This document shows positions 1 through 64,000 of a DNA stretch of 64,000 nucleotides, piece after piece. The DNA is taken from the NCBI RefSeq assembly GCF_030297175.1, contig NZ_AP028070.1, positions 1,798,001 through 1,862,000 on the forward strand, in the 5' to 3' direction. Under the pieces are notes generated by a model. It was not told the DNA's origin, searched no databases, and worked only from the letters and a program-made list of their open reading frames with translations. Position numbers and translations under genes: made by a program. Origin of the DNA: Marinobacter sp. LA51. Lineage in GTDB: Bacteria; Pseudomonadota; Gammaproteobacteria; Pseudomonadales; Oleiphilaceae. Positions within the stretch are counted from its first letter, which is position 1, and each line of letters opens with the position of its first letter.

Positions 1-584
1 GGCGAGTGCACCTGCGCCATTTCCTGCTGCTGATGGTACAGCTTGGTGACTCGGCCGGCCTTGGGTGCGGTGATCTCAACCATTGCCTTGTCGGTCATTA
101 CGTCGACCACGGGCTGGTCTTCCTCGATCTCGTCACCCTCGGCAACGCGCCATTCCACCACTTCACATTCAACAATGCCTTCGCCAATATCCGGCAGGAT
201 AAAGTCTTCGGTGGCATCATCGCCCTGATTTGCAGCAGTATCCGGCTTCGGGGAGGCTGCGGGCGCCTGCTCGGCAGACGGCTGTTCATCCGCTGAAGGC
301 TCTTTGGCTTCCGGCTTTGATTGCCCGGCGCCAGCGCCGGATTCGTCATCCTCGCCAACCAGTTCGAACAGCGGGGCATGTACCTTCGCGATGTCGCCTT
401 CCTTGTGGTAAAGACGAGTTACACGGCCTTTGTAGGGCGCGGGAATTTCCACCAGGGCCTTGTCGGTCATTACCTCGGCCACCGGCTGATCCTCTTCGAT
501 CAGGTCACCTTCACTGACCAGCCATTTGACCAGCTCACATTCCACGATACCTTCGCCGATATCGGGCAGTATAAAATCACTCAT
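1..584 (-). CDS. bkdB: Branched-chain 2-oxoacid dehydrogenase E2, lipoamide acyltransferase (partial, N-terminal part)
   Basis: The E2 core of the branched-chain 2-oxoacid dehydrogenase complex moves acyl groups from E1 to CoA on swinging lipoyl arms. The visible 194 residues hold two lipoyl domains, each opening with LPDIGEGIVE and carrying a lipoylation site MTDKA(L/M)VEI, with lysines at about residues 42 and 166. They are joined by an Ala/Pro/Glu-rich flexible linker at about residues 78-126. The E1-binding and catalytic domains lie beyond the window edge. The start ATG at 584 has AGGAG about 7 nt upstream. It is third in a minus-strand operon after the E1 subunits, 26 bp downstream of E1 beta. 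The E1 neighbours, rather than this fragment, decide for branched-chain over pyruvate substrate. Confidence 0.9.
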   Translation of the reverse strand, partial: MSDFILPDIGEGIVECELVKWLVSEGDLIEEDQPVAEVMTDKALVEIPAPYKGRVTRLYHKEGDIAKVHAPLFELVGEDDESGAGAGQSKPEAKEPSADEQPSAEQAPAASPKPDTAANQGDDATEDFILPDIGEGIVECEVVEWRVAEGDEIEEDQPVVDVMTDKAMVEITAPKAGRVTKLYHQQQEMAQVHS

Positions 585-610
585 GGTTACTCTCCTGTCC
601 TGATACCAGT

Positions 611-1588
611 CTAGAAATCGACGCTCGCCCTGATGGCCTCATAGACCTTCAGGTGATTGGGCAGGTGCTCTTTTTCCAGCACCAGCGGGAACGGTGTGTC
701 GATCCCGGTAACCCGTGCAATCGGAGACTCCAGATACAGGAAACAACGGTCCTGAATGGTGGCGGCGATTTCACCGGCGAAACCGCCGGTCAGGGGAGCT
801 TCGTGAGTAACCACCAGGCGTCCGGTCTTGAACACCGAGTTGGCAACGGTCTCCACGTCCCAAGGCAGGATGGTTCTCAGGTCGATAACCTCACAGGAAA
901 TGCCTTCTTTTTCGGCCATTTCCACGGCTTTTTCGATTACTTCCATTTGGGCGCCCCAGCCCAGCAGGGTAATGTCCGAGCCTTCCTTGATTACTTCGGC
1001 TTCGCCCAGTGGTAGGCGGTAATCCTCATCAGGCACTTCGCCAACGGAGGCGCGATACATCCGCTTGGGTTCGAAGAACAGGGTAGGGTTGGGATCATGA
1101 ATCGCGCCCAGCAACAGGCCCTTGGCCTGATGAGGGTTGCGCGGCACCACAATCTTCAGACCAGGCGTGTGAGCGAAATAGGCTTCCGGTGATTGCGAGT
1201 GGTAAAGACCACCGGCGATACCGCCGCCGTAGGGCGCCCGAATGGTCAGGCCACCGACATCGAACAGGTTGCCGGAGCGGTAACGGAATTTGGCGGATTC
1301 GTTAACGATCTGGTCGAACGCCGGAAAGATGTAATCCGCAAACTGAATCTCGGCCACGGGCACTGAGCCTTGCGCGGCCAGGCCGTTGGCAAAGCCGATG
1401 ATGCCCTGTTCCACCAGTGGGGTGTTAAAGCACCGGGCCTTACCGTACTTTTGTTGCAGGTTACTGGTGGCTCGGAAAACGCCGCCAAATACACCAACAT
1501 CTTCGCCAAAACACAGTACTTTTTCGTTTTCGGCCATGGCCGTGTCCAGGGCATTGTTGATGGCCTGGAGCATATTCATCTTACTCAT
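611..1588 (-). CDS. bkdA2: Branched-chain 2-oxoacid dehydrogenase E1 beta subunit
   Basis: This is the beta subunit of the thiamine-diphosphate E1 heterotetramer that decarboxylates branched-chain 2-oxoacids from Val, Leu and Ile. The 325-residue protein starts [14 protein letters not shown] and shows the E1 beta transketolase pyrimidine domain ([10 protein letters not shown], then [15 protein letters not shown] with the likely cofactor-activating Glu60). The C-terminal transketolase domain follows, with [13 protein letters not shown]. The ATG at 1588 is preferred over the longer GTG-type extension to 1633 because AAGGGAGGGG lies just upstream and it begins 1 nt after the E1 alpha stop. Length is normal for the family. 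Translation is probably coupled to E1 alpha. Confidence 0.92.
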
Positions 1589-1589
1589 C

Positions 1590-2774
1590 TCAGGCCCCTC
1601 CCTTCGCGTGTTCGGCACTCTTTGGGTACTCATCCGGATACTTGCGGATGTGCGCTTTTACCTTTTCGAACTGTTCGGCCAGGTGCGGCGGAACGTCGTC
1701 GTAAACATCGGTAACCAGCGTATCGAGTGCGGGAGGTGGCCGCTTCTGTGCGCGCTTCATGGTTTCAAGCACTTCGCGGCGCATGTTTTCCTGGAGTTGC
1801 TTTTCATCGTCTTCGCTCCACCACTTCAGGCTTTCCAGCCACAAACGCATGCGCAGGATTGGGTCTTTTTCGCGCCAGACGGCTTCTTCGTCTTTGCTGC
1901 GGTAACCTGAGGGGTCGTCGGAAGAGGAGTGGGCAGCCAGGCGATAGCTCATGGCTTCGATCAGCACGGGGCGGTTATGCTCCACCGCCAGCTTTCGCGC
2001 TTCCTGAGTGGCCTGGTACATGGCCAGGATGTCGTTACCGTCCACCCGGATTACGTCCATCTTGTAGCCGTAGGCCCGGGGCGCAACACCATCGGCCGCG
2101 AACTGTTCAGCGGCGGGTGTTGAAATGGCATAGCCGTTGTTGCGGCACAGGAAGATAACCGGCACGCGATGAACTGCAGCCATGTTCAGGGCGGCGTGGA
2201 AATCGCCTTCGGAGGCGGCGCCTTCGCCGAAGTAAGTAATGGTGCAATGACCTTCGCCCGCCATTTTCTGGCCATAAGCGTAGCCCGTGGCCTGGGGAAT
2301 CTGGGTGGCCAGGGGCGATGAAATGGTCATGTAGTGGAGCTTTTTGGACCCGTAATGGACCGGCATCTGGCGGCCCTTTCCATAGTCCAGCTCATTACCA
2401 AACAGTTGGTTCATGAACTCGTCGATGGAGAAGCCGCGATAGGCGAGGGCGCCCTGTTCCCGGTATTGCGCCATGATCATGTCACTATCATCCAGCGCTG
2501 CGGTGCTGCCGATAACAGCGGCTTCTTCACCGGTGCACTGCATGTAAAAGCTCAAGCGCCCCTGGCGCTGAGCAGCAAGCATGCGCTCGTCGAGAATCCG
2601 CGTGGTGACCATGGCCCGGTAGATACGCAGGGCTTTCTCTTTATCAAGATCAGGAGCTTTGGCGCTCTTGTAGAGTGAGCCGTCCTGTTTCAGTAACTTG
2701 AAGGTGGGAATACGGAATTCCGCACCGTCGGTAAACACTGGGGAATATACAACTTTGGATTTTGTTGTTGTCAT
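1590..2774 (-). CDS. bkdA1: Branched-chain 2-oxoacid dehydrogenase E1 alpha subunit
   Basis: This is the alpha subunit of branched-chain 2-oxoacid dehydrogenase E1, which binds thiamine diphosphate. The 394-residue protein contains the cofactor motif as [14 protein letters not shown]...CRNN and the phosphorylation-loop-like stretch [14 protein letters not shown]. The C-terminal [10 protein letters not shown] segment resembles mitochondrial BCKDH alpha more than PDH alpha, which supports the branched-chain assignment. The ATG at 2774 has AGGAAGAGG upstream; an in-frame extension to 2813 lacks support. It is first in the operon, with a long leader holding a hairpin and a palindromic operator candidate. 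An acetoin or pyruvate dehydrogenase is the alternative, but less likely. Confidence 0.92.
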
Positions 2775-2809
2775 AATCCTCTTCCTGGGGTGGTGGCCTG
2801 AGGAACAAA

Positions 2810-2828
2810 ACACTCCTTTTGGGAGTGT
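2810..2828 (-). terminator. Hairpin in bkd leader, possible attenuator
   Basis: Perfect 7-bp stem ACACTCC/GGAGTGT with a 5-nt loop. Read on the minus strand it is followed by TTTTGTTCC, a weak U-tract, and ends about 35 nt before the E1 alpha start. It could be a leader terminator or attenuator, or simply a leader structure. The stem is short and the U-tract is interrupted, so the call is tentative. Confidence 0.3.
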
Positions 2829-2890
2829 AGTTAAAGTCTCGAAAGACAGCCTGACGGGATCTGGTGAGATCTGTGTCAGGATCGGAACAC

Positions 2891-2908
2891 GTTTACCTTA
2901 ACGTAAAC
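2891..2908. promoter_or_regulatory. LiuR-like palindromic operator upstream of bkd operon
   Basis: Perfect inverted repeat GTTTAC-CTTAAC-GTAAAC. It resembles the MerR-family LiuR operator I recall from gammaproteobacteria (GTTTACGT..ACGTAAAC type), which controls Leu/Ile/Val catabolism. Its position 117 bp upstream of the E1 alpha start fits a promoter site. No liuR gene is in the window, so the regulator is inferred. Confidence 0.6.
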
Positions 2909-3085
2909 TTCCTTGATGGGGTAGACCCGTTGGGTGATTTTAAGGGTATCTGGCGGCTAAAAACTCGTTCCCAGGGAAGGGGGGAAGCATGGTACCTTCG
3001 GGCCCTAGTACTTTTTAGTACGGTCCCTTTGTAGACTAAACCTGTGGACCAAACTCAAAAAAAATCAGGCGGATGGATAAAGTTT

Positions 3086-4549
3086 ATGAACGTGATCATC
3101 ATTGGCGCGGGCATTATGGGCACCACTCTCGCCACCTTGGCGAAAGAGCTGGCTCCCGACTTGGACGTGACTATTCTGGAGCGGTTGGATCATGCCGGGG
3201 CGGGTAACTCCTGGGTATTCAACAATGCCGGTACCGGGCATGAAGCCAACTGCGAGCTCAACTACACCCCCGTGGATGAAGAGGTTATTTCCGTTGAGAA
3301 GGCTTTAAAAATCCACGCACAGTTCAATATCGCCAAGCAGTTCTGGGCACACCTGATTGAAAAGGGCGCTATCAAGGACCCCACAAGCTTCATCAACCGC
3401 ACGAAGCACTGCACGATTGTGTCTGAGTCGTCGATTGAAGAGCTGAGACTGCGATTTAAAGAGATGTCAGCTCATCATTTCTTCGAGAACATGCAGTTCT
3501 CCGAGGATTTTGACGAGATTAAAAGCTGGATCCCGTACCTGATGGAGGAGCGCCCCCGCGACCAGAAAATGGCGGCGACGGTGATTGAAACAGGTACCGA
3601 CGTCAATTTCGGCGCCCTGACCGAACAGATGGCTGCCCACGCCGTGCAGGAGCTCGGCGTTAAAATTGAGTACGGCACTCACGTGAAACGTGTACACCGT
3701 AGCCCCACTGGACGCTGGCTGATCGAGGCCGAGCAGAACGGATCACCGGTACAGCACAAGGCCGACGTGCTGTTTGTTGGCGCAGGTGGTGGAGCCTTCC
3801 CACTACTGAAGAAAAGCCATCTGCCGTTCCGCAGCCGCTTCAGCGGCTTTCCGGTCGGAGGTCGGTTCCTTCAGGCACCGATCAGTGCGGAGCAGGCTCA
3901 GCAATACCGCGCCAAAACTTACGGAAAGGCTGCTGTTGGCGCGCCTCCCATGTCGGTACCGCACCTGGATTTGCGTGTCGCAGAAGGTCAGCACTACCTG
4001 CTGTTCGGGCCTTTCGCGTCCTTTAAGCCGGTACTCGAAAAGGGACGCGGCTTCTTTGATTACCTGAGCTCCATGCGATTGCACGATATTCCGGGCCTGC
4101 TGAACGTCGCCCTTGAGCACTTTCCGCTGGTTAAATATCTGGTTTCGGAGACCTTCAAGGGCGAAAAGAGCATGTTCGAGGAGCTGGAAAGCTTCGCTCC
4201 GGGCATGAGCAAAAAGTTCAACTGGAAAGCCATAGAGGCCGGCCAGCGTGTGCAAATCATCAAAGACGGTGATCTGCAGATGGGCACGGAGATTCTGGTT
4301 TCCAGCGATAAAACCTACGGTACGTTGCTGGGCGCTTCGCCTGGAGCATCGGTTTCGCCTGAGGTTATGTTGCGCTGTCTGGAGCAGCTGTTGCCCTCGA
4401 TTTTTACCAAGGACGAAGCCCAGCAAAAGAAGAAAGAGATTTTTCCCGAGGACAATCTGGACGCGCTGATTAACAACCCGGAGCGTTACCGGGAGATTCG
4501 TGATTCGGCCAACAACACACTGGGAATTGGCCAGCCTGATACCCAGTAG
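3086..4549 (+). CDS. mqo: Malate:quinone oxidoreductase
   Basis: This FAD-dependent peripheral membrane enzyme oxidises malate to oxaloacetate and passes electrons to quinone, bypassing NAD malate dehydrogenase in the TCA cycle. The 487-residue protein opens with the FAD Rossmann motif IIIGAGIMGTTLA. It has the Mqo-typical NNAGTGHEANCELNYTP segment at about residues 46-62 and a late GASPGAS motif near the C-terminus. The ATG at 3086 places GxGxxG close to the N-terminus as expected; a GTG start at 3044 would add 14 unconserved residues. The gene stands alone, with its own terminator downstream and the bkd operon divergent upstream. Confidence 0.93.
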   Translation: MNVIIIGAGIMGTTLATLAKELAPDLDVTILERLDHAGAGNSWVFNNAGTGHEANCELNYTPVDEEVISVEKALKIHAQFNIAKQFWAHLIEKGAIKDPTSFINRTKHCTIVSESSIEELRLRFKEMSAHHFFENMQFSEDFDEIKSWIPYLMEERPRDQKMAATVIETGTDVNFGALTEQMAAHAVQELGVKIEYGTHVKRVHRSPTGRWLIEAEQNGSPVQHKADVLFVGAGGGAFPLLKKSHLPFRSRFSGFPVGGRFLQAPISAEQAQQYRAKTYGKAAVGAPPMSVPHLDLRVAEGQHYLLFGPFASFKPVLEKGRGFFDYLSSMRLHDIPGLLNVALEHFPLVKYLVSETFKGEKSMFEELESFAPGMSKKFNWKAIEAGQRVQIIKDGDLQMGTEILVSSDKTYGTLLGASPGASVSPEVMLRCLEQLLPSIFTKDEAQQKKKEIFPEDNLDALINNPERYREIRDSANNTLGIGQPDTQ

Positions 4550-4559
4550 CATCGTCCCT

Positions 4560-4598
4560 GAGAGCGGCGAATATGCCGCTCTCATTCCTTTCCTTTTG
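4560..4598 (+). terminator. Rho-independent terminator of mqo
   Basis: Perfect 9-bp stem GAGAGCGGC/GCCGCTCTC with a GAATAT loop, followed by the T-rich tract ATTCCTTTCCTTTT. It begins 10 nt after the mqo stop codon. Confidence 0.8.
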
Positions 4599-4658
4599 CC
4601 CCCCCCGATCTCTGACCTAAACCTGTATCTGGAAAGAGCTAGTTGCCGGGATCTGGCG

Positions 4659-4664
4659 TATAAT
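4659..4664 (+). promoter_or_regulatory. Candidate -10 box (TATAAT)
   Basis: Exact TATAAT 42 nt upstream of the preferred ATG at 4706. No good -35 hexamer lies at 16-18 bp spacing. If real, the transcript starts near 4671, which favours the ATG at 4706 over the GTG at 4676. Confidence 0.4.
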
Positions 4665-4705
4665 TATGCCTGTCCGTGAAGACACTTCCAGAGAGCCGCA
4701 GAACC

Positions 4706-5104
4706 ATGATCGTATGGGAAGGCAACAGCTTAGTCGTAACTCTATTCAGGGCCTGGGCAAAAACCAGCGTCAGCGACTATTTTCTCGCCTACCAATCTAT
4801 GGTTAACCACCACCCGCATCGGGAGTGGGTCAAAATCATCGACTTTACTGACTACGTCGAAACCTCCGATCTCCTTGGTTTGTTGTACGCCGAAGAGTTG
4901 AAGCAGATCCGAAAGGACATTGCCGAGTGGTCGGTGAAACGTGGCATGATCCGGCAGGTGATTATCCTGGCTCCGGGGATTCCGGAAGACGTTATCGAGC
5001 AACTGATCCAAATTTACGATAACAGTGGTGCCCCGGCCGAGACGGTTACTTCCAGGCACGACGCGAATGTCCGAGCCGAAGAAGTTTTGAGGGGGCACGA
5101 TTAG
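4706..5104 (+). CDS. Hypothetical protein, possibly STAS-like fold
   Basis: A 132-residue soluble protein starting MIVWEGNSLVVTLFR, which I do not recognise as a named family. It begins with two short strand-like segments, then an acidic alpha/beta body with KIIDFTDYVET and QVIILAPGIPEDV. This alternation recalls SpoIIAA/STAS-type proteins, but that is a weak structural guess. A GTG at 4676 could add ten residues; the ATG is preferred because of the TATAAT upstream. There is no signal peptide or membrane segment. It lies between the mqo terminator and a convergent kinase-like gene, with no operon partner. Confidence 0.6.
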   Translation: MIVWEGNSLVVTLFRAWAKTSVSDYFLAYQSMVNHHPHREWVKIIDFTDYVETSDLLGLLYAEELKQIRKDIAEWSVKRGMIRQVIILAPGIPEDVIEQLIQIYDNSGAPAETVTSRHDANVRAEEVLRGHD

Positions 5105-5167
5105 GCGATTTTCCAAATAATCAGTTAGTTGCAGACAACTCTTCAACTAGCCTATACGTACATGTTT

Positions 5168-5707
5168 TCAGCGAAACGACAAATGCTCAATGATCTGTCG
5201 AGCCACGTCGTCGGGTGACCGCTCAGAATTATCGATCTGTAGGGCATTCTTGTGCTCAATGGGAAGGAACTGCCACTCAGACAGCAAATCGGAAAGTTGC
5301 TTCTGGCAGGAGATCTTATGGCTTTGCTGTCGCTCTGGTGACACTGAACGGCTGAATAGTACGTCATGCCTGGGAAGTAGCTGAACCGGGTATACCTCAA
5401 TGCCTTCTGATTCAAAAAAATCGAGATACCGACGGATTTCCTTTTCATCCTCCTGCGCACAGGTCATGAACGTCATTACCATTCGCTCAATGCCAAGATC
5501 ATTTGCCTTGGATAGCGTCTGGCGCCTGATGGAATTAGTGAAGTGGTGGAAATCCTTGTCACCGAAGGCGTCATAAATGGCCATGCTCAGATCAACCGCC
5601 AAATGATTGTGAAAGAGCTTGAAGTCATGTTTGCTCTGCAGGGCTTTGGCGACGGTCAATTTCCCCGCCGCTGGCGGGCCATGAAGCCAGACTAATTGCA
5701 TCGGCAT
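5168..5707 (-). CDS. P-loop NTPase / small-molecule kinase-like protein
   Basis: A 179-residue protein with a Walker A motif GPPAAGKLT at residues 10-18 immediately after the first strand, as in shikimate kinase, gluconate kinase and Zeta-toxin-like proteins. It would transfer phosphate from ATP to a small substrate; the substrate cannot be read from the sequence. The segment RRYLDFFESEGIEVYPVQLLP fits the central strand of such kinases. The ATG at 5707 has AAGGA 8 nt upstream. It lies 26 bp downstream of a LysR gene on the same strand, so the two may be co-transcribed. Confidence 0.7.
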   Translation of the reverse strand: MPMQLVWLHGPPAAGKLTVAKALQSKHDFKLFHNHLAVDLSMAIYDAFGDKDFHHFTNSIRRQTLSKANDLGIERMVMTFMTCAQEDEKEIRRYLDFFESEGIEVYPVQLLPRHDVLFSRSVSPERQQSHKISCQKQLSDLLSEWQFLPIEHKNALQIDNSERSPDDVARQIIEHLSFR

Positions 5708-5733
5708 CTGATTTCCTTGTTTGTCAGGCCCGA

Positions 5734-6609
5734 TTAATCGGGCCACCGAACGGTGGAGCCGAAATCAACGAACCGGTCGATTTCCTCTTTATTGTCACAG
5801 TCAGCCCACTCGAAACCGATGGTTCGTTGCGCCGACAGTTCTGTAAGTGGGCGCTTTACAACGTTTGGAGCATCATAATGCGCCGGAACGATCGCAACTC
5901 CAACCCCATGTTGAACCAGGGAGAGAGCTCGGTCGTCCTGATTAGTTACATAAGCCACGTTGAGCCGTGTGCCTGCTGATCTCATTAGTTCCTGCAACAT
6001 CAGGCGATACTCACAGTGGGAGCGGGAAACGAAGGGTTCGCCCTCCAGATCTGAGAGATTCAGTGAAGACGCTTCACTTAAATGGTGATGGGCTGCCATC
6101 GCGACCATGTAGGGTTCGGTAAACAGAGGCTTCGAATGTATAAAACTGTGTCCGCTGTCGGGACGACCAGAGAGCAAGGTGAACGCCAGGTCAATCCTGC
6201 CTTTCTGAGCTAATCGCTCCATTTCACCATTGCTGGCGTCGAAAACCTGGAGTCTTAGCCTGGGATTGTCGCGGCGGTAGGGTTCGATCAGTCGGGCAAC
6301 GTTGGCAATGGACAAGGTGTTGATGACACCAACTCTCAGCATCCGCTGTTGGTCGTGATGTTTGAGCTCGTCGCGAGCCCTGTTACATTCATCGACGATG
6401 CGCGTGGCTCGATCAAACAGGGTTCGGCCGGCGGGCGTTAATACCACGTTGCGCTTGTTTCGCGTGAACAATTTTACGCCAAGTTCACCCTCCAGTTTTG
6501 CTATCGATGCTGATAGTGCCGGTTGAGAAACAAAGGCTCTCTTCGCTCCCCGAGTGAAGCTTTCCGATTCGGCCGCCGCGAGGAACAGGCGCAGTTGCTG
6601 CAGTTCCAT
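5734..6609 (-). CDS. LysR-family transcriptional regulator
   Basis: A 291-residue LysR-type regulator. The N-terminal winged HTH is clear (MELQQLRLFLAAAES, then VSQPALSASIAKLEGELGVKLF), followed by an effector-binding periplasmic-binding-protein fold. It is divergent from the SDR/isomerase/MFS operon starting at 6713, across a 103-bp gap, the classic arrangement for a LysR protein controlling its neighbour. The effector is unknown. The kinase-like gene follows on the same strand. Confidence 0.9.
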   Translation of the reverse strand: MELQQLRLFLAAAESESFTRGAKRAFVSQPALSASIAKLEGELGVKLFTRNKRNVVLTPAGRTLFDRATRIVDECNRARDELKHHDQQRMLRVGVINTLSIANVARLIEPYRRDNPRLRLQVFDASNGEMERLAQKGRIDLAFTLLSGRPDSGHSFIHSKPLFTEPYMVAMAAHHHLSEASSLNLSDLEGEPFVSRSHCEYRLMLQELMRSAGTRLNVAYVTNQDDRALSLVQHGVGVAIVPAHYDAPNVVKRPLTELSAQRTIGFEWADCDNKEEIDRFVDFGSTVRWPD

Positions 6610-6712
6610 GTCATAACCGTTGGTTGTGGTAAGGATTCAAATAATCGATTTCCTATATGTTATTCGGTGGGATAGGCTTTGACCAGTACCATCACTGAAT
6701 CAGGAGACGGGA

Positions 6713-7444
6713 ATGGCCATCGAAGACCAGCCAATCGCTTTGGTCATCGGCGCAGGAGACCATCTGGGATCAGCAATTGCGCGCCGCTTTGCCAAGGAGG
6801 GTTACCACCTTGTGGTCACTCGTCGACGTGGAGATCTGGATACGCTCAAGGCTGAGATCAGCGCCTTGGGGTCAAGTGCAACCGCCATTCATTCCGATGC
6901 CCGCGACGAGAGCCAGGTAAGCGAACTGATTGATTGGGTGGAATCGGAGCTCGGCCCAATACGGGTGGCTGTGTTCAATGTCGGGGGAAATGTCCGATTC
7001 GATCTTTGTGAGACCACCACCCGGATCTATCGAAAAGTCTGGGAAATGTGCGCGCTGGCTGGTTTCTTGGTGGGGCGGGAAGTCGCCAGGAAAATGTTGT
7101 CCCGCAACGAGGGAACCATCCTGTTCACCGGGGCTTCGGCAAGCCTCAGAGGTGCCCGTGGTTTTGCTGCCTTTGCCGGAGGCAAGCATGCCCTGAGGGC
7201 GTTAGCGGAAAGTATGGCCCGGGAGTTGGGGCCACAGGGAATTCACGTTGCCCACGTGGTTGTGGATGGTCTTATTCGTAACGAGGCAACTGCTGAATTT
7301 CTGCCAGACCTTTATGCCAGCAAAGGAAAGGACGGAATCATCGAGCCGGATGATCTCGCTGATATTTACTGGCACCTCCATAACCAGCCCCGATCGGCCT
7401 GGACGTTCGAGCAGGATGCCCGTCCGTTCTCCGAATCCTGGTAG
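6713..7444 (+). CDS. SDR-family oxidoreductase lacking the canonical catalytic Tyr
   Basis: A 243-residue short-chain dehydrogenase/reductase-fold protein. The glycine-rich nucleotide motif is GAGDHLG at residues 13-19 and the catalytic-serine region is TGASAS at about 139-144. Where SDRs have YxxxK it reads FAGGK, so the general-acid tyrosine is Phe154 while Lys158 is kept. It may therefore have altered or no redox activity, or use another residue. It is first of three genes (SDR, HCCA-isomerase-like, MFS) divergent from LysR. AGGAGACGGG lies upstream of the ATG. The cofactor and substrate are not determined. Confidence 0.85.
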   Translation: MAIEDQPIALVIGAGDHLGSAIARRFAKEGYHLVVTRRRGDLDTLKAEISALGSSATAIHSDARDESQVSELIDWVESELGPIRVAVFNVGGNVRFDLCETTTRIYRKVWEMCALAGFLVGREVARKMLSRNEGTILFTGASASLRGARGFAAFAGGKHALRALAESMARELGPQGIHVAHVVVDGLIRNEATAEFLPDLYASKGKDGIIEPDDLADIYWHLHNQPRSAWTFEQDARPFSESW

Positions 7445-7470
7445 ACCCCGACCCAAAAAAGGTGTTCAGT

Positions 7471-8055
7471 ATGAGCAAGAGTGTTGATTTCTATTACGAC
7501 TTTATAAGCCCCGCATCCTATTTCGCGTGCATGCGGCTGCCGGAACTCATCAAAGAAACCGGCGCCACAATTAACTACAAGCCAGTTCTGCTCGGGGGGC
7601 TCTTCAAAGCCACAGGCAACACCTCTCCGGTAACGGTCCCCGCGAAGTGGGAGTGGATCAAAGCCGATTTTCAGCGCCACGCCGATTACTATGGCCTTCC
7701 TTTCCAGCTAAACCCAAATTTTATCTTCAGCACGGTGAACGCCATGAGAGGCGCGCTTTGGGCGCTTTCGGCAGGACGGATCGAGGAATACAATCGAGCT
7801 ATGTTTTCTGCCGCCTGGGCGGAGGGTCGGGATCTGTCGTCCCCGGAGGTTCTCGCGGACATCCTTAACGGGGCGGGCTTCGATGCTGATGAAGCGATGG
7901 CAGCCATCGCGCAACCCACGATAAAAAGTGAGTTGATAGAAGCCACAGATGAGGCAGTAGCCCGAGGCGTGTTCGGAGCACCCACCTTCATTGTTAACGA
8001 CGAGCTGTTTTTCGGGCAGGACCGCATGGATTGGGTTAAAAGAGCGCTCATCTGA
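7471..8055 (+). CDS. DsbA-family / 2-hydroxychromene-2-carboxylate isomerase-like protein
   Basis: A 194-residue thioredoxin-fold protein of the kappa-GST/HCCA isomerase group. Hallmarks are YYDFISPASYFA near the N-terminus (the Ser of the SPxS motif replaces the DsbA Cys), an all-helical insert, and the cis-Pro loop VFGAPTFIVNDELFFGQDR near the C-terminus. Family members use glutathione in isomerising aromatic catabolites such as those of naphthalene. The ATG at 7471 has AAGGTG 7 nt upstream and lies 26 bp after the SDR gene. Context with a GST and an exporter suggests glutathione-linked handling of an aromatic compound, but no aromatic pathway genes adjoin. Confidence 0.88.
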   Translation: MSKSVDFYYDFISPASYFACMRLPELIKETGATINYKPVLLGGLFKATGNTSPVTVPAKWEWIKADFQRHADYYGLPFQLNPNFIFSTVNAMRGALWALSAGRIEEYNRAMFSAAWAEGRDLSSPEVLADILNGAGFDADEAMAAIAQPTIKSELIEATDEAVARGVFGAPTFIVNDELFFGQDRMDWVKRALI

Positions 8056-8112
8056 TGTTTCGGACCCCGCTTTTCTTCAATCATTTCCGGCTAGCCGGCT
8101 TTTGAGGTGTTC

Positions 8113-9303
8113 ATGAATGACCCAGCCCAACGTTATAAGGTTCTGACCGCAGGGGTTTTGAACCTGATCCTGGTGATGGGTATTTCCCGCTTTGCCTACA
8201 CGCCACTGTTACCGGCCATGCTGGAGGGCACAGAGCTCGGAGCGGCTGAAGGCGGCTGGCTGGCAGCGATTAACTATATGGGTTACTTGTGTGGCGCGTT
8301 AATCGCCTCGATGATCAGCGACCTGGAATTGAAGGACCGGCTGTATCGGATAGGCCTGTTCCTGGCCGTGGTTACAACAGCGGGCATGGGGCTGACTGAG
8401 AATTTCTGGCTTTTGTCGATCCTGCGCTTCCTGGCAGGTTTGAGCTGTGCCGCCGGTATGCTTATAGGTTCGGGGCTGGTGCTGAATTGGCTGATGCGGA
8501 ATAACCATCGTAGTGAGTTGGGCATTCAGTTCAGTGGCGTTGGCTTGGGCATGGCTCTGTGTGCTGCCGCCGTTGAGCTAATGAACACGGTTTTTGATTG
8601 GCGCGAGCAGTGGCTGGTATTGACCGCGATTGGTGCCATCCTTCTGATTCCGGCATTGGGCTGGCTGCCGCGACCAGCTCCGGTTCCCGTCGGGTTCAAT
8701 CACAAATCCATGGAGGATTCGCCACCGAGTGCGGCCTTCATGAGGCTGTTCACCGTTGCTTATTTCTGTGCCGGCATTGGTTACGTGGTGAGCGCGACCT
8801 TCATTGTTGCGCTGGTCGATGAACTGCCCGGATTGGAAGGTAAGGGCGTCTGGGCCTTCCTTGTAATGGGGCTGGCTGCGGCGCCAAGCGCCATGCTCTG
8901 GGATCTCATCGCGCGGCGGATAGGCAATCTGAATGCAATGATTGCTGCCAGTCTGCTGCAAGCCTTGGGCATTCTGCTACCGATTATTGAACCTAATCTC
9001 CTGTTCACGATGATCGGCGCCATCCTTTTTGGAGGCACCTTTGTGGGTATTGTATGTCTGGTGCTAACCATGGCGGGCCGCTTCTATCCGTCCAGACCCG
9101 CCAAGTTCATGGGCAAGATGACCATCTTTTATGGCATTGCTCAAATTATTGCCCCGGCGATCACCGGGGTACTGCGTGAGTACAATGGAGATTACTCCGC
9201 GGGGCTCTATACGGCTGCTGGAGCAATGGTGCTGGGGGCCTTGTTTTTGGTCTTGGCTAAGAGCCAGGAAACGGCTACGGAACAGCGGTGCTTAAAAATT
9301 TGA
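8113..9303 (+). CDS. YbfB/YjiJ-family MFS transporter
   Basis: A 396-residue inner-membrane protein with about 12 hydrophobic segments. It matches the YbfB/YjiJ group by its opening (AGVLNLILVMGISRFAYTPLLP) and the GGWLAAINYMGYLCGAL segment. Substrates in the family are largely unknown and efflux is usual. The ATG at 8113 has GAGG 5 nt upstream; a GTG six bases earlier is less likely. It is last in the LysR-divergent SDR/isomerase/MFS cluster, 57 bp after the isomerase. Confidence 0.87.
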   Translation: MNDPAQRYKVLTAGVLNLILVMGISRFAYTPLLPAMLEGTELGAAEGGWLAAINYMGYLCGALIASMISDLELKDRLYRIGLFLAVVTTAGMGLTENFWLLSILRFLAGLSCAAGMLIGSGLVLNWLMRNNHRSELGIQFSGVGLGMALCAAAVELMNTVFDWREQWLVLTAIGAILLIPALGWLPRPAPVPVGFNHKSMEDSPPSAAFMRLFTVAYFCAGIGYVVSATFIVALVDELPGLEGKGVWAFLVMGLAAAPSAMLWDLIARRIGNLNAMIAASLLQALGILLPIIEPNLLFTMIGAILFGGTFVGIVCLVLTMAGRFYPSRPAKFMGKMTIFYGIAQIIAPAITGVLREYNGDYSAGLYTAAGAMVLGALFLVLAKSQETATEQRCLKI

Positions 9304-9313
9304 GGTCAATATG

Positions 9314-9329
9314 TTGAGCGTTCGCTCAA
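9314..9329. promoter_or_regulatory. TetR-type palindromic operator candidate
   Basis: Inverted repeat TTGAGCG-TT-CGCTCAA, 7-bp perfect arms, in the gap between the MFS gene and the GST gene. TGAGCG-type palindromes are common TetR-family operators. No tetR gene is adjacent. Confidence 0.5.
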
Positions 9330-9345
9330 AAATATTTAAAGTCTT

Positions 9346-9367
9346 GGTTCAAGCCCAATATTGAACC
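9346..9367. promoter_or_regulatory. Second inverted repeat upstream of GST gene
   Basis: GGTTCAA at 9346-9352 and TTGAACC at 9361-9367, perfect 7-bp arms with an 8-nt spacer, 48 bp before the GST start. It may be a second operator or a leader hairpin. Confidence 0.35.
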
Positions 9368-9414
9368 AACCGGGTTCTTTCTCGGGTGTTGAAAAATGAA
9401 CATCAGAGGTCACT

Positions 9415-10113
9415 ATGATCAGATTCTATTTTCACCCAAGACCCAATCCAATGAAGGTCGCTCTTTTTCTGGAAGAAACCGACACGCCATACGAGTTGGT
9501 GCCTGTCGACACCCTGAAAGGCGAACAGCACCGCCCGGAGTTTCGAGCCATCAATCCCAACGGGAAAACACCAGCCATCGAAGATGACGGCGTTAGGGTC
9601 TTCGATTCCAATGCCATCCTGCTTTACCTGTCTGAAAAGACCGGACAGTTGGGTGGGGTGCCTGAAACCCGTGCTGAATTGCTGTCGTGGATGATGTTCC
9701 TGGCGTCTGGTCTGGGTCCTTATTCGGGTCAGTCCGTGCACTTTAATCACGCGGCACCGGAGAAGATCCCGTACGCGATGAATCGCTACAGACGTGAGGC
9801 ACAACGGCATTACGACGTGCTGAATACCCACCTGTCTGATCGGACCTACATTGTGGGGGATGACTACAGCATTGCCGACATCGCGGCCTGGGGCTGGATA
9901 GACAAAGCCGGCCTGGTACTTGGGGATCCAGAGCTGACAGACTTCCCGCATTTGAAAGAGTGGTTTGACCGCATCAACAGCCGTCCGGCTGTCGCGCGTG
10001 CACGAGCGGTGGGTCAGGATATCCAGTTCCAGAGTGAGATGGACGAGCCAGCCAAGCGTGCGCTCTATCCGCAAAACTACCCTGAGAATGAACCGGCAAC
10101 TGGCACACTGTAG
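9415..10113 (+). CDS. Glutathione S-transferase family protein
   Basis: A 232-residue cytosolic GST. The N-terminal thioredoxin-like domain begins MIRFYFHPRPNPMKVALFLEE and has the glutathione-binding cis-Pro and Ser region NGKTPAIEDDG...VFDSNAILLYLSE at residues 44-71. The helical C-terminal domain includes YSIADIAAWGWI, the GST N-capping box. It resembles the YfcG/YghU-like disulfide-bond oxidoreductase group. GAGG precedes the ATG. Two inverted repeats upstream suggest its own regulated promoter. Confidence 0.9.
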   Translation: MIRFYFHPRPNPMKVALFLEETDTPYELVPVDTLKGEQHRPEFRAINPNGKTPAIEDDGVRVFDSNAILLYLSEKTGQLGGVPETRAELLSWMMFLASGLGPYSGQSVHFNHAAPEKIPYAMNRYRREAQRHYDVLNTHLSDRTYIVGDDYSIADIAAWGWIDKAGLVLGDPELTDFPHLKEWFDRINSRPAVARARAVGQDIQFQSEMDEPAKRALYPQNYPENEPATGTL

Positions 10114-10233
10114 GCGGGTGAGACACCATGATAGACCTTCATAGCTGACCGACGCCCGTATTTCGGTTATGCAGCGGTTAATGTGGTAAATGGGTGGACT
10201 GGGACCGATTGCGGATCAGAGATAGCGGGGTTG

Positions 10234-11100
10234 TTAAGGCTGACGTAAAGCTTGGGCAGCTACGAGGATGCAGTTTTCCAACGGCTCCAGAAACGTCTTG
10301 CCCAGTGTTCCCGCCTCAATCAGATTCATGGTGAGCAGGCGCTGGTCCGGCAGGCTGTCTATACGCAGTGGCCGGACCTGCTTGGATGGAATCGACGATT
10401 CCGGCAGCAGTGACACCGCCAGGCCGCTCTCTACTGCGGCATACAGATTGGCCATGTCTGGGCTTGTGATCACCAGATGATGGACCAGACCAGATTGCTT
10501 CAGATCCAACTGGGCAAGGTCTCGCAGTGCACAATCGCTTTCCAGCAGTGCCACGGGCAGGGAGCCCTGCTTTTCCAGGGGCATTCCTGTCGGCGCGTAC
10601 CAGCATAGCCTTTCTGACCACAGGCTCTTTTCATCGGGAAATTGGGTCTCGCCGGTCACAATGGCAATATCCAGATCGCCGCTGTTCACCAACTCTCGAA
10701 GTTTGCGGCTGCGGCCGCAGGTAATGCGCGGTACCAGTTCGGGGAAGGAATCCCGCATGCGCGGCAGGAAATGCTCCAGAAAGGTTTGGGCGTAATCGGT
10801 TGGAATGCCGAAATGGACCGAGCCCCGCAAAGGCTCTGCGCTGAGGGCACTGAGAGTCTCGTTGTTCAGGCGAAGCAGCTGATCGATGTAGGCCAGGAGC
10901 GTCTTCCCGGGATCAGTCAGTTTGATGCCCTGATTGCTTCGCTCCAGCAGCCGTTGCTTCAGCTGCTCCTCGAGGCGCTTGATTTGCATGCTCACAGCCG
11001 CTTGCGAGCGGTAGAGCCGGGTAGCAGCGTCTTTGAACCCGCCCACTTCAACGACAACCGAAAAGGTGTTCAGCAACTCAAGATCCAGCAAGGGCTTCAT
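10234..11100 (-). CDS. LysR-family transcriptional regulator
   Basis: A 288-residue LysR protein beginning MKPLLDLELLNTFSVVVEVGG, with HTH residues SQAAVSMQIKRLEEQL. The start ATG at 11100 places the HTH as usual; a TTG at 11112 is less likely. It is divergent from the MDR gene at 11278, with a perfect 10-7-10 inverted repeat between them, and so probably regulates that gene and itself. Confidence 0.9.
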   Translation of the reverse strand: MKPLLDLELLNTFSVVVEVGGFKDAATRLYRSQAAVSMQIKRLEEQLKQRLLERSNQGIKLTDPGKTLLAYIDQLLRLNNETLSALSAEPLRGSVHFGIPTDYAQTFLEHFLPRMRDSFPELVPRITCGRSRKLRELVNSGDLDIAIVTGETQFPDEKSLWSERLCWYAPTGMPLEKQGSLPVALLESDCALRDLAQLDLKQSGLVHHLVITSPDMANLYAAVESGLAVSLLPESSIPSKQVRPLRIDSLPDQRLLTMNLIEAGTLGKTFLEPLENCILVAAQALRQP

Positions 11101-11145
11101 GGTGTGGTCCAAAGTAAGGGTTTGAAGGCAAACCGACGCCGTCGG

Positions 11146-11172
11146 CCGTAGTTCACGAATAATGAACTACGG
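11146..11172. promoter_or_regulatory. LysR operator candidate (10-7-10 inverted repeat)
   Basis: CCGTAGTTCA at 11146-11155 and TGAACTACGG at 11163-11172 form a perfect 10-bp inverted repeat with a 7-nt spacer. It contains the LysR consensus T-N11-A. It lies in the divergent LysR/MDR promoter region. A second inverted repeat TAATTC/GAATTA occurs at 11181-11200. Confidence 0.7.
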
Positions 11173-11277
11173 TATCAGATTAATTCGTTTGAATGAATTA
11201 TTGGGCGTTCTTATGATGTCACCCTGACATTCCGCGTTTGCGGGCTTTTTTGGAAACTGATGATTGAGGGCAGCAGC

Positions 11278-12375
11278 ATGAAACAGAACGACATTCCTGA
11301 GGTAATGGCGGGTGTGGTACTTACAGGTCATGGTGGTCTGGACAAGCTCGCATACCGGGACAATCTTACAGTGCCAAAGCCCGGTAAAGGCGAGGTGCTC
11401 ATCGAAGTGGGTGCCACGGCGATCAATAATACCGACATCAATACCCGCACTGGCTGGTACTCCAAAGGCGTAACGACCGGGACAGACCAGGGCGCTGCCG
11501 GTTTTGAGTCCGCCAATGAGGAAGACGGTGGCTGGTCTGGACAGCCTCTGAGCTTTCCGCGTATTCAGGGGGCGGACGCTTGTGGGCGCATTGTTGCCGT
11601 AGGTGAGGGCGTGGATTCCGGTCGGCTTGGCGAGCGGGTGTTGGTTCGCCCAATGCAACAGTCGCCTGATGAATCCTCTTCCTACAATCTGGTCACGTTC
11701 GGTTCGGAGTTTAATGGTGGCTATGCGGAATATGCCGTGGCGCGCTCCAGCGAAGTGTTTGCGGTGAACAGCAACCTGACTGACACAGAACTGGCTTCGT
11801 TCCCCTGCGCCTATTCCACGGCGGAGGGCATGCTGGACAGAGTCGGTTTGAGGGCAGGTGAACGGATCCTGATCACCGGTGCATCCGGCGGTGTCGGATC
11901 TGCTGCGCTTCAACTGGCCAAGCGCCGGGGCGCTGAGGTTATCGCAGTGTGTGGGGAAGCCAAGTTCGATGAGGTTCGTGAGTTGGGGGCGGATAGGGTG
12001 ATTCCCAGAGGTCCATCTCTGCTTGAAGCGCTTGAAAAGGACAGCGTTGACGTGGTCGCGGATCTGGTTGCTGGCCCGCAGTGGCCGGAGCTGCTGGAGG
12101 TGCTGAGCCGAGGAGGGCGTTACGTGGTTTCAGGTGCGATCGCCGGCCCCATTGTGGAACTGGATGTACGCACTCTGTACCTGAAGGACCTGAGCTTTTT
12201 CGGGTCTACCTGGCAGCCAAAGCGTGTATTCGAGAACCTGATCGGCTACATCGAGCGGGATGAGATTCGTCCGGTGGTGGCAAAAGCCTACGCTTTGCGC
12301 GATGTGGTGCAGGCTCAGGAGGACTTCATGGCCAAGCGCTTTTCGGGAAAGTTGGCTATCAAGGTCAAAACTTAG
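11278..12375 (+). CDS. Zinc-type alcohol dehydrogenase-like (MDR) oxidoreductase
   Basis: A 365-residue medium-chain dehydrogenase/reductase. The N-terminal GroES-like domain includes GATAINNTDINTRTGWY and the NAD(P)-binding domain has GASGGVGSAALQLAKRRGA. The Cys/His zinc ligands of true ADHs are not evident, and the segment QGADACGRIVAVGEGV is of the quinone reductase/enoyl reductase type. The ATG at 11278 has GAGGG 8 nt upstream. It is divergent from and probably regulated by the LysR at 10234. The substrate is unknown. Confidence 0.88.
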   Translation: MKQNDIPEVMAGVVLTGHGGLDKLAYRDNLTVPKPGKGEVLIEVGATAINNTDINTRTGWYSKGVTTGTDQGAAGFESANEEDGGWSGQPLSFPRIQGADACGRIVAVGEGVDSGRLGERVLVRPMQQSPDESSSYNLVTFGSEFNGGYAEYAVARSSEVFAVNSNLTDTELASFPCAYSTAEGMLDRVGLRAGERILITGASGGVGSAALQLAKRRGAEVIAVCGEAKFDEVRELGADRVIPRGPSLLEALEKDSVDVVADLVAGPQWPELLEVLSRGGRYVVSGAIAGPIVELDVRTLYLKDLSFFGSTWQPKRVFENLIGYIERDEIRPVVAKAYALRDVVQAQEDFMAKRFSGKLAIKVKT

Positions 12376-12441
12376 GTTCCCACTAGCGCAGTACGCATGC
12401 ACACTGCTGACCGTCATCAAATCTACGTGCGAGGAGCCCCT

Positions 12442-14157
12442 ATGCTAAAGCGATCGCCCCAGGAGAGACATTCGTTCATCTCGAACTTCGACGACGTCGC
12501 AGAGCTGGCGGACTTTTCGCTCATGAACACTCTCAACTGTGACCCTGAGGCGAAAGCAAACGGGGCCGACCACGAGCCGCGTCAAGTCTTCTCGGGCCAC
12601 TATGTTCCGGTAAATCCCACACCCATCGGGAACCCCGAGTACATTGCGCACGGCAAAACTCTGTTTCGTGAACTGGGCTTCGCTGACAACATGGTGCAGT
12701 CCGATGACTTTGTGCGCGTATTCTCCGGCGACCTATCGCAGGTTCCGGAGCCGATGCGCCGGGTCGGGTGGGCGTGCGGCTACGCTCTTTCCATCTTTGG
12801 TACCGAATACAGCCAACAGTGCCCGTTCCAAACCGGCAACGGATACGGCGACGGTCGGGCCATTTCAGTGCTTGAGGCGGTTATCAATGGGCAGCGTTGG
12901 GAAATGCAGCTTAAAGGTGGCGGCCGGACGCCCTACTGCCGGGGCGGGGATGGCCGGGCAGTTCTCCGGTCAAGTGTTCGGGAATTCCTGGCACAAGAGC
13001 ATATGCACGCGCTCGGGGTTCCAACGTCTCGGTCGTTAAGTTTGTACGTTTCAAAAACAGAGAAGGTCAGGCGCCCCTGGTATTCAGAGGCTTCACGTTC
13101 GATGAATCCAGATGTACTGATATCTGAGCCAGTCGCCATCTCGACCCGCGTCGCACCCTCTTTCATTCGGGTTGGCCAACTCGAGCTTTTTAGTCGCCGT
13201 GCTCGCAAGAATGAGCATCCGCAGGCCATGGAGGAGCTTGAGAAGATTGTGCTGCATTTGATCGATCGTGAGTACAGTGACGTCATTGATCAAACACTGA
13301 CCACTGCCGAAAAACTGGTACTGCTCGCGCGCGAGTTCCGTGGCCGGCTCGCGTCGCTGGTGGCCAACTGGGTCCGCGTTGGCTATTGCCAGGGCAACTT
13401 TAACAGTGACAACTGTGCCGCCGGGGGCTTCACTCTCGACTACGGTCCATTCGGATTCTGCGACGTTTATAACCCGCAGTATCAGCCATGGACGGGGGGC
13501 GGACACCACTATTCTTTCCTGAATCAACCGGCGGCAGCAGAGCGCAATTTCCACTCGTTCTGCTCGACACTCCGGCCCCTGCTGGCGGCAGATCCAGAGC
13601 ATCTGCAACAGCTCGAAGAGATTCAAAGTGGTTTTTCAAGGGTGATGATCGAGCAGATGGAGCAAATGTGGGCGGCCAAACTTGGGCTTGCCACCTTTGA
13701 CGCGACCTTGTTCAGCGAGCTCGAAAGCTTGATGGTGAACACACCTGTTGATTACACCCTTTTCTTTCGAGAGCTCTCCGGCGTGCCTGATGATATTACC
13801 CCTTTGAAGAAAAGCTTTTATACCGGCTCGAGGTATGGTGCCAATCCGGAAGCGATGGATGCAGCCTGGTCAGAGTGGCTTAGGAAATGGAAATCACTGA
13901 CGGCTTTGCAGTCTCGCGAGGAGCTTTCTCGTCAGATGAAACTGGTTAATCCAAAATACAGTTTGCGGGAATGGTTCGTGGTACCTGCCTATCAACAAGC
14001 GGCTGCCGGAGACTATTCTTTGCTGCGAGAGTTGCAGGAAGTCTTCACGCAACCATACGCCGAGCAATCGAAAGACGTGAATGACAAATACTACCGGCTA
14101 AAGCCGTTGGAACTCTTTGGCGTTGGTGGGTCGTCGCACTACAGCTGTTCGTCATGA
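12442..14157 (+). CDS. selO: SelO/YdiU-family protein AMPylase (pseudokinase)
   Basis: SelO proteins are kinase-fold enzymes that transfer AMP from ATP to protein Ser/Thr/Tyr residues during oxidative stress. The 571-residue sequence has the family signatures [20 protein letters not shown], the metal-binding NFNSDN, and [14 protein letters not shown]. It ends in SCSS, matching the conserved Cys-containing tail (selenocysteine in eukaryotes). The usual HG before MNTDN is QG here. The length is longer than E. coli YdiU. The ATG at 12442 has GAGGAG upstream. It converges on the next SDR gene with only 2 bp between stops and no terminator visible. Confidence 0.92.
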
Positions 14158-14159
14158 TT

Positions 14160-14969
14160 TCATGTGGGAGCGGCTACTAACTTTTCTATAGCCGCTACAA
14201 CCTCGCGGCATTTCCGGTCATCCAGAGCGTCCGCGTGTGGCGCTCCGAACCCACCTTTATCGTTATCAAAATACTTGCCCGAAGCATTGGCAAACTCTTC
14301 TGAAAGTGCCGCGCGGCCGAGCACCTTGGCTCCGATGGACAGGCTTTTTCCAGCTATCCCGAAACCCTCTTTCACCATCTTTGACGCCAGCAGGGAGCCG
14401 GGATTGACCGCCACAAAAACCAGCCCCTGATTGCTGCTGGACTGCGCCATGGTATGGTTCCACATGGTTAAAGCCAGCTTACTTTGGGCGTAGGCCGACA
14501 TGTCGTCCAGAAGGAGCTTCTTCCCCCGCAGGGCGTCAAGCTCCACGGTCGCCTGTGCGGCGGATGACAGGTTCACAACCCGTGCATCGCACGCCAGAAG
14601 GGGTAGCAAGCGTTTTGTCAGCAGATACGGTGCAACCGTATTCACGGCGAACCGGACATCCAGGCCGTCCTGAGTGATGGTTTCAGGAACGCGCATGACA
14701 CCGGCGTTATTGATGATGACGTCCAACTGGTCATGTTCGTTGGCGATGGCTTCTGCCAAAGAATCCACTTCGGCCAGGCGCGACAAATCCGCCTTATAGG
14801 TGAAGATCAGTCCGGCACCTTTGGTGTCCGCCAACGTTCTTTCTGTCGCCGCCAGTTTTTCTGAGTTCCTTCCATGCAAAAGCAGCGTGTGGCCCTCGGA
14901 GTAGAGACGTTTTGCAGTTTCCAGCCCGATGCCATCAGTGGCGCCGGTGATCAGGATTTTCTTGGTCAT
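14160..14969 (-). CDS. SDR-family NAD(P)-dependent oxidoreductase
   Basis: A 269-residue classical SDR with all motifs: TGATDGIG cofactor loop at residues 8-15, NNAG, catalytic Ser in NLSSAAQ, and YAQSK as YxxxK. It resembles retinol dehydrogenase/WW-oxidoreductase-like SDRs. It is last in a minus-strand operon after an MDR enzyme and a flavin-dependent LLM oxidoreductase, 11 bp downstream of the latter, which suggests sequential redox steps on one substrate. The substrate is not identifiable. Confidence 0.9.
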   Translation of the reverse strand: MTKKILITGATDGIGLETAKRLYSEGHTLLLHGRNSEKLAATERTLADTKGAGLIFTYKADLSRLAEVDSLAEAIANEHDQLDVIINNAGVMRVPETITQDGLDVRFAVNTVAPYLLTKRLLPLLACDARVVNLSSAAQATVELDALRGKKLLLDDMSAYAQSKLALTMWNHTMAQSSSNQGLVFVAVNPGSLLASKMVKEGFGIAGKSLSIGAKVLGRAALSEEFANASGKYFDNDKGGFGAPHADALDDRKCREVVAAIEKLVAAPT

Positions 14970-14980
14970 GGTTTGTGTCC

Positions 14981-15952
14981 TTATGCCCGGAAGTCGGGGA
15001 GCAAGTCTTCTGCGAGGTACAGGAGCGTTTCCTCAATGTCCGCCTGATTGAACCGTAGGTTCAGCGCCACATGGTTTACACCGATGTCTTCCAACGATTT
15101 CAGGTAGCTCTTTAGGAACTTCATGCCCGATCTGAAGCCCAGATGAATGGGCTGCGGCGGTGCATCGGGATCTGCCATCAAATCGATGTACAGGGATTGC
15201 ATTACGGGCTTTGAAACCCCTGTTTTATTGGGAATACCGTCACGCCATGAACTCACGGCGTTTGCCTGGTCGTCAATACTCCGTGGGTAAGTAATCAAGC
15301 CATCACTGTGGCGAGCACCCCATTGCGGCTCCTGTTGGCTTCCGCCGGTAATCAACATCGGAATCTTTCCCGCCGCTGGCTTGGGAAGCAGGTCCATCTC
15401 ACCGTTCGTTTGACCGTAACGGTTTTTAAATGCCGGTGCGGTTGCGGCCATCTTGCGGATGTACTCGAAACTGTCCCGAAAACGCTCGCCCCGGTTTGCG
15501 TAGTTCTCGTTGAGGGCAGGGTATTCATCCGGTCGGTCGCCCGATGCGATTCCGAGTATCAGACGACCACCGGACAGTTGGTCGACACTAGCTGCGGCTT
15601 TCGCAACATGCGCAGGGTGGCGGAGTGGCAGTATCAGGCTCGCGATACCCAGGGCGATCCGATCGGTTTGGCCCGCCAGAAAGCCAAGGTAAACGAACGG
15701 ATCGAAGACTTGGCCGGCATCACCGAACGAGGGCACATTGAATGGGACATCGCGCAACCATACCGCCGAAAAACCAACCTTTTCGGCCAACCGCACACGT
15801 TCAAGGTGGCGATTCATCGACGGTACGGGCCCCCTGGTATAACTCTCCAGCGGAGCTGCCAGGCCAATACTCAATCGATTCGGCTGAAAGACCTGATTGT
15901 AGCCCCGATTTATCTGGGCAAATGTCTTTGTGCTCTCGTTCAGTGCCGGCAT
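14981..15952 (-). CDS. LLM-class flavin-dependent oxidoreductase
   Basis: A 323-residue luciferase-like monooxygenase-family protein using reduced FMN or F420-type flavin. Typical segments are RVRLAEKVGFSAVWLRD, the strand-turn GIASLILPLRHPAHVAKAAAS and LSGGRLILGIASGDRPDEY. It lies 3 bp downstream of the MDR gene and 11 bp upstream of the SDR gene, clearly one operon. Family members oxidise aldehydes, long alkanes or heterocycles; which applies here is unknown. Confidence 0.88.
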   Translation of the reverse strand: MPALNESTKTFAQINRGYNQVFQPNRLSIGLAAPLESYTRGPVPSMNRHLERVRLAEKVGFSAVWLRDVPFNVPSFGDAGQVFDPFVYLGFLAGQTDRIALGIASLILPLRHPAHVAKAAASVDQLSGGRLILGIASGDRPDEYPALNENYANRGERFRDSFEYIRKMAATAPAFKNRYGQTNGEMDLLPKPAAGKIPMLITGGSQQEPQWGARHSDGLITYPRSIDDQANAVSSWRDGIPNKTGVSKPVMQSLYIDLMADPDAPPQPIHLGFRSGMKFLKSYLKSLEDIGVNHVALNLRFNQADIEETLLYLAEDLLPDFRA

Positions 15953-15955
15953 TTG

Positions 15956-16942
15956 TTATACCTCCACGACGACCTTGCCGATGGCCTGGCCGCTAGTCAG
16001 TCGATCATGGGCTTTGCCCGCTTCGGCCAGGTTAAAGCGCTGTTCATCGAGGAGAGGTTTAACACCACCCTGATCCACGATCTGCGCGAGCTTAGCCAGA
16101 ATGCCTCCGTGCGCTTCCCGATGATGGTTGTGCAACATGGGAATCAGCATGAAGACAACATGGACAGACAGCCCTTTGAAGTGGGCTGTGGTTAGGTCCA
16201 AATCAACCATGGCCACGGTGCTGCTCACGTGCCCATTCAGGGCTGCCGCTTCAAAGCTGTTGGCCATGTTTGCGCCACCGACTGAATCGAATACCACATC
16301 AAAACCGGCGCCTGAGGTGTGGGCCTGGACATAGTCGTTTACGGTTTCAGTCTTGTAGTCAATCGGCGTAGCGCCATAGCCTTTGATGATATCGAATGCC
16401 TGTTCACCGGAGGCTGTTGAATAAACAGTGGCACCAAAGTGCCTGGCCAGCTGAACCGCGACATGGCCGACGCCACCGGTGCCACCGTGCACCAGAACTT
16501 TCTGTCCGGCTTTAACGCCGGCCCTTTGCAGACCTTCAAAGGCGGTGATACCGACCAGCGGCAATGCCGCCGCCTCACGCATCGTCAGGCTCTTGGGTTT
16601 GTGGGCAATCAGCCGTGCGTCGGCTGGCATGTACTCAGCCAGGGCACCCTGCAAATCGGCCAGGCCTCCAGCACATCCGTAAATTTCGTCGCCGGGTGCA
16701 AAACCGGTCACGCCTTCACCCACGGCCTCAATGGTCCCGGCGAAGTCCATGCCGAGCACTGCAGGTAGCTCCGGGGAGAGGGGGAGATCCTTGCCCATCT
16801 GGCGAATCATGGTGTCGACGGTGTTGATGCTTGTTGCCGCAACTCGGACGATCACCTGACCGGGTTGGGCCGAGGGTGCTGTCATTTCCGTCTGCTCAAA
16901 CGCTGCCTGCTCGCCGTACTGGTTGAGAACCATCGCTTTCAT
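15956..16942 (-). CDS. Quinone oxidoreductase-like MDR protein
   Basis: A 328-residue zinc-independent medium-chain reductase of the quinone oxidoreductase type. The N-terminal domain starts MKAMVLNQYGEQAAFE and the nucleotide loop is HGGTGGVGHVAVQLARHFGA. The ATG at 16942 has GGAGG 7 nt upstream; the open frame runs 68 codons further but has no conserved content. It is first of three genes in the MDR-LLM-SDR operon, and a CGAACA/TGTTCG inverted repeat about 43 bp upstream may regulate it. Confidence 0.9.
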   Translation of the reverse strand: MKAMVLNQYGEQAAFEQTEMTAPSAQPGQVIVRVAATSINTVDTMIRQMGKDLPLSPELPAVLGMDFAGTIEAVGEGVTGFAPGDEIYGCAGGLADLQGALAEYMPADARLIAHKPKSLTMREAAALPLVGITAFEGLQRAGVKAGQKVLVHGGTGGVGHVAVQLARHFGATVYSTASGEQAFDIIKGYGATPIDYKTETVNDYVQAHTSGAGFDVVFDSVGGANMANSFEAAALNGHVSSTVAMVDLDLTTAHFKGLSVHVVFMLIPMLHNHHREAHGGILAKLAQIVDQGGVKPLLDEQRFNLAEAGKAHDRLTSGQAIGKVVVEV

Positions 16943-17254
16943 TGTGTGCCTCCAGTTCATTCTGTGGTTTGTCCAAGTATCTATCGAACAGATTAGGTGT
17001 TCGTAAAAGCGGAATAAATGGCCAATAATGGTTTTCAGAATTCGGAAAAAGGATATAAATGCCAAGACGCCGCGGCCATGGGCGTGTTTGGGTTCAACGT
17101 ATGGCTGTCGGTTGGTGGTATTTACACAGCGGGGATTTAGGGGCAACGTTCTGCTCCTTTTTCTTTGAGGGCAGTTCCCATTGCCGCCAATGATGTTGGC
17201 CGGTTGCGCTCAGGGAGGATTAGGCGTCGTGTTTATTCTGGTTAGAGAGGGAAT
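16943..17254. other. Divergent intergenic region
   Basis: This 312-bp stretch between the MDR operon (minus) and the EamA transporter (plus) contains the inverted repeat at 16985-17003 and short AT-rich patches near 17010-17060. No credible gene was seen. Confidence 0.5.
16985..17003. promoter_or_regulatory. Inverted repeat, operator candidate for MDR-LLM-SDR operon
   Basis: CGAACA-GATTAGG-TGTTCG, perfect 6-bp arms with a 7-nt spacer, 43 bp upstream of the MDR start. The size fits a LysR, TetR or HxlR-type site. Confidence 0.45.
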
Positions 17255-18166
17255 ATGAGGACTGAGTCAGGTTCGGTGGTTTTTCTTTGGGCAGCAGCTT
17301 TGTCAGCCGTCTTTATGGGCACCATCGGTGCAATCTCTCTATATGCTGGTGCCGGTGCTGAGACCGTCACCTTCTATCGGCTTTTCATCGGTGCGCTTTT
17401 GATGGCGGCCTATCTGTTTGCAAGCGGGCAACGCAATAAGGTCTTGATGTGGCCTGGAGGCAAGGTACTTGTCACCGGTGCCTTCCTGGCCGGATTCGTG
17501 ATGTTCTACATACTGGCCATTGAATACACCAGTATGGCGAACGCTGTCATGGTGATGTACCTGGCCCCGGTGACGGCTTCGGTAGTGGCCCATTTTTTCC
17601 TCGGCGAGCGTCTCACCACTGCCAGTATCGGGCTGATTGGGTTCGCGTTACTGGGGTTCGCGATGATGATGGAGTTTAACTTCAGCGTGAGTGGGAGAGC
17701 AGAGGAGGCTATCGGTCTGGTGTACGCGGGTTGTGCCATGCTGTGTTACTCAGCGTTTATGTTAACTAATCGCCTGATCGACGATCGTATTCATGTATTG
17801 AGTCGCAGCGGCTTCCAAATGCTGGCAGGGGCTTTGTGCATGCTGCCACTGATGCTGATTAAGGGTGAGGGCATCGCTATGGCGCAGTGGGGCTGGCTGA
17901 TTGCCGCGGGCCTGGTACCTGGATTCCTCGCGATCATGTTGGCCGTTGTCGCATTAAGGGAGTTGCCCGCAGCCACCTTCGGTACCCTTGCTTATCTCGA
18001 ACCCATCACTGTTGTGGCAATTGCCTGGGTGCTGTTTGACCAGAGTCTGAATACTTTGCAGCTCTCGGGATGTCTGCTGATTATTTTGTCGGGTATTGCT
18101 CAGGCATGGCTATCGACCCGGAAGTCTGGTCAAAAGGACATCGACTGTATTCCTGCTGAGGCCTGA
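17255..18166 (+). CDS. EamA/DMT-family transporter
   Basis: A 303-residue inner-membrane protein of the drug/metabolite transporter superfamily. It has ten hydrophobic segments arranged as two EamA repeats. The first repeat carries FYRLFIGALLMAAYLF and MANAVMVMYLAPVTASVVAHFFLGERLT; the second carries LAYLEPITVVAIAWVLF. It could export metabolites or amino acids. The stop lies 5 bp before the LysR gene at 18172, so the two are probably co-transcribed. Confidence 0.88.
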   Translation: MRTESGSVVFLWAAALSAVFMGTIGAISLYAGAGAETVTFYRLFIGALLMAAYLFASGQRNKVLMWPGGKVLVTGAFLAGFVMFYILAIEYTSMANAVMVMYLAPVTASVVAHFFLGERLTTASIGLIGFALLGFAMMMEFNFSVSGRAEEAIGLVYAGCAMLCYSAFMLTNRLIDDRIHVLSRSGFQMLAGALCMLPLMLIKGEGIAMAQWGWLIAAGLVPGFLAIMLAVVALRELPAATFGTLAYLEPITVVAIAWVLFDQSLNTLQLSGCLLIILSGIAQAWLSTRKSGQKDIDCIPAEA

Positions 18167-18171
18167 TCCAT

Positions 18172-19119
18172 ATGGATACTGAGGGAATTAAACTGTTCGT
18201 TCTGGCCGCCGAGAAGCTCAACATCAGTGCCGCCGGGCGGGAGCTGGGCATGCCTCCGGCCGTTGCCAGTGCAAGGCTGGCCAAACTGGAGAAAACGGTC
18301 GGGGCCGATCTACTGCGCCGCTCCACACGAAAAGTGGCACTGTCGACTGAAGGCGCGGAGTTTTTGCCGTTCGCAAAGGAAATTCTGGCGCAGGAGAACG
18401 CGGCGCTGGCGGCCATGGGGTTTGGCAATGAAAACGTGTCCGGTACCTTGCGGTTTGCTGCATCCAGCACCTTCGCCCAGCAATACATCATGCCGCTAGT
18501 ACCCGAGTTTCTGGACCAGTACCCGGGCATTAATCTCGATTTGCGGTTATCTGATATGGAGCTGGATCTTATTCAGGGTAGCTTTGACCTCGCCCTGAGA
18601 GATGCCGTGCTGCCAGACAGCAACCTGAAAGCCCGGAAACTGGCAGAGGATCAGCGGGTATTCTGCGCCTCCCCCGAATATCTGGCGAAATGGGGAACAC
18701 CAGAGCACCCGGATGATTTGCGTGCCCACCAGATCATAGCCTTTAAATCCCAGGCTACCATCAACCTGAACGGCCCCCAGAGTGAGCAGAGTCAATTTAA
18801 ACCCCGCACATCGCAGAACCGGCTGATTATCGATGACGGTTTGAGCTACAAGATAGCAACCATGGAGGGGGCAGGAATTGCCATACATGCTCTGTGGAGC
18901 GTTCATCGGGAACTTGCCGAAGGCACCCTGGTTCAGGTTTTGCCAGATTACCAGATGGATGCGGAGCCGGCGCTCTGGCTGGTGTACCCCAAATCCAATG
19001 TATTGACGGCCAAGGTTCGCGTGTTCATCGATTTCCTGCTGGATCGAATTGGCAGCAGACCGCCATGGATGGAGGGCAGAGTGGAAAGCAGCGCAGTTAA
19101 GCCGGGTAAAGCGGAGTGA
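18172..19119 (+). CDS. LysR-family transcriptional regulator
   Basis: A 315-residue LysR regulator with the HTH SAAGRELGMPPAVASARLAKLEKTVGADLL and an effector domain of the DmlR/PBP2-CrgA-like type (CASPEYLAKWGTPEHPDDL). It follows the EamA transporter by 5 bp, so it may control that transporter or the genes around it. Length is normal for the group. Confidence 0.9.
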   Translation: MDTEGIKLFVLAAEKLNISAAGRELGMPPAVASARLAKLEKTVGADLLRRSTRKVALSTEGAEFLPFAKEILAQENAALAAMGFGNENVSGTLRFAASSTFAQQYIMPLVPEFLDQYPGINLDLRLSDMELDLIQGSFDLALRDAVLPDSNLKARKLAEDQRVFCASPEYLAKWGTPEHPDDLRAHQIIAFKSQATINLNGPQSEQSQFKPRTSQNRLIIDDGLSYKIATMEGAGIAIHALWSVHRELAEGTLVQVLPDYQMDAEPALWLVYPKSNVLTAKVRVFIDFLLDRIGSRPPWMEGRVESSAVKPGKAE

Positions 19120-19171
19120 TCGGAAAAACGCACCGTCCCTGGTGCCAAGACGCACATGAAATATTCAAAGC

Positions 19172-19423
19172 TTAGCCGTGGCTTGCTGACTTAACTTCAC
19201 CACGAATAACGAGCTGACCACTGTAGGGAGCTGGTTCTGCAGAGTCCTTCTTGGCATCCTCAGAACGAACTTCGCCGCGAATGACCACTTGGCCACTATA
19301 AGGCGCGGGCTGAGCAGTTTCTGCGCTCGGTTGGTCAGATTTGCGGTCTGCCAGAGTTGCATGGGCAGGAACTGCCGCTACGGCGATGAGCGAGGTGAGG
19401 GTGACCAGAGCAAATTTACGCAT
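19172..19423 (-). CDS. Small exported protein with internal duplicated motif
   Basis: An 83-residue protein with a clear Sec signal peptide (MRKFALVTLTSLIAVAAVPAHA, split here only for description: basic n-region, hydrophobic core, cut after AHA). The mature part of about 61 residues contains two copies of PAPYSGQ(V/L)VIRGEV separated by an acidic/basic spacer. The ATG at 19423 has AGGAG 8 nt upstream. I do not recognise the family. It stands alone, upstream of an AT-rich region, probably periplasmic. Confidence 0.8.
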   Translation of the reverse strand: MRKFALVTLTSLIAVAAVPAHATLADRKSDQPSAETAQPAPYSGQVVIRGEVRSEDAKKDSAEPAPYSGQLVIRGEVKSASHG

Positions 19424-19839
19424 AACATATTCTCCTGAGTTCAAATTGGTTAACGCTTCAATCGATACCGACTAGCTGGTCGCTATCTGATGGAGTGAAG
19501 TATGCGGACTGCGGTGTGTCATGAATAATTCGAAATCAGTATGGGTGATATCACACCAGGTTATGAATTTGGTCGATCGATCTTCATCTGGATCTTATTC
19601 GAAATTTTTACTCTCCAATGAAAGATATTAAATTTCGAAATAAAACAATAATATATAGTTGTTTTATGAAAATGACCTAACGAGTGAAAGAAATAAAACT
19701 TGTTAAAAAGACAAGTAAAACTACGTATACATCACGGATAGTGATGCTCAAAATACGATCTTCTTATTAGTCCTCGACGCCCTTCCTCCCAAGAATAGCC
19801 ACCAACTCGATCAACGATCTCGAAGTACTGGAGTTGGCC
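19424..19839. other. AT-rich intergenic region with inverted repeats
   Basis: A 416-bp non-coding stretch, markedly AT-rich at about 19560-19760. It holds GTGATATCAC near 19550, a 9-bp perfect inverted repeat at 19640-19667, and ACTTGT-TAAAAAG-ACAAGT near 19698-19716, followed on the minus strand by TTTATT. It probably contains the promoters of the flanking genes. A small RNA is possible but not shown. Confidence 0.4.
19640..19667. promoter_or_regulatory. 9-bp perfect inverted repeat in AT-rich gap
   Basis: ATAAAACAA at 19640-19648 and TTGTTTTAT at 19659-19667 with a 10-nt AT-only core. It could be a binding site for a nucleoid or regulatory protein, or a hairpin in a leader. Confidence 0.35.
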
Positions 19840-20874
19840 ATGCGCTACCTTTCACTCGCCTTTGCACTCGGTTTTACCGCAGTTTCAACCACCGGCCTTG
19901 CGGCTGGTCCGGACTCTGTGATCGCTTTGTCTACGGACAACGATCTGTTTGCTCCAACTCAAACAGACCGGGACTATACCGCCGGCGTGGCGATTACCTA
20001 CGCATCGAATTCTCCTGAGTTTGGCAGCAATGTGTATTCGCGCCTGGCCGGGCATATCGATCAAAGTTTGCTGGGTAGCTTTACTGCATTTCCCGATAAG
20101 GCTGCGAGTACCTCACTGGAGTTCGGCGTTTATGGCTTTACTCCCGAGGAAATCTCCGCCCCGCAGATTGATTATGACGACCGTCCATACAGTAGCCTGG
20201 TGTACCTGTCGACCAGCAAGAGCTACCAGGGCCTTGCCGGCAAGTCAGGCTGGACCACCTCGCTGACGGTCGGCGCCCTTGGGCTGGACCTGTTCAAATC
20301 CGGGCAGAATTCCATCCATAAGGTCATTGGGAGTGACAAGGCGGAGGGCTGGGACCATCAGGTCTCAGAGGGTGGCGAGCCGACCCTTCGCTACTCAGCC
20401 GCTTACCATCAATATCTTGATGCCAGCGAGCCGGACAGCAAGGTCAAGGTGACCTATTTCGGGAGCGTGGGGTATCTAACCGAGTTTGGTGCCGCCCTGG
20501 TGTTTCGTGACGGGCTGATCTCCTCACCTGATAACCGCTTCAACCCCGAGTTGATGGCCTACGGGGAGCGGGCTCCAGGTGTTTCAGCCTCGGGCGGCCG
20601 GGAAAACTATTTCTGGGGAGGGTTATCGGTAAAGGCCCGCGCCTACAACGCGTTCTTACAGGGGCAGTTCCGGGATTCCGACCATGAACTTGGCGCTAAC
20701 GACGTGAATATCCTGTTGGCCGAGGTGTGGGGCGGGTATACGCACGCGTTTTCTAACGGTGTGGAGCTGAGCTATGTGCTTCGGGTCCAGAGCTCGGAGA
20801 TCAAGAGTGGTACGGGGGATCGTACCTTGGCTTGGGGTGGCCTGGTGCTCAGTAAACGACTGAGCAGTCGTTGA
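19840..20874 (+). CDS. lpxR: LpxR-family lipid A 3'-O-deacylase
   Basis: LpxR is an outer-membrane beta-barrel hydrolase that removes the 3'-acyloxyacyl group of lipid A. The 344-residue protein has a signal peptide ending LAAG and then the family hallmark STDNDLFAPTQTDRDYTAGV, holding the Asn-Asp active-site pair. It continues with QIDYDDRPYSSLVYLS and GWDHQ...EP. Alternating aromatic strands fill the rest of the 12-strand barrel. The ATG at 19840 has GGAG 6 nt upstream. It stands alone between AT-rich DNA and the thioredoxin gene. Confidence 0.88.
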   Translation: MRYLSLAFALGFTAVSTTGLAAGPDSVIALSTDNDLFAPTQTDRDYTAGVAITYASNSPEFGSNVYSRLAGHIDQSLLGSFTAFPDKAASTSLEFGVYGFTPEEISAPQIDYDDRPYSSLVYLSTSKSYQGLAGKSGWTTSLTVGALGLDLFKSGQNSIHKVIGSDKAEGWDHQVSEGGEPTLRYSAAYHQYLDASEPDSKVKVTYFGSVGYLTEFGAALVFRDGLISSPDNRFNPELMAYGERAPGVSASGGRENYFWGGLSVKARAYNAFLQGQFRDSDHELGANDVNILLAEVWGGYTHAFSNGVELSYVLRVQSSEIKSGTGDRTLAWGGLVLSKRLSSR

Positions 20875-20986
20875 TGCCGCCGCGGTCATCATCTGGGGAA
20901 ATGCCATGTATACGTCTGAACAATTGGTTTTTATTCAACCCAGACCGCATGGTTACAGCAAGTATCGAAGCGAAAGGAGTAGTGAA

Positions 20987-21310
20987 ATGACAAACATCAT
21001 TGACGTAAACGACAGCAATTTTGAAACGGCAGTCAGTCAAAACGGCAAACCAGTATTGGTGGATTTTTGGGCACCTTGGTGTGGCCCTTGCAAAACCGTG
21101 GGGCCGATAGTGGAGGAGATCGCCGATGAGTTTGGTGACGAATTGGTTGTAGCCAAGGTGAACGTGGACGACAGTCCCGAAACGGCCGCCCGCATGGGTA
21201 TCCGAAGTATCCCGACGCTGGCACTGTTCCGCGACGGTGGAGTTATCGCCCGGCAAACTGGCGCTGGAAGCCTTGGCCAATTGCGCACCTTCGTGAAAGG
21301 CAATATCTGA
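20987..21310 (+). CDS. trxA: Thioredoxin
   Basis: A 107-residue classical thioredoxin, a cytoplasmic disulfide reductant. The redox motif WAPWCGPC lies at about residues 28-35, with Asp near residue 26 and the cis-Pro loop SIPTLALFRDG. The ATG at 20987 has AAAGGAG upstream; the open frame extends 27 codons further without conservation. A strong terminator follows. It may be one of several thioredoxins in the genome. Confidence 0.95.
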   Translation: MTNIIDVNDSNFETAVSQNGKPVLVDFWAPWCGPCKTVGPIVEEIADEFGDELVVAKVNVDDSPETAARMGIRSIPTLALFRDGGVIARQTGAGSLGQLRTFVKGNI

Positions 21311-21328
21311 CGACCTAAACTGCTTAAG

Positions 21329-21355
21329 CGCCCTGTCACGTGGCAGGGCGTTTTT
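21329..21355 (+). terminator. Rho-independent terminator of trxA
   Basis: Stem CGCCCTG/CAGGGCG with an 8-nt loop, followed by TTTTT, 18 nt after the trxA stop. Confidence 0.88.
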
Positions 21356-21430
21356 GCGTTTGTGTTGCGCCCCATGTAATTGCTGGGCAGACTTATTGGC
21401 GACAGCCGTCATCATCCAGGAACCCACACG

Positions 21431-22378
21431 ATGAAAACGCAGGAGCTGCAACTCCTTTATATTTTTGATGCCATTATGACAGAACGCTCGGTTACTCGAG
21501 CGGCAGAGCGGCTTGCCATGACGCAGCCAGCGGTGTCGAACGCTATTTCCCGGATGCGCCAGATCTGGAACGACCCCTTGTTCGTCCGCAAGGGGCGCAA
21601 CATAGAGCCCACGTCTTACGCTTTGAGTCTGTGGGACCAGGTTGGCAACCCCATGTACGCCCTAACCAACGCGGTGAGTGCCACCCAGTTCGACCCGGCC
21701 AGTTCCAAACGGAAGTTCCGGATTGCTGCGACCGATGTCATTGTGGAAATGATCTGGCGGCCGCTCATAGAGTTACTAGAGCGAGAAGCGCCGGGCGTTG
21801 ACCTGCACGCGGTTCCGTACACCCCGGATGGCAGCTATGACGATCTGAGAGAGGCGCATGTTGATTTGGCGGTTGGTGTGTTGAATCAGCATGACCACAG
21901 CCTGCGCAGTACCTGGTTGTTCGAGGGTGGGTATGTTCTTGCGATGCGCGAGGACCATCCGCTGGCGGGCAGGCCCATCACCATGGAAGAGTTCCTGTCG
22001 GCGCGCCATCTGCTGGTGTCCATGTCAGGCGAAGCTCATGGCTTCGTAGACAGCTACCTGGATCAGAAGGGGCAGAGCCGCCGAATTGCCACCACGGTTA
22101 ACCACTTTTCCATTGTGCCGCAGATATTGAGAGATACGAACCTGATCGCGGCGGTGCCGGAGCTGATCAGTCAGGATTGTGGTTTTGTAAATGGACTTTG
22201 GATGGGTGCGTTGCCGTTCGAGATTGATCCCACCAGTCTTTACCTGATCTGGCACGCCCGTCATGACCGTGACCCCGGCATTATCTGGATGCGTGAACTT
22301 CTCGAGCGTCTGCTTCGCGACCGCTGGCAAGACATAATGACCAACTCGCCCTGTGGTCGGCACCTGGAAGCGGTTTAA
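21431..22378 (+). CDS. LysR-family transcriptional regulator (NodD/LeuO-like)
   Basis: A 315-residue LysR regulator with HTH segment MTERSVTRAAERLAMTQPAVSNAISRMRQ and FVRKGRNIEPT, which is typical of the NodD/NahR/LeuO branch that often recognises aromatic effectors. The ATG at 21431 gives the standard N-terminus. It converges on and overlaps by 4 bp the stop of the next LysR gene. Confidence 0.88.
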   Translation: MKTQELQLLYIFDAIMTERSVTRAAERLAMTQPAVSNAISRMRQIWNDPLFVRKGRNIEPTSYALSLWDQVGNPMYALTNAVSATQFDPASSKRKFRIAATDVIVEMIWRPLIELLEREAPGVDLHAVPYTPDGSYDDLREAHVDLAVGVLNQHDHSLRSTWLFEGGYVLAMREDHPLAGRPITMEEFLSARHLLVSMSGEAHGFVDSYLDQKGQSRRIATTVNHFSIVPQILRDTNLIAAVPELISQDCGFVNGLWMGALPFEIDPTSLYLIWHARHDRDPGIIWMRELLERLLRDRWQDIMTNSPCGRHLEAV

Positions 22379-23304
22379 TCACAACGTGGAAGTATGCCCC
22401 GGGCTGTCATGGCGTTTATTAAGTCCCGACACTGCTGCTTCAGGTGGTCTCGCAGCATGCGCATAGCCGGTGTTATGGATTGTCGTGTCGGGCAGATCAG
22501 CCACAGTTCCGATACCGGTGGTGCATAGTCGGGCATAACGTTCATCACCCGGCCTGAAAGCAGGTCGTCTGACATATCGAGGCAGGATTTCACCGCCAAA
22601 CCTTGCCCGGCGATACACCAGCGGCGAACCAGATCGCCGTCGTTGGATGCCCGGTTGCCTTTCATCTTTACCCGAAATTCCTCACCGCTCCGTTTAAAGG
22701 TCCACAGGTCAAAGGGAATGTCCTGCAACTGGTAAAACAGACCGTTGTGGCCTGCCAGGTCGTGCGGGTGAACCGGGGTGCCATGCTGTGCAAGGTAATC
22801 CGGCGTTGCGCAGAGGAGGCGGGGCACATCACAGATTTTGAACCCGTAAAGATTGGAGTCATTTGGCGATCCGTAGCGCAGAGCCATATCGACCGAATCC
22901 CGGAAAAAATCCACATTGCTGTCGGTAATCTGAACCCGCAAACTCAGCCCCGGGTGCAATGTCATTAACTGATCGATCCACGGCACTACCCGGTTCCGCC
23001 CCAGATCGGATGACACCGATAGCCGAATTTCTCCCGCCACTGTCTCTTTTCCGGAACGAATGTTCTTGCGGGCTTCGTCCATCAAAGCCAATGCCTGCTG
23101 ACATTGGGGCAGGTACTTTTCACCAGCCGCAGACAGTCGAAGTTGACGGGTAGAGCGGACGAACAGCTCTACCCCCAATTCCTGTTCAACGCGTTTGACG
23201 GCGGCGCTCGCCGTTGCTGCACGCATATCCAGGCTAGTAGCAGCCGCCGTTATATTGCGGAACTCTGCCACCTTGAGCACAACGGTGAGATCGTCAAAGT
23301 TCAT
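22375..23304 (-). CDS. LysR-family transcriptional regulator
   Basis: A 309-residue LysR protein starting MNFDDLTVVLKVAEFRNI, with HTH RAATASAAVKRVEQELGVELF. The ATG at 23304 is preferred over a 56-codon upstream extension that runs into the divergent promoter. It is divergent from the MDR gene at 23435 and is its likely regulator. It ends in a 4-bp convergent overlap with another LysR gene. Confidence 0.88.
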   Translation of the reverse strand: MNFDDLTVVLKVAEFRNITAAATSLDMRAATASAAVKRVEQELGVELFVRSTRQLRLSAAGEKYLPQCQQALALMDEARKNIRSGKETVAGEIRLSVSSDLGRNRVVPWIDQLMTLHPGLSLRVQITDSNVDFFRDSVDMALRYGSPNDSNLYGFKICDVPRLLCATPDYLAQHGTPVHPHDLAGHNGLFYQLQDIPFDLWTFKRSGEEFRVKMKGNRASNDGDLVRRWCIAGQGLAVKSCLDMSDDLLSGRVMNVMPDYAPPVSELWLICPTRQSITPAMRMLRDHLKQQCRDLINAMTARGILPRCD

Positions 23305-23434
23305 TTTCAAAAAATCTTTGAATATGTTTATGGGATTGGGCTGTTTTTCATAGTGTAAAGAGGGATCACACTGGTCGCCACTTTTAACGACTGGCAATTG
23401 CGACCAATTGCCAGCGACCACCCTGGAGACAAGC

Positions 23435-24475
23435 ATGAAAGCTGTTGGATATACCGAATCCTTACCCATCAATAATCCGAACGCCTTGCAGGACGTTGAG
23501 CTCCCTCAACCAGTTGCCGAGGGACGGGATCTTTTGGTCCGGGTCCGGGCTATTGGTGTCAATCCCGTTGATTTCAAAGTACGTCAACGTGCTGCGCCGG
23601 AGCCTGGTGAGGTCAAGGTATTGGGATGGGATGCCGTTGGAGAAGTAGTGGCAACAGGCAAGGGCGTGTCACTGTTCAAGCCGGGCGATCAAGTGTACTA
23701 CGCCGGTGACGTTACCCGGCAAGGTAGCAATGCAGAGTACCAGACCGTGGACGAGCGCATTGTCGGCCGCAAGCCTGCGAGCCTCAGCGATGCAGAGGCC
23801 GCAGCACTCCCGCTGACCACCATCACCGCCTGGGAAATGCTCTTTGATCATCTTGGCCTTGAGCAGCAGAGTGCTGGGGAAATCACGCCGACCAACGATG
23901 TGATCCTTGTGGTTGGAGCAGCCGGCGGTGTGGGCTCTATCCTGATTCAGTTGGCCAAAAAGCTGACGGGTGCCACAGTAGTGGCGACCGCCTCTCGTCC
24001 TGAGTCTCGCCAATGGGTGGAATCACTGGGTGCAGATTTTGTTGTGAACCACCGAGAGCCACTGCAGGCGCAGATCCAACAACTGGTTTCTGAGGGCAAA
24101 TTTGCCTCGATCACTCACGTGGCCAGCCTGAATGCGACCGATCAATACTTCGATGATTACGTGGCGGTGCTTAAGCCATTCGGCAGGATCGCCATGATTG
24201 ACGATCCAGACTCTCTGGACGTGATGAAAATCAAACCAAAAAGCCTGTCGCTGCATATAGAGTTCATGTTCGCCCGTTCCATGCATAACGCCGATGACAT
24301 GCAGGTTCAGCACGACCTGCTGGGAAAGGTCGCCAGTCTGGTGGACGAAGGCCATATTCGAACCACCGCTGGCAAGAACCTTGGTGTAATCAATGCTGAC
24401 AATCTGCGTGCGGCGCATACTGAACTGGAAGGCGGAACGGCCGTGGGCAAGATAGTCCTGGAAGGGTTCGAGTAA
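23435..24475 (+). CDS. Zinc-binding alcohol dehydrogenase family protein (MDR)
   Basis: A 346-residue MDR protein. The N-terminal part is MKAVGYTESLPINNPNAL and the nucleotide-binding loop is VVGAAGGVGSILIQLAKKL. The sequence pattern (IGVNPVDFKVRQ, GWDAVGEVVATG) fits the TIGR02817-type quinone reductase-like group. The ATG at 23435 has GGAG upstream. It is divergent from a LysR gene, so probably induced by a reactive substrate; the substrate is unknown. Confidence 0.88.
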   Translation: MKAVGYTESLPINNPNALQDVELPQPVAEGRDLLVRVRAIGVNPVDFKVRQRAAPEPGEVKVLGWDAVGEVVATGKGVSLFKPGDQVYYAGDVTRQGSNAEYQTVDERIVGRKPASLSDAEAAALPLTTITAWEMLFDHLGLEQQSAGEITPTNDVILVVGAAGGVGSILIQLAKKLTGATVVATASRPESRQWVESLGADFVVNHREPLQAQIQQLVSEGKFASITHVASLNATDQYFDDYVAVLKPFGRIAMIDDPDSLDVMKIKPKSLSLHIEFMFARSMHNADDMQVQHDLLGKVASLVDEGHIRTTAGKNLGVINADNLRAAHTELEGGTAVGKIVLEGFE

Positions 24476-24729
24476 CCGAAAATCTGGCTTGATCCAGCTG
24501 CTCGGTACTCTGGCCTAAAGCGCACCGGTGATTTCGGTCGTGGGTAGGGCTAGAGCAATATCACCCCCAGTGATAAAACCAATACGGCATGATGATTATT
24601 CCTGCATCCACGATGTAAAGATAATTCTCGGCAAGAACAACTCCGGTTTGGGTTTTCGCAGTCACTGATCTGTGTCCTCTCTCAGGTCCCCGCCGAAGTC
24701 CCCATTATGAAAGAAAAAGGGTCTAGCCG

Positions 24730-25905
24730 ATGAATTATCGAATTCTCGCCGTACTGAGTGCGGCAGTTTTTGTTCTAGCAGGTTGCGAGAGTGCAGCGCA
24801 GGACACTGTGAGCGAAGCGAGATCTCCGTCGGTTGAGGTAATCGCCGCCGCCAGTTCCCGGGTTCAACCTCAGAAAACGTATACGACCCGCATTGAAGCA
24901 CCCGAAAGTGTTGAGCTCAGGCCTCGACTGTCCGGCGTGATCGACAAGGTCCATTTTGTTGAGGGCCAAAAGGTGGAGAAGGGCAACATCTTGCTCCAAT
25001 TGGATGATCGCCATCTCGAAGCTCGCATTGAACAGCTGAACGCTGAATTGGCTCGTTCGCGCGCTGCGCTTGACCAGGCAAAAGCGGAAGCCGAGCGTGC
25101 AGGCCGGCTGTTGCGCAGCAACGCCATTTCTGAAGAGCAGGCGGAACTGCGTGGATCCGTTCAGCAGCAGGCGGAAGCCGAGGTTTCATCCCTGAACGCC
25201 CAGCTCAAGGAAGCAGAGCTGCAGTTGAGCTACGCCACTATTCGTTCACCGATTGATGGAGTGATTTCCCGGGCAAACATTACCGCCGGGAATACCGTAA
25301 TCGCCAACCAGAGTCATTTGACGACCATTGTTTCTGATCAAGACCGTTACGCCTATTTCGACATGGACGAAGGCACCTGGTATCGGTTCTTCAGCGCTCG
25401 AGACAAAGCGTTGGGCTCTCCGGTTCGCATTCAACTAACTGGCGAACAGGATTTCCCTCACGTCGGCCAGATAGATTTCGTTGACAACACCATTGATACC
25501 AATACGGGTACTCTGCGGCTGAGGGCAGTATTGGGCAATTCCGGTGACGCCTTGGTGCCGGGCGCATTCGCCAGGGTGAAAATTGCCGTAGCAGAAACGG
25601 AAAACAAGATCATGGTTCCAGAGCGTGCCATTGCCACCGATCTGGACAGCCGCTTTGTATTGACCGTGAACGATCAGGGTAAAACCAACTACACCGCAGT
25701 GAAAATTGGAGAGCGATTTGGCAGCTTCCGGGTTGTCGAGCAGGGTCTGGTTGAGGGCGATGTACTGGTGGCCAATGGCACGGCCAAGGTAGGGCCTGGT
25801 ATGACGATTGATCCGATCATGTTGTCTGAGTCGCCATCAGGCGTTGCGTTCACACTTGAAGAGCACGCTCCGGACGTCCAGCAGACTGCCGGCTTAGAGT
25901 TCTGA
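24730..25905 (+). CDS. RND efflux periplasmic adaptor lipoprotein (AcrA/MexA family)
   Basis: The adaptor links the inner-membrane RND pump to the outer-membrane channel. The 391-residue protein has a lipobox LAGC with Cys19. It then has a barrel-sandwich half (RPRLSGVIDKVHFVEGQKVEKG), a helical hairpin of about residues 95-165 rich in Ala/Glu/Arg, and the second half (LSYATIRSPIDGVISRA). A beta-barrel and membrane-proximal domain complete the AcrA order. It is first of a three-gene operon, 10 bp before the permease gene. Confidence 0.93.
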   Translation: MNYRILAVLSAAVFVLAGCESAAQDTVSEARSPSVEVIAAASSRVQPQKTYTTRIEAPESVELRPRLSGVIDKVHFVEGQKVEKGNILLQLDDRHLEARIEQLNAELARSRAALDQAKAEAERAGRLLRSNAISEEQAELRGSVQQQAEAEVSSLNAQLKEAELQLSYATIRSPIDGVISRANITAGNTVIANQSHLTTIVSDQDRYAYFDMDEGTWYRFFSARDKALGSPVRIQLTGEQDFPHVGQIDFVDNTIDTNTGTLRLRAVLGNSGDALVPGAFARVKIAVAETENKIMVPERAIATDLDSRFVLTVNDQGKTNYTAVKIGERFGSFRVVEQGLVEGDVLVANGTAKVGPGMTIDPIMLSESPSGVAFTLEEHAPDVQQTAGLEF

Positions 25906-25915
25906 GGCTGATATC

Positions 25916-28900
25916 ATGAAATTTCCCCACTTTTTTATAGATCGGCCGATATTCGCCGCCATGCTGTCCCTGGTCATCCTGATCGGGGGCGGTATCTCGC
26001 TGTTCCAGCTTCCAATCAGTGAATACCCGGAAGTGGTACCGCCAACGGTTGTTGTCACCGCGAATTACCCGGGAGCAAATCCGAAAGTTATCGCTGAAAC
26101 CGTGGCTTCGCCCCTTGAGGACGAAATCAATGGCGTCGAAAACATGCTGTACATGTCCTCCCAGGCAACCGCCGACGGACGCATGACGCTAACGGTGACC
26201 TTCGCGCTGGGTACGGACCTGGACAAAGCCCAGGTCCAGGTACAAAACCGCGTCAACAGTGCCTTGCCACGTCTGCCCGAGGAAGTACAACGCCTGGGTG
26301 TGGTGACCGAGAAATCGTCACCGAATCTGACCATGGTCGTGCATCTGCACTCGCCGGATGACAGCCGCGATATCACCTATCTGTCCAATTATGCTGAGCT
26401 CAATGTCAAAGACGAAATAGCTCGCCTGGGTGGCGTGGGTGATGTGCAGCTGTTCGGTGGTGGTGAGTATGCAGTGCGTCTCTGGCTTCAGCCCGATGAA
26501 CTCGCTGCCCGCAACCTGAACGCATCGGATGTTGTTAACGCTGTACGCGCTCAGAACCGTCAGGTTGCGGCCGGTACCCTGGGCGCGCAGCCTGCGCCAA
26601 CTGATAGCCAGTTCCAACTTCTGCTGAATGTGCGCGGTCGCCTGACCTCGCTGGAAGAGTTCCGGGATATTGTGCTCAAGGTTGGCGAGAGCGGGGCGAT
26701 TACCCGGTTATCGGACGTGGCCCGTGTTGAACTGGGCCAGAACACTTACGCGCTACGGGCTATGTTGAACGGCAATCCCGCTGTTGCCATGCCGGTTTTC
26801 CAGCGCCCGGGTTCCAATGCCATCGAGCTCTCCGACAGCGTTCGTGGAACCATGGATCGGCTGTCTGAATCATTTCCCCAGGGCGTAACCTACGACATCG
26901 TGTATGACCCAACGGTGTTTGTTCGCGGCTCAATCGACGCGGTGATTACCACATTGCTCGAGGCAATCCTGCTGGTGGTTGTGGTTGTAGTTTTGTTCCT
27001 GCAGACCTGGCGCGCATCCATCATTCCATTGGTGGCGGTCCCCGTCTCTCTGGTAGGCACCTTTGCGGTGATGCAGTGGCTTGGGGTGTCGATCAACACG
27101 CTGTCGCTGTTCGGTCTGGTATTGGCTATCGGCATCGTAGTCGACGACGCCATCGTGGTGGTCGAAAACGTGGAGCGGAACATTCAGCGGGGCCTTTCGC
27201 CCCGTGAGGCCACCAAGGTTGCCATGAATGAGGTGACCGGACCCATTATTGCTATTGCCCTGGTGCTGTGTGCGGTTTTCATTCCGACTGCATTTATCAC
27301 CGGCTTGTCCGGCCAGTTCTATAAGCAGTTCGCACTGACCATCACGATTTCGACGGTGATCTCGGCCATCAATTCGCTCACGCTGTCACCTGCGTTGTCG
27401 GCGTTGCTCCTGAAAGGCCACGATGAAAAACCGGATCGGTTGTCCCGCGCGCTGGACAAGGTATTCGGCCGTTTCGTGTTCCAGCCTTTCAACCGTTTCT
27501 TCGACCGGACCGGTGAAGCTTATGAAGTGCTGGTCAAGAAACTCATTCGCTACGGCGCTATTGTCGGGGTGGTTTACATTGGCCTCACCGTTTTCTCAGG
27601 CCTCCTGTTCAACAGTGTTCCCGGTGGTTTCATTCCCCAGCAGGATAAGCAGTACCTGGTTGCGGTTGCGCAGCTGCCTGACGCCTCGAGTCTGGACCGA
27701 ACCACAGCCGTGGTTAGCGAAATGGAACAGATTGCTCTGGAAACAGAGGGCGTAGCCAACACGGTTGCCTTTCCGGGCCTCTCGATCAATGGTTTCACCA
27801 ACAGCCCAAACAGCGGCATAGTTTTCCTGCCACTGGATGATTTTGGCGATCGAAAAAGTGCGGAGCTGAGTGCCGGCGCCATTGCGGGTAAGCTGAATGC
27901 AGCGTTTGCCGGGATCGACGAAGGCTTCGTTGCGGTGTTCCCGCCGCCCCCAATTCTGGGCCTGGGCACCACCGGCGGCTTTAAGCTGCAGATAGAGGAC
28001 CGCGGGAACAAGGGGTTCGAAGCACTGTTCGCGAGTTTGCAGACCACCTTGAACGAAGCGCGCAAGCACCCTGCGTTGACCGGGCTTTACTCCAGCTTCC
28101 GGGTTCAGGTGCCCCAGTTTGACCTGGACATAGACCGAGAGCAGGCGATGCTCTTGGGGATTCCCCTGGAGTCGGTCTTCGACACATTGCAGGTGTACCT
28201 TGGGTCACGCTACGTCAATGACGTAAACCTGTTTGGCAGTACCTATCAGGTGATTGCCCAGGCGGAGGCTGAAAAACGGCTTGATCCAGAGCACATAATG
28301 AACCTGAAAGTTCGCAATGGGCAGGGCCAGATGGTTCCGCTGTCAGCGATTATGAATGTCGAGGCCACTACCGGCCCGGACCGGGTTATGCGTTACAACG
28401 GCTACCCCACAGCCGAACTGAACGGCTCACCGGCACCAAACTTCAGCTCCGACCAGGCTCAGGCTGCGATTGAGGAAGTACTGGCTCAAACACTGCCTGA
28501 TAGTATGGCCTACGAATGGACGGAAGTGACCTACCAGCAAGAGCTGGCCGGCAACACCATGATGTATGTGTTTCCGTTGGTGATCCTGCTGGTGTTTATC
28601 GTTCTTGCCGCCCAGTACGAGAGTCTTCGGCTGCCGTTTGCCATCATATTGATTGTACCGATGACTCTCTTGTCAGCACTGGCCGGAGTATGGCTGACCT
28701 CGGGGGACAACAACATCTTCACCCAGATCGGGCTGATCGTTCTGGTGGCCCTCGCGAGCAAGAACGCCATTCTGATGGTGGAATTTGCCCGGGATCTCAA
28801 CCTGAGAGGCTATAGCCACTATCAGGCGATCGTGGAAGCCTGCCGACTTCGGTTGCGACCGATTTTAATGACCTCCATCGCATTTACCGCCGGCGTGGTT

Positions 28901-29107
28901 CCGCTGGTGCTGGCCAGTGGTGCTGGCTCTGAAATGCGCGAGGCCATGGGCATTGCAGTGTTCTCCGGAATGATTGGTGTAACGGTGTTTGGCCTGCTGT
29001 TCACCCCCGTGTTCTACGCCGTGATTCAGCGGACCAAAACCGAGGCAAAGACCGGGGAGAAAACCCAGGCAACACTTGAACAGATCACGGAGACCGACCA
29101 TGCCTAA
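25916..29107 (+). CDS. RND multidrug efflux permease (AcrB/MexB, HAE1 type)
   Basis: A 1063-residue proton-driven trimeric exporter in the inner membrane. It begins MKFPHFFIDRPIFAAMLSLV, the family signature. It has the TM4 proton-relay pair Asp-Asp in GIVVDDAIVVVENVERN, the TM10 relay Lys in ALASKNAILMVEFARD, and Thr in RPILMTSIAFTAGVVPL. Large periplasmic porter loops follow TM1 and TM7. The length matches AcrB. It overlaps the channel gene start by 8 bp and is co-transcribed with the adaptor. Confidence 0.96.
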   Translation: MKFPHFFIDRPIFAAMLSLVILIGGGISLFQLPISEYPEVVPPTVVVTANYPGANPKVIAETVASPLEDEINGVENMLYMSSQATADGRMTLTVTFALGTDLDKAQVQVQNRVNSALPRLPEEVQRLGVVTEKSSPNLTMVVHLHSPDDSRDITYLSNYAELNVKDEIARLGGVGDVQLFGGGEYAVRLWLQPDELAARNLNASDVVNAVRAQNRQVAAGTLGAQPAPTDSQFQLLLNVRGRLTSLEEFRDIVLKVGESGAITRLSDVARVELGQNTYALRAMLNGNPAVAMPVFQRPGSNAIELSDSVRGTMDRLSESFPQGVTYDIVYDPTVFVRGSIDAVITTLLEAILLVVVVVVLFLQTWRASIIPLVAVPVSLVGTFAVMQWLGVSINTLSLFGLVLAIGIVVDDAIVVVENVERNIQRGLSPREATKVAMNEVTGPIIAIALVLCAVFIPTAFITGLSGQFYKQFALTITISTVISAINSLTLSPALSALLLKGHDEKPDRLSRALDKVFGRFVFQPFNRFFDRTGEAYEVLVKKLIRYGAIVGVVYIGLTVFSGLLFNSVPGGFIPQQDKQYLVAVAQLPDASSLDRTTAVVSEMEQIALETEGVANTVAFPGLSINGFTNSPNSGIVFLPLDDFGDRKSAELSAGAIAGKLNAAFAGIDEGFVAVFPPPPILGLGTTGGFKLQIEDRGNKGFEALFASLQTTLNEARKHPALTGLYSSFRVQVPQFDLDIDREQAMLLGIPLESVFDTLQVYLGSRYVNDVNLFGSTYQVIAQAEAEKRLDPEHIMNLKVRNGQGQMVPLSAIMNVEATTGPDRVMRYNGYPTAELNGSPAPNFSSDQAQAAIEEVLAQTLPDSMAYEWTEVTYQQELAGNTMMYVFPLVILLVFIVLAAQYESLRLPFAIILIVPMTLLSALAGVWLTSGDNNIFTQIGLIVLVALASKNAILMVEFARDLNLRGYSHYQAIVEACRLRLRPILMTSIAFTAGVVPLVLASGAGSEMREAMGIAVFSGMIGVTVFGLLFTPVFYAVIQRTKTEAKTGEKTQATLEQITETDHA

Positions 29108-30500
29108 GAACGTTGTCAGCATAGTGCTGGGTTCATTATTGCTCGTCGGTTGTGCCGCAACGCCTGACTACGAGCAACGAAAAGACGCTAACGAGCGCTA
29201 CCTTGATAGTCTGGAATTCGGCGTCCAGCCTGATGCTTTCACCACCGTTAACTGGTGGGAAGACTACCAGGATGAACAGCTCAACCAACTGGTTGAAGTC
29301 GCTCAGGCAGCCAATCTGGATCTGCTTTCCACCGGGCAACGGGTCCGTCAGGCTCTGGCGGATCTTGGTGCCGATGAGAACCGGCTGCTGCCACAAGGGG
29401 AGGCAGCCGGTGACTACGAGGTTATCGACCGCAACGGTGTTCAGGAATCGTCCTCGGTCGGCCTTGCGGCGTCCTGGGAATTGGACTTGTTCGGGCGCCT
29501 TAACGCCCTGATTGATGCTGGGGAAGCCAATCTGGAAGTCGCACTCAATAACCAACGCGAGATGCTGAAAGAAGTGACCGTGGGCGTTGTACGTGCCTAC
29601 CTGGAATGGGAAGCCTCTCGACAGCGGGTTAAGTTGATCCGCGCCGATATTCGGGCGCTTGGAGACACTCGGGAGGTCATGGCGATGAGGGTGAAAGAAG
29701 GTATTTCCCCCAAGCTGGACCTTGCAAGGGCAGATACCTTGCTGGAACAGCAGCGGGCGAAATTGCCTGATGCCAGAGCGCAGCTGTACCGAGCGAAAGC
29801 GGTGCTTTCAGTTCTGGTTAATGAGGATCCCGAGTCATTGCTCTTGAGACCCGCCTCAAGTGTACTGGCAGCATCCGTTGGTGTTCCGGAAGCTGATCGA
29901 GCGAACGAAGCCATGCGACTGCGTGCCGATATTGGCGCTGCACTGGCTTCGCTGGCGAGGGAAGTGGCTCTGGGCAACGCATTGAGGGCTGAGCTCTACC
30001 CGCAGTTTTCGGTGGAAGGTTTTCTGGGTTTAACCAATCTGGCGGAAGTATCCGACGGGTTAGAGAGCACCGCGAGTATGTCGCCGAGGATCTCCTGGTC
30101 CTTGCTCAGTTATCCGCTGCTCCTCCAGCGCGTGGAGGGCCAAGACGCCGCGTCAGAAGACAGCTACATTCGCTACAGGCAAACCATCATCGATGCTGTG
30201 GCGAATGCACGGGTGGCGGTGTTTGCCTACGGACAAGCGCTGGAGGCGGATCGCGCAACGGGTAGGGCGTTCCAGGCCGCTAATGAATCCTTCAGCATCG
30301 CGTCGACAATGCACCGCGAGGGCGCCATCGGCTATCTTGACCTGCTGGACGCCAACCGTACGTTCATTTCCGCCCAACAGGATCGCTTGTCAGCCAAGCT
30401 GGCATTCGCCACGGCACAGCTGGGGGTCGTTGAGGAGTTCAGCGGGGTGTGGTCTTCTGCGGCACATCGTGAACTGATCGAGCAAAGACAGGGCTCATAG
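29100..30500 (+). CDS. RND efflux outer-membrane channel lipoprotein (OprM/NodT family)
   Basis: A TolC-like trimeric channel completing the tripartite pump. The 466-residue protein has a lipobox LVGC with Cys18. It contains WWEDYQDEQLNQLVEVAQAANLDL, the conserved start of the outer-membrane efflux domain, and two repeats of long helices such as EWEASRQRVKLIRADIRAL. The ATG at 29100 overlaps the permease stop by 8 bp, indicating coupling. The C-terminal stem-loop overlaps the stop codon. Confidence 0.93.
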   Translation: MPKNVVSIVLGSLLLVGCAATPDYEQRKDANERYLDSLEFGVQPDAFTTVNWWEDYQDEQLNQLVEVAQAANLDLLSTGQRVRQALADLGADENRLLPQGEAAGDYEVIDRNGVQESSSVGLAASWELDLFGRLNALIDAGEANLEVALNNQREMLKEVTVGVVRAYLEWEASRQRVKLIRADIRALGDTREVMAMRVKEGISPKLDLARADTLLEQQRAKLPDARAQLYRAKAVLSVLVNEDPESLLLRPASSVLAASVGVPEADRANEAMRLRADIGAALASLAREVALGNALRAELYPQFSVEGFLGLTNLAEVSDGLESTASMSPRISWSLLSYPLLLQRVEGQDAASEDSYIRYRQTIIDAVANARVAVFAYGQALEADRATGRAFQAANESFSIASTMHREGAIGYLDLLDANRTFISAQQDRLSAKLAFATAQLGVVEEFSGVWSSAAHRELIEQRQGS

Positions 30501-30510
30501 AGCCCTGTTT
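30489..30510 (+). terminator. Hairpin overlapping the channel gene stop codon
   Basis: Perfect 8-bp stem CAGGGCTC/GAGCCCTG with an ATA loop and only TTT after it. The TAG stop lies in the loop and stem. A second, stronger terminator follows at 30558. Confidence 0.5.
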
Positions 30511-30556
30511 CAGTATCGGAGAGCCGTATACGCGGTGTTTTCTACAGGCACAAAAA

Positions 30557-30585
30557 AGGCGGTCACCAGGACCGCCTTTTCTTTT
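30557..30585. terminator. Bidirectional terminator between RND operon and small exported ORF
   Basis: GGCGGTC/GACCGCC stem with a 5-nt loop, preceded by AAAAAA and followed by TTTTCTTTT. It can therefore end transcripts from the RND operon (plus) and from the small gene at 30596-30739 (minus). Confidence 0.85.
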
Positions 30586-30595
30586 AAGCGATAAT

Positions 30596-30739
30596 TCAGA
30601 CTTCGCTTTTGATCTCAACTGTTTCGGAGTGCGGGTTATTGCCGCGCTCGATATCGTCTTGGCTCACGCCCTCGGCCTGTGCCAGGGCAGAGAAAGATAC
30701 AACGGTTACAACGAATAAGAGTTTGTTCAGTGCTTTCAT
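30596..30739 (-). CDS. Very small exported protein (47 residues)
   Basis: A 47-residue ORF starting MKALNKLLFVVTVVSFSALAQA, here described as a signal peptide cut after AQA. The mature peptide of about 25 residues is acidic and ends in IKSEV. The ATG at 30739 has AGGTGG about 9 nt upstream, and the bidirectional terminator lies right after the stop. That pairing of signals supports a real gene. The family is unknown to me. It is likely periplasmic. Confidence 0.7.
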   Translation of the reverse strand: MKALNKLLFVVTVVSFSALAQAEGVSQDDIERGNNPHSETVEIKSEV

Positions 30740-30935
30740 CTTAAATACCACCTGTTTAAATGGAATGTGTTGGATACAACGCCTTATTGGCTTGAAAGTA
30801 TTCTCTCTGGTTTGTTCGTGCGGGAATAATAATGAGGTGGTATGGCGAACATCAGCGTGAGTGATGAGCTCCAGATTTATAACTCAGGCGAATGCGGTAC
30901 ACTGCAGATAGTGGAAATATCGGAAGGAAGGTTTA

Positions 30936-31832
30936 ATGGGCGCGGAGAAGCAACGCATCAAACCCGAATTTGAATGGGTTGATCAGCGCGGGGATGAGTC
31001 GATCCGCTACCTGGACCATGGCTACCCGCACCCGTTGGTTCGCTGGCACTACCACGAAGAATACGAACTCCACCTGATCACCGAAACATCCGGCAAGGTT
31101 TTTGTCGGGGATTACATTGGCAACTTCTCACCCAACAGTCTGATCCTGGTTGGGCCAAACCTTCCTCATAACTGGATCAGTCACATTGAGAAAGGGGAGA
31201 GGGTGGCACTGCGTGACCGGGTGATCAATTTCTCCCATGATCTGATCAATGCCTGTAATGCAGTATTTCCTGAAACCCGTGCGTTGGGGCCATTCTGGGA
31301 ACGGGCGGCTTATGGCATTGAGTTTTTGGACGCCGCTGAGATACCGAAAGCCGTTTCGTTATTTGAAGAAGTCGCTGAATCCACCGGGTTCCGACGTTTG
31401 ACCCGCTTCTGGTCGCTGATTGAACTCCTGGCGGCTATGAGTGACTACCGCGTATTGTCCTCTTCAACCTACCTGCCCATTACCGATGAAAAGATCCTTA
31501 ACCGGCTGAATCAGGCCCTGGATCTTATTTTCGAGCACTACCACACCGGAATTTCCCTTGAGGAAGTGGCGGCCCATGTGAACGTCAGCCCCACCTATTT
31601 CTCGAAGTTCTTCAAGAAAGCCACCGGGCATCGGTTCATTGAGTTCATCAACAGCCTCCGTATCAACAAAGCCTGCGAGCACCTGGCGCACAGCGATGAA
31701 CCCATCACCGAAATCTGCTTTTTGGTGGGCTTCAACAACATCGCAAACTTCAACCGTCGCTTCTACGACGTGAAGAAAATGACGCCATCGGAATATCGAA
31801 AAACCTCCCTGGACGCCCTGTACCAGAGCTGA
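30936..31832 (+). CDS. mtlR: AraC-family transcriptional activator of the mannitol operon
   Basis: A 298-residue AraC-type regulator with an N-terminal cupin-like sugar-sensing domain (RWHYHEEYELHLITE...VGDYIGNFSPNSLILVGPNLPHNW). The C-terminal double HTH is at about residues 190-290 (ISLEEVAAHVNVSPTYFSKFFKKATG, then ITEICFLVGFNNIANFNRRFYDVKKMTPSEYRK). Its place directly upstream of the mannitol transport operon and its similarity in layout to Pseudomonas MtlR give the name. GGAAGG precedes the ATG. Confidence 0.88.
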   Translation: MGAEKQRIKPEFEWVDQRGDESIRYLDHGYPHPLVRWHYHEEYELHLITETSGKVFVGDYIGNFSPNSLILVGPNLPHNWISHIEKGERVALRDRVINFSHDLINACNAVFPETRALGPFWERAAYGIEFLDAAEIPKAVSLFEEVAESTGFRRLTRFWSLIELLAAMSDYRVLSSSTYLPITDEKILNRLNQALDLIFEHYHTGISLEEVAAHVNVSPTYFSKFFKKATGHRFIEFINSLRINKACEHLAHSDEPITEICFLVGFNNIANFNRRFYDVKKMTPSEYRKTSLDALYQS

Positions 31833-32186
31833 TCGCTCACTACCTCCCGCCTGTTAATTAACCAGCTGGCCCTTCCTGAATAATACTTTCTGGTGATAGG
31901 CGTTTCGCTGTTCTGCGGGGCCGATCCTCCCTTTAGCCCCCAGTGGGGCATGGTTTGGGCCCTAAAAAGGTGCGACTCCAATCGTGGATGGAGCCAAGGG
32001 ACAGCAAAAAAGTATAGAAAAACGACAAGGTACGTATTTGTTCGGTTTGCACATAGAGCGTGTAATTGGCTCATGCGATTAGCTGTGCCCAAGCGTGGTG
32101 CGCGCGCCGGGTCTACAGTGAAAAAAAGCTCCACGATAACAGAGCATTTTGATCGACCTACTCCAAAAACAAACAGAGGTTCGAGC
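31833..32186. promoter_or_regulatory. mtl operon upstream region
   Basis: A 354-bp non-coding stretch between mtlR and mtlE. It should hold the activator-dependent promoter; I see no convincing -35/-10 pair, as expected for an AraC-activated promoter, and cannot place the MtlR sites. No ORF with support was seen. Confidence 0.5.
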
Positions 32187-33509
32187 ATGAACAACCAACG
32201 ATATCTTTCCGCTGTTATGGCTGTTGGCATGACCGCTGTTGCGTCCTCCGCAATGGCCGCCACCAAAGTAACCATTGGCACAGTGAACAATGGCGACATG
32301 GTTCGCATGCAGGGCCTCTCCGAGGAATTCGAAAAGCTTCATCCAAACATCGATCTGAACTGGGTAGTGCTTGAGGAAAATGTCCTGAGGCAGCGCCTGA
32401 CAACAGACATCGCTACAGACGGCGGCCAATTCGATGTGATGACCATCGGCATGTACGAGGCGCCGATCTGGGGTGAAAAGGGTTGGCTGACGCCGATGAA
32501 GGATTTGCCCGCCGACTATGATATGGCGGACATTTTCCCGTCGGTCCTCGGGGGCCTGTCCTCCGATGGCACGCTGTATGCGCTGCCGTTCTACGCCGAA
32601 AGCTCAATGACGTTTTACCGCAAGGATTTGTTCGAGGCCAACGGCCTGAGCATGCCTGACCAGCCTTCCTGGGATCAGATGAAGTCTTTTGCCGAGCAAC
32701 TCCATAAGCCGGAAGAAGAGCAGTACGGTATCTGCCTGCGCGGTAAGGCAGGGTGGGGCGAGAACATGGCACTGATCACCACCATGGCCAATGCGTTCGG
32801 TGCCCGCTGGTTTGATGAAAACTGGAAGCCTGAGTTCACCGGGCCTGAGTGGCAGAACGCCATCAGCTTCTATGTTGACCTGCTCGGTAACTATGGCCCT
32901 CCCGGAGCCAGCTCCAACGGTTTCAATGAAAACCTGGCGCTGTTCAACAGTGGCAAATGCGCCATGTGGGTAGACGCGACCGTGGCCGGTGCTTTCCTGA
33001 CCGACGAGACGCAAAGCAGGGTGGCTGACCAGATCGGCTTTGCCCTGGCGCCGCAGCAGGTAACCGCTAAAGGTTCAGGTTGGTTGTGGTCCTGGGCCCT
33101 GGCGGTTCCGGTGAGTTCAGACGCCAAGGAAGCGGCCAAGACCTTTATCACCTGGGCAACCTCGCGGGCATACAGCCAGCTGGTTGAGGAAACCTATGGC
33201 ATTGCCAATGTGCCGCCCGGCACCCGCACCTCTACCTACAACAATGCCGAATACCTGGAAGCTGCCCCGTTTGCGACCCGTACCCTGGAAGCAATCGGCA
33301 ACGCCGATCCGAACGATTCCACGTTGAATCCTTCCCCCTATGTGGGCGTTCAGTTTGCCGCTATCCCTGAGTTTCAGTCGATCGCAACCCAGGTCGGAAA
33401 GCTGATCTCGGGTGCCCTGGCAGGGTCGATGTCTGTCGATCACGCCTTGAGGGCAGCGCAATCGATCACCCTTCGTGAGATGACTCGCGCCCGCTATTAC
33501 TCCAACTGA
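32187..33509 (+). CDS. mtlE: Mannitol/polyol ABC transporter substrate-binding protein
   Basis: A 440-residue periplasmic binding protein for mannitol or sorbitol. The signal peptide ends SSAMA, then the mature protein begins ATKVTIGTVNNGDM. The family-1 solute-binding pattern includes LYALPFYAESSMTFYRKDLFE and KGSGWLWSWALAVPVSSDAKEAAK. The ATG at 32187 has AGAGG 8 nt upstream; the frame is open for 98 codons upstream but that lies in the promoter region. It is first in the mtlEFGKD-pgi-fructokinase operon. A stable hairpin follows before mtlF. Confidence 0.93.
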   Translation: MNNQRYLSAVMAVGMTAVASSAMAATKVTIGTVNNGDMVRMQGLSEEFEKLHPNIDLNWVVLEENVLRQRLTTDIATDGGQFDVMTIGMYEAPIWGEKGWLTPMKDLPADYDMADIFPSVLGGLSSDGTLYALPFYAESSMTFYRKDLFEANGLSMPDQPSWDQMKSFAEQLHKPEEEQYGICLRGKAGWGENMALITTMANAFGARWFDENWKPEFTGPEWQNAISFYVDLLGNYGPPGASSNGFNENLALFNSGKCAMWVDATVAGAFLTDETQSRVADQIGFALAPQQVTAKGSGWLWSWALAVPVSSDAKEAAKTFITWATSRAYSQLVEETYGIANVPPGTRTSTYNNAEYLEAAPFATRTLEAIGNADPNDSTLNPSPYVGVQFAAIPEFQSIATQVGKLISGALAGSMSVDHALRAAQSITLREMTRARYYSN

Positions 33510-33543
33510 ATACCCGGCCAAGACGAAACAACAATGACCTGAT

Positions 33544-33569
33544 GCAGGGTCCGCTTCGGCGGAGCCTGC
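33544..33569 (+). other. UUCG-capped intercistronic hairpin after mtlE
   Basis: GCAGG-G-TCCGC, TTCG loop, GCGGA-G-CCTGC: a 10-bp stem with a single G/G mismatch and a very stable UUCG tetraloop. It has no U-tract, so it is probably not a full terminator. Such structures after binding-protein genes usually protect the upstream mRNA end and let binding protein exceed permease. Confidence 0.75.
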
Positions 33570-33591
33570 TTGGGGTCACCGGAGAACCGAT

Positions 33592-34539
33592 ATGAAGACA
33601 ACCGCTCTGAATGCAGGTTCCGTGAGCTCCGCCGCGGAACCCGAAAAGGACAGCCGCAAGGGAGAGATTAGAAAGACCTCCCGCATCAATCGTTTCATGG
33701 TGTCGCCGTCGGTGCTCGTCCTGGCGCTGTGGATGGTGATTCCGCTGTCGATGACCATCTACTTTTCCCTGATTCGCTATAACCTGCTGTACCCCGGCGA
33801 TAACGAATTTGTGGGGCTGGAAAACTTCCAGTTCTTCGTCACCGATTTCGGCTTTATGGCGGGGATGAGTAACACCCTGCTACTTGTTGGCGCCGTGCTG
33901 CTGATCACGGTGGTTCTGGGTGTCCTGATTTCGTTGCTCATTAACCAGGCGTTCTGGGGCCGGGGTGTTGTCCGGATACTCCTGATATCCCCGTTTTTTA
34001 TCATGCCGACAGTGAACGCCCTGATCTGGAAAAACCTGCTGCTGCACCCGGTTTCAGGTGTCTTTTCTGCCATCTGGAAGTTCTTTGGCGCCACGCCGAT
34101 CGACTGGTTTTCCGAGTTTCCGCTGTTCTCGATCATCATGATCGTGTCCTGGCAGTGGCTGCCGTTTGCCATCCTGCTGCTGATGACCGCATTGCAGTCG
34201 CTGGATCAGGAACAACAGGAAGCGGCACGCCTGGACGGTGCTGGTCCCTGGGCGCTGTTCTTCCATCTCACCCTGCCGCACCTGGCGCGCCCGATCGCGG
34301 TGGTGGTGATGATTGAAACCATCTTCCTGCTGTCGATCTTTGCCGAAATATTCACCACCACGGGCGGTGGCCCGGGTTATGAGACCACCAACCTTGCGTA
34401 CCTGATCTACAGCCAGGCGTTGCTGCAGTTCGATGTCGGACTCGCCTCTGCCGGTGGCCTGATCGCCGTTGTGCTGGCCAACATTGCCGCCTTCTTCCTG
34501 GTGCGGCTGATCGGCAAAAGCCTTACAGAAAAACAATGA
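33592..34539 (+). CDS. mtlF: Mannitol ABC transporter permease
   Basis: A 315-residue inner-membrane permease with six transmembrane segments after a 40-residue cytoplasmic N-terminus. The binding-protein-dependent transport (EAA) motif is EAARLDGAGPWALFFHLTLPHLARP near residue 213. It pairs with MtlG to form the pore and contacts MtlK. Its stop overlaps the first bases of the mtlG leader. Confidence 0.93.
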   Translation: MKTTALNAGSVSSAAEPEKDSRKGEIRKTSRINRFMVSPSVLVLALWMVIPLSMTIYFSLIRYNLLYPGDNEFVGLENFQFFVTDFGFMAGMSNTLLLVGAVLLITVVLGVLISLLINQAFWGRGVVRILLISPFFIMPTVNALIWKNLLLHPVSGVFSAIWKFFGATPIDWFSEFPLFSIIMIVSWQWLPFAILLLMTALQSLDQEQQEAARLDGAGPWALFFHLTLPHLARPIAVVVMIETIFLLSIFAEIFTTTGGGPGYETTNLAYLIYSQALLQFDVGLASAGGLIAVVLANIAAFFLVRLIGKSLTEKQ

Positions 34540-34556
34540 TTCCCGGAGGTTACAAA

Positions 34557-35390
34557 ATGCTTAGCCTGAAACAACGACGTAGCCTTAACACCCTGCTTTT
34601 GGGGGTGTTGGCGTGGGGTGTGGCCCTGGCCATTTTCTTCCCGATTTTCTGGATGCTGCTGACCAGCTTCAAAACAGAAATCGATGCCTTCGCCACACCG
34701 CCGCAATTGTTCTTCTCGCCGACCCTCGAGAATTACACGCTGGTTAACGAACGCAGTGACTATCTGCACTTTGCCTGGAATTCGGTGGTGGTGTCTTTCG
34801 GATCCACGATCATCGGAATGATGCTCGCCGTACCTGCCGCCTATTCCATGGCCTTTTTTGAGACCAAGCGTACCAAAGGGACACTGCTGTGGATGCTGTC
34901 CACCAAAATGCTGCCGCCGGTTGGCGTGCTGGTGCCGATTTATCTGCTGTTCAAGGACACCGGCTTGCTCGATACCAAAACCGGGCTGGTGATCATCTAC
35001 ACGTTGATCAACCTGCCGATCATGATCTGGATGGCCTACACCTACTTCAAAGAGATACCCAAAGAAGTACTCGAGGCTGCTCGAATGGACGGCTCCACGC
35101 TGTTCCAGGAGATCTGGCGAGTGCTGCTCCCCATGAGCAAGGGCGGTCTGGCCGCGACGGTGCTGCTATCTCTGATTCTCAGTTGGAACGAGGCGTTCTG
35201 GTCACTCAACCTCACGGCCTCGGAAGCGGCCCCGCTGACGGCCCTGATCGCATCTTATTCAAGCCCTGAAGGCTTGTTCTGGGCCAAGTTGTCAGCCGTA
35301 TCGACCCTGGCCTGTGCCCCCATTCTTATCTTTGGCTGGATCAGCCAGAAACAGCTGGTTCGCGGCTTGTCCTTTGGCGCCGTCAAATAA
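34557..35390 (+). CDS. mtlG: Mannitol ABC transporter permease
   Basis: A 277-residue permease partner of MtlF with six membrane segments and the EAA loop EAARMDGSTLFQEIWRVLLPM. The ATG at 34557 has GGAGG 7 nt upstream, 17 bp after the mtlF stop. Length and start fit the MalG-like carbohydrate permease group. Confidence 0.93.
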   Translation: MLSLKQRRSLNTLLLGVLAWGVALAIFFPIFWMLLTSFKTEIDAFATPPQLFFSPTLENYTLVNERSDYLHFAWNSVVVSFGSTIIGMMLAVPAAYSMAFFETKRTKGTLLWMLSTKMLPPVGVLVPIYLLFKDTGLLDTKTGLVIIYTLINLPIMIWMAYTYFKEIPKEVLEAARMDGSTLFQEIWRVLLPMSKGGLAATVLLSLILSWNEAFWSLNLTASEAAPLTALIASYSSPEGLFWAKLSAVSTLACAPILIFGWISQKQLVRGLSFGAVK

Positions 35391-35402
35391 CGGAGATTTC
35401 CC

Positions 35403-36506
35403 ATGGCTAACTTAACAATAAAGAACCTCAAGAAATCCTTCGGGGATATCGAAATTCTCAAGGGCATCGACCTTGAGATTAAAGACAACGAATTCGTCGT
35501 GTTTGTTGGGCCATCAGGCTGCGGCAAGTCCACGCTGCTGCGATCTATTGCCGGGCTGGAGGAAGTCACCAGCGGCCACATTATGCTGGACCACAAAGAA
35601 ATCACCGATCTGGCCCCGGCCAAACGGGATCTGGCCATGGTGTTCCAGAGCTACGCCTTGTACCCCCACATGTCGGTGCGCAAGAACATGTCGTTTGCGC
35701 TGGAGCTGGCGAAGGAAAACAAGGACGTCATCAGCACCAAGGTAGCCGAGGCTGCCCGAATTCTGGAGCTGGAGCCTCTGCTGGAGCGCAAGCCGAAAGA
35801 ACTGTCCGGTGGTCAGCGCCAGCGGGTGGCCATTGGCCGAGCCATCGTGCGCCAGCCCAAGGTGTTTTTGTTCGATGAGCCATTGTCCAACCTGGATGCC
35901 GCCCTGCGGGTGCAGATGCGTCTGGAGCTGGCGCGCCTGCACCACGACCTGAACGCCACCATGATTTACGTCACCCACGACCAGGTTGAAGCCATGACTC
36001 TGGCTGACAAGGTTGTGGTATTGAACCAGGGCCGGATAGAGCAGGTGGGTACGCCCCTGGAGCTGTATCGCAATCCCGCCAACCGCTTTGTAGCCGGCTT
36101 TCTCGGCATGCCCAAGATGAGCTTTCTGCCGGGCAACGTGACTGCCATCGATGCCTCCAGTGTGACGGTTGAGCTGACTTCAGGTGCCTCTGTGACCTTG
36201 CCCGCGGCCGGTGACCATCTGCGCAAGGGCAGTGCGGTCACCGTTGGCGTTCGGCCGGAGAACATTGATGTGGTCGAACCCAGCGAGAGTGCACTGACAG
36301 GGTACATGGACATTGCCGAGAGCCTGGGCAGCGATACCTATTGCTATGTGAAGACCGATGGCCAGGAGACGCTGACTGTCCGTATGCCGGGCAACTTTGC
36401 CTGTAACTACGGTGATCGCATCGGTCTGCGCCTGCACGTGGATGAGTGCCACTTGTTCGATGAACAGGGCAACGCCGTTCAGAAACCCAGTCGCATGGCA
36501 GCGTGA
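35403..36506 (+). CDS. mtlK: Mannitol ABC transporter ATP-binding protein
   Basis: A 367-residue MalK-type ATPase powering the MtlEFG transporter. Walker A is GPSGCGKST at residues 36-44, then the signature LSGGQRQRVAIGRA, Walker B VFLFDEPLSNLDA and the switch His in YVTHDQ. The C-terminal 130 residues form the TOBE/OB regulatory domain. It lies 12 bp after mtlG and 6 bp before mtlD. Confidence 0.95.
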   Translation: MANLTIKNLKKSFGDIEILKGIDLEIKDNEFVVFVGPSGCGKSTLLRSIAGLEEVTSGHIMLDHKEITDLAPAKRDLAMVFQSYALYPHMSVRKNMSFALELAKENKDVISTKVAEAARILELEPLLERKPKELSGGQRQRVAIGRAIVRQPKVFLFDEPLSNLDAALRVQMRLELARLHHDLNATMIYVTHDQVEAMTLADKVVVLNQGRIEQVGTPLELYRNPANRFVAGFLGMPKMSFLPGNVTAIDASSVTVELTSGASVTLPAAGDHLRKGSAVTVGVRPENIDVVEPSESALTGYMDIAESLGSDTYCYVKTDGQETLTVRMPGNFACNYGDRIGLRLHVDECHLFDEQGNAVQKPSRMAA

Positions 36507-36512
36507 CCTCTT

Positions 36513-37988
36513 ATGAAATTGAATAACTCGACATTGGACCAATTGAGTCCAGAGGTGTCCGTGCCTGCCTATGACCGGAGTAACCTCCGGCACGGCATCG
36601 TTCACATCGGCGTAGGCGGATTCCACCGAGCCCATGAAGCGGTCTACACTCACCAGCTGTTGCAGGCCGGTGGCAGCTCGGATTGGTCGATCTGCGGTGT
36701 GGGGCTGCGTGAAGGCGATCGAGCCATGCAACAGGTGTTATCCGGGCAGGACCACCTTTACACCCTGATCGAACTGGGCGCCGACAACACCAACGCACTG
36801 AGCGTGATTGGCTCTATCACGGATTTCCTGTTTGCACCTGAGGAGCAGGACGCCGTGATCGAAAAACTGGCGAGCCCGCAGGTGAAAATTGTCTCACTGA
36901 CCATCACCGAGGGTGGTTATAACGTTGACGACAATACCGGTCGTTTCAACGAAAGCCACCCGGACATCCTGCATGACCTGGAAAATCCCCAGCAGCCGCG
37001 AACCGTGTTCGGTTACCTGAGCGAAGCACTGGACCGGCGCCGGGCGCGCAATCTGCCCCCGTTCACGGTGATGTCTTGTGACAATCTGCCCGAGAATGGC
37101 CACGTTGCTCGCTCAGCCTTGCTGGCTTTCGCCAACCTCAGGAATGCTGAGCTGGCAAGCTGGATTGATGCCAAGGTGAGCTTTCCGAGCAGCATGGTTG
37201 ACCGCATCACGCCGGGAACTAACGACAAACACCGCCAGTGGCTGACGGCAAATTACGATCTCGAAGATGGCTGGCCAGTGATCTGCGAGCCCTTTTACCA
37301 ATGGGTGCTCGAGGATGATTTCTGCAACGGTCGCCCGGAGTGGGAAAAGGTCGGCGTTCAGTTCACGGATAACGTGGCACCGTACGAACGCATGAAAATT
37401 CGCCTGCTGAATGCCAGCCACTCGGCTATGGCGTACCTCGGGTATCTGGCCGGTTACCGTTACACCCACGAGGTGATGGCCGACGAGCGGTTCAGTCACT
37501 TTATCCGCAGCTTTATGGACGAGGACGTAACGCCGATCCTGGGCGAAATCTCTGGCATCGATATTCCCGCCTATAAGCAGACCCTGATTGAGCGCTTCTC
37601 CAATCCTCAAATGGGCGACCAGTTGGCCCGCCTTTGTATGGATGGCTCCAGCAAGATTCCAAAGTTTTTGGTTCCGACGGTACAGACGCTGGTGAACGAA
37701 GGCCGACCGCTGTCACGGGTGGCTATGATCATCGCCAGCTGGGCGCTTTACCTCCGAGGCCAGGATGAGCAGGGTCAGCACCACGAGATTAACGATCCGA
37801 TGGCTGCGCGGCTGAAATCTGCGGTTGAAGACCGGGCCAACCTGACCCCGGAATTCCTGGGAATGGCGGACATTTTCGGGACCACGCTCGCCAGCTCCAG
37901 CGACTTTGAAGAGGCCTTTGATGCGGCACTCGACAAGCTGGAAACCAACGGTGTTTTTGCAGGCCTTCAGTCACTTCAAGACGCCTGA
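36513..37988 (+). CDS. mtlD: Mannitol 2-dehydrogenase
   Basis: A 491-residue polyol-specific long-chain dehydrogenase that oxidises D-mannitol to D-fructose with NAD+. Marks are the N-terminal Rossmann motif IVHIGVGGFHRAHEA, the conserved DNLPENG and the catalytic Lys region KIRLLNASHSAMAYLGYLAG at about residues 294-312. Length is typical (Pseudomonas MtlD about 490). It is positioned 6 bp after mtlK in the operon. Confidence 0.95.
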   Translation: MKLNNSTLDQLSPEVSVPAYDRSNLRHGIVHIGVGGFHRAHEAVYTHQLLQAGGSSDWSICGVGLREGDRAMQQVLSGQDHLYTLIELGADNTNALSVIGSITDFLFAPEEQDAVIEKLASPQVKIVSLTITEGGYNVDDNTGRFNESHPDILHDLENPQQPRTVFGYLSEALDRRRARNLPPFTVMSCDNLPENGHVARSALLAFANLRNAELASWIDAKVSFPSSMVDRITPGTNDKHRQWLTANYDLEDGWPVICEPFYQWVLEDDFCNGRPEWEKVGVQFTDNVAPYERMKIRLLNASHSAMAYLGYLAGYRYTHEVMADERFSHFIRSFMDEDVTPILGEISGIDIPAYKQTLIERFSNPQMGDQLARLCMDGSSKIPKFLVPTVQTLVNEGRPLSRVAMIIASWALYLRGQDEQGQHHEINDPMAARLKSAVEDRANLTPEFLGMADIFGTTLASSSDFEEAFDAALDKLETNGVFAGLQSLQDA

Positions 37989-38007
37989 AGTATTAGGGAG
38001 CACAGAT

Positions 38008-39672
38008 ATGAACGCACTGGGCACCTCCATGTCCTGGAGCAAGCTTGAACAACTCGCCAATGAGACCGGGAGCGATCGGATCGCGGATTATTTCAAAGCC
38101 GATCCGGATCGTTTCGATAAGATGAGCCTGCGTTTGGGCGAGCTGTTTCTGGACTATTCCAAGAACAAAATTTCGCCGCAGGTCATGAACGCTCTGCTTG
38201 AAATGGCCAAAAACTCGCCACTGCAGCGGCGCCGGGAACAGATGTTTTCCGGGGAGGCCATCAACGTCACCGAAGAGCGTCCTGTTCTGCACATCGCTCT
38301 GAGGAACCTGGGTGATAAGCCGATTGTCGTCAATGGTCGCGACGTAATGCCGGATGTCCGGGCCAGCCTGGAAAAGCTTAAATCCTTTACCGAGCAGGTA
38401 AGGAGCGGGCAATGGCTGGGCTACACCGGCAAGCGCATCCGTGACGTTGTGAATATCGGCATCGGCGGATCGGATCTTGGGCCCAGCATGGTGTGGCGGG
38501 CGCTGCTTGATTATCAGCACCCGGACCTCAGCGTTCACTTCATCTCCAACGTCGACGGCCGGCACCTGAAGAAGGTGCTGAAAGGGCTGGACCCTGAAAC
38601 CACGCTGTTTGTTGTGTCGACCAAGACCTTCTCCACCCAGGAAACCCTGCTGAACGCCAACAGCGCCAAGCGCTGGTTCCAGGAGCAGACCCAGAGCACC
38701 ACAGCCGACATGGGCCAGCATTTTGTGGCGGTTTCGACCAACATCGAGGCGGCGACGGCATTCGGCATCCGCGAGGACAGCATCTTCGAATTCTGGGACT
38801 GGGTGGGTGGCCGCTATTCGCTCTGGTCCAGCATTGGCTTGCCCATTGCGCTGAGCATCGGGTACGACGCGTTTATCGAGCTGCTCGACGGCGCCTTCAC
38901 CATGGACCAGCACTTCCTGAATGCGCCATTGGAAACCAACATGCCGGTCCTTCTGGCCCTTATAGGCATCTGGAACATCAATTTCCTGGGTGCCGAAACC
39001 CAGGCGATCATTCCTTACGATCAGGCCTTGCACCAATTGCCGGCATTCCTGCAGCAGCTGGATATGGAGAGTAATGGCAAGTCCGTGGACATTGATGGCA
39101 ACCCGGTCAGCCACGCCACCGGTCCCATCGTGTGGGGGCAAACCGGCTCCAACGGCCAGCATGCCTTTTTCCAGCTACTGCACCAGGGCACCCGGTTCGT
39201 TCCCATCGACTTTATTGCGTCATTGAAAGCTGACGAAGAGACCAAGGATCATCACTTTGCCTTGCTGACCAATATGCTGGCCCAGGCCAATGCGTTCATG
39301 AATGGCGACATTCAAGATAACCAGTACGCCAGTTGTCCCGGCAATCGCCCAAGCAACGTGCTGCTTCTGGAAGATTTGAGCCCCCGAAATCTGGGCGCCT
39401 TGATCGCGCTCTATGAACATAAGGTGTTCGTGCAGGGTGCTATCTGGAACATCAATTCTTTCGACCAGTGGGGCGTGCAGCTCGGCAAGCGGCTCGCCAA
39501 TGACATTAGCCGTGATATTGACGGCAAGAGCAACGAGTACGATCCATCTACCCAGGGCCTGATGGCGATCGTTAATCAGCATCTGGCTGCAAGCACGGCA
39601 CCGCCAAGCGCAGTAGCCCCAGGTTCAACAGGCAATGCGGGTTTAATGGCTGAGGAGAGTGGTACCCAATGA
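38008..39672 (+). CDS. pgi: Glucose-6-phosphate isomerase
   Basis: A 554-residue phosphoglucose isomerase interconverting fructose-6-P and glucose-6-P. It has the family motifs NIGIGGSDLGPSMVWRAL, FVVSTKTFSTQET and GGRYSLWSSIGL, and the late QWGVQLGK with the catalytic Lys region. The ATG at 38008 has GGGAG upstream; an upstream extension overlaps mtlD. Its place between mtlD and a fructokinase, with an ATGA overlap to the latter, is unlike the Pseudomonas mtl operon, where I recall a xylulokinase gene. Confidence 0.95.
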   Translation: MNALGTSMSWSKLEQLANETGSDRIADYFKADPDRFDKMSLRLGELFLDYSKNKISPQVMNALLEMAKNSPLQRRREQMFSGEAINVTEERPVLHIALRNLGDKPIVVNGRDVMPDVRASLEKLKSFTEQVRSGQWLGYTGKRIRDVVNIGIGGSDLGPSMVWRALLDYQHPDLSVHFISNVDGRHLKKVLKGLDPETTLFVVSTKTFSTQETLLNANSAKRWFQEQTQSTTADMGQHFVAVSTNIEAATAFGIREDSIFEFWDWVGGRYSLWSSIGLPIALSIGYDAFIELLDGAFTMDQHFLNAPLETNMPVLLALIGIWNINFLGAETQAIIPYDQALHQLPAFLQQLDMESNGKSVDIDGNPVSHATGPIVWGQTGSNGQHAFFQLLHQGTRFVPIDFIASLKADEETKDHHFALLTNMLAQANAFMNGDIQDNQYASCPGNRPSNVLLLEDLSPRNLGALIALYEHKVFVQGAIWNINSFDQWGVQLGKRLANDISRDIDGKSNEYDPSTQGLMAIVNQHLAASTAPPSAVAPGSTGNAGLMAEESGTQ

Positions 39673-40658
39673 TTAAAGTCATTTCGTTCGGTGAACTTCT
39701 GGTAGACATGCTCTCGAGCCGGGTAAGCGACGCCCAGGACGGGCAGGGCGCTGGGACGGAGAACGAGCGCTTCACCAAATACCCGGGTGGTGCGCCAGCG
39801 AACGTGGCCGCAGCAATTGGAAAACTCGGTGGCCACAGTTATTTTGCCGGTAAAGTCGGCGCCGACATGTTTGGTGATTTCCTGGTGCAGTCGCTTGAAG
39901 CCATGCAGGTTCGCACGGACTACCTGCTGCAAACCAAAGAGGCGAAAACCGCCTTGGCCTTTGTATCGCTGGATAAAGACGGCGAACGCAGTTTTGAGTT
40001 TTATCGCGGGCCTTCAGCGGACCTTCTATTCGGCCCCCACGAGTTTCAGCAGGAATGGTTTGAGGACCGTGGCATCTTTCATTTCTGCTCTAACACGTTG
40101 ACTGAGCCGGGCATCCTCGAAGCTACCCAGGCCGGTCTGGAAACCGCACGAGCCGCCGGTTGGTTGGTCAGCTTCGACATGAACCTCAGGCACAATCTCT
40201 GGCCTGAAGGCGCCGATCCGTTTGAATCGGTGTGGTCTTGTGTGGAACAGGCGGACCTGGTGAAACTGTCCGCTGAAGAGCTGGCCTTCCTGTGCCGGCA
40301 CACCGATGAAGCACAGGTGTTGAAGCAGATATTGAACGCTGGCGCCTCCCTGGTGCTGATCACCGATGGCGGCCAACCACTGCGTTACCACACCGCTTAT
40401 CATAGCGGTTCGATCCAGCCACCCAATGTACAGATGGTCGATAGTACTGCCGCCGGAGACGCGTTCGTTGGTGGTTTGCTGTATCGCCTATCTGAGCTGG
40501 ATATGTCGGTAGCAGGCCTGGAAGGGCTGGGTACCGATCAACAGCGGCTGGAGAGCATTCTGACCTTTGCCAGTGCTTGTGGTGCCCACGCGGTCACTCA
40601 TGCCGGTGCCTTTACGTCATTGCCCGCAATAGAAGATGTGAATCGTTTCCTTCGATAA
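39669..40658 (+). CDS. mtlZ: Fructokinase (PfkB family)
   Basis: A 329-residue ribokinase-type sugar kinase expected to phosphorylate fructose produced by MtlD. The N-terminal FGELLVDMLS, the GGAPANVAAAIGKLG substrate motif and the C-terminal DSTAAGDAFVGGLLYRL signature with the catalytic Asp are present. It starts inside the pgi stop (ATGA), so translation is coupled. The mtlZ symbol follows the Pseudomonas operon; frk or scrK would be equally good. Confidence 0.9.
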   Translation: MIKVISFGELLVDMLSSRVSDAQDGQGAGTENERFTKYPGGAPANVAAAIGKLGGHSYFAGKVGADMFGDFLVQSLEAMQVRTDYLLQTKEAKTALAFVSLDKDGERSFEFYRGPSADLLFGPHEFQQEWFEDRGIFHFCSNTLTEPGILEATQAGLETARAAGWLVSFDMNLRHNLWPEGADPFESVWSCVEQADLVKLSAEELAFLCRHTDEAQVLKQILNAGASLVLITDGGQPLRYHTAYHSGSIQPPNVQMVDSTAAGDAFVGGLLYRLSELDMSVAGLEGLGTDQQRLESILTFASACGAHAVTHAGAFTSLPAIEDVNRFLR

Positions 40659-40678
40659 TTCCAGTCTGCAATAACGAG

Positions 40679-40710
40679 GGCGTATATTTCGGTATGCGCC
40701 TATTTTTATG
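40679..40710 (+). terminator. Weak terminator after mannitol operon
   Basis: GGCGTAT/ATGCGCC stem with one G-U pair and an 8-nt loop, followed by TATTTTTATG. It lies 20 bp downstream of the fructokinase stop. Confidence 0.6.
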
Positions 40711-40719
40711 TATTGATAA

Positions 40720-40737
40720 TAAATGAACGTTCATTTA
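40720..40737. promoter_or_regulatory. TetR-family operator, perfect 18-bp palindrome
   Basis: TAAATGAACGTTCATTTA is a perfect 18-bp palindrome 45 bp upstream of the TetR start. ATGAACGTTCAT-type sites are typical of AcrR/TetR repressors of RND pumps. Autoregulation of the TetR-RND operon is the likely role. Confidence 0.75.
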
Positions 40738-40782
40738 ATTTAGGCTTATTCAATTTCCATGCACTCGAGTTGAGTTTCACGC

Positions 40783-41358
40783 ATGCGACAGAGAGACGAA
40801 TCAAAACGCCTGGCGTTTCTGCAAGCCACACTCAGAGAGGTCGCAGAGTTCGGCTTTTCTGGCACCTCGGTAGCGCGCATTGCTCGAAGCGCCGGGGTAT
40901 CTCCGGGCACGCTTTACATCTACTACGCCGACAAGGATGCACTTCTAAAAGCGGCGTTTTTTTATGTCAGTGACCACGTCATCGAGGCTGCTGTGAGCAG
41001 TTTTCAACAAGGAACAACACTGAAAGATGGATTGCGACGAAACTGGCACGCACTGTTCCAGCTTGGCCTTAGCCGTCCGGAATTTTTCCGCTACCACGAC
41101 AGCTTCACCCATTCCTCCTGGATGACACCTGAGATCCAGGCGCGCAACGAGGCCAAGGCATCGCCGCTCCTTGATGCAGTGGAGCAGGGGAAGGCGGAAG
41201 GGCTTATCAAACCAGTGCCCTTTCCACTTCTCGAGACCTTCATGTTCCGGCCCATTTACCACCTGGTGCAGCGAACTCTTCAGGGCTCCTTTGAAGCAAC
41301 TGATGAGCAGGTAGAACTTGGATTCCTCATGGCCTGGGATGCAGTAGCCCAGGCCTGA
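40783..41358 (+). CDS. TetR-family transcriptional repressor
   Basis: A 191-residue repressor. The N-terminal HTH is FLQATLREVAEFGFSGTSVARIARSAGVSPGTLYIYYADKDALL, split here at natural points: LREVAEFGFSGTSVARIA, then SAGVSPGTLYIYYADK. The C-terminal ligand domain is divergent. It is upstream of and in line with an RND adaptor and permease (36 bp gap), with a perfect palindrome in its promoter. It probably represses the three genes until a toxic ligand binds. Confidence 0.92.
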   Translation: MRQRDESKRLAFLQATLREVAEFGFSGTSVARIARSAGVSPGTLYIYYADKDALLKAAFFYVSDHVIEAAVSSFQQGTTLKDGLRRNWHALFQLGLSRPEFFRYHDSFTHSSWMTPEIQARNEAKASPLLDAVEQGKAEGLIKPVPFPLLETFMFRPIYHLVQRTLQGSFEATDEQVELGFLMAWDAVAQA

Positions 41359-41394
41359 CTGCCTTTTACCCCTAGATTGAAATCGGGAGACACG

Positions 41395-42540
41395 ATGAAC
41401 CACATCAGCGCACAAGTTTGGAAGTCGGCTTTTTGGGGATGCATGGCAGCGGCTCTTGCGGTGCTGGCCGGTTGCTCTGCCGAGGCTCCACCACTGACCA
41501 AGCAGACTGTTCACCCTGTGAAACTAGTGACGCTCGATACCAAGCGCGTGAGTGGCCTTAAACGGTATCCCGGCCAGGTAACCGCGTCGGAGCACTCGGA
41601 ATTGTCGTTCAGGGTGGGGGGGGAACTTGTTCGCCTTAACGTGAAGGCAGGTGACAGCGTTGAGAAAGGTGACGTGGTCGCCCGTCTGGATGAGCGCGAT
41701 GCCCAGGTTCAACTCGAAAACGCCCAATCCAGCTTCAATCTGGCGGAGGCAACCTACGAACGCATGCGGATATCCCTGGAGCGCAATGCCATCAGCCGGG
41801 CTCGCTTCGATGAGGCAGAAGCACAATACTTATCGGCCAAGGCTCAGCTCTCCCGCGCTCAGGACCAACTGTCCTACACCCTATTGAAAGCGCCGTTTTC
41901 GGGGGTGATTTCAAGGGTGCCGGCCGAAGTCTACCAAGTGGTCGGCGCGCAGCAGACCATTGTGGAACTACAACGCCCGGGTTCTATTGACGTGACATTC
42001 CAGATGCCGGAGCAGGACATTCGCCAGGTCCGTCCGGAAAGGGCCCAGTCAGCCCGTGAGAGTGCCGAGCCAATGGCCTGGGTCACCTTTGCCGAGCGGC
42101 CGGATCATCGCTACGAGGCCAGCTACAAGGAACATGACAGTAGTGCAGCCAAGGGATCTCTTAGCTACGAGGTTACGGTCACATTGCCCGCGCCCGAGGA
42201 CAACACCATTCTCTCGGGAATGAGTGCATCTGTGTTGTTGGATTTTAACACCCTTACCGGTGGCGACGATTCTTCGTGGCTGGTCCCGGCCGGTGCGATT
42301 ACCGCCTTGGCGAGCAATCCGGACGAGGCCATTGTCTGGCGTTTTGTCAGCGAGACTGGCGACCAGGGCGAAGAGATCGGGCAAGTCGAGCCGGTGGTGG
42401 TTAAACCGGGGGCGAAGACCAGCGCGGGCGTGCTTTTGAAAGGCGAATTGCTAGCGGGAGATCGCATTGTCACCGCCGGCTCACATCTCATGAGCGAGGG
42501 TCGGAAGGTTCGGCCGTGGGTGAAAGAGGGCGGTCTCTGA
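41395..42540 (+). CDS. RND efflux periplasmic adaptor lipoprotein
   Basis: A 381-residue membrane-fusion protein with a lipobox VLAGC (Cys27). The barrel-sandwich halves are LSFRVGGELVRLNVKAGDSVEKG and LSYTLLKAPFSGVISRV, described here as separate segments flanking a helical hairpin of about residues 95-150. The ATG at 41395 has GGGAG upstream. It is followed after 1 nt by the permease gene. Unlike the first pump there is no channel gene in the operon, so it must borrow a channel such as the OprM-type one encoded at 29100 or TolC. Confidence 0.92.
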   Translation: MNHISAQVWKSAFWGCMAAALAVLAGCSAEAPPLTKQTVHPVKLVTLDTKRVSGLKRYPGQVTASEHSELSFRVGGELVRLNVKAGDSVEKGDVVARLDERDAQVQLENAQSSFNLAEATYERMRISLERNAISRARFDEAEAQYLSAKAQLSRAQDQLSYTLLKAPFSGVISRVPAEVYQVVGAQQTIVELQRPGSIDVTFQMPEQDIRQVRPERAQSARESAEPMAWVTFAERPDHRYEASYKEHDSSAAKGSLSYEVTVTLPAPEDNTILSGMSASVLLDFNTLTGGDDSSWLVPAGAITALASNPDEAIVWRFVSETGDQGEEIGQVEPVVVKPGAKTSAGVLLKGELLAGDRIVTAGSHLMSEGRKVRPWVKEGGL

Positions 42541-42541
42541 C

Positions 42542-45500
42542 ATGGTCGACTACTTTCTGAACCGAAAATCCATTAGCTGGATGTTCGCACTGTTGCTGGC
42601 TCTTGGCGGCATCCAATCCTTTTTCGGAATGGGGCAGCTGGAATTCCCGGAATTTACCCTTCGATCTGCGGTGGTGACCACCCAATACCCAGGCGTAACG
42701 CCGTTGGAAGTCGAGGAGGAAGTGACCCTTCCGCTTGAGAAAGCGATCCAGGAAATGCCCGGTGTCGATGACATCACCTCGATCAACTCGGACGGCCTTT
42801 CCCAGATCACGGTGCAGCTGGAAAAAACGGTCCAGGCTCACGAGCTTGATCAGCACTGGGACATCCTCAGACGCAAGATTAATGACGCTCAGTCGATGCT
42901 GCCACCGGGCGTTTCAGGCTCGGTGGTCAATGACGATTTTGGTGATGTGTTCGGCCTGTTTCTTACCTTGAGCGGTGAAGACTATTCTCTGAAGGACCTT
43001 GAGGACCACGCCGACCTGATCCAGCGAGAACTGCAGCTTGTCGATGGCGTAGCAAAAGTCAGCATTGGTGGTCGGGCGCAAGAGCAGATCATCGTTGCTC
43101 TTGATCGTGACCGTATGCGGGCGCTGGGGATCTCGCCGTCCTACCTGGCCAATTTGCTGAATGCCCAGAACACGGTCGGAAATGCCGGGCATCTTACGAG
43201 CGAGAGCTTGTCGTTATCCGTTCAGCCCAGTGGCGAGCTGGATACGATACCGGCACTGGAGCGGCTGGTGGTGGGTTCCGCCGACAGCGGTTTGATTCGC
43301 CTTCGGGATATCGCAGAGGTTCAACGATCGTTTTCCGATTCGCCGGATCTGCTGTACCACTCGGATGGCATGCCGGCACTGACCCTTGCGGTTTCCTTTA
43401 CCTCCGGTGTGAACGTGGTCGAAGTCGGTGAACGCTTGGATCAGCGTTTGGCCGAGCTTGAACAGCGCATGCCGCTGGGGATGACCATGAGCACCGTCTA
43501 TAACCAGCCCGCGGTGGTGGAAGAGGCGGTGTCCGGTTTTCTGGTGAATCTGGCTCAGGCGGTGGGCATTGTCATAATCGTGCTACTAATCTTCATGGGC
43601 CTGCGCAGTGGCTTGCTGATGGGCCTGATCCTGCTGATAACGATCCTCGGCACGTTTGTGCTGATGTCGGTCCATGGGCTGCAGTTGCAGAAGATCTCCC
43701 TGGGCGCCTTAATCATTGCTCTGGGCATGCTGGTCGATAACGCCATCGTGGTCACAGAGGGGATGCTGATTGGTCTGGCCAGAGGGCGCTCCAAGCGGGA
43801 TGCGGCGAAAGAGGTCGTCGCTCAGAACAAACTTCCACTGTTGGGTGCTACCGTCATCGCCATTACGGCGTTTGCGCCCATTGGCCTGTCGCCGGATACC
43901 ACCGGCGAATTCATCGGTTCGCTGTTTTGGGTGCTGTGCTATTCGCTGATCCTGAGTTGGGTAACCGCGCTCACTCTCACGCCATTCTTCTTTGATCGTT
44001 TTTTCGCCGATCGGGCAGACGAGCTGGCCTCAGGTTCTGAACAGCAGGACCCGTATCGGGGCCTGATTTTTCAGGTTTTCCGGCGCATGCTGACCGTAGC
44101 GATTCGGTTTAAGTACGTCACCATCGGCTGTGCCTTGCTGTTGCTGGTGGGCGTGCTGTCGGTCTCCGGACAGGTAAAAAATGCGTTCTTCCCCAACGCC
44201 ACAACACCGCTGTTTTTCGTGGATGTCTGGCTGCCAGAGGGTACTGATATTCTGAGTACGGAGCAGGTAGTGAGCGAACTGGAGCAGCAAGTCGGGCAGA
44301 TGCCGGAGGTCAATCAGGTAACCAGCGTCGTCGGCGGCGGAGCCCAGCGTTTTACCCTGACCTATTCGCCCGAGAAGCGCTACGCGAGTTACGGGCAGCT
44401 AATTGTCGAAACGGCGGATCGGGACTCTCGCCAGGCCCGGATGGAGCAGGTCATCCGGCTGCTGCGAGCGGAATTCCCGAACGTGCAGTACAAGGTACAG
44501 GCGCTGCAGGTCGGGCCCTCGGCCAAGGCCAGTCTCGAGGCCCGGATTCACGGCGACGACCCGGTTGTTCTACGCCAACTGGGCGCTAAGGTCGAGGCCA
44601 TATTCCGTCAGGAACAGATGGCAGAAAGCGTCCGGATTTCCTGGAGCAACCGCGAACTGGCTCTCGTACCGGAATTTCTGGACGAACAGGCGCGGCGTGT
44701 CGGGGTGTCCCGTGAGAGCCTGCATCAGGCGTTACTGCTCAATAATCAGGGCGAACGCGTGGGTATCTATCGGGATGGCAGCGATCTGATTCCGATTCTG
44801 ATGCGTTCCCGCGAAGGCCAGCGTTTTGATATCGAGAATCTGGGCGCGATCAACGTTTGGAGCGACGAGCAGCAGGCTTATGTGAGTGCCGGCAATGTTC
44901 TGAGCGAAACACGCACTGAACTTCGGGATCCCCTGATCAAACGGCGCAACCGGCAGCGAATGCTTGCCGTGTACGCCGAACCCATGCCTCTTTCTGGCGA
45001 GACCGCGGCCAGTGTTTTGAAGCGAATCCGGCCGCAGGTCGACGCCCTGGAGCTGCCCGCGGGTTATACCCTTGAGTGGGGCGGCGAGTACGAGACTTCC
45101 ACGGAGGCCCAAACCTCGTTGTTTGCCTCTTTACCGGTCGGATTGCTGGGGATGTTCATCATCTCCATGCTGCTGTTTGGCAGTTTCCGGCAGGCGTTGT
45201 CCATTTGGTCCATCGTACCCTTGATTCTGATCGGTATTGTCGGCGGGTTGGTGCTGTTTGGCGCTCCGTTCACGTTTATGGCCCTGCTGGGCACCCTGAG
45301 CCTAATTGGCATGGTACTGAAAAACGCCATTGTGCTAGTGGAGGAAATCAAGATTCAGGTGGAGCAGCAGAGTGACGCCTTCGATGCGGTCGTCGATGCA
45401 GCGGTGAGTCGGGTTCGGCCGGTGTTGATGGCTGCCATCACGACCATGCTCGGCATGATACCCCTCTTCAGTGACGCTTTTTTTGCCAGTATGGCGGTGG

Positions 45501-45595
45501 TGATTGTATTTGGTCTTGGCGTGGCGACCGTGCTGACGCTCATTGTGTTGCCGGTGGTTTATTGCACGCTGATGCGAATACCGGCTTCCCGGTAA
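42542..45595 (+). CDS. RND efflux permease (AcrB/AcrD/AcrF superfamily)
   Basis: A 1017-residue inner-membrane exporter with twelve membrane segments and two large periplasmic loops. It starts MVDYFLNRKSISWMFALLLA. The TM4 motif reads GMLVDNAIVVTEGM, so the second Asp of the usual DD pair is Asn, while the TM10 Lys is kept in LKNAIVLVEEIK. This places it in the non-HAE1 group often found with two-gene operons. It lies 1 nt after the adaptor stop, under a TetR gene. Confidence 0.94.
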   Translation: MVDYFLNRKSISWMFALLLALGGIQSFFGMGQLEFPEFTLRSAVVTTQYPGVTPLEVEEEVTLPLEKAIQEMPGVDDITSINSDGLSQITVQLEKTVQAHELDQHWDILRRKINDAQSMLPPGVSGSVVNDDFGDVFGLFLTLSGEDYSLKDLEDHADLIQRELQLVDGVAKVSIGGRAQEQIIVALDRDRMRALGISPSYLANLLNAQNTVGNAGHLTSESLSLSVQPSGELDTIPALERLVVGSADSGLIRLRDIAEVQRSFSDSPDLLYHSDGMPALTLAVSFTSGVNVVEVGERLDQRLAELEQRMPLGMTMSTVYNQPAVVEEAVSGFLVNLAQAVGIVIIVLLIFMGLRSGLLMGLILLITILGTFVLMSVHGLQLQKISLGALIIALGMLVDNAIVVTEGMLIGLARGRSKRDAAKEVVAQNKLPLLGATVIAITAFAPIGLSPDTTGEFIGSLFWVLCYSLILSWVTALTLTPFFFDRFFADRADELASGSEQQDPYRGLIFQVFRRMLTVAIRFKYVTIGCALLLLVGVLSVSGQVKNAFFPNATTPLFFVDVWLPEGTDILSTEQVVSELEQQVGQMPEVNQVTSVVGGGAQRFTLTYSPEKRYASYGQLIVETADRDSRQARMEQVIRLLRAEFPNVQYKVQALQVGPSAKASLEARIHGDDPVVLRQLGAKVEAIFRQEQMAESVRISWSNRELALVPEFLDEQARRVGVSRESLHQALLLNNQGERVGIYRDGSDLIPILMRSREGQRFDIENLGAINVWSDEQQAYVSAGNVLSETRTELRDPLIKRRNRQRMLAVYAEPMPLSGETAASVLKRIRPQVDALELPAGYTLEWGGEYETSTEAQTSLFASLPVGLLGMFIISMLLFGSFRQALSIWSIVPLILIGIVGGLVLFGAPFTFMALLGTLSLIGMVLKNAIVLVEEIKIQVEQQSDAFDAVVDAAVSRVRPVLMAAITTMLGMIPLFSDAFFASMAVVIVFGLGVATVLTLIVLPVVYCTLMRIPASR

Positions 45596-45604
45596 CTGAA
45601 AAAA

Positions 45605-45624
45605 CGCCCGTTAACCGAGGCGTG
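45605..45624 (-). terminator. Hairpin with U-tract on the minus strand
   Basis: ACGCC/GGCGT stem with a 10-nt loop. Read on the minus strand it is followed by TTTTTTC. No minus-strand gene ends here, so it may protect the RND operon from antisense transcription, or be chance. Confidence 0.35.
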
Positions 45625-45747
45625 CGGATCAAACGAATTCTGCTAACATAGCTTCCTTACGGTTCTGGCCGGGGTTCTCGTAAGCTATGCGGCCAAGCGA
45701 AGAAAAAAAGGGTTTTAGCGCAGAACCCACCGGGAGCAGGCATCGAT

Positions 45748-47049
45748 ATGGGACAACAACGGGGCGGTGAAGGCCGGGTGATGGAAAGCTCACCCTCGGG
45801 GACGTACGACCGGTTGATTAACCCGGTGCTCGTTGCCGGCTGCATCATCATTCTCGTGAGTTTCGCGGTTCGCGCTTCGTTTGGCTTGTTCCAGCTGCCC
45901 ATTGCACTGGAGTTCGCCTGGCCCAGGGAATCCTTCTCCCTTGCCATCGCCATTCAAAATCTGTTCTGGGGAATTGGTCAGCCGATTTTCGGCGCGTTCG
46001 CGGAGCGCTATGGCGATCGCAAAGCCATTTTCACCGGTGGTGTGGTGTACGTGGTTGGGCTGGTTTTGTCGGCATTTGCCATCACGCCGGGCCAGCATCA
46101 GTTGTTGGAAATACTGGTCGGCTTCGGGATTGCGGGCACCGGCTTTGGCGTCATTCTGGCGGTGGTCGGGCGTGCAGCTTCGGACAAGAACCGGTCTATG
46201 GCGCTGGGCATTGCCACGGCGGCAGGGTCTGCCGGTCAGATCGTCGGGCCACCGGTGGCCCAGTCGCTGTTGAGCCAGATGCCCTGGCAATCGGTGTTCG
46301 TCATCTTCGCCGGGTTTGTTCTGTTGTCCATGTTCGCACTTACGTTGATGCGGGCTCCGAAATCGGCCAAGTCGACCGAGACGGAAGAACCCATGGGCGT
46401 TGTGCTCAAGCGGGCGCTCAAGGATCCCACCTTCTGGTTCATCTTCATCGGCTTCTTCTCCTGCGGTTATCAACTGGCATTCATCACCGCGCATTTTCCA
46501 GCCTTTATCACGGAAATGTGTGGGCCGATAAGCCCGGATAGCATGCTGTATGTGCTGGGTGTGACATCCGCATCGGGGCTCGGCGCCATTTCCATCGCGC
46601 TGATCGGGCTGTTCAACATCGGCGGGACGCTGCTCGCAGGATGGCTGGGGCACAAATATTCGAGAAAGTATCTGCTGGCCACCATCTATCTGTTGCGAAC
46701 CCTGGTATCGGCGGCCTTCATCATGGCGCCGATCACCCCGGAAACCGTCGTCCTGTTCTCGGTGTCGATGGGATCACTCTGGTTGGCAACCGTGCCACTG
46801 ACCTCCGGTTTAGTGGCGCACATCTACGGACTGAAATACATGGGAACACTGTACGGCGTGGTGTTTTTCTCGCACCAGCTTGGTGGCTTCCTGGGTGTAT
46901 GGCTGGGCGGTGCCTTGTACGATCTCTATAACGACTACACGCTGGTCTGGTGGGTTGGTGTGGGAGTAGGGGCGTTGTCTGCGCTGATCCACCTGCCTGT
47001 TAAGGAATTCCCGTGGTCGCAACGGAATAAACTAGCGGTTGCTGCCTGA
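45748..47049 (+). CDS. MFS transporter (OFA / monocarboxylate-type)
   Basis: A 433-residue major facilitator with 12 membrane segments. The opening hydrophobic part VAGCIIILVSFAVRASFGLFQ, the GIGQPIFGAFAERYGDRK motif between TM2 and TM3 and the sixth-to-seventh loop rich in charge are typical of the OFA/MCT-like group. Those members carry oxalate, formate or other monocarboxylates. GGGAG lies 12 nt before the ATG at 45748; an ATG at 45781 is an alternative. It converges with and overlaps the LysR gene by 18 bp. Confidence 0.88.
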   Translation: MGQQRGGEGRVMESSPSGTYDRLINPVLVAGCIIILVSFAVRASFGLFQLPIALEFAWPRESFSLAIAIQNLFWGIGQPIFGAFAERYGDRKAIFTGGVVYVVGLVLSAFAITPGQHQLLEILVGFGIAGTGFGVILAVVGRAASDKNRSMALGIATAAGSAGQIVGPPVAQSLLSQMPWQSVFVIFAGFVLLSMFALTLMRAPKSAKSTETEEPMGVVLKRALKDPTFWFIFIGFFSCGYQLAFITAHFPAFITEMCGPISPDSMLYVLGVTSASGLGAISIALIGLFNIGGTLLAGWLGHKYSRKYLLATIYLLRTLVSAAFIMAPITPETVVLFSVSMGSLWLATVPLTSGLVAHIYGLKYMGTLYGVVFFSHQLGGFLGVWLGGALYDLYNDYTLVWWVGVGVGALSALIHLPVKEFPWSQRNKLAVAA

Positions 47050-47868
47050 AACTGAGCAATGTATTGATTCGACAATTGTCCTGAGAGTTGAAGCTTCGCC
47101 GGCACGGGGATAGACCAGATACGCCGGATAGCTGAACTCGGGTGCGTCCTCGACCCGCTCAAGCAATCCACTTTCCAGATAGGGTTGGGCTACCCGCGTC
47201 CTGAAATAGCCGCTACCTCCATGTGCCAGCAGATGTTGTATGGCCAGTGGCCCCAGGTTAAATGTCAGTCGTGGGCGAGCATTTTCCGGGAAGGCAGCGT
47301 CGTGCTGTTGCCGGAAATGGGGACCCCAGTCCACATATATGTAATCGCCTGATTGTTTCCTGGTTTTCACCAGTACCAGTTTCTCCTCCAGCAACTGTTC
47401 TATTTGCATTCCCGGCCAGTAGTTGGGTTGGTGAACCAGCGCCGCATCCATCACACCTTTTTCCAGCTTGTCGTGAAGAGTCTGAGGTTCGCCAACCTCC
47501 ACTCGCAGAGCGAGAGTGGGCGCGTCCTCTTTCAGCGCTGACAACCAATCAAGCAGCAATGGATTCCACAGACTTGTTTCAGCACCGAGTGTGACAACCC
47601 TGTCGGCCCCGTCTGGGAGCGGAAGTTCCCGGCGGGCGGCATCCCAGGTTTGAACCAGTTGGCTGGCACGCCCTGCAAAACGTTCACCATCCGCTGTCAA
47701 CGAGGCGCCACTGCGATTGCGAATGAAGAGACGACAACCCAGCTGGGCCTCGAGGTTCTTGATGCGAGCAGTGACGGTCGTTTGTGTAATGTGAAGCCTT
47801 TCTGCCGCCGCGATAAAACTGCCCGTTCGGACGATTTCCAGAAAGGTGCGGGCGAGCTCGATGTCCAC
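47032..47868 (-). CDS. LysR-family transcriptional regulator
   Basis: A 278-residue LysR protein starting MDIELARTFLEIVRTGSF, with HTH ERLHITQTTVTARIKNLEAQLG. The stop lies inside the 3' end of the convergent MFS gene (18-bp overlap), so antisense effects are possible. The promoter region upstream (47869-48018) has AT-rich DNA. No target is obvious beyond the MFS gene. Confidence 0.88.
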   Translation of the reverse strand: MDIELARTFLEIVRTGSFIAAAERLHITQTTVTARIKNLEAQLGCRLFIRNRSGASLTADGERFAGRASQLVQTWDAARRELPLPDGADRVVTLGAETSLWNPLLLDWLSALKEDAPTLALRVEVGEPQTLHDKLEKGVMDAALVHQPNYWPGMQIEQLLEEKLVLVKTRKQSGDYIYVDWGPHFRQQHDAAFPENARPRLTFNLGPLAIQHLLAHGGSGYFRTRVAQPYLESGLLERVEDAPEFSYPAYLVYPRAGEASTLRTIVESIHCSVSGSNR

Positions 47869-48018
47869 AATCGTTACCTATCCTCCACGATTTTTGTATC
47901 AGTGATACTGATATTAAAGCCAAAAACAATTCATTATCACAAATATAAAGCGCGCTCCATACTGGGGTCCGATTTCCAAACATGAGCTAAAAGATCACGG
48001 ATCATAGGTGATTAATCG

Positions 48019-48234
48019 ATGAACAGATTACTGACAGGAGCCAATTGGGGACTAGCTATATCGGTAACAGCATTGTGTGCGACAGTGTTTGTTGCGTACT
48101 GGTGGGCGGCGAATTTATCGCTTGCGGGCCAGATCCTGATGCACCTCTCAATTCCACTGTGGGCGGCTGGTCTGAAAATCTTCTATGTAATGAGAATAGC
48201 GGCTCTCAGGAAGATCGAATTGGGTATCGAATAG
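48019..48234 (+). CDS. Small membrane protein, hypothetical
   Basis: A 71-residue protein with two hydrophobic segments (about residues 9-31 and 37-57) and a basic C-terminus with AALRKIELG. It is likely an inner-membrane protein with both ends in the cytoplasm. AGGTGA lies about 9 nt before the ATG. I do not recognise it; many gammaproteobacteria carry such short two-helix proteins. It is upstream of a phosphoesterase, gap 69 bp. Confidence 0.7.
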   Translation: MNRLLTGANWGLAISVTALCATVFVAYWWAANLSLAGQILMHLSIPLWAAGLKIFYVMRIAALRKIELGIE

Positions 48235-48303
48235 GGTTTCTGGTGTTCTGGAAGAGGAGCCTTTGGTTTAATAGGAAAAATCCTACTTTGCGGTAAACGC
48301 CTG

Positions 48304-48936
48304 ATGAAACTTGTCTGCCTTTCCGATACCCATAGCCTACACCGTCGTTTAGTGGATATTCCGGAAGGGGATGTTCTTATCCATGCTGGGGATTCACTGG
48401 GCCAAGGGACATTGGACAACCTGGAGGACCTTAACGATTGGCTCGGTGAGTTGCCACATCGCCATAAGATTGTTATTGCAGGCAACCATGACTGGGCGTT
48501 CCAAGAGATTCCTGAGTTGGCCCGCGCGACGCTAACCAATGCTCTTTACCTGGAAGACAGCGGCGTGGAGATTGAGGGGGTCAGGTTCTGGGGATCGCCG
48601 TGGACTCCAGCGTTTCTGGACTGGGCCTTTATGCTGGAGCGAGGACAACCCCTCCATGAGAAATGGAAGCAAATTCCCGATAATACGGATGTTCTCATCA
48701 CCCATGGCCCTCCCAAAGGCATTGGGGATGAAGTCGATATGGGGTTTGGTGTTGAAAATGTTGGCTGTCTCGACCTTCTTGCTCGAGTAGAAAAATTGTC
48801 GCTTAAAGCCCATATCTTTGGGCACATTCATGAGGGCTATGGCGTAGAGAAAAAAGGCGTAACTCAAATGGTCAACGCCAGCACCTGCACGGTCAGATAT
48901 GAGCCAACAAATCCACCTGTTGTGCTCGAGCTCTGA
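48304..48936 (+). CDS. Metallophosphoesterase
   Basis: A 210-residue calcineurin-like phosphoesterase binding two metal ions. The motifs are in order: DTH at residues 8-10, HAGDS, GNHDWAF, THGPP and GHIHEGYG. It resembles the eukaryotic-like MPPED (C1039.02) group, whose substrates include cyclic nucleotides, but the real substrate is unknown. No clear operon partner; the preceding small membrane protein gene is 69 bp upstream. Confidence 0.92.
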   Translation: MKLVCLSDTHSLHRRLVDIPEGDVLIHAGDSLGQGTLDNLEDLNDWLGELPHRHKIVIAGNHDWAFQEIPELARATLTNALYLEDSGVEIEGVRFWGSPWTPAFLDWAFMLERGQPLHEKWKQIPDNTDVLITHGPPKGIGDEVDMGFGVENVGCLDLLARVEKLSLKAHIFGHIHEGYGVEKKGVTQMVNASTCTVRYEPTNPPVVLEL

Positions 48937-48979
48937 ATCCCGGCAAATATTCTATTCCCCTGATCACTCGCCATACCCG

Positions 48980-50293
48980 CTAGCGAGTGCGGATCAACTT
49001 CTCCAGCAGGTCGGTCACAGGCCGCTCTTCCAGAGTGTCAATCACTGCTTCCAGCTCCGCAGCAACCTCGGCGCCCAGCACGGGCTCTGCCAGTGCGCGG
49101 TATTTTGCGCGAATCTCGTCGTCGCCGAGCGGAGTGTGGGGGTCTCCCCGGGCTTCCATTGCGTCGCTGTGCCAGGTTTGGCCGTCATCCAGAACGAGAG
49201 TTGCCCGGGCCCAGCGGCGTGCCGGGAAGGCCGCGTTGAAGGCTTCGGACTCGGCGATTTCAACTCGGCTTGCCAGTTCAGTGATTAATGTATCGCCCAG
49301 CGCGGTGGTGATACCGTCGGTATCAATTGTCCCCCGGGCCAAGGCGCAGGCGACCGACCAGGGCAAACTGTACTGGGCCTGCTCGGTATCAAGCGGCGTT
49401 CGGGTGTGTAGGCGCTTGGCTTCGTGAAACGTTTCAATTTCGATCCGCGCGATTCGGGCCGGATCGACATCTAATGGCCGAATCGCGAGTGCGGCTTCTA
49501 CCGCCGGTTGCGCCCAACGGCACACCGGGTAGGCTTTGAAGTACTGTTCATGGAGGTACCAACGCTGGCCCAGATCAGCCCAGACTGATTGTTGTTCCGG
49601 ATCGGTGACTGTCACCGCCGGTGCACCGGTAAAACCGTCGGCAGCCAACAGCGCGGCAGATACTCCGGCCAGGGCTCCCCATCCGGAACCGTCTTTGAGC
49701 ATGGTGGGGTGATCAATGCAGCGCATCATTTGACTGCGGGGGCCATAGAATTCCGCGATACCAAGCGCATGGTGCAGAGTATCGCGATCCGATCCCAGCA
49801 GGCGAGAACACACGGCCGCCACAGCTAGCCCGTTCCAGGCACCGGAGGTGTGGTAGTCATCTGCGGATTGGTGCAGGGCAATACCGGCGCGGGTGGCCAC
49901 TTCATAACCTAGAACCATCAGCCCCAGAAACTCTCGCCCGGACAAGGAATTCACGGCCGGTAGGGCCAGCAGGCCGGGCAGTACCGCTACCCCTACGTGC
50001 CCTTTGGTAAGTACCTGACCATCGTGTGCGTCCAGCGCATCAATCAGCCAGGCGCCATGCAATGCAACACCGGCCGGAGAAGCCTGGCAATTAGCAAACA
50101 GCAACGGGCGGTCGCCGCCGTATTGGCTTAGTGTGAACCGGCGTGCCTTGTCTGCCAGTGGTGTAGCGGTGGCACCAGCGGCTACACCGATGAGGTCCAT
50201 CAGGCAGCGTTTGGCATGAGCGATCTGCTCCGGGCCCAGCATGTCTGGAGTGAAAGACTGAATCCAGTCGAGAGGTTGAATATTGGTGCGCAT
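48980..50293 (-). CDS. MmgE/PrpD family protein
   Basis: A 437-residue protein of the 2-methylcitrate dehydratase / cis-aconitate decarboxylase fold. Markers are the large all-alpha N-terminal domain with LMDLIGVAAGATATPLADKA and LDAHDGQVLTKGHVGVAVLPGLLAL, and the HEQYFKAYPVCRWAQPAVEA segment. No prp genes adjoin, so a true methylcitrate role is doubtful; a dehydratase, decarboxylase or racemase of a small acid is likely. It is transcribed away from the Tmp-like pair, across a 243-bp divergent gap. Confidence 0.88.
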   Translation of the reverse strand: MRTNIQPLDWIQSFTPDMLGPEQIAHAKRCLMDLIGVAAGATATPLADKARRFTLSQYGGDRPLLFANCQASPAGVALHGAWLIDALDAHDGQVLTKGHVGVAVLPGLLALPAVNSLSGREFLGLMVLGYEVATRAGIALHQSADDYHTSGAWNGLAVAAVCSRLLGSDRDTLHHALGIAEFYGPRSQMMRCIDHPTMLKDGSGWGALAGVSAALLAADGFTGAPAVTVTDPEQQSVWADLGQRWYLHEQYFKAYPVCRWAQPAVEAALAIRPLDVDPARIARIEIETFHEAKRLHTRTPLDTEQAQYSLPWSVACALARGTIDTDGITTALGDTLITELASRVEIAESEAFNAAFPARRWARATLVLDDGQTWHSDAMEARGDPHTPLGDDEIRAKYRALAEPVLGAEVAAELEAVIDTLEERPVTDLLEKLIRTR

Positions 50294-50536
50294 GAGAAAC
50301 TTGGTTCAAATCGGAGGATGTGCGTCGGGCTCGGAGTTGGCCCGGCGAGGCCTGTATCCTACATTTCGGAAACGGACTTCGCTAGATTACCAATCGAAGC
50401 GTGAAGGCTTACCAGTCCCCCTATAAAGAAATTGCATGCACGTCGATAACAATCCGGCCCTACTAAGCCCCACCAAGAGCTCTTCATACTAGGGCCCAAT
50501 CCCATCCCGTAATTGATACCGAAATAGAGGCCGGAT

Positions 50537-51670
50537 ATGTCGAGCACTATAGAGCTTGTTGTCTGTGAACAACCGCCATCAGTTGTCGTTCGCGGCTACG
50601 AGACCACCCAGGAGTTGAGTCCACTGTGGTTGCGTGAACGCACTCAGGCGCCAGATCAACTAGAGCCTATGACACAGCAGCGCTTATTCGACTCTCACGC
50701 TATCGATTCAACGCTGACACTGGAGAGCGCGACACGGGTTGATGACAAACATGCCGCATTGGTTTTCAGTGATGGTCATCGTGAGACGTACGATTTACGG
50801 TTTTTAACCGGCGAGCTTAGCGATACAGCGGTGTTTCCTGCGCCTGAGCCTTGGGACGCTGAGCTGGATCAAGGTCATGCGACGTTTGATTGGCAGCGGG
50901 TTCGTAAGGAATCGAGTTATTTCCGTTCCTCGCTTGATGCCTATCTACGCTTTGGTTACATAATTCTTCACGGCGTTCCGACTGATCCTGAGCGGATTCT
51001 TGAAGTAGGCCGCCACTTTGGATACATCAAAGAGACCAATTTTGGCCGCTATTTCGAGGTCTACTCGCGACCTTCAGGTAACGACCTGGCCTACCGTAGC
51101 GTCGCGCTGGGACCACACACGGATAACCCGTATCGAAGCCCGGTTCCGGGTATTCAGTTGCTTCACTGCCTGGTAAACAACACGTCCGGCGGTCTCTCAA
51201 CGCTGGCCGACAGCCTCAAAGTACTGCAACAGCTTCGCACTGAGCACCCCGAAGGTTACGAGTTGCTCAAAGATACTCCAGTCCGGTTCCGATTTGTGGA
51301 CGCCGGAACCGAGCTGATTACCCAACGCGCCATGATCCAGACGAACGACGAGGGCGAGCCAACCGGCGTCCACTACAGCCCTCGGCTGGACGCTCTGCCG
51401 TTTCTGACCGACACCGAGACTCGACAATTTCATCAGGCACGTCAGCGGCTGGGAGAATTATTGACTGATCCGGCTTACGAGGTTCGCTTTGCATTACAAG
51501 CGGGGGAGCTGATCCTGTTTGATAACAGCCGAGTTCTGCACGGCCGAACCAGCTACGATTCTAATGAAGGGCATAGGCATGTCCAGGGCTGTTATCTTGA
51601 TAGTGACGGGCCTCGTGAGCGCTTTGCCAGCTTACTGAAAAGTTCGGAACCAAAAGGAGAGGTGGCCTGA
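50537..51670 (+). CDS. tmpA: TmpA-like 2-oxoglutarate/Fe(II) dioxygenase, probable 2-trimethylaminoethylphosphonate hydroxylase
   Basis: A 377-residue non-haem iron dioxygenase of the gamma-butyrobetaine hydroxylase/TauD superfamily. The facial triad is His194-x-Asp196 (LGPHTDNPYR) and His335 (RVLHGRTSYD), with the oxoglutarate-binding Arg likely at 347. The N-terminal domain resembles the DUF971 domain of BBOX but lacks its zinc cysteines, as I recall for TmpA. It is directly abutted by an HD-type diiron oxygenase gene, the pairing known from TmpA/TmpB. TmpA hydroxylates the carbon next to phosphorus of trimethylaminoethylphosphonate. A BBOX/TMLH-type carnitine role is the alternative, without the partner. 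Confidence 0.8.
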   Translation: MSSTIELVVCEQPPSVVVRGYETTQELSPLWLRERTQAPDQLEPMTQQRLFDSHAIDSTLTLESATRVDDKHAALVFSDGHRETYDLRFLTGELSDTAVFPAPEPWDAELDQGHATFDWQRVRKESSYFRSSLDAYLRFGYIILHGVPTDPERILEVGRHFGYIKETNFGRYFEVYSRPSGNDLAYRSVALGPHTDNPYRSPVPGIQLLHCLVNNTSGGLSTLADSLKVLQQLRTEHPEGYELLKDTPVRFRFVDAGTELITQRAMIQTNDEGEPTGVHYSPRLDALPFLTDTETRQFHQARQRLGELLTDPAYEVRFALQAGELILFDNSRVLHGRTSYDSNEGHRHVQGCYLDSDGPRERFASLLKSSEPKGEVA

Positions 51671-52264
51671 ATGAAAACGGTGTCGTTCCGACAAATGAAA
51701 GAGGGTACGAGGGAAGACTATGTCTTTCTTGATGGCCTGGAAGAGGAGTTCAACAAGGGGCTTGTAGACCGCCTGCTTCATGCCCTCCGCAGCCTGGAGC
51801 ACAGTTTAAGCGGCTATCAGGTGAGTCGACTGGAACACTCGCTTCAATCTGCATCCCGGGCAGAAGCCGATGGCGCTGACGAAGAAATGATCATTGCCGC
51901 GCTGCTTCATGATCTGGGTGATGACCTTGCGCCATACAACCATTCCCAACTGGCTGCATCGATCATTCGTCCTTACGTTCGTGCAGAAGTGACCTGGGTG
52001 GTACAGCACCACGGCGTGTTCCAGTCGTATTACTACGCTCATCACTTTGGAGAAAATCCAAACGAACGGGATCGTTACCGTAACCACCCCTGGTACCGGA
52101 CCTGCGTAGAGTTCTGCGAACGATATGACCAGGCATCGTTCGATCCAGATTACCCGACGTCGCCTCTAGCTCATTTTGAGCCAATGTTGCGGCGGATATT
52201 TTCCCGCAAACCGTTCGACCCAGAAGTGATTGGTGAAGAAGATCCGCTGGTTGAGGAATCCTAA
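51671..52264 (+). CDS. tmpB: TmpB/PhnZ-like HD-domain diiron phosphonate oxygenase
   Basis: A 197-residue HD-fold protein. It has the metal ligands expected of PhnZ-type mixed-valent diiron oxygenases: His56 (LEHSLQSA), His80-Asp81 (LLHDLGDD), His91, His113/114 (VQHHG) and Asp near 153-158. Tyr49 before RLEHSLQ matches the substrate-sensing Tyr region of PhnZ. With TmpA it would split the hydroxylated phosphonate into glycine betaine and phosphate. It starts right after the tmpA stop (TGAATG), with AAGGAG inside tmpA, so translation is coupled. A nucleotidase role is unlikely given the Tyr-HSLQ context. Confidence 0.8.
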   Translation: MKTVSFRQMKEGTREDYVFLDGLEEEFNKGLVDRLLHALRSLEHSLSGYQVSRLEHSLQSASRAEADGADEEMIIAALLHDLGDDLAPYNHSQLAASIIRPYVRAEVTWVVQHHGVFQSYYYAHHFGENPNERDRYRNHPWYRTCVEFCERYDQASFDPDYPTSPLAHFEPMLRRIFSRKPFDPEVIGEEDPLVEES

Positions 52265-52329
52265 CCAGGCCAAAGGTTAACCGGAATAGTCCTGAGGACT
52301 GAAGGGGCCCTCCTTTATAGGATAAGGCG

Positions 52330-53238
52330 CTAGATTATTGGCTGGTGGGCTGCGTCGATCAGCCAATCGCCCACCGGGCCGGCAATCGCACTGCGATGGT
52401 GCTTGGTACTTAGCCAGTAGCCGTAGTCCTTGCGGGTCACCCGGGGACCCAGCGCGACCAACTCGCCGCTGGCCAGATAATCCCCAACCAGTGGTGTCCA
52501 GCCTAACGCTACGCCTTCACCGGCCAAAGCTGCGTTCAATAGAAGGGCGTAGTTATGATATGCAAAGACATCGTCTCTGGGCGCCAGGTTCATACCGGCT
52601 AAACGAGCCCATTGAACCCAATCGAGCCAGCGTGGATCTTTGATGTCCTGATGAAGCAAGGTGAGCTGTTGCAGAACCGATAAGGTCAGGGTTTTGTGTA
52701 GCCTGTGCCGGCGGGCGTAGTCAGGACTGCAAATCGGAAACACCGCTTCACTGGCAACGAGCTGGGCGGCGTCTTGGGGCACGTAAGGGCCGAACCGTAT
52801 CGCGATGTCGGCAGCTTGCAGTTCGGGATCATCAGCCCGGTCAACGGGCATCAATCTGAAACTGCGATCCGGAAATGCACGTTTCAAAGCAGGGAGGCGT
52901 GGCAGCAACCATAGGTGGGTAAATCCGGACCCGGCGGCAATAACCAGTGAGGGTGACGGGTTGTGGCTGCTGTGAATCAGGTGTTCACAGGCCTCTTGAA
53001 TGTCCTTCAGGCCGGGAGCTATTTCTCGATAGAATCGCTCGCCGTGAGCAGTAAGCTCCAACCGTCCGCCACGGCGATCAAACAGTGGTACGCCCAGGGT
53101 TTCCTCAAGCACTCGAATCCGCTGTGAGATGGTGGGTTGAGTCGCACGCTCCTCATCTGCCGCGGCGGTCATTGAGCCCAGCCTGGCAGTTGCCTCGAAA
53201 GCAATCAGAGATGGCATGGAGGGTTTCTTTCGGATCAC
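52330..53238 (-). CDS. LysR-family regulator (GcvA-like), next to tmpAB
   Basis: A 302-residue LysR protein starting MIRKKPSMPSLIAFEATARLGS, of the GcvA/AmpR branch. Its HTH is TAAADEERATQPTISQRIRVLEE, read here as two halves around ERATQ. It converges on tmpB, with 65 bp between stops. As the only regulator next to the pair it may control phosphonate use, but it is not divergent from tmpA, so this is a guess. Confidence 0.85.
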   Translation of the reverse strand: MIRKKPSMPSLIAFEATARLGSMTAAADEERATQPTISQRIRVLEETLGVPLFDRRGGRLELTAHGERFYREIAPGLKDIQEACEHLIHSSHNPSPSLVIAAGSGFTHLWLLPRLPALKRAFPDRSFRLMPVDRADDPELQAADIAIRFGPYVPQDAAQLVASEAVFPICSPDYARRHRLHKTLTLSVLQQLTLLHQDIKDPRWLDWVQWARLAGMNLAPRDDVFAYHNYALLLNAALAGEGVALGWTPLVGDYLASGELVALGPRVTRKDYGYWLSTKHHRSAIAGPVGDWLIDAAHQPII

Positions 53239-53333
53239 CGGCGAGCCTTACCTTTCCGGAAGCTGTATTTCGTGAACCCGTTAGAATACGGAACAAGTCC
53301 CTAATTCTCCACACCGATTGGCGGCCTTACCTA

Positions 53334-54593
53334 TCACACCAACCGCTGTCGACCCTCTGTCCGTCTACGGGCCTGCTCTGAGTTCACATACACAGACTCC
53401 GTAAACGTTGCGTTGGCATGGCCCAGTTCCTCACTGATGTGCCGGATATCACCTCCAGCCTCTATGGCCTGGCTGGCGCCCGTGTGTCGCAAATAATGGG
53501 TTTCGGTGCGGATCGCCAGTAACTGTCTGGCTTCGTCGCCAAACCCTTGTTGTTCCATTCGTTCGGCGGTAGCAACAATTGACTGTTCATAAATCCGTTG
53601 CACCTGCCGTTTGCCAATGGCATCTCCCTTGGCCGAAGGCAGGATGGGCGTTGATTCACCGGGAACGGGCAGGGGAGATGTGAGCCCCAGATGTAACCGC
53701 CATCGCTTCAGGTAACCCAGATAAGCGTCAGGAAGTGTGACCTGACGGGTTTTGTCGCCCTTGCCGAAGATTGAATAGATCCAGTAGGCCTCGCCATCCA
53801 CGATAGTGCGCCTGAAATCACTGAAGCTGGGCGTCCGAATCTCACCTCGGTCTACAGGCCGGGGAGCCAATTCACTGACTCGCAGGAACAGGCTTTTCAT
53901 GGTCACGATGACAAAGAGGTTGCGCTCGAATTTCGGGTTGGCGCTGGCCAGTTGGGTCAGCGTTTCCAACAGATAGGACCACTGCCAGTCCGTGAGGCGT
54001 CGCACTTCGGCATCGACGTCCTTATTGAGGTTCGGTTTGGCATTTCGGTCCCGTTTGCGAACATCAATGAGCGGGTTATGCTGCAGATAATCTTGTGCCA
54101 TCAGGTATTTAAAGAAGGTTTGTAATGCAGTTCGACTGGCATTGAGACTGGCCTGAGTCACGGAGTAGGGCGCACTGGAATCCTTCGAACGTTGGGCCAT
54201 CGGCCGCCAATCGGGGTTTTGATGCCTCAAATCGTTGCTGTCTAAAAATGCCGGATAGATACCCCGCGATATCCAGGAGGTAGGGGGCGTTTTCAAAAAC
54301 GAGAAATAACTACTTAGCAGGTCACTGTCAGCCTGGGAGAGATGCCGCTTCGCGATATGCCAGGTGTAGTTCAGGAAGCGTTGAATCTCACTTCGAAAAC
54401 GATTGTAAGTGCCGGAAACGTCGCTGTATTTGACCAGAAACCGTTGGGCAATGTGAAAGTCATCCCGATGAGTCTGTGGCAAGGCCATCAGAGCTGCTTG
54501 GAGATCCGGGTACAGCTCAAGATCTGCCTGCTCGTGAATTAGCTCGGCAGTATCGAACAAGGGATAACCGGGAAATCGAGTTCTGGTATTCAT
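53334..54593 (-). CDS. Tyrosine recombinase / integrase
   Basis: A 419-residue tyrosine-family site-specific recombinase. The catalytic set is complete: Arg238 (LFLRVSEL), Lys278 (FGKGDK), His366-x-x-Arg369 (THYLRHTGAS), His392 (LGHAN) and Tyr402 (ESVYVNSE). The N-terminal 200 residues form the core-binding domain. It is longer than XerC/XerD (about 300), so it is not the host Xer protein. The ATG at 54593 is chosen; a GTG at 54626 is possible. A perfect 11-8-11 inverted repeat lies 48 bp upstream. It sits about 700 bp from the dif array and is of unknown target. Confidence 0.92.
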   Translation of the reverse strand: MNTRTRFPGYPLFDTAELIHEQADLELYPDLQAALMALPQTHRDDFHIAQRFLVKYSDVSGTYNRFRSEIQRFLNYTWHIAKRHLSQADSDLLSSYFSFLKTPPTSWISRGIYPAFLDSNDLRHQNPDWRPMAQRSKDSSAPYSVTQASLNASRTALQTFFKYLMAQDYLQHNPLIDVRKRDRNAKPNLNKDVDAEVRRLTDWQWSYLLETLTQLASANPKFERNLFVIVTMKSLFLRVSELAPRPVDRGEIRTPSFSDFRRTIVDGEAYWIYSIFGKGDKTRQVTLPDAYLGYLKRWRLHLGLTSPLPVPGESTPILPSAKGDAIGKRQVQRIYEQSIVATAERMEQQGFGDEARQLLAIRTETHYLRHTGASQAIEAGGDIRHISEELGHANATFTESVYVNSEQARRRTEGRQRLV

Positions 54594-54640
54594 AAAGGAA
54601 ATCTTTCTATGGGACGTGAGGTGCACGAAACAATAGCAAT

Positions 54641-54670
54641 AATGTCCAATACTCCCAAATATTGGACATT
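54641..54670. other. Candidate tyrosine-recombinase core site (11-8-11 perfect inverted repeat)
   Basis: AATGTCCAATA at 54641-54651 and TATTGGACATT at 54660-54670, with the spacer CTCCCAAA. This geometry (11-bp arms, 8-bp spacer) matches Cre/Xer-type recombination sites, and it lies just upstream of the recombinase gene. An autoregulatory operator is the alternative. Confidence 0.55.
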
Positions 54671-54674
54671 ACCT

Positions 54675-54697
54675 ATATCCTCGTAAAATCAGGATAT
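54675..54697. other. Second perfect inverted repeat upstream of recombinase
   Basis: ATATCCT at 54675-54681 and AGGATAT at 54691-54697, 9-nt spacer, only 4 bp from the 30-bp repeat. It may be an accessory binding site or part of the promoter. Confidence 0.4.
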
Positions 54698-54965
54698 TAC
54701 CGGAACAACCTCAACGTGTAACTAATGTGGCGTTGGTTTCACTGATGAGACTGACAGAACGATTCCAGGCATTAACTCACTGCCGATGTCAGCGCTTATG
54801 GTCGGATAGTAAGATCAGAGCTCAATGAAGATCAGACGTTAGCGGTTTGGATTGACCGCAATAAACTGAGGCTGGAGTTTCTGCGTGTGTGAGCGGGAGA
54901 ATAAGAGCTGAGGAAGCAGCCCGGCTGAGAAGCTCAACCGGGTGTGCAGTTTTTCTTAGAGTCGA

Positions 54966-55100
54966 TTACGAGCCAGCGAGCTGGTTGTCGTTTTGAGTCT
55001 CGACTGTCTGAGTTTTGGCAAATGCGAATCTCAGTGTAACGGCCAGAGTGAAAAATGCAGCCAGGCCGCCGAACAGGGTAATGACAGGAATAAGATTCAT
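54966..55100 (-). CDS. Very small membrane protein (44 residues)
   Basis: A 44-residue ORF starting MNLIPVITLFGGLAAFFTLA: one hydrophobic segment at about residues 3-27, then a basic and polar tail ending NQLAGS. GGAGG lies about 11 nt before the ATG at 55100. It is likely a single-pass inner-membrane protein. The family is unknown to me. It lies between the recombinase region and the dif-associated array, and could belong to either or to the host. Confidence 0.6.
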   Translation of the reverse strand: MNLIPVITLFGGLAAFFTLAVTLRFAFAKTQTVETQNDNQLAGS

Positions 55101-55291
55101 AGCTTGGTTAACCTCCATTGGTTCTTCCGTCCGGATCCACTTCGTTAAACCTAGAAGGACTGTCGTGATGGAAGAACAGGTTTATGCCTCGCGTTGAAGA
55201 GGCCCGTTTAGATAGTGTGCTTATTATACGGGAGGAGCGCTGCTCCAGGCGTATGCAATAACCGTTACTATCGTCCTGATTAACATCCAAG

Positions 55292-55319
55292 ACTGCGCAT
55301 AATGTATATTTAGAGGTCT
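55292..55319 (+). other. Left-boundary half dif site
   Basis: XerC arm and central hexamer identical to dif; the XerD arm is replaced by TTTAGAGGTCT. The left flank (ATCCAAG then ACTGCG) differs from internal junctions (ATCCA then ACTGCG), as expected where host DNA meets the first unit. Confidence 0.8.
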
Positions 55320-55340
55320 GTTTCTTAAGGGGTTTTCGGG

Positions 55341-55532
55341 TCATGCCCTATGCGAAATATCGATCCCAAAAGTCGACAGTAGCTCCCTTTTGTGGCGGTA
55401 ATAGGTTTCCCGGGACATCAGGAAATACGGGTTGTAGCCCATCAGCCAAGTTACGTAGGTGCCGCGCAATTTGACCGGCAAACGCAGAAATGTGAGCTGC
55501 TGGTCTTTGGTCATGGTGAATTGAGATGGCAT
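55341..55532 (-). pseudogene. C-terminal remnant of filamentous-phage replication initiator (unit 1)
   Basis: A 63-residue ORF starting MPSQFTMTKDQQLTFLRLP. The stretch MSRETYYRHKRELLSTFGIDI resembles, from memory, the C-terminal end of gpII/X-, Cri- and RstA-type inovirus replication proteins (TFYRHRRELL..GIDI). Upstream the frame continues only to a stop about 14 codons before the ATG, so the catalytic Tyr domain is missing. Its stop overlaps an ATG (ATGA at 55338-55341 region), as in coupled phage genes. It may be a pseudogene or a deliberately kept DNA segment next to the origin. The family link needs a profile search. Confidence 0.6.
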
Positions 55533-55558
55533 GGCTCGTAGGTCTGTAAATTCCCGCC

Positions 55559-55968
55559 ACGGCGTTTAATCGCCGTCCAGAGAAGGCCTACAGCGGAATC
55601 AGACCGGCAATCCCGGTCTCGATATTCCCCAGGTGGAGAATCCGCCTGGGCATCCAGAGCAGGCTTTTGAACGAAAAAATCCCGCATCATCGGTATTGGC
55701 GTACCTAGCGGGATCTGAGGTCACAGGTCGAGTGTATCGGCAAAATCTCGACTGCGGTACAGGGTGTCTAACCCCCCTCGGTCTAATAGGGGGGTCAGGT
55801 ACTCCAAAACCAGCCAACCCCCCAAAGGATTTGACCCTTTGGAGGTCCACCGAAAACCCCTGAAAGCCATGTGGCACAAGGGATAGCGGGCAACCAGAGG
55901 TGCTGAGGGTCAGGTTCTGAGTCAGGCGCTGCATAAGGGGGGCACCCGCGTGCGGGGGGTTCCTTATG
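55559..55968. other. Hairpin-dense region of the unit (candidate origin/packaging signal or structured RNA), unit 1
   Basis: At least seven stems in 410 bp: ACGGCG/CGCCGT (55559-55576), AGACCGG/CCGGTCT (55601-55619), CCCAGGTGG/CCGCCTGGG (55628-55650, one G-U), ATCCCGC/GCGGGAT (55679-55714), ACCCCCC/GGGGGGT (55771-55795), CCAAAGG/CCTTTGG (55822-55842) and CATAAGG/CCTTATG (55932-55968). The same region recurs every 716 bp in units 2-5. Filamentous phage intergenic regions hold such hairpins as replication origins and packaging signal. Confidence 0.7.
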
Positions 55969-56007
55969 AGCCAAACGGGCAAAACAGGTTCCAATCCCCA
56001 GTATCCA

Positions 56008-56035
56008 ACTGCGCATAATGTATATTTAGAGGTCT
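56008..56035 (+). other. Internal half dif site, unit 1/2 junction
   Basis: Same XerC arm and centre, degenerate XerD arm. It lies inside the reading frame of the minus-strand ORF that starts at 56060. Confidence 0.8.
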
Positions 56036-56056
56036 GTTTCTTAAGGGGTTTTCGGG

Positions 56057-56248
56057 TCATGCCCTATGCGAAATATCGATCCCAAAAGTCGACAGTAGCT
56101 CCCTTTTGTGGCGGTAATAGGTTTCCCGGGACATCAGGAAATACGGGTTGTAGCCCATCAGCCAAGTTACGTAGGTGCCGCGCAATTTGACCGGCAAACG
56201 CAGAAATGTGAGCTGCTGGTCTTTGGTCATGGTGAATTGAGATGGCAT
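56057..56248 (-). pseudogene. Rep C-terminal remnant (unit 2)
   Basis: Identical copy of the 63-residue ORF of unit 1. Its TGA at 56057-56059 overlaps the ATG of the next ORF at 56058-56060. Confidence 0.6.
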
Positions 56249-56723
56249 GGCTCGTAGGTCTGTAAATTCCCGCCACGGCGTTTAATCGCCGTCCAGAGAA
56301 GGCCTACAGCGGAATCAGACCGGCAATCCCGGTCTCGATATTCCCCAGGTGGAGAATCCGCCTGGGCATCCAGAGCAGGCTTTTGAACGAAAAAATCCCG
56401 CATCATCGGTATTGGCGTACCTAGCGGGATCTGAGGTCACAGGTCGAGTGTATCGGCAAAATCTCGACTGCGGTACAGGGTGTCTAACCCCCCTCGGTCT
56501 AATAGGGGGGTCAGGTACTCCAAAACCAGCCAACCCCCCAAAGGATTTGACCCTTTGGAGGTCCACCGAAAACCCCTGAAAGCCATGTGGCACAAGGGAT
56601 AGCGGGCAACCAGAGGTGCTGAGGGTCAGGTTCTGAGTCAGGCGCTGCATAAGGGGGGCACCCGCGTGCGGGGGGTTCCTTATGAGCCAAACGGGCAAAA
56701 CAGGTTCCAATCCCCAGTATCCA

Positions 56724-56751
56724 ACTGCGCATAATGTATATTTAGAGGTCT
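56724..56751 (+). other. Internal half dif site, unit 2/3 junction
   Basis: Identical to the junction at 56008, exactly 716 bp further. Confidence 0.8.
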
Positions 56752-56772
56752 GTTTCTTAAGGGGTTTTCGGG

Positions 56773-56964
56773 TCATGCCCTATGCGAAATATCGATCCCA
56801 AAAGTCGACAGTAGCTCCCTTTTGTGGCGGTAATAGGTTTCCCGGGACATCAGGAAATACGGGTTGTAGCCCATCAGCCAAGTTACGTAGGTGCCGCGCA
56901 ATTTGACCGGCAAACGCAGAAATGTGAGCTGCTGGTCTTTGGTCATGGTGAATTGAGATGGCAT
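56773..56964 (-). pseudogene. Rep C-terminal remnant (unit 3)
   Basis: Identical copy of the 63-residue ORF of unit 1, with the same ATGA overlap. Confidence 0.6.
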
Positions 56965-57439
56965 GGCTCGTAGGTCTGTAAATTCCCGCCACGGCGTTTA
57001 ATCGCCGTCCAGAGAAGGCCTACAGCGGAATCAGACCGGCAATCCCGGTCTCGATATTCCCCAGGTGGAGAATCCGCCTGGGCATCCAGAGCAGGCTTTT
57101 GAACGAAAAAATCCCGCATCATCGGTATTGGCGTACCTAGCGGGATCTGAGGTCACAGGTCGAGTGTATCGGCAAAATCTCGACTGCGGTACAGGGTGTC
57201 TAACCCCCCTCGGTCTAATAGGGGGGTCAGGTACTCCAAAACCAGCCAACCCCCCAAAGGATTTGACCCTTTGGAGGTCCACCGAAAACCCCTGAAAGCC
57301 ATGTGGCACAAGGGATAGCGGGCAACCAGAGGTGCTGAGGGTCAGGTTCTGAGTCAGGCGCTGCATAAGGGGGGCACCCGCGTGCGGGGGGTTCCTTATG
57401 AGCCAAACGGGCAAAACAGGTTCCAATCCCCAGTATCCA

Positions 57440-57467
57440 ACTGCGCATAATGTATATTTAGAGGTCT
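57440..57467 (+). other. Internal half dif site, unit 3/4 junction
   Basis: Identical to the other internal junctions. Confidence 0.8.
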
Positions 57468-57488
57468 GTTTCTTAAGGGGTTTTCGGG

Positions 57489-57680
57489 TCATGCCCTATG
57501 CGAAATATCGATCCCAAAAGTCGACAGTAGCTCCCTTTTGTGGCGGTAATAGGTTTCCCGGGACATCAGGAAATACGGGTTGTAGCCCATCAGCCAAGTT
57601 ACGTAGGTGCCGCGCAATTTGACCGGCAAACGCAGAAATGTGAGCTGCTGGTCTTTGGTCATGGTGAATTGAGATGGCAT
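57489..57680 (-). pseudogene. Rep C-terminal remnant (unit 4)
   Basis: Identical copy of the 63-residue ORF of unit 1, with the same ATGA overlap. Confidence 0.6.
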
Positions 57681-58155
57681 GGCTCGTAGGTCTGTAAATT
57701 CCCGCCACGGCGTTTAATCGCCGTCCAGAGAAGGCCTACAGCGGAATCAGACCGGCAATCCCGGTCTCGATATTCCCCAGGTGGAGAATCCGCCTGGGCA
57801 TCCAGAGCAGGCTTTTGAACGAAAAAATCCCGCATCATCGGTATTGGCGTACCTAGCGGGATCTGAGGTCACAGGTCGAGTGTATCGGCAAAATCTCGAC
57901 TGCGGTACAGGGTGTCTAACCCCCCTCGGTCTAATAGGGGGGTCAGGTACTCCAAAACCAGCCAACCCCCCAAAGGATTTGACCCTTTGGAGGTCCACCG
58001 AAAACCCCTGAAAGCCATGTGGCACAAGGGATAGCGGGCAACCAGAGGTGCTGAGGGTCAGGTTCTGAGTCAGGCGCTGCATAAGGGGGGCACCCGCGTG
58101 CGGGGGGTTCCTTATGAGCCAAACGGGCAAAACAGGTTCCAATCCCCAGTATCCA

Positions 58156-58183
58156 ACTGCGCATAATGTATATTTAGAGGTCT
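58156..58183 (+). other. Internal half dif site, unit 4/5 junction
   Basis: Identical to the other internal junctions. Confidence 0.8.
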
Positions 58184-58204
58184 GTTTCTTAAGGGGTTTT
58201 CGGG

Positions 58205-58396
58205 TCATGCCCTATGCGAAATATCGATCCCAAAAGTCGACAGTAGCTCCCTTTTGTGGCGGTAATAGGTTTCCCGGGACATCAGGAAATACGGGTTGTA
58301 GCCCATCAGCCAAGTTACGTAGGTGCCGCGCAATTTGACCGGCAAACGCAGAAATGTGAGCTGCTGGTCTTTGGTCATGGTGAATTGAGATGGCAT
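58205..58396 (-). pseudogene. Rep C-terminal remnant (unit 5)
   Basis: Identical copy of the 63-residue ORF of unit 1. This is the copy nearest the intact dif site. Confidence 0.6.
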
Positions 58397-58871
58397 GGCT
58401 CGTAGGTCTGTAAATTCCCGCCACGGCGTTTAATCGCCGTCCAGAGAAGGCCTACAGCGGAATCAGACCGGCAATCCCGGTCTCGATATTCCCCAGGTGG
58501 AGAATCCGCCTGGGCATCCAGAGCAGGCTTTTGAACGAAAAAATCCCGCATCATCGGTATTGGCGTACCTAGCGGGATCTGAGGTCACAGGTCGAGTGTA
58601 TCGGCAAAATCTCGACTGCGGTACAGGGTGTCTAACCCCCCTCGGTCTAATAGGGGGGTCAGGTACTCCAAAACCAGCCAACCCCCCAAAGGATTTGACC
58701 CTTTGGAGGTCCACCGAAAACCCCTGAAAGCCATGTGGCACAAGGGATAGCGGGCAACCAGAGGTGCTGAGGGTCAGGTTCTGAGTCAGGCGCTGCATAA
58801 GGGGGGCACCCGCGTGCGGGGGGTTCCTTATGAGCCAAACGGGCAAAACAGGTTCCAATCCCCAGTATCCA

Positions 58872-58899
58872 ACTGCGCATAATGTATATTATGTTAAAT
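58872..58899 (+). other. dif: Chromosomal dif site (XerC/XerD recombination site)
   Basis: XerC arm ACTGCGCATAA (58872-58882), centre TGTATA (58883-58888), XerD arm TTATGTTAAAT (58889-58899). From memory it equals the E. coli dif except for the first two bases. XerC/XerD with FtsK resolve chromosome dimers here during division, so this marks the replication terminus. It also serves as the insertion site of the tandem array on its left. Confidence 0.95.
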
Positions 58900-59026
58900 A
58901 CGATATAAGCTAACTTGCGGATGTTACCCAAAACCATCCGGCTGGGGGTCAAGCCAGACCCGGCAGAACCGAAACACCTGAGGCCCTCTAAAGTAAATCC
59001 GCCCCGGTTTTATGGCTTTCCTTAGC
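58900..59026. other. Intergenic region right of dif
   Basis: 127 bp with a GGGTC-AAGCCA-GACCC hairpin near 58946-58961. No gene seen. Confidence 0.4.
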
Positions 59027-59320
59027 CTAGTAATACCCTGCTGTTTCGAAGAAATGCTTGGCAGCGTCCTCAATATTTGGGAACTTCTCTACACAAGATA
59101 CAAGCTGTCCCCTTTCTTGCATAAAACACCGGTATCCGTTTTTTGCTTTGATGAAATAATCGCCATCAAGCGTCTTGGGCTCGAAATGAAACCAGTCGTA
59201 TGAGGACGAGTTTTTGTTCAACTCCTCAAAAACGGAGTCATCTTGGAAAAGCTCGACTACTCGAGATTTATCACCACCTAAGTTCTTATCCACTAAAAAA
59301 TCTAAATATTGGTGAAACAT
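59027..59320 (-). CDS. Hypothetical protein, possible immunity protein
   Basis: A 97-residue acidic, aromatic-rich protein (YDWFHFEPKTLDGDYFIKAK, then GYRCFMQERGQLVSCVEKF). Base composition is AT-richer than the neighbours, suggesting transfer. It has no signal peptide or membrane segment. Small acidic soluble proteins next to a short charged ORF (59368-59628) recall polymorphic toxin-immunity pairs, but I recognise no family. It is located 130 bp right of dif. Confidence 0.55.
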   Translation of the reverse strand: MFHQYLDFLVDKNLGGDKSRVVELFQDDSVFEELNKNSSSYDWFHFEPKTLDGDYFIKAKNGYRCFMQERGQLVSCVEKFPNIEDAAKHFFETAGYY

Positions 59321-59367
59321 ATAAATTCTCAGCTATCAGGATCATGCAAAATCGAAAAGATTGATCC

Positions 59368-59628
59368 TCAATTTTCTGGCAGTTTTTTCGCCTTTCCAAC
59401 CGGAACCATTGCCTCGCTTCGTTCCGCCTTTTTTAAGGCTCTTCCTCTTTTCGGAATTAATGGTTCTATCTGGTTTGCGCGCTGCGGTACTACAACACTC
59501 TCCTGCACTCTAGTCCCGGGCTGAAGCTCAATCTCCTGAACATGGGTTTTCTCTCCCCACTTGACCACCAGATCATTAATAACCTGATTTCTATTATGTA
59601 TTTCATCACGGGTTGTCAATCCACCCAA
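59368..59628 (-). CDS. Hypothetical protein or fragment, upstream partner of 59027 gene
   Basis: An 86-residue ORF starting at TTG, ending KAERSEAMVPVGKAKKLPEN; its C-terminal third is basic. The frame is open five codons further upstream to a TAG. It ends 47 bp before the 97-residue gene on the same strand. It looks like the end of a larger protein, perhaps a toxin module that has lost its front part. No motif supports a function. Confidence 0.35.
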   Translation of the reverse strand: MGGLTTRDEIHNRNQVINDLVVKWGEKTHVQEIELQPGTRVQESVVVPQRANQIEPLIPKRGRALKKAERSEAMVPVGKAKKLPEN

Positions 59629-60008
59629 TGCACCCGGATGGACCTAGGGGGCCGTGATTCCTTTGACGCTCTCCCCCGTTCTAAACCAATCCAGAGTTGG
59701 AAAAATCTGTCGTCCGATCGTTGACTACGAATGTAGCACTTTATTCGGAAATCCGAGGCAGCGGCCTATTCTAGAATCTGCTTTAAGTTTGTTGGGTACT
59801 ATGCGTGGATTTTGGCGTGTAAGTCTCTGATATGGCGTATCGGAAATTTAGTGATTTTTGTGGTCGTCCAGCCAAGCCTGAACACACCATTTCCGGCCTG
59901 GGACTGATTGAACATGTTCCTAACCAGGGACGAGCTGTTACAGGTGCCTGCCGACTATTACATAAATAAGGAGCAGTTGACGTTCTTGCGCCAGCTCTCA
60001 ATAGTCGT
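59629..60008. other. Intergenic region, possible gene debris
   Basis: A 380-bp stretch with two short plus-strand ORFs that lack clear support: 59832-59969 (45 codons, begins MAYRKFSDFCGRPAKP) and 59914-60012 (32 codons, begins MFLTRDELLQVP). They may be decayed mobile-element or host gene fragments. Confidence 0.35.
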
Positions 60009-60836
60009 TTAGTTCAACTGATACGCACTGTTAGTGCGGATGTATATGGTTGCCTCATCATCGCTGTCGTTCGCGAACCGGTGCGTGTAGGCGCCGGTGG
60101 ATTCGATGTAGCTTCCAGCTGAGAGGGTTTTTGCGCCATCAAGGTCGCGAGCGCTATAACTGACCTCTCCCCCAATCACCACCGCGCGAAACTCACTGGC
60201 TTCAGTCGTCAGCTCACCCTCAAAACCAACGCCCAGTTTGATCATCGAGCCACCTGTCTCGGCACTGCTGCCCCATAGATGAGTCGCCTGAACATTGTCG
60301 GCATTGATCTTGTGCAGATCGCTGTTTTCCAACCAGACGACGTTATCAACGTGCAGGTTGAGGGGCCGTTCGCCGTTGTCGAATTGTTCGGCAGAGGGCT
60401 TAACCAAATAGGGGCCTGAATCGATCTCCAGATAAATCAGGTTTGTTTCCCCATCGGCTGCCGTTGTGTGGTCTTCACCGGCTGGTTGAGTCCAGAAAGA
60501 TCCAGGTGGCATCCACATTTTCGCCGCCGTCGGGTCATCATTGTGCATCACCCCTTCAATAACGACGCCGCGATAAGTGATGTTATGAATGTGAGGTGGT
60601 GACTCGAAACCCTTTTTGAACCGAACGAGCATGCCTGTCGCAGTCCCGGTGGTTCGATCTCCCCATAGATCTGCTGCGCCGGGACTGAGCACTCCCCGCA
60701 AAGGATTGAGATATCCCCATTCCACGTCATCAATGGACATGACTTTTACCAGGGTGCCAGCGTTGTGGTTATCTGCATTAGCCAGCGCTGCTGCACTGGT
60801 GAGGAAGAGCGTGAGTATCAGTCTGCGCGAGTACAT
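60009..60836 (-). CDS. Exported cupin protein (DUF4437-like)
   Basis: A 275-residue secreted protein. The signal peptide [19 protein letters not shown] is followed by a cut near ANA. The body consists of two cupin-type halves: the first has [20 protein letters not shown] and [10 protein letters not shown], the second [14 protein letters not shown] and [12 protein letters not shown]. The two HxH/His positions could bind a metal. DUF4437 proteins of this length occur in marine Proteobacteria, function unknown. The promoter is probably in the AT-rich gap 60837-61113. Confidence 0.82.
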
Positions 60837-61113
60837 TGGGGGGCACCGTGTATCTGTGAATTGAACGGAGCTACTAGATTACTCGTCGCTATACACGTTA
60901 AAAACCGGACTTTCTTTATTTCAGTTTTCGTAAAATCGGCATAATAGATTGGGGATCCTAAGTTAAGCACTCTATAAAGACGAACAGATGAAACGAACCA
61001 AGACCGGTACAGTTCTCCAAATCCTCGAATCTGTAATGGGCCGAACCCTTCCTGGTGTGTCTACTTTTTGATCACCATGTCTATAAACTTTCAGTGATCA
61101 CTGGAGGTGAATT

Positions 61114-61431
61114 ATGGCTACTCTTAAGTCTCTCGTTTCACGGCTCAGACTCTATCGGACCCACTATGCAACGCGCCGAAATCTTTCCCATCGATTAGAA
61201 GGGATGAGCCCTCAGGAACTGAATGCACTTGTTCGGGACATCGGAATTTCCAGATCAGAATTGATCGAGGAAGCGAGCCGGTCTTTCTGGACTACTCCGC
61301 CGTGCCACGCACCCACGACCAATTCAGTGCTAACCAGTCGAAAACGTTCCTGGGGCCAGGCGTTCAAAGTTCTCAGGAATTTTGGAACCGAAAGGCGCTG
61401 CTCCGAGAAATCACGGATGGCAGGAACCTAG
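61114..61431 (+). CDS. Hypothetical protein, DUF1127-like N-terminus, possible frameshift
   Basis: A 105-residue ORF with GGAGGTGAATT before the ATG. The first 60 residues, with RLEGMSPQELNALVRDIGISRSELI, resemble DUF1127/DUF6455-type small proteins. After about residue 63 the composition becomes basic and low-quality, while another frame from about 61280 to 61500 reads more protein-like (FLDYSAVPRTHDQFSANQ). This suggests a frameshift, real or by sequencing error. Confidence 0.55.
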   Translation: MATLKSLVSRLRLYRTHYATRRNLSHRLEGMSPQELNALVRDIGISRSELIEEASRSFWTTPPCHAPTTNSVLTSRKRSWGQAFKVLRNFGTERRCSEKSRMAGT

Positions 61432-61476
61432 AAGTTGCACTAGGGTTCGGTGCACATTTGAAAAAGGTAAAACACG

Positions 61477-61701
61477 ATGAGCGAAAGAAAAGGACAATAT
61501 TTTGGTGCCAAATGCTGGCAGCAAGGCTTGAACGTCAACGAAACCATTGCCGAAGCCGGCAAAGAGATTGGCATAGACAAACTGTCGAACGATCCCCGCA
61601 CCTGGCCGCCATTCGTTCATGGTGCCGAAGAGGCTTGGCAGGACAAGAACCTGGCGCACCTTGATGAACAGGCAAGGCTGCGAGATCTGCAAAAAGCCTG
61701 A
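61477..61701 (+). CDS. Small hypothetical protein
   Basis: A 74-residue soluble protein beginning MSERKGQYFGAKCWQQGLNV and ending LDEQARLRDLQKA. AAGG lies 10 nt before the ATG. It has no recognised motif. A long inverted repeat (AGCAGGGAAAGAAG/CTTCCTTCCCTGCT, one mismatch) follows the stop by 9 bp. Confidence 0.55.
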   Translation: MSERKGQYFGAKCWQQGLNVNETIAEAGKEIGIDKLSNDPRTWPPFVHGAEEAWQDKNLAHLDEQARLRDLQKA

Positions 61702-61710
61702 TTATCAGAA

Positions 61711-61743
61711 AGCAGGGAAAGAAGATCGCCTTCCTTCCCTGCT
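61711..61743 (+). terminator. Long hairpin after small ORF
   Basis: A 14-bp stem with one mismatch and a 5-nt loop, 61711-61724 with 61730-61743. There is no U-tract on the plus strand, so terminator activity is uncertain. Confidence 0.45.
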
Positions 61744-61891
61744 CTGTTCCCGCCGCTAACTAGCCTACGAAAATCTCCTTCAGATCGCGCGATTCGTCGT
61801 GTTGTGGCAATGGGCATTACGTTTTGCCAATTTGGCCGCGCTGCTGATTCCGCTAGACTGTAGGAAATCCGCCCGAGATTCTCTCGCCAAG

Positions 61892-64000
61892 ATGAAAATC
61901 CCTTATCTTCAGACCATCTTTTTCGCGCTCGTCCTTGTCACAGGGCCAAGCCATGCCGACACCACATTGGCAGCACTTGATGACTTGCTCCCGCCCGTAC
62001 AGACCGAAACCGAACGATTCCCGCCGGCTGAAGATGAAGACGCGGAAGGTGAGAACGTCGAAGACGAGGCAGAAGAGGAACCGGAACCGCAGCTCGAGCC
62101 GGTTAAACCGGAAATAGAAGCGCCAGAGGAACCTCTGAGAAGCTCCCTGCCAACGGCAAAAACCGCCGATATTCAGCAACAGATTCAAAAACTGCGTGAC
62201 GCCCTGGATGGAAGGCAACATGCCCTGAGCCTGAGTGAACAAAGGCTGGGCTACGCCGAGTCGCTGCTGAATCGTTTGAATAACGAGTACGAAAGCTTTG
62301 AGCTTCGCCTGGAGCGCGCCGGACTGAATCTGACCGATGACTACGCGAATCTGTTACGACAGAGACTCGAACGTTTGCGTGACCAGACCATAGCCGCCGG
62401 GCTCACCAAAGGCATCACCGCACAGTTGTCGGCAGCGCGTGAAGAACAGTTACGGCTGGAAGAGTTTGAAGCGGTTATTGAACCCGATGACGACGCCCGT
62501 GGCAGGCTCGCAGTGAAGCGTGCGCAGCTTCTTCGGCAATTACACAGCACGGTCACCAAGCATATTGAGGTGCTGAACGAGTACTACAACATTGTCATTC
62601 AACTCCAGGACCGGCTTGAAGCCTATCAGACACTGCTCCAGCAACGGCTGTTTTGGCTACCCAGTACGGAACGGGTCGATCTGACCATTTTTGGCGAGGT
62701 CTATCGGGGGCTTGCCTGGTTTGTCTCCGGCTTCAAATGGGAATCTTTGAAGGAAGCTGTTTCTGTATCGATCGATGAGAACTGGCCGCTAATGAGCCTG
62801 CTAACCGCCCTGCTCCTGATCATGGCGGTCCGTCGCCGAGGGCTTCGTAAGGCGCTCGTCGACACCGGGTACCACGTTGGTAATGTGCGCCGGGATCGTT
62901 GGCAGTTTACGTTTTCTGCGCTCATTTACAGCCTGTTGCTGGCTTTGCCGGGCGTGATTGCGCTGACCATCGGGCACCTGGCCCTGGAGGGCGGTGACCG
63001 GTTCTTGCGTGCGCTTTCCCGTGGGCTCTCCAACGCGGCATTTGTGGCATTCCTGCTGCGAGGCATATTCACGGTGGCCTACAACAAAGGGTTGGGTGAA
63101 CGTCACTTCCAGTGGAAATCAAATACGCTGAGGGTGCTTCGAAAACAGATCCCGATGTTACTAGCCGTGCTGATTCCGATCATTGTGGTAATGCCAACGA
63201 TGTCCACTACCAAAGGTGCCGCATTCAGTGACAGCCTGGGGCGCTTGCTGTTTGCGATAGCGTCAATCGCCCTCGCATTTTTTGCGCAGCGCTTTATGTC
63301 GGCAGTGCGCAAGGACCAGCCCAATCGAAAAATACTCAAGCTTCTTCACGGGGCCGCGGTCGCCATGCCGCTGGTGCTCGCCTTCATTTCACTCTGGGGC
63401 TACCACTACACCGCTGTTCGTTTTGAGGGGCTGATGTTCATCAGTCTGTGCTGGCTGGCCTGCGTCATCTTGCTGCATTACCTGGGTTTGCGCAGTCTTA
63501 CCGTTCGGGAACGCCGGATGACCCTCAAGCGTGTCATCGAGAATCGTGAAGCAGAGCGTAAGATCGCCGAAACACGCGAAGCTGCGGAGACCTCAGGCGA
63601 AGGCGTGCCGCTGAATTACGAGATGCCCCAGCGCGATATCGATGACATCAGCCAGCAAAGTGAAACCGTGCTGAAGATTTTCTCGCTGATATTGGCCGCC
63701 GCCGGGCTTTGGGCGCTGTGGGACAATGTTTTTCCTGCGCTGGGAATTTTCGATGAGATAACCCTATGGACTATCAGCACCGGGATTGAAGGTGAAAGTC
63801 CGGTTCCGATCAATCTCGGCGACCTGATGATTGCCCTGGCAATCGTTGTAGGCACGGTGCTGGCGGCCCGTAACCTGCCGGGCACCATGGAAGTGGTGTT
63901 CCTGAGCCGGCTTAACCTGGAGCCGGGTGTGGGTTATGCGATCACCACGCTGGCAACCTATACCATCGTCTTTATCGGCATTGCCGCCGCTCTTGCCGGG
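61892..64000 (+). CDS. MscK/KefA-like mechanosensitive channel (partial, 5' part)
   Basis: The frame is open to the window end (about 703 codons seen). It has a signal peptide (MKIPYLQTIFFALVLVTG then PSHA), a Glu-rich acidic linker at about residues 40-85, and a long periplasmic coiled-coil (IQQQIQKLRDALDGRQHALS and EYESFELRLERAGLNLTDDY). At least seven hydrophobic segments follow from about residue 300. GDLMIALAIVVGTVLAARNLPG and the LEPGVGYAITTLATYT segment near the end match the TM3-preceding region of MscK-type MscS-family channels. The pore and C-terminal vestibule lie outside. It probably protects against osmotic shock. Confidence 0.88.
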   Translation, partial: MKIPYLQTIFFALVLVTGPSHADTTLAALDDLLPPVQTETERFPPAEDEDAEGENVEDEAEEEPEPQLEPVKPEIEAPEEPLRSSLPTAKTADIQQQIQKLRDALDGRQHALSLSEQRLGYAESLLNRLNNEYESFELRLERAGLNLTDDYANLLRQRLERLRDQTIAAGLTKGITAQLSAAREEQLRLEEFEAVIEPDDDARGRLAVKRAQLLRQLHSTVTKHIEVLNEYYNIVIQLQDRLEAYQTLLQQRLFWLPSTERVDLTIFGEVYRGLAWFVSGFKWESLKEAVSVSIDENWPLMSLLTALLLIMAVRRRGLRKALVDTGYHVGNVRRDRWQFTFSALIYSLLLALPGVIALTIGHLALEGGDRFLRALSRGLSNAAFVAFLLRGIFTVAYNKGLGERHFQWKSNTLRVLRKQIPMLLAVLIPIIVVMPTMSTTKGAAFSDSLGRLLFAIASIALAFFAQRFMSAVRKDQPNRKILKLLHGAAVAMPLVLAFISLWGYHYTAVRFEGLMFISLCWLACVILLHYLGLRSLTVRERRMTLKRVIENREAERKIAETREAAETSGEGVPLNYEMPQRDIDDISQQSETVLKIFSLILAAAGLWALWDNVFPALGIFDEITLWTISTGIEGESPVPINLGDLMIALAIVVGTVLAARNLPGTMEVVFLSRLNLEPGVGYAITTLATYTIVFIGIAAALAG

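Follow-up and report, generated by a model that had tools for sequence, protein, structure and literature searches.

What kind of element would accumulate as short identical repeats at the terminus of a bacterial chromosome, and by which route would it have arrived there? This question is raised by the dif region of Marinobacter sp. LA51, which was analysed as part of a stretch of 64,000 nucleotides (the window). Between positions 55292 and 58871, five units of 716 bp follow each other head-to-tail (55292-56007, 56008-56723, 56724-57439, 57440-58155 and 58156-58871; no strand assigned). The array is defined by the 100% pairwise identity of its units and by its periodicity, the period being exactly 716 from 55292 and remaining exact beyond the array, on to 58890. 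The copy number of five is that of the one-contig assembly, and a search of this 3,774,518-bp genome revealed no further copy of the unit elsewhere.

The array, its half-sites and the terminus dif

Six copies of the core GCGCATAATGTATATT are present in the 64-kb window, and five of them continue with TAGAGGTCTGT. Solely the last copy is a complete dif, at 58872-58899 on the plus strand (ACTGCGCATAA TGTATA TTATGTTAAAT). In the five inner sites, XerC arm and TGTATA centre are retained, but TTTAGAGGTCT takes the position of TTATGTTAAAT, so that a GTCT-G motif replaces the XerD arm; these half-difs are found at 55292-55319 (plus strand) in unit 1 and start at 56008, 56724, 57440 and 58156 in units 2 to 5. 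On the XerD side, the 11-mers of half-site and dif agree in 4 of their 11 positions, which is chance level, as 24% of all 11-mers in the 716-bp unit reach at least 4 matches to the XerD arm of dif. The initial annotation of this locus, according to which five identical tandem units abut an intact dif and every boundary but the last lacks an XerD arm, is thus borne out in both respects.

In the whole 3,774,518-bp genome there is one dif within one mismatch, namely that at the end of the array. KOPS-type octamers GGGNAGGG occur 10 times in forward and 0 times in reverse orientation in the 55 kb to the left of the array, as opposed to 1 forward and 7 reverse copies in the 60 kb to its right, and the GC skew changes sign across the array from +0.036 on the left to -0.013 on the right. 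Given this switch in KOPS polarity and GC skew, the dif at 58872-58899 is the dif of the chromosome terminus.

The small gene and the hairpin-rich region

Each unit carries on the minus strand a gene for a 63-aa protein homologous to the C-terminal part of G2P, the initiator of filamentous phages, and thus gene X-like (55341-55532 in unit 1; 56057-56248, 56773-56964, 57489-57680 and 58205-58396 in units 2 to 5). The protein matches G2P_X_C (PF05155) with 28.6 bits, above the curated cut-off of 25, its PHROG matches are replication proteins, and its AlphaFold model has a pLDDT of 90.9. It can be aligned with the first part of gene X from phage I2-2 (44.8% over residues 3-60), and within an element of Glaciecola described below the protein of this type aligns with the C-terminus of G2P (47% over 43 residues). 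Comparing the four full Marinobacter copies, the other three proteins are 90-94% identical to that of LA51, as against 76-79% for the element DNA. The differences between the genes fall mostly on third codon positions, with dN values of 0.007-0.050 and dS values of 0.18-0.78 over the six pairs, a pattern indicating that the gene is under purifying selection.

The unit further holds a hairpin-rich non-coding region resembling the intergenic region of filamentous phages. In unit 1 it contains, on the plus strand, the hairpins H1 (55559-55576), which is unchanged in four species, H2 (55601-55619) with three compensatory pairs, H3 (55628-55650) with one, H4 (55679-55714) with two, H5 (55771-55795) with the loop TCGGTCTAATA and one end pair broken in two of the four sequences, and H6 (55932-55968), adjoining the right end, with two compensatory pairs. 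Among the 45 stem pairs of H1 to H6, a hand alignment of the four sequences, made with no shuffle control, gives 8 pairs in which both sides differ and pairing is kept, 1 pair with a change on just one side, and 1 that is broken in two of the four sequences. These compensatory changes support conserved hairpins but fall short of proof, four sequences being few for covariation. The non-coding strand folds modestly better than shuffled sequences (z -1.81), with 3 of 100 shuffles folding equally well. H5, whose loop presumably recalls the nick site of phage f1, is a possible G2P-type nick site, and H6 a possible packaging signal by virtue of its position.

Relatives in Marinobacter, other genera and phages

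Unit DNA was matched in 9 of 124 Marinobacter genomes including LA51. One full copy, located between a half-dif and a complete dif, is found in each of G067 (726 bp), G086 (725 bp) and G114 (725 bp), the DNA being 76-79% identical to the LA51 unit. Decayed pieces are present in G104 (left 221 bp), in G021 and G085 (left 131 bp each), in G001 (right 36 bp, at its own dif) and in G119 (108 bp from the right half, at a distance of 37 kb from dif); in addition, the dif of G018 shows a weaker trace of the unit's right end (34 bp, 82%). Because three other species carry one diverged copy at dif, the LA51 unit belongs to an old family. Diverged copies at the same place in related genomes had been named in the initial annotation as an argument against its reading; such copies do exist at dif in these three species, but each species has just one, in surroundings that gave no alignment with the LA51 locus.

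With respect to empty sites, most relatives have a dif that lacks the element, as a dif within one mismatch is present in 110 of the 124 genomes, one apiece, and the half-dif pattern in only 7 of 124. Thirty dif loci were examined, LA51 included, and amongst these G032 and G014 share the left-hand recombinase gene with LA51 and have an empty dif. The relics of G104 (L026 10201-10421) and G021 (L028 5825-5955) reside on contigs other than those bearing the present dif. That of G104 is also remote from the contig ends, so that dif, or the region around it, has apparently been displaced.

A profile scan of 84,980 species, each represented by one genome, yielded 10 loci, four of which belong to Marinobacter (G067, G086, G114 and G104). 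In Alteromonas flava, Glaciecola sp. and the MAG NORP44 the small gene directly adjoins a half-dif on its inner side, and the opposite end of the element is marked by a complete dif; the gene codes for proteins of 72-76 aa with 55-59% identity, which score 15.5 bits against PF05155 and hence remain under the cut-off of 25. The elements concerned are larger than those of Marinobacter. At one dif of A. flava (L036 1-6600) there is a mixed stack in which unlike units of 3202 bp and 2761 bp each carry the small gene, the former also coding for G2P, an HTH protein and a DUF4145 protein and the latter for a PF23343 initiator; two further apparent units of 215 and 295 bp each contain an N and look like joins. 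Glaciecola (L038) has two identical units of 3174 bp, and MAG NORP44 one of 3135 bp. The 3.1-3.2-kb units share a full G2P (PF05144 plus PF05155) and an HTH regulator. Both Glaciecola units also code for a 287-aa cargo protein (L038 5120-5983) without a clear Pfam match, the start of which recalls, by eye, nucleotide-hydrolase or TIR-like defence proteins.

The small gene likewise occurs in phages. A terminally redundant contig of 6972 bp from IMG/VR (L041) represents a filamentous phage. Its Zot and full G2P are encoded on the same strand, and the small gene, adjoining an attP-like site, on the opposite one; L040 is the integrated form of this phage. In Dulem virus 58, an inovirus from lemur saliva, a separate homologue of 66 aa annotated as hypothetical (L053 1277-1477) lies between Zot and Rep on the opposite strand, and no dif-like site was found in this genome. 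As the small gene accompanies a full G2P both in the satellites and in the filamentous phage, it is an independent gene, which shares ancestry with the G2P end but is more than a broken piece of it. Of the two remaining loci, that of Alteromonas portus (L035) has the small gene and dif with no half-dif found, and that of Pseudoalteromonas (L039) stops at a contig edge. Within the order, a sample of 390 genomes gave five matches to the small-protein profile, i.e., LA51 and four in frames of 349-387 aa that are full initiators. In G340 (L121 5514-10418), two G2P elements of 2442 bp follow each other in tandem and show 100% identity across their overlap; these have an HTH regulator and a 91-aa frame and lack the small gene, and no dif-like site was found within the 16 kb examined.

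A common feature of the half-sites is the sequence GTCT at arm positions 8-11 followed by G in place of the end of the XerD arm. It is present in all nine identifiable half-sites accompanied by the small gene (LA51, G067, G086, G114, the decayed copy of G104, A. flava, MAG NORP44, Glaciecola and L041), a count that leaves aside L035, L039 and Dulem virus 58, where the gene is present and a half-site was not identified. The DNA beyond GTCT-G differs between genera, and neither of two half-sites from elements without the small gene, that of Cf1c and that of a G2P element of G412, has the motif. This co-occurrence suggests that the small protein may read the half-site, the alternative being shared descent of motif and gene. 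In MAG NORP44, the half-site and the host dif share the altered centre TATATA, as strand exchange would require.

A putative satellite exploiting Xer recombination

With the array, the half-sites, the rebuilt dif, the conserved gene, the covarying stems and the relatives at dif all seen directly, we put at about 0.6 the probability that each unit is a minimal, TLC-like, Xer-exploiting satellite of roughly 0.72 kb, for which we infer the catalysis, the circular form, the helper and the role of the protein. Such a satellite would combine a half-dif for attachment with a single gene X-like protein and a hairpin-rich region as used for filamentous-phage replication and packaging. A small circle would recombine with dif via host XerC and XerD across the common XerC arm and the TGTATA centre, whereby a complete dif would be rebuilt on the right of the inserted element; as a consequence, further circles, or one multimer, would stack head-to-tail and leave half-difs at the inner boundaries, dif being kept only behind the last unit. 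The five identical copies of LA51 may reflect either repeated entry at the rebuilt dif or the single entry of a multimer. An attachment site of half-dif type, a dif restored on one side and the stacking of units had already been postulated, and the half-sites and the rebuilt dif lend support to this. Copying, and packaging if any, would be provided from elsewhere, most likely by a filamentous phage absent from the LA51 genome, in which neither Zot nor a full G2P nor a further PF05155 match was found and which could still be infected from outside. Among the 124 genomes of the genus Zot is present in 29, yet of the nine with unit DNA only G001 with its 36-bp relic has it, and PF05155 is found in five, namely LA51, the three single-copy genomes and one relic.

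The features expected of an integrative mobile element exploiting Xer (IMEX) are found in the LA51 unit, which is located at the chromosomal dif, has a dif-like attachment site and gave no match to an integrase with either of its two scanned frames (63 and 153 aa); integration would be a task of host XerC/XerD. The description of the element as lacking an integrase thus stands for these frames, whereas the 63-aa gene, the hairpins and the relatives elsewhere had escaped the initial annotation. In the available part of its description, the TLC class of Xer-exploiting elements includes the satellite phage of V. cholerae, with which Cf1c of Xanthomonas is grouped, and has an attP with a nearly dif-like XerC site and centre and a degenerate XerD site, on which recombination is started by XerD and is reversible (PMC4246890). 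To that extent the LA51 unit is alike in its dif-like XerC site and centre, its degenerate XerD site, the one rebuilt dif and the possibility of several copies. However, it comprises only 0.72 kb and has neither an initiator nor a replication module of its own, just a G2P C-terminal piece. The proposed assignment to the TLC type agrees with the attP layout and the restored dif but is tentative as to membership in the class proper, as no replication initiator and, at E up to 1, no DUF3653 match was found in the 63-aa and 153-aa frames.

The neighbour of attP differs as well, this being a G2P_X_C-like gene in the LA51 unit and a DUF3653-like gene (20.7 bits, just below the cut-off of 22.4) in Cf1c, which ends 75 bp from a half-dif that itself lies inside an annotated regulator gene. 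A V. cholerae element reportedly evades FtsK by encoding the XerD-activating factor XafT (PMC9765430). In the LA51 unit a different protein may fill an XafT-like role. Because the small gene sits where Cf1c has its DUF3653-like gene, we propose by analogy that the 63-aa protein acts at attP. Activation of XerD may be considered by analogy of position only, since a profile comparison finds the small protein unrelated in sequence to the DUF3653 proteins, to which XafT presumably belongs.

The small protein would thus most likely act at attP, aiding Xer recombination where the XerD arm is missing, though an action on the initiator of a helper would be nearly as likely; for copying, a helper would be required either way. 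In the latter case it could be a gene X-like regulator that channels replication towards the short circle, either binding or imitating the initiator supplied by a co-infecting filamentous phage, the unit then being a satellite or interfering genome. We regard this as quite possible although short of probable: the alignments with I2-2 gene X and with the C-terminus of the Glaciecola G2P, as well as the likeness of the hairpins to a phage intergenic region, are what such a regulator would lead one to expect, but the small gene co-occurs with the half-site motif and stays beside the half-dif even in the 2761-bp unit of A. flava with its unlike initiator, and among the 124 Marinobacter genomes no G2P phage was found, all PF05155 carriers being elements or relics. 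Rather doubtful, in turn, is the further-reaching idea of an exapted initiator C-terminal domain that reads the GTCT-G half-arm and switches on XerD without FtsK, by which the element would be reduced to an attachment site plus an activator gene. If true, this would amount to a second, independently evolved class of Xer activators beside XafT and possibly to the smallest natural site-specific mobile element with a gene of its own.

Mobility itself might also be questioned. The homology of the small protein to the end of G2P and the decayed copies in G104, G021, G085, G001 and G119 would fit a deleted filamentous prophage at dif, of which the initiator end, the intergenic region and attP were left immobile and were amplified by unequal crossing-over. 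Such a dead remnant is nevertheless improbable in view of the same start, end and size in four species, the purifying selection on the gene together with the compensatory changes in the stems, and the presence of the small gene beside a full G2P in other elements. Little weight is likewise given to the view that the element is real but its fivefold count arose through misassembly or through recombination without meaning for mobility. All LA51 copies are identical, and assemblies of stacks can fail, as exemplified by the N-containing 215- and 295-bp joins of A. flava; against this, the LA51 genome is in one contig, and stacking at dif is also seen in Glaciecola, with identical units, and in A. 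flava, with unlike ones.

As to other systems, A. flava, Glaciecola and MAG NORP44 have elements of 2.8-3.2 kb that resemble the putative satellite in the small gene, the half-site motif and the place at dif, but possess an initiator and further genes, both of which are missing from the Marinobacter units. Engineered M13 mini variants, which are said to need a helper, are, as far as their description extends, not integrated at dif and form no natural lineage with its own conserved gene. What they have in common with the LA51 unit is a very short filamentous-phage genome, known already from the available part of that work (PMC10480500). Also known, as far as the corresponding account reaches, are stacked filamentous prophages at dif: those of the UPphi type are, like the LA51 array, arranged in tandem with a dif that is not fully repeated inside the stack, but each of them is a complete phage, about 7.5 kb long, that includes genes for coat and assembly (PMC7307601). 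The literature searched contained no natural dif element under 1 kb and no gene X-like protein at attP. A satellite as proposed here would set a lower bound on the needs of a dif-borne mobile element and would explain arrays of short repeats at chromosome termini; it also ties a one-domain protein family to a half-site motif that satellites and phages from several marine genera have in common.

Finally, a gene for a 430-aa tyrosine recombinase (53334-54626; PF00589, E 4e-10) is located outside the units, 0.67 kb to the left of the array, and directly upstream of it (region 53334-54670) there is a perfect palindrome, ATGTCCAATA-N8-TATTGGACAT. The same palindrome is present near dif in four of the 30 dif loci examined (L059, L068, L081 and L082) and, nearly unchanged, in L083; the DNA of the recombinase gene matches L083, L068 and L059; gene and palindrome are perhaps a dif-linked recombinase with its own site.
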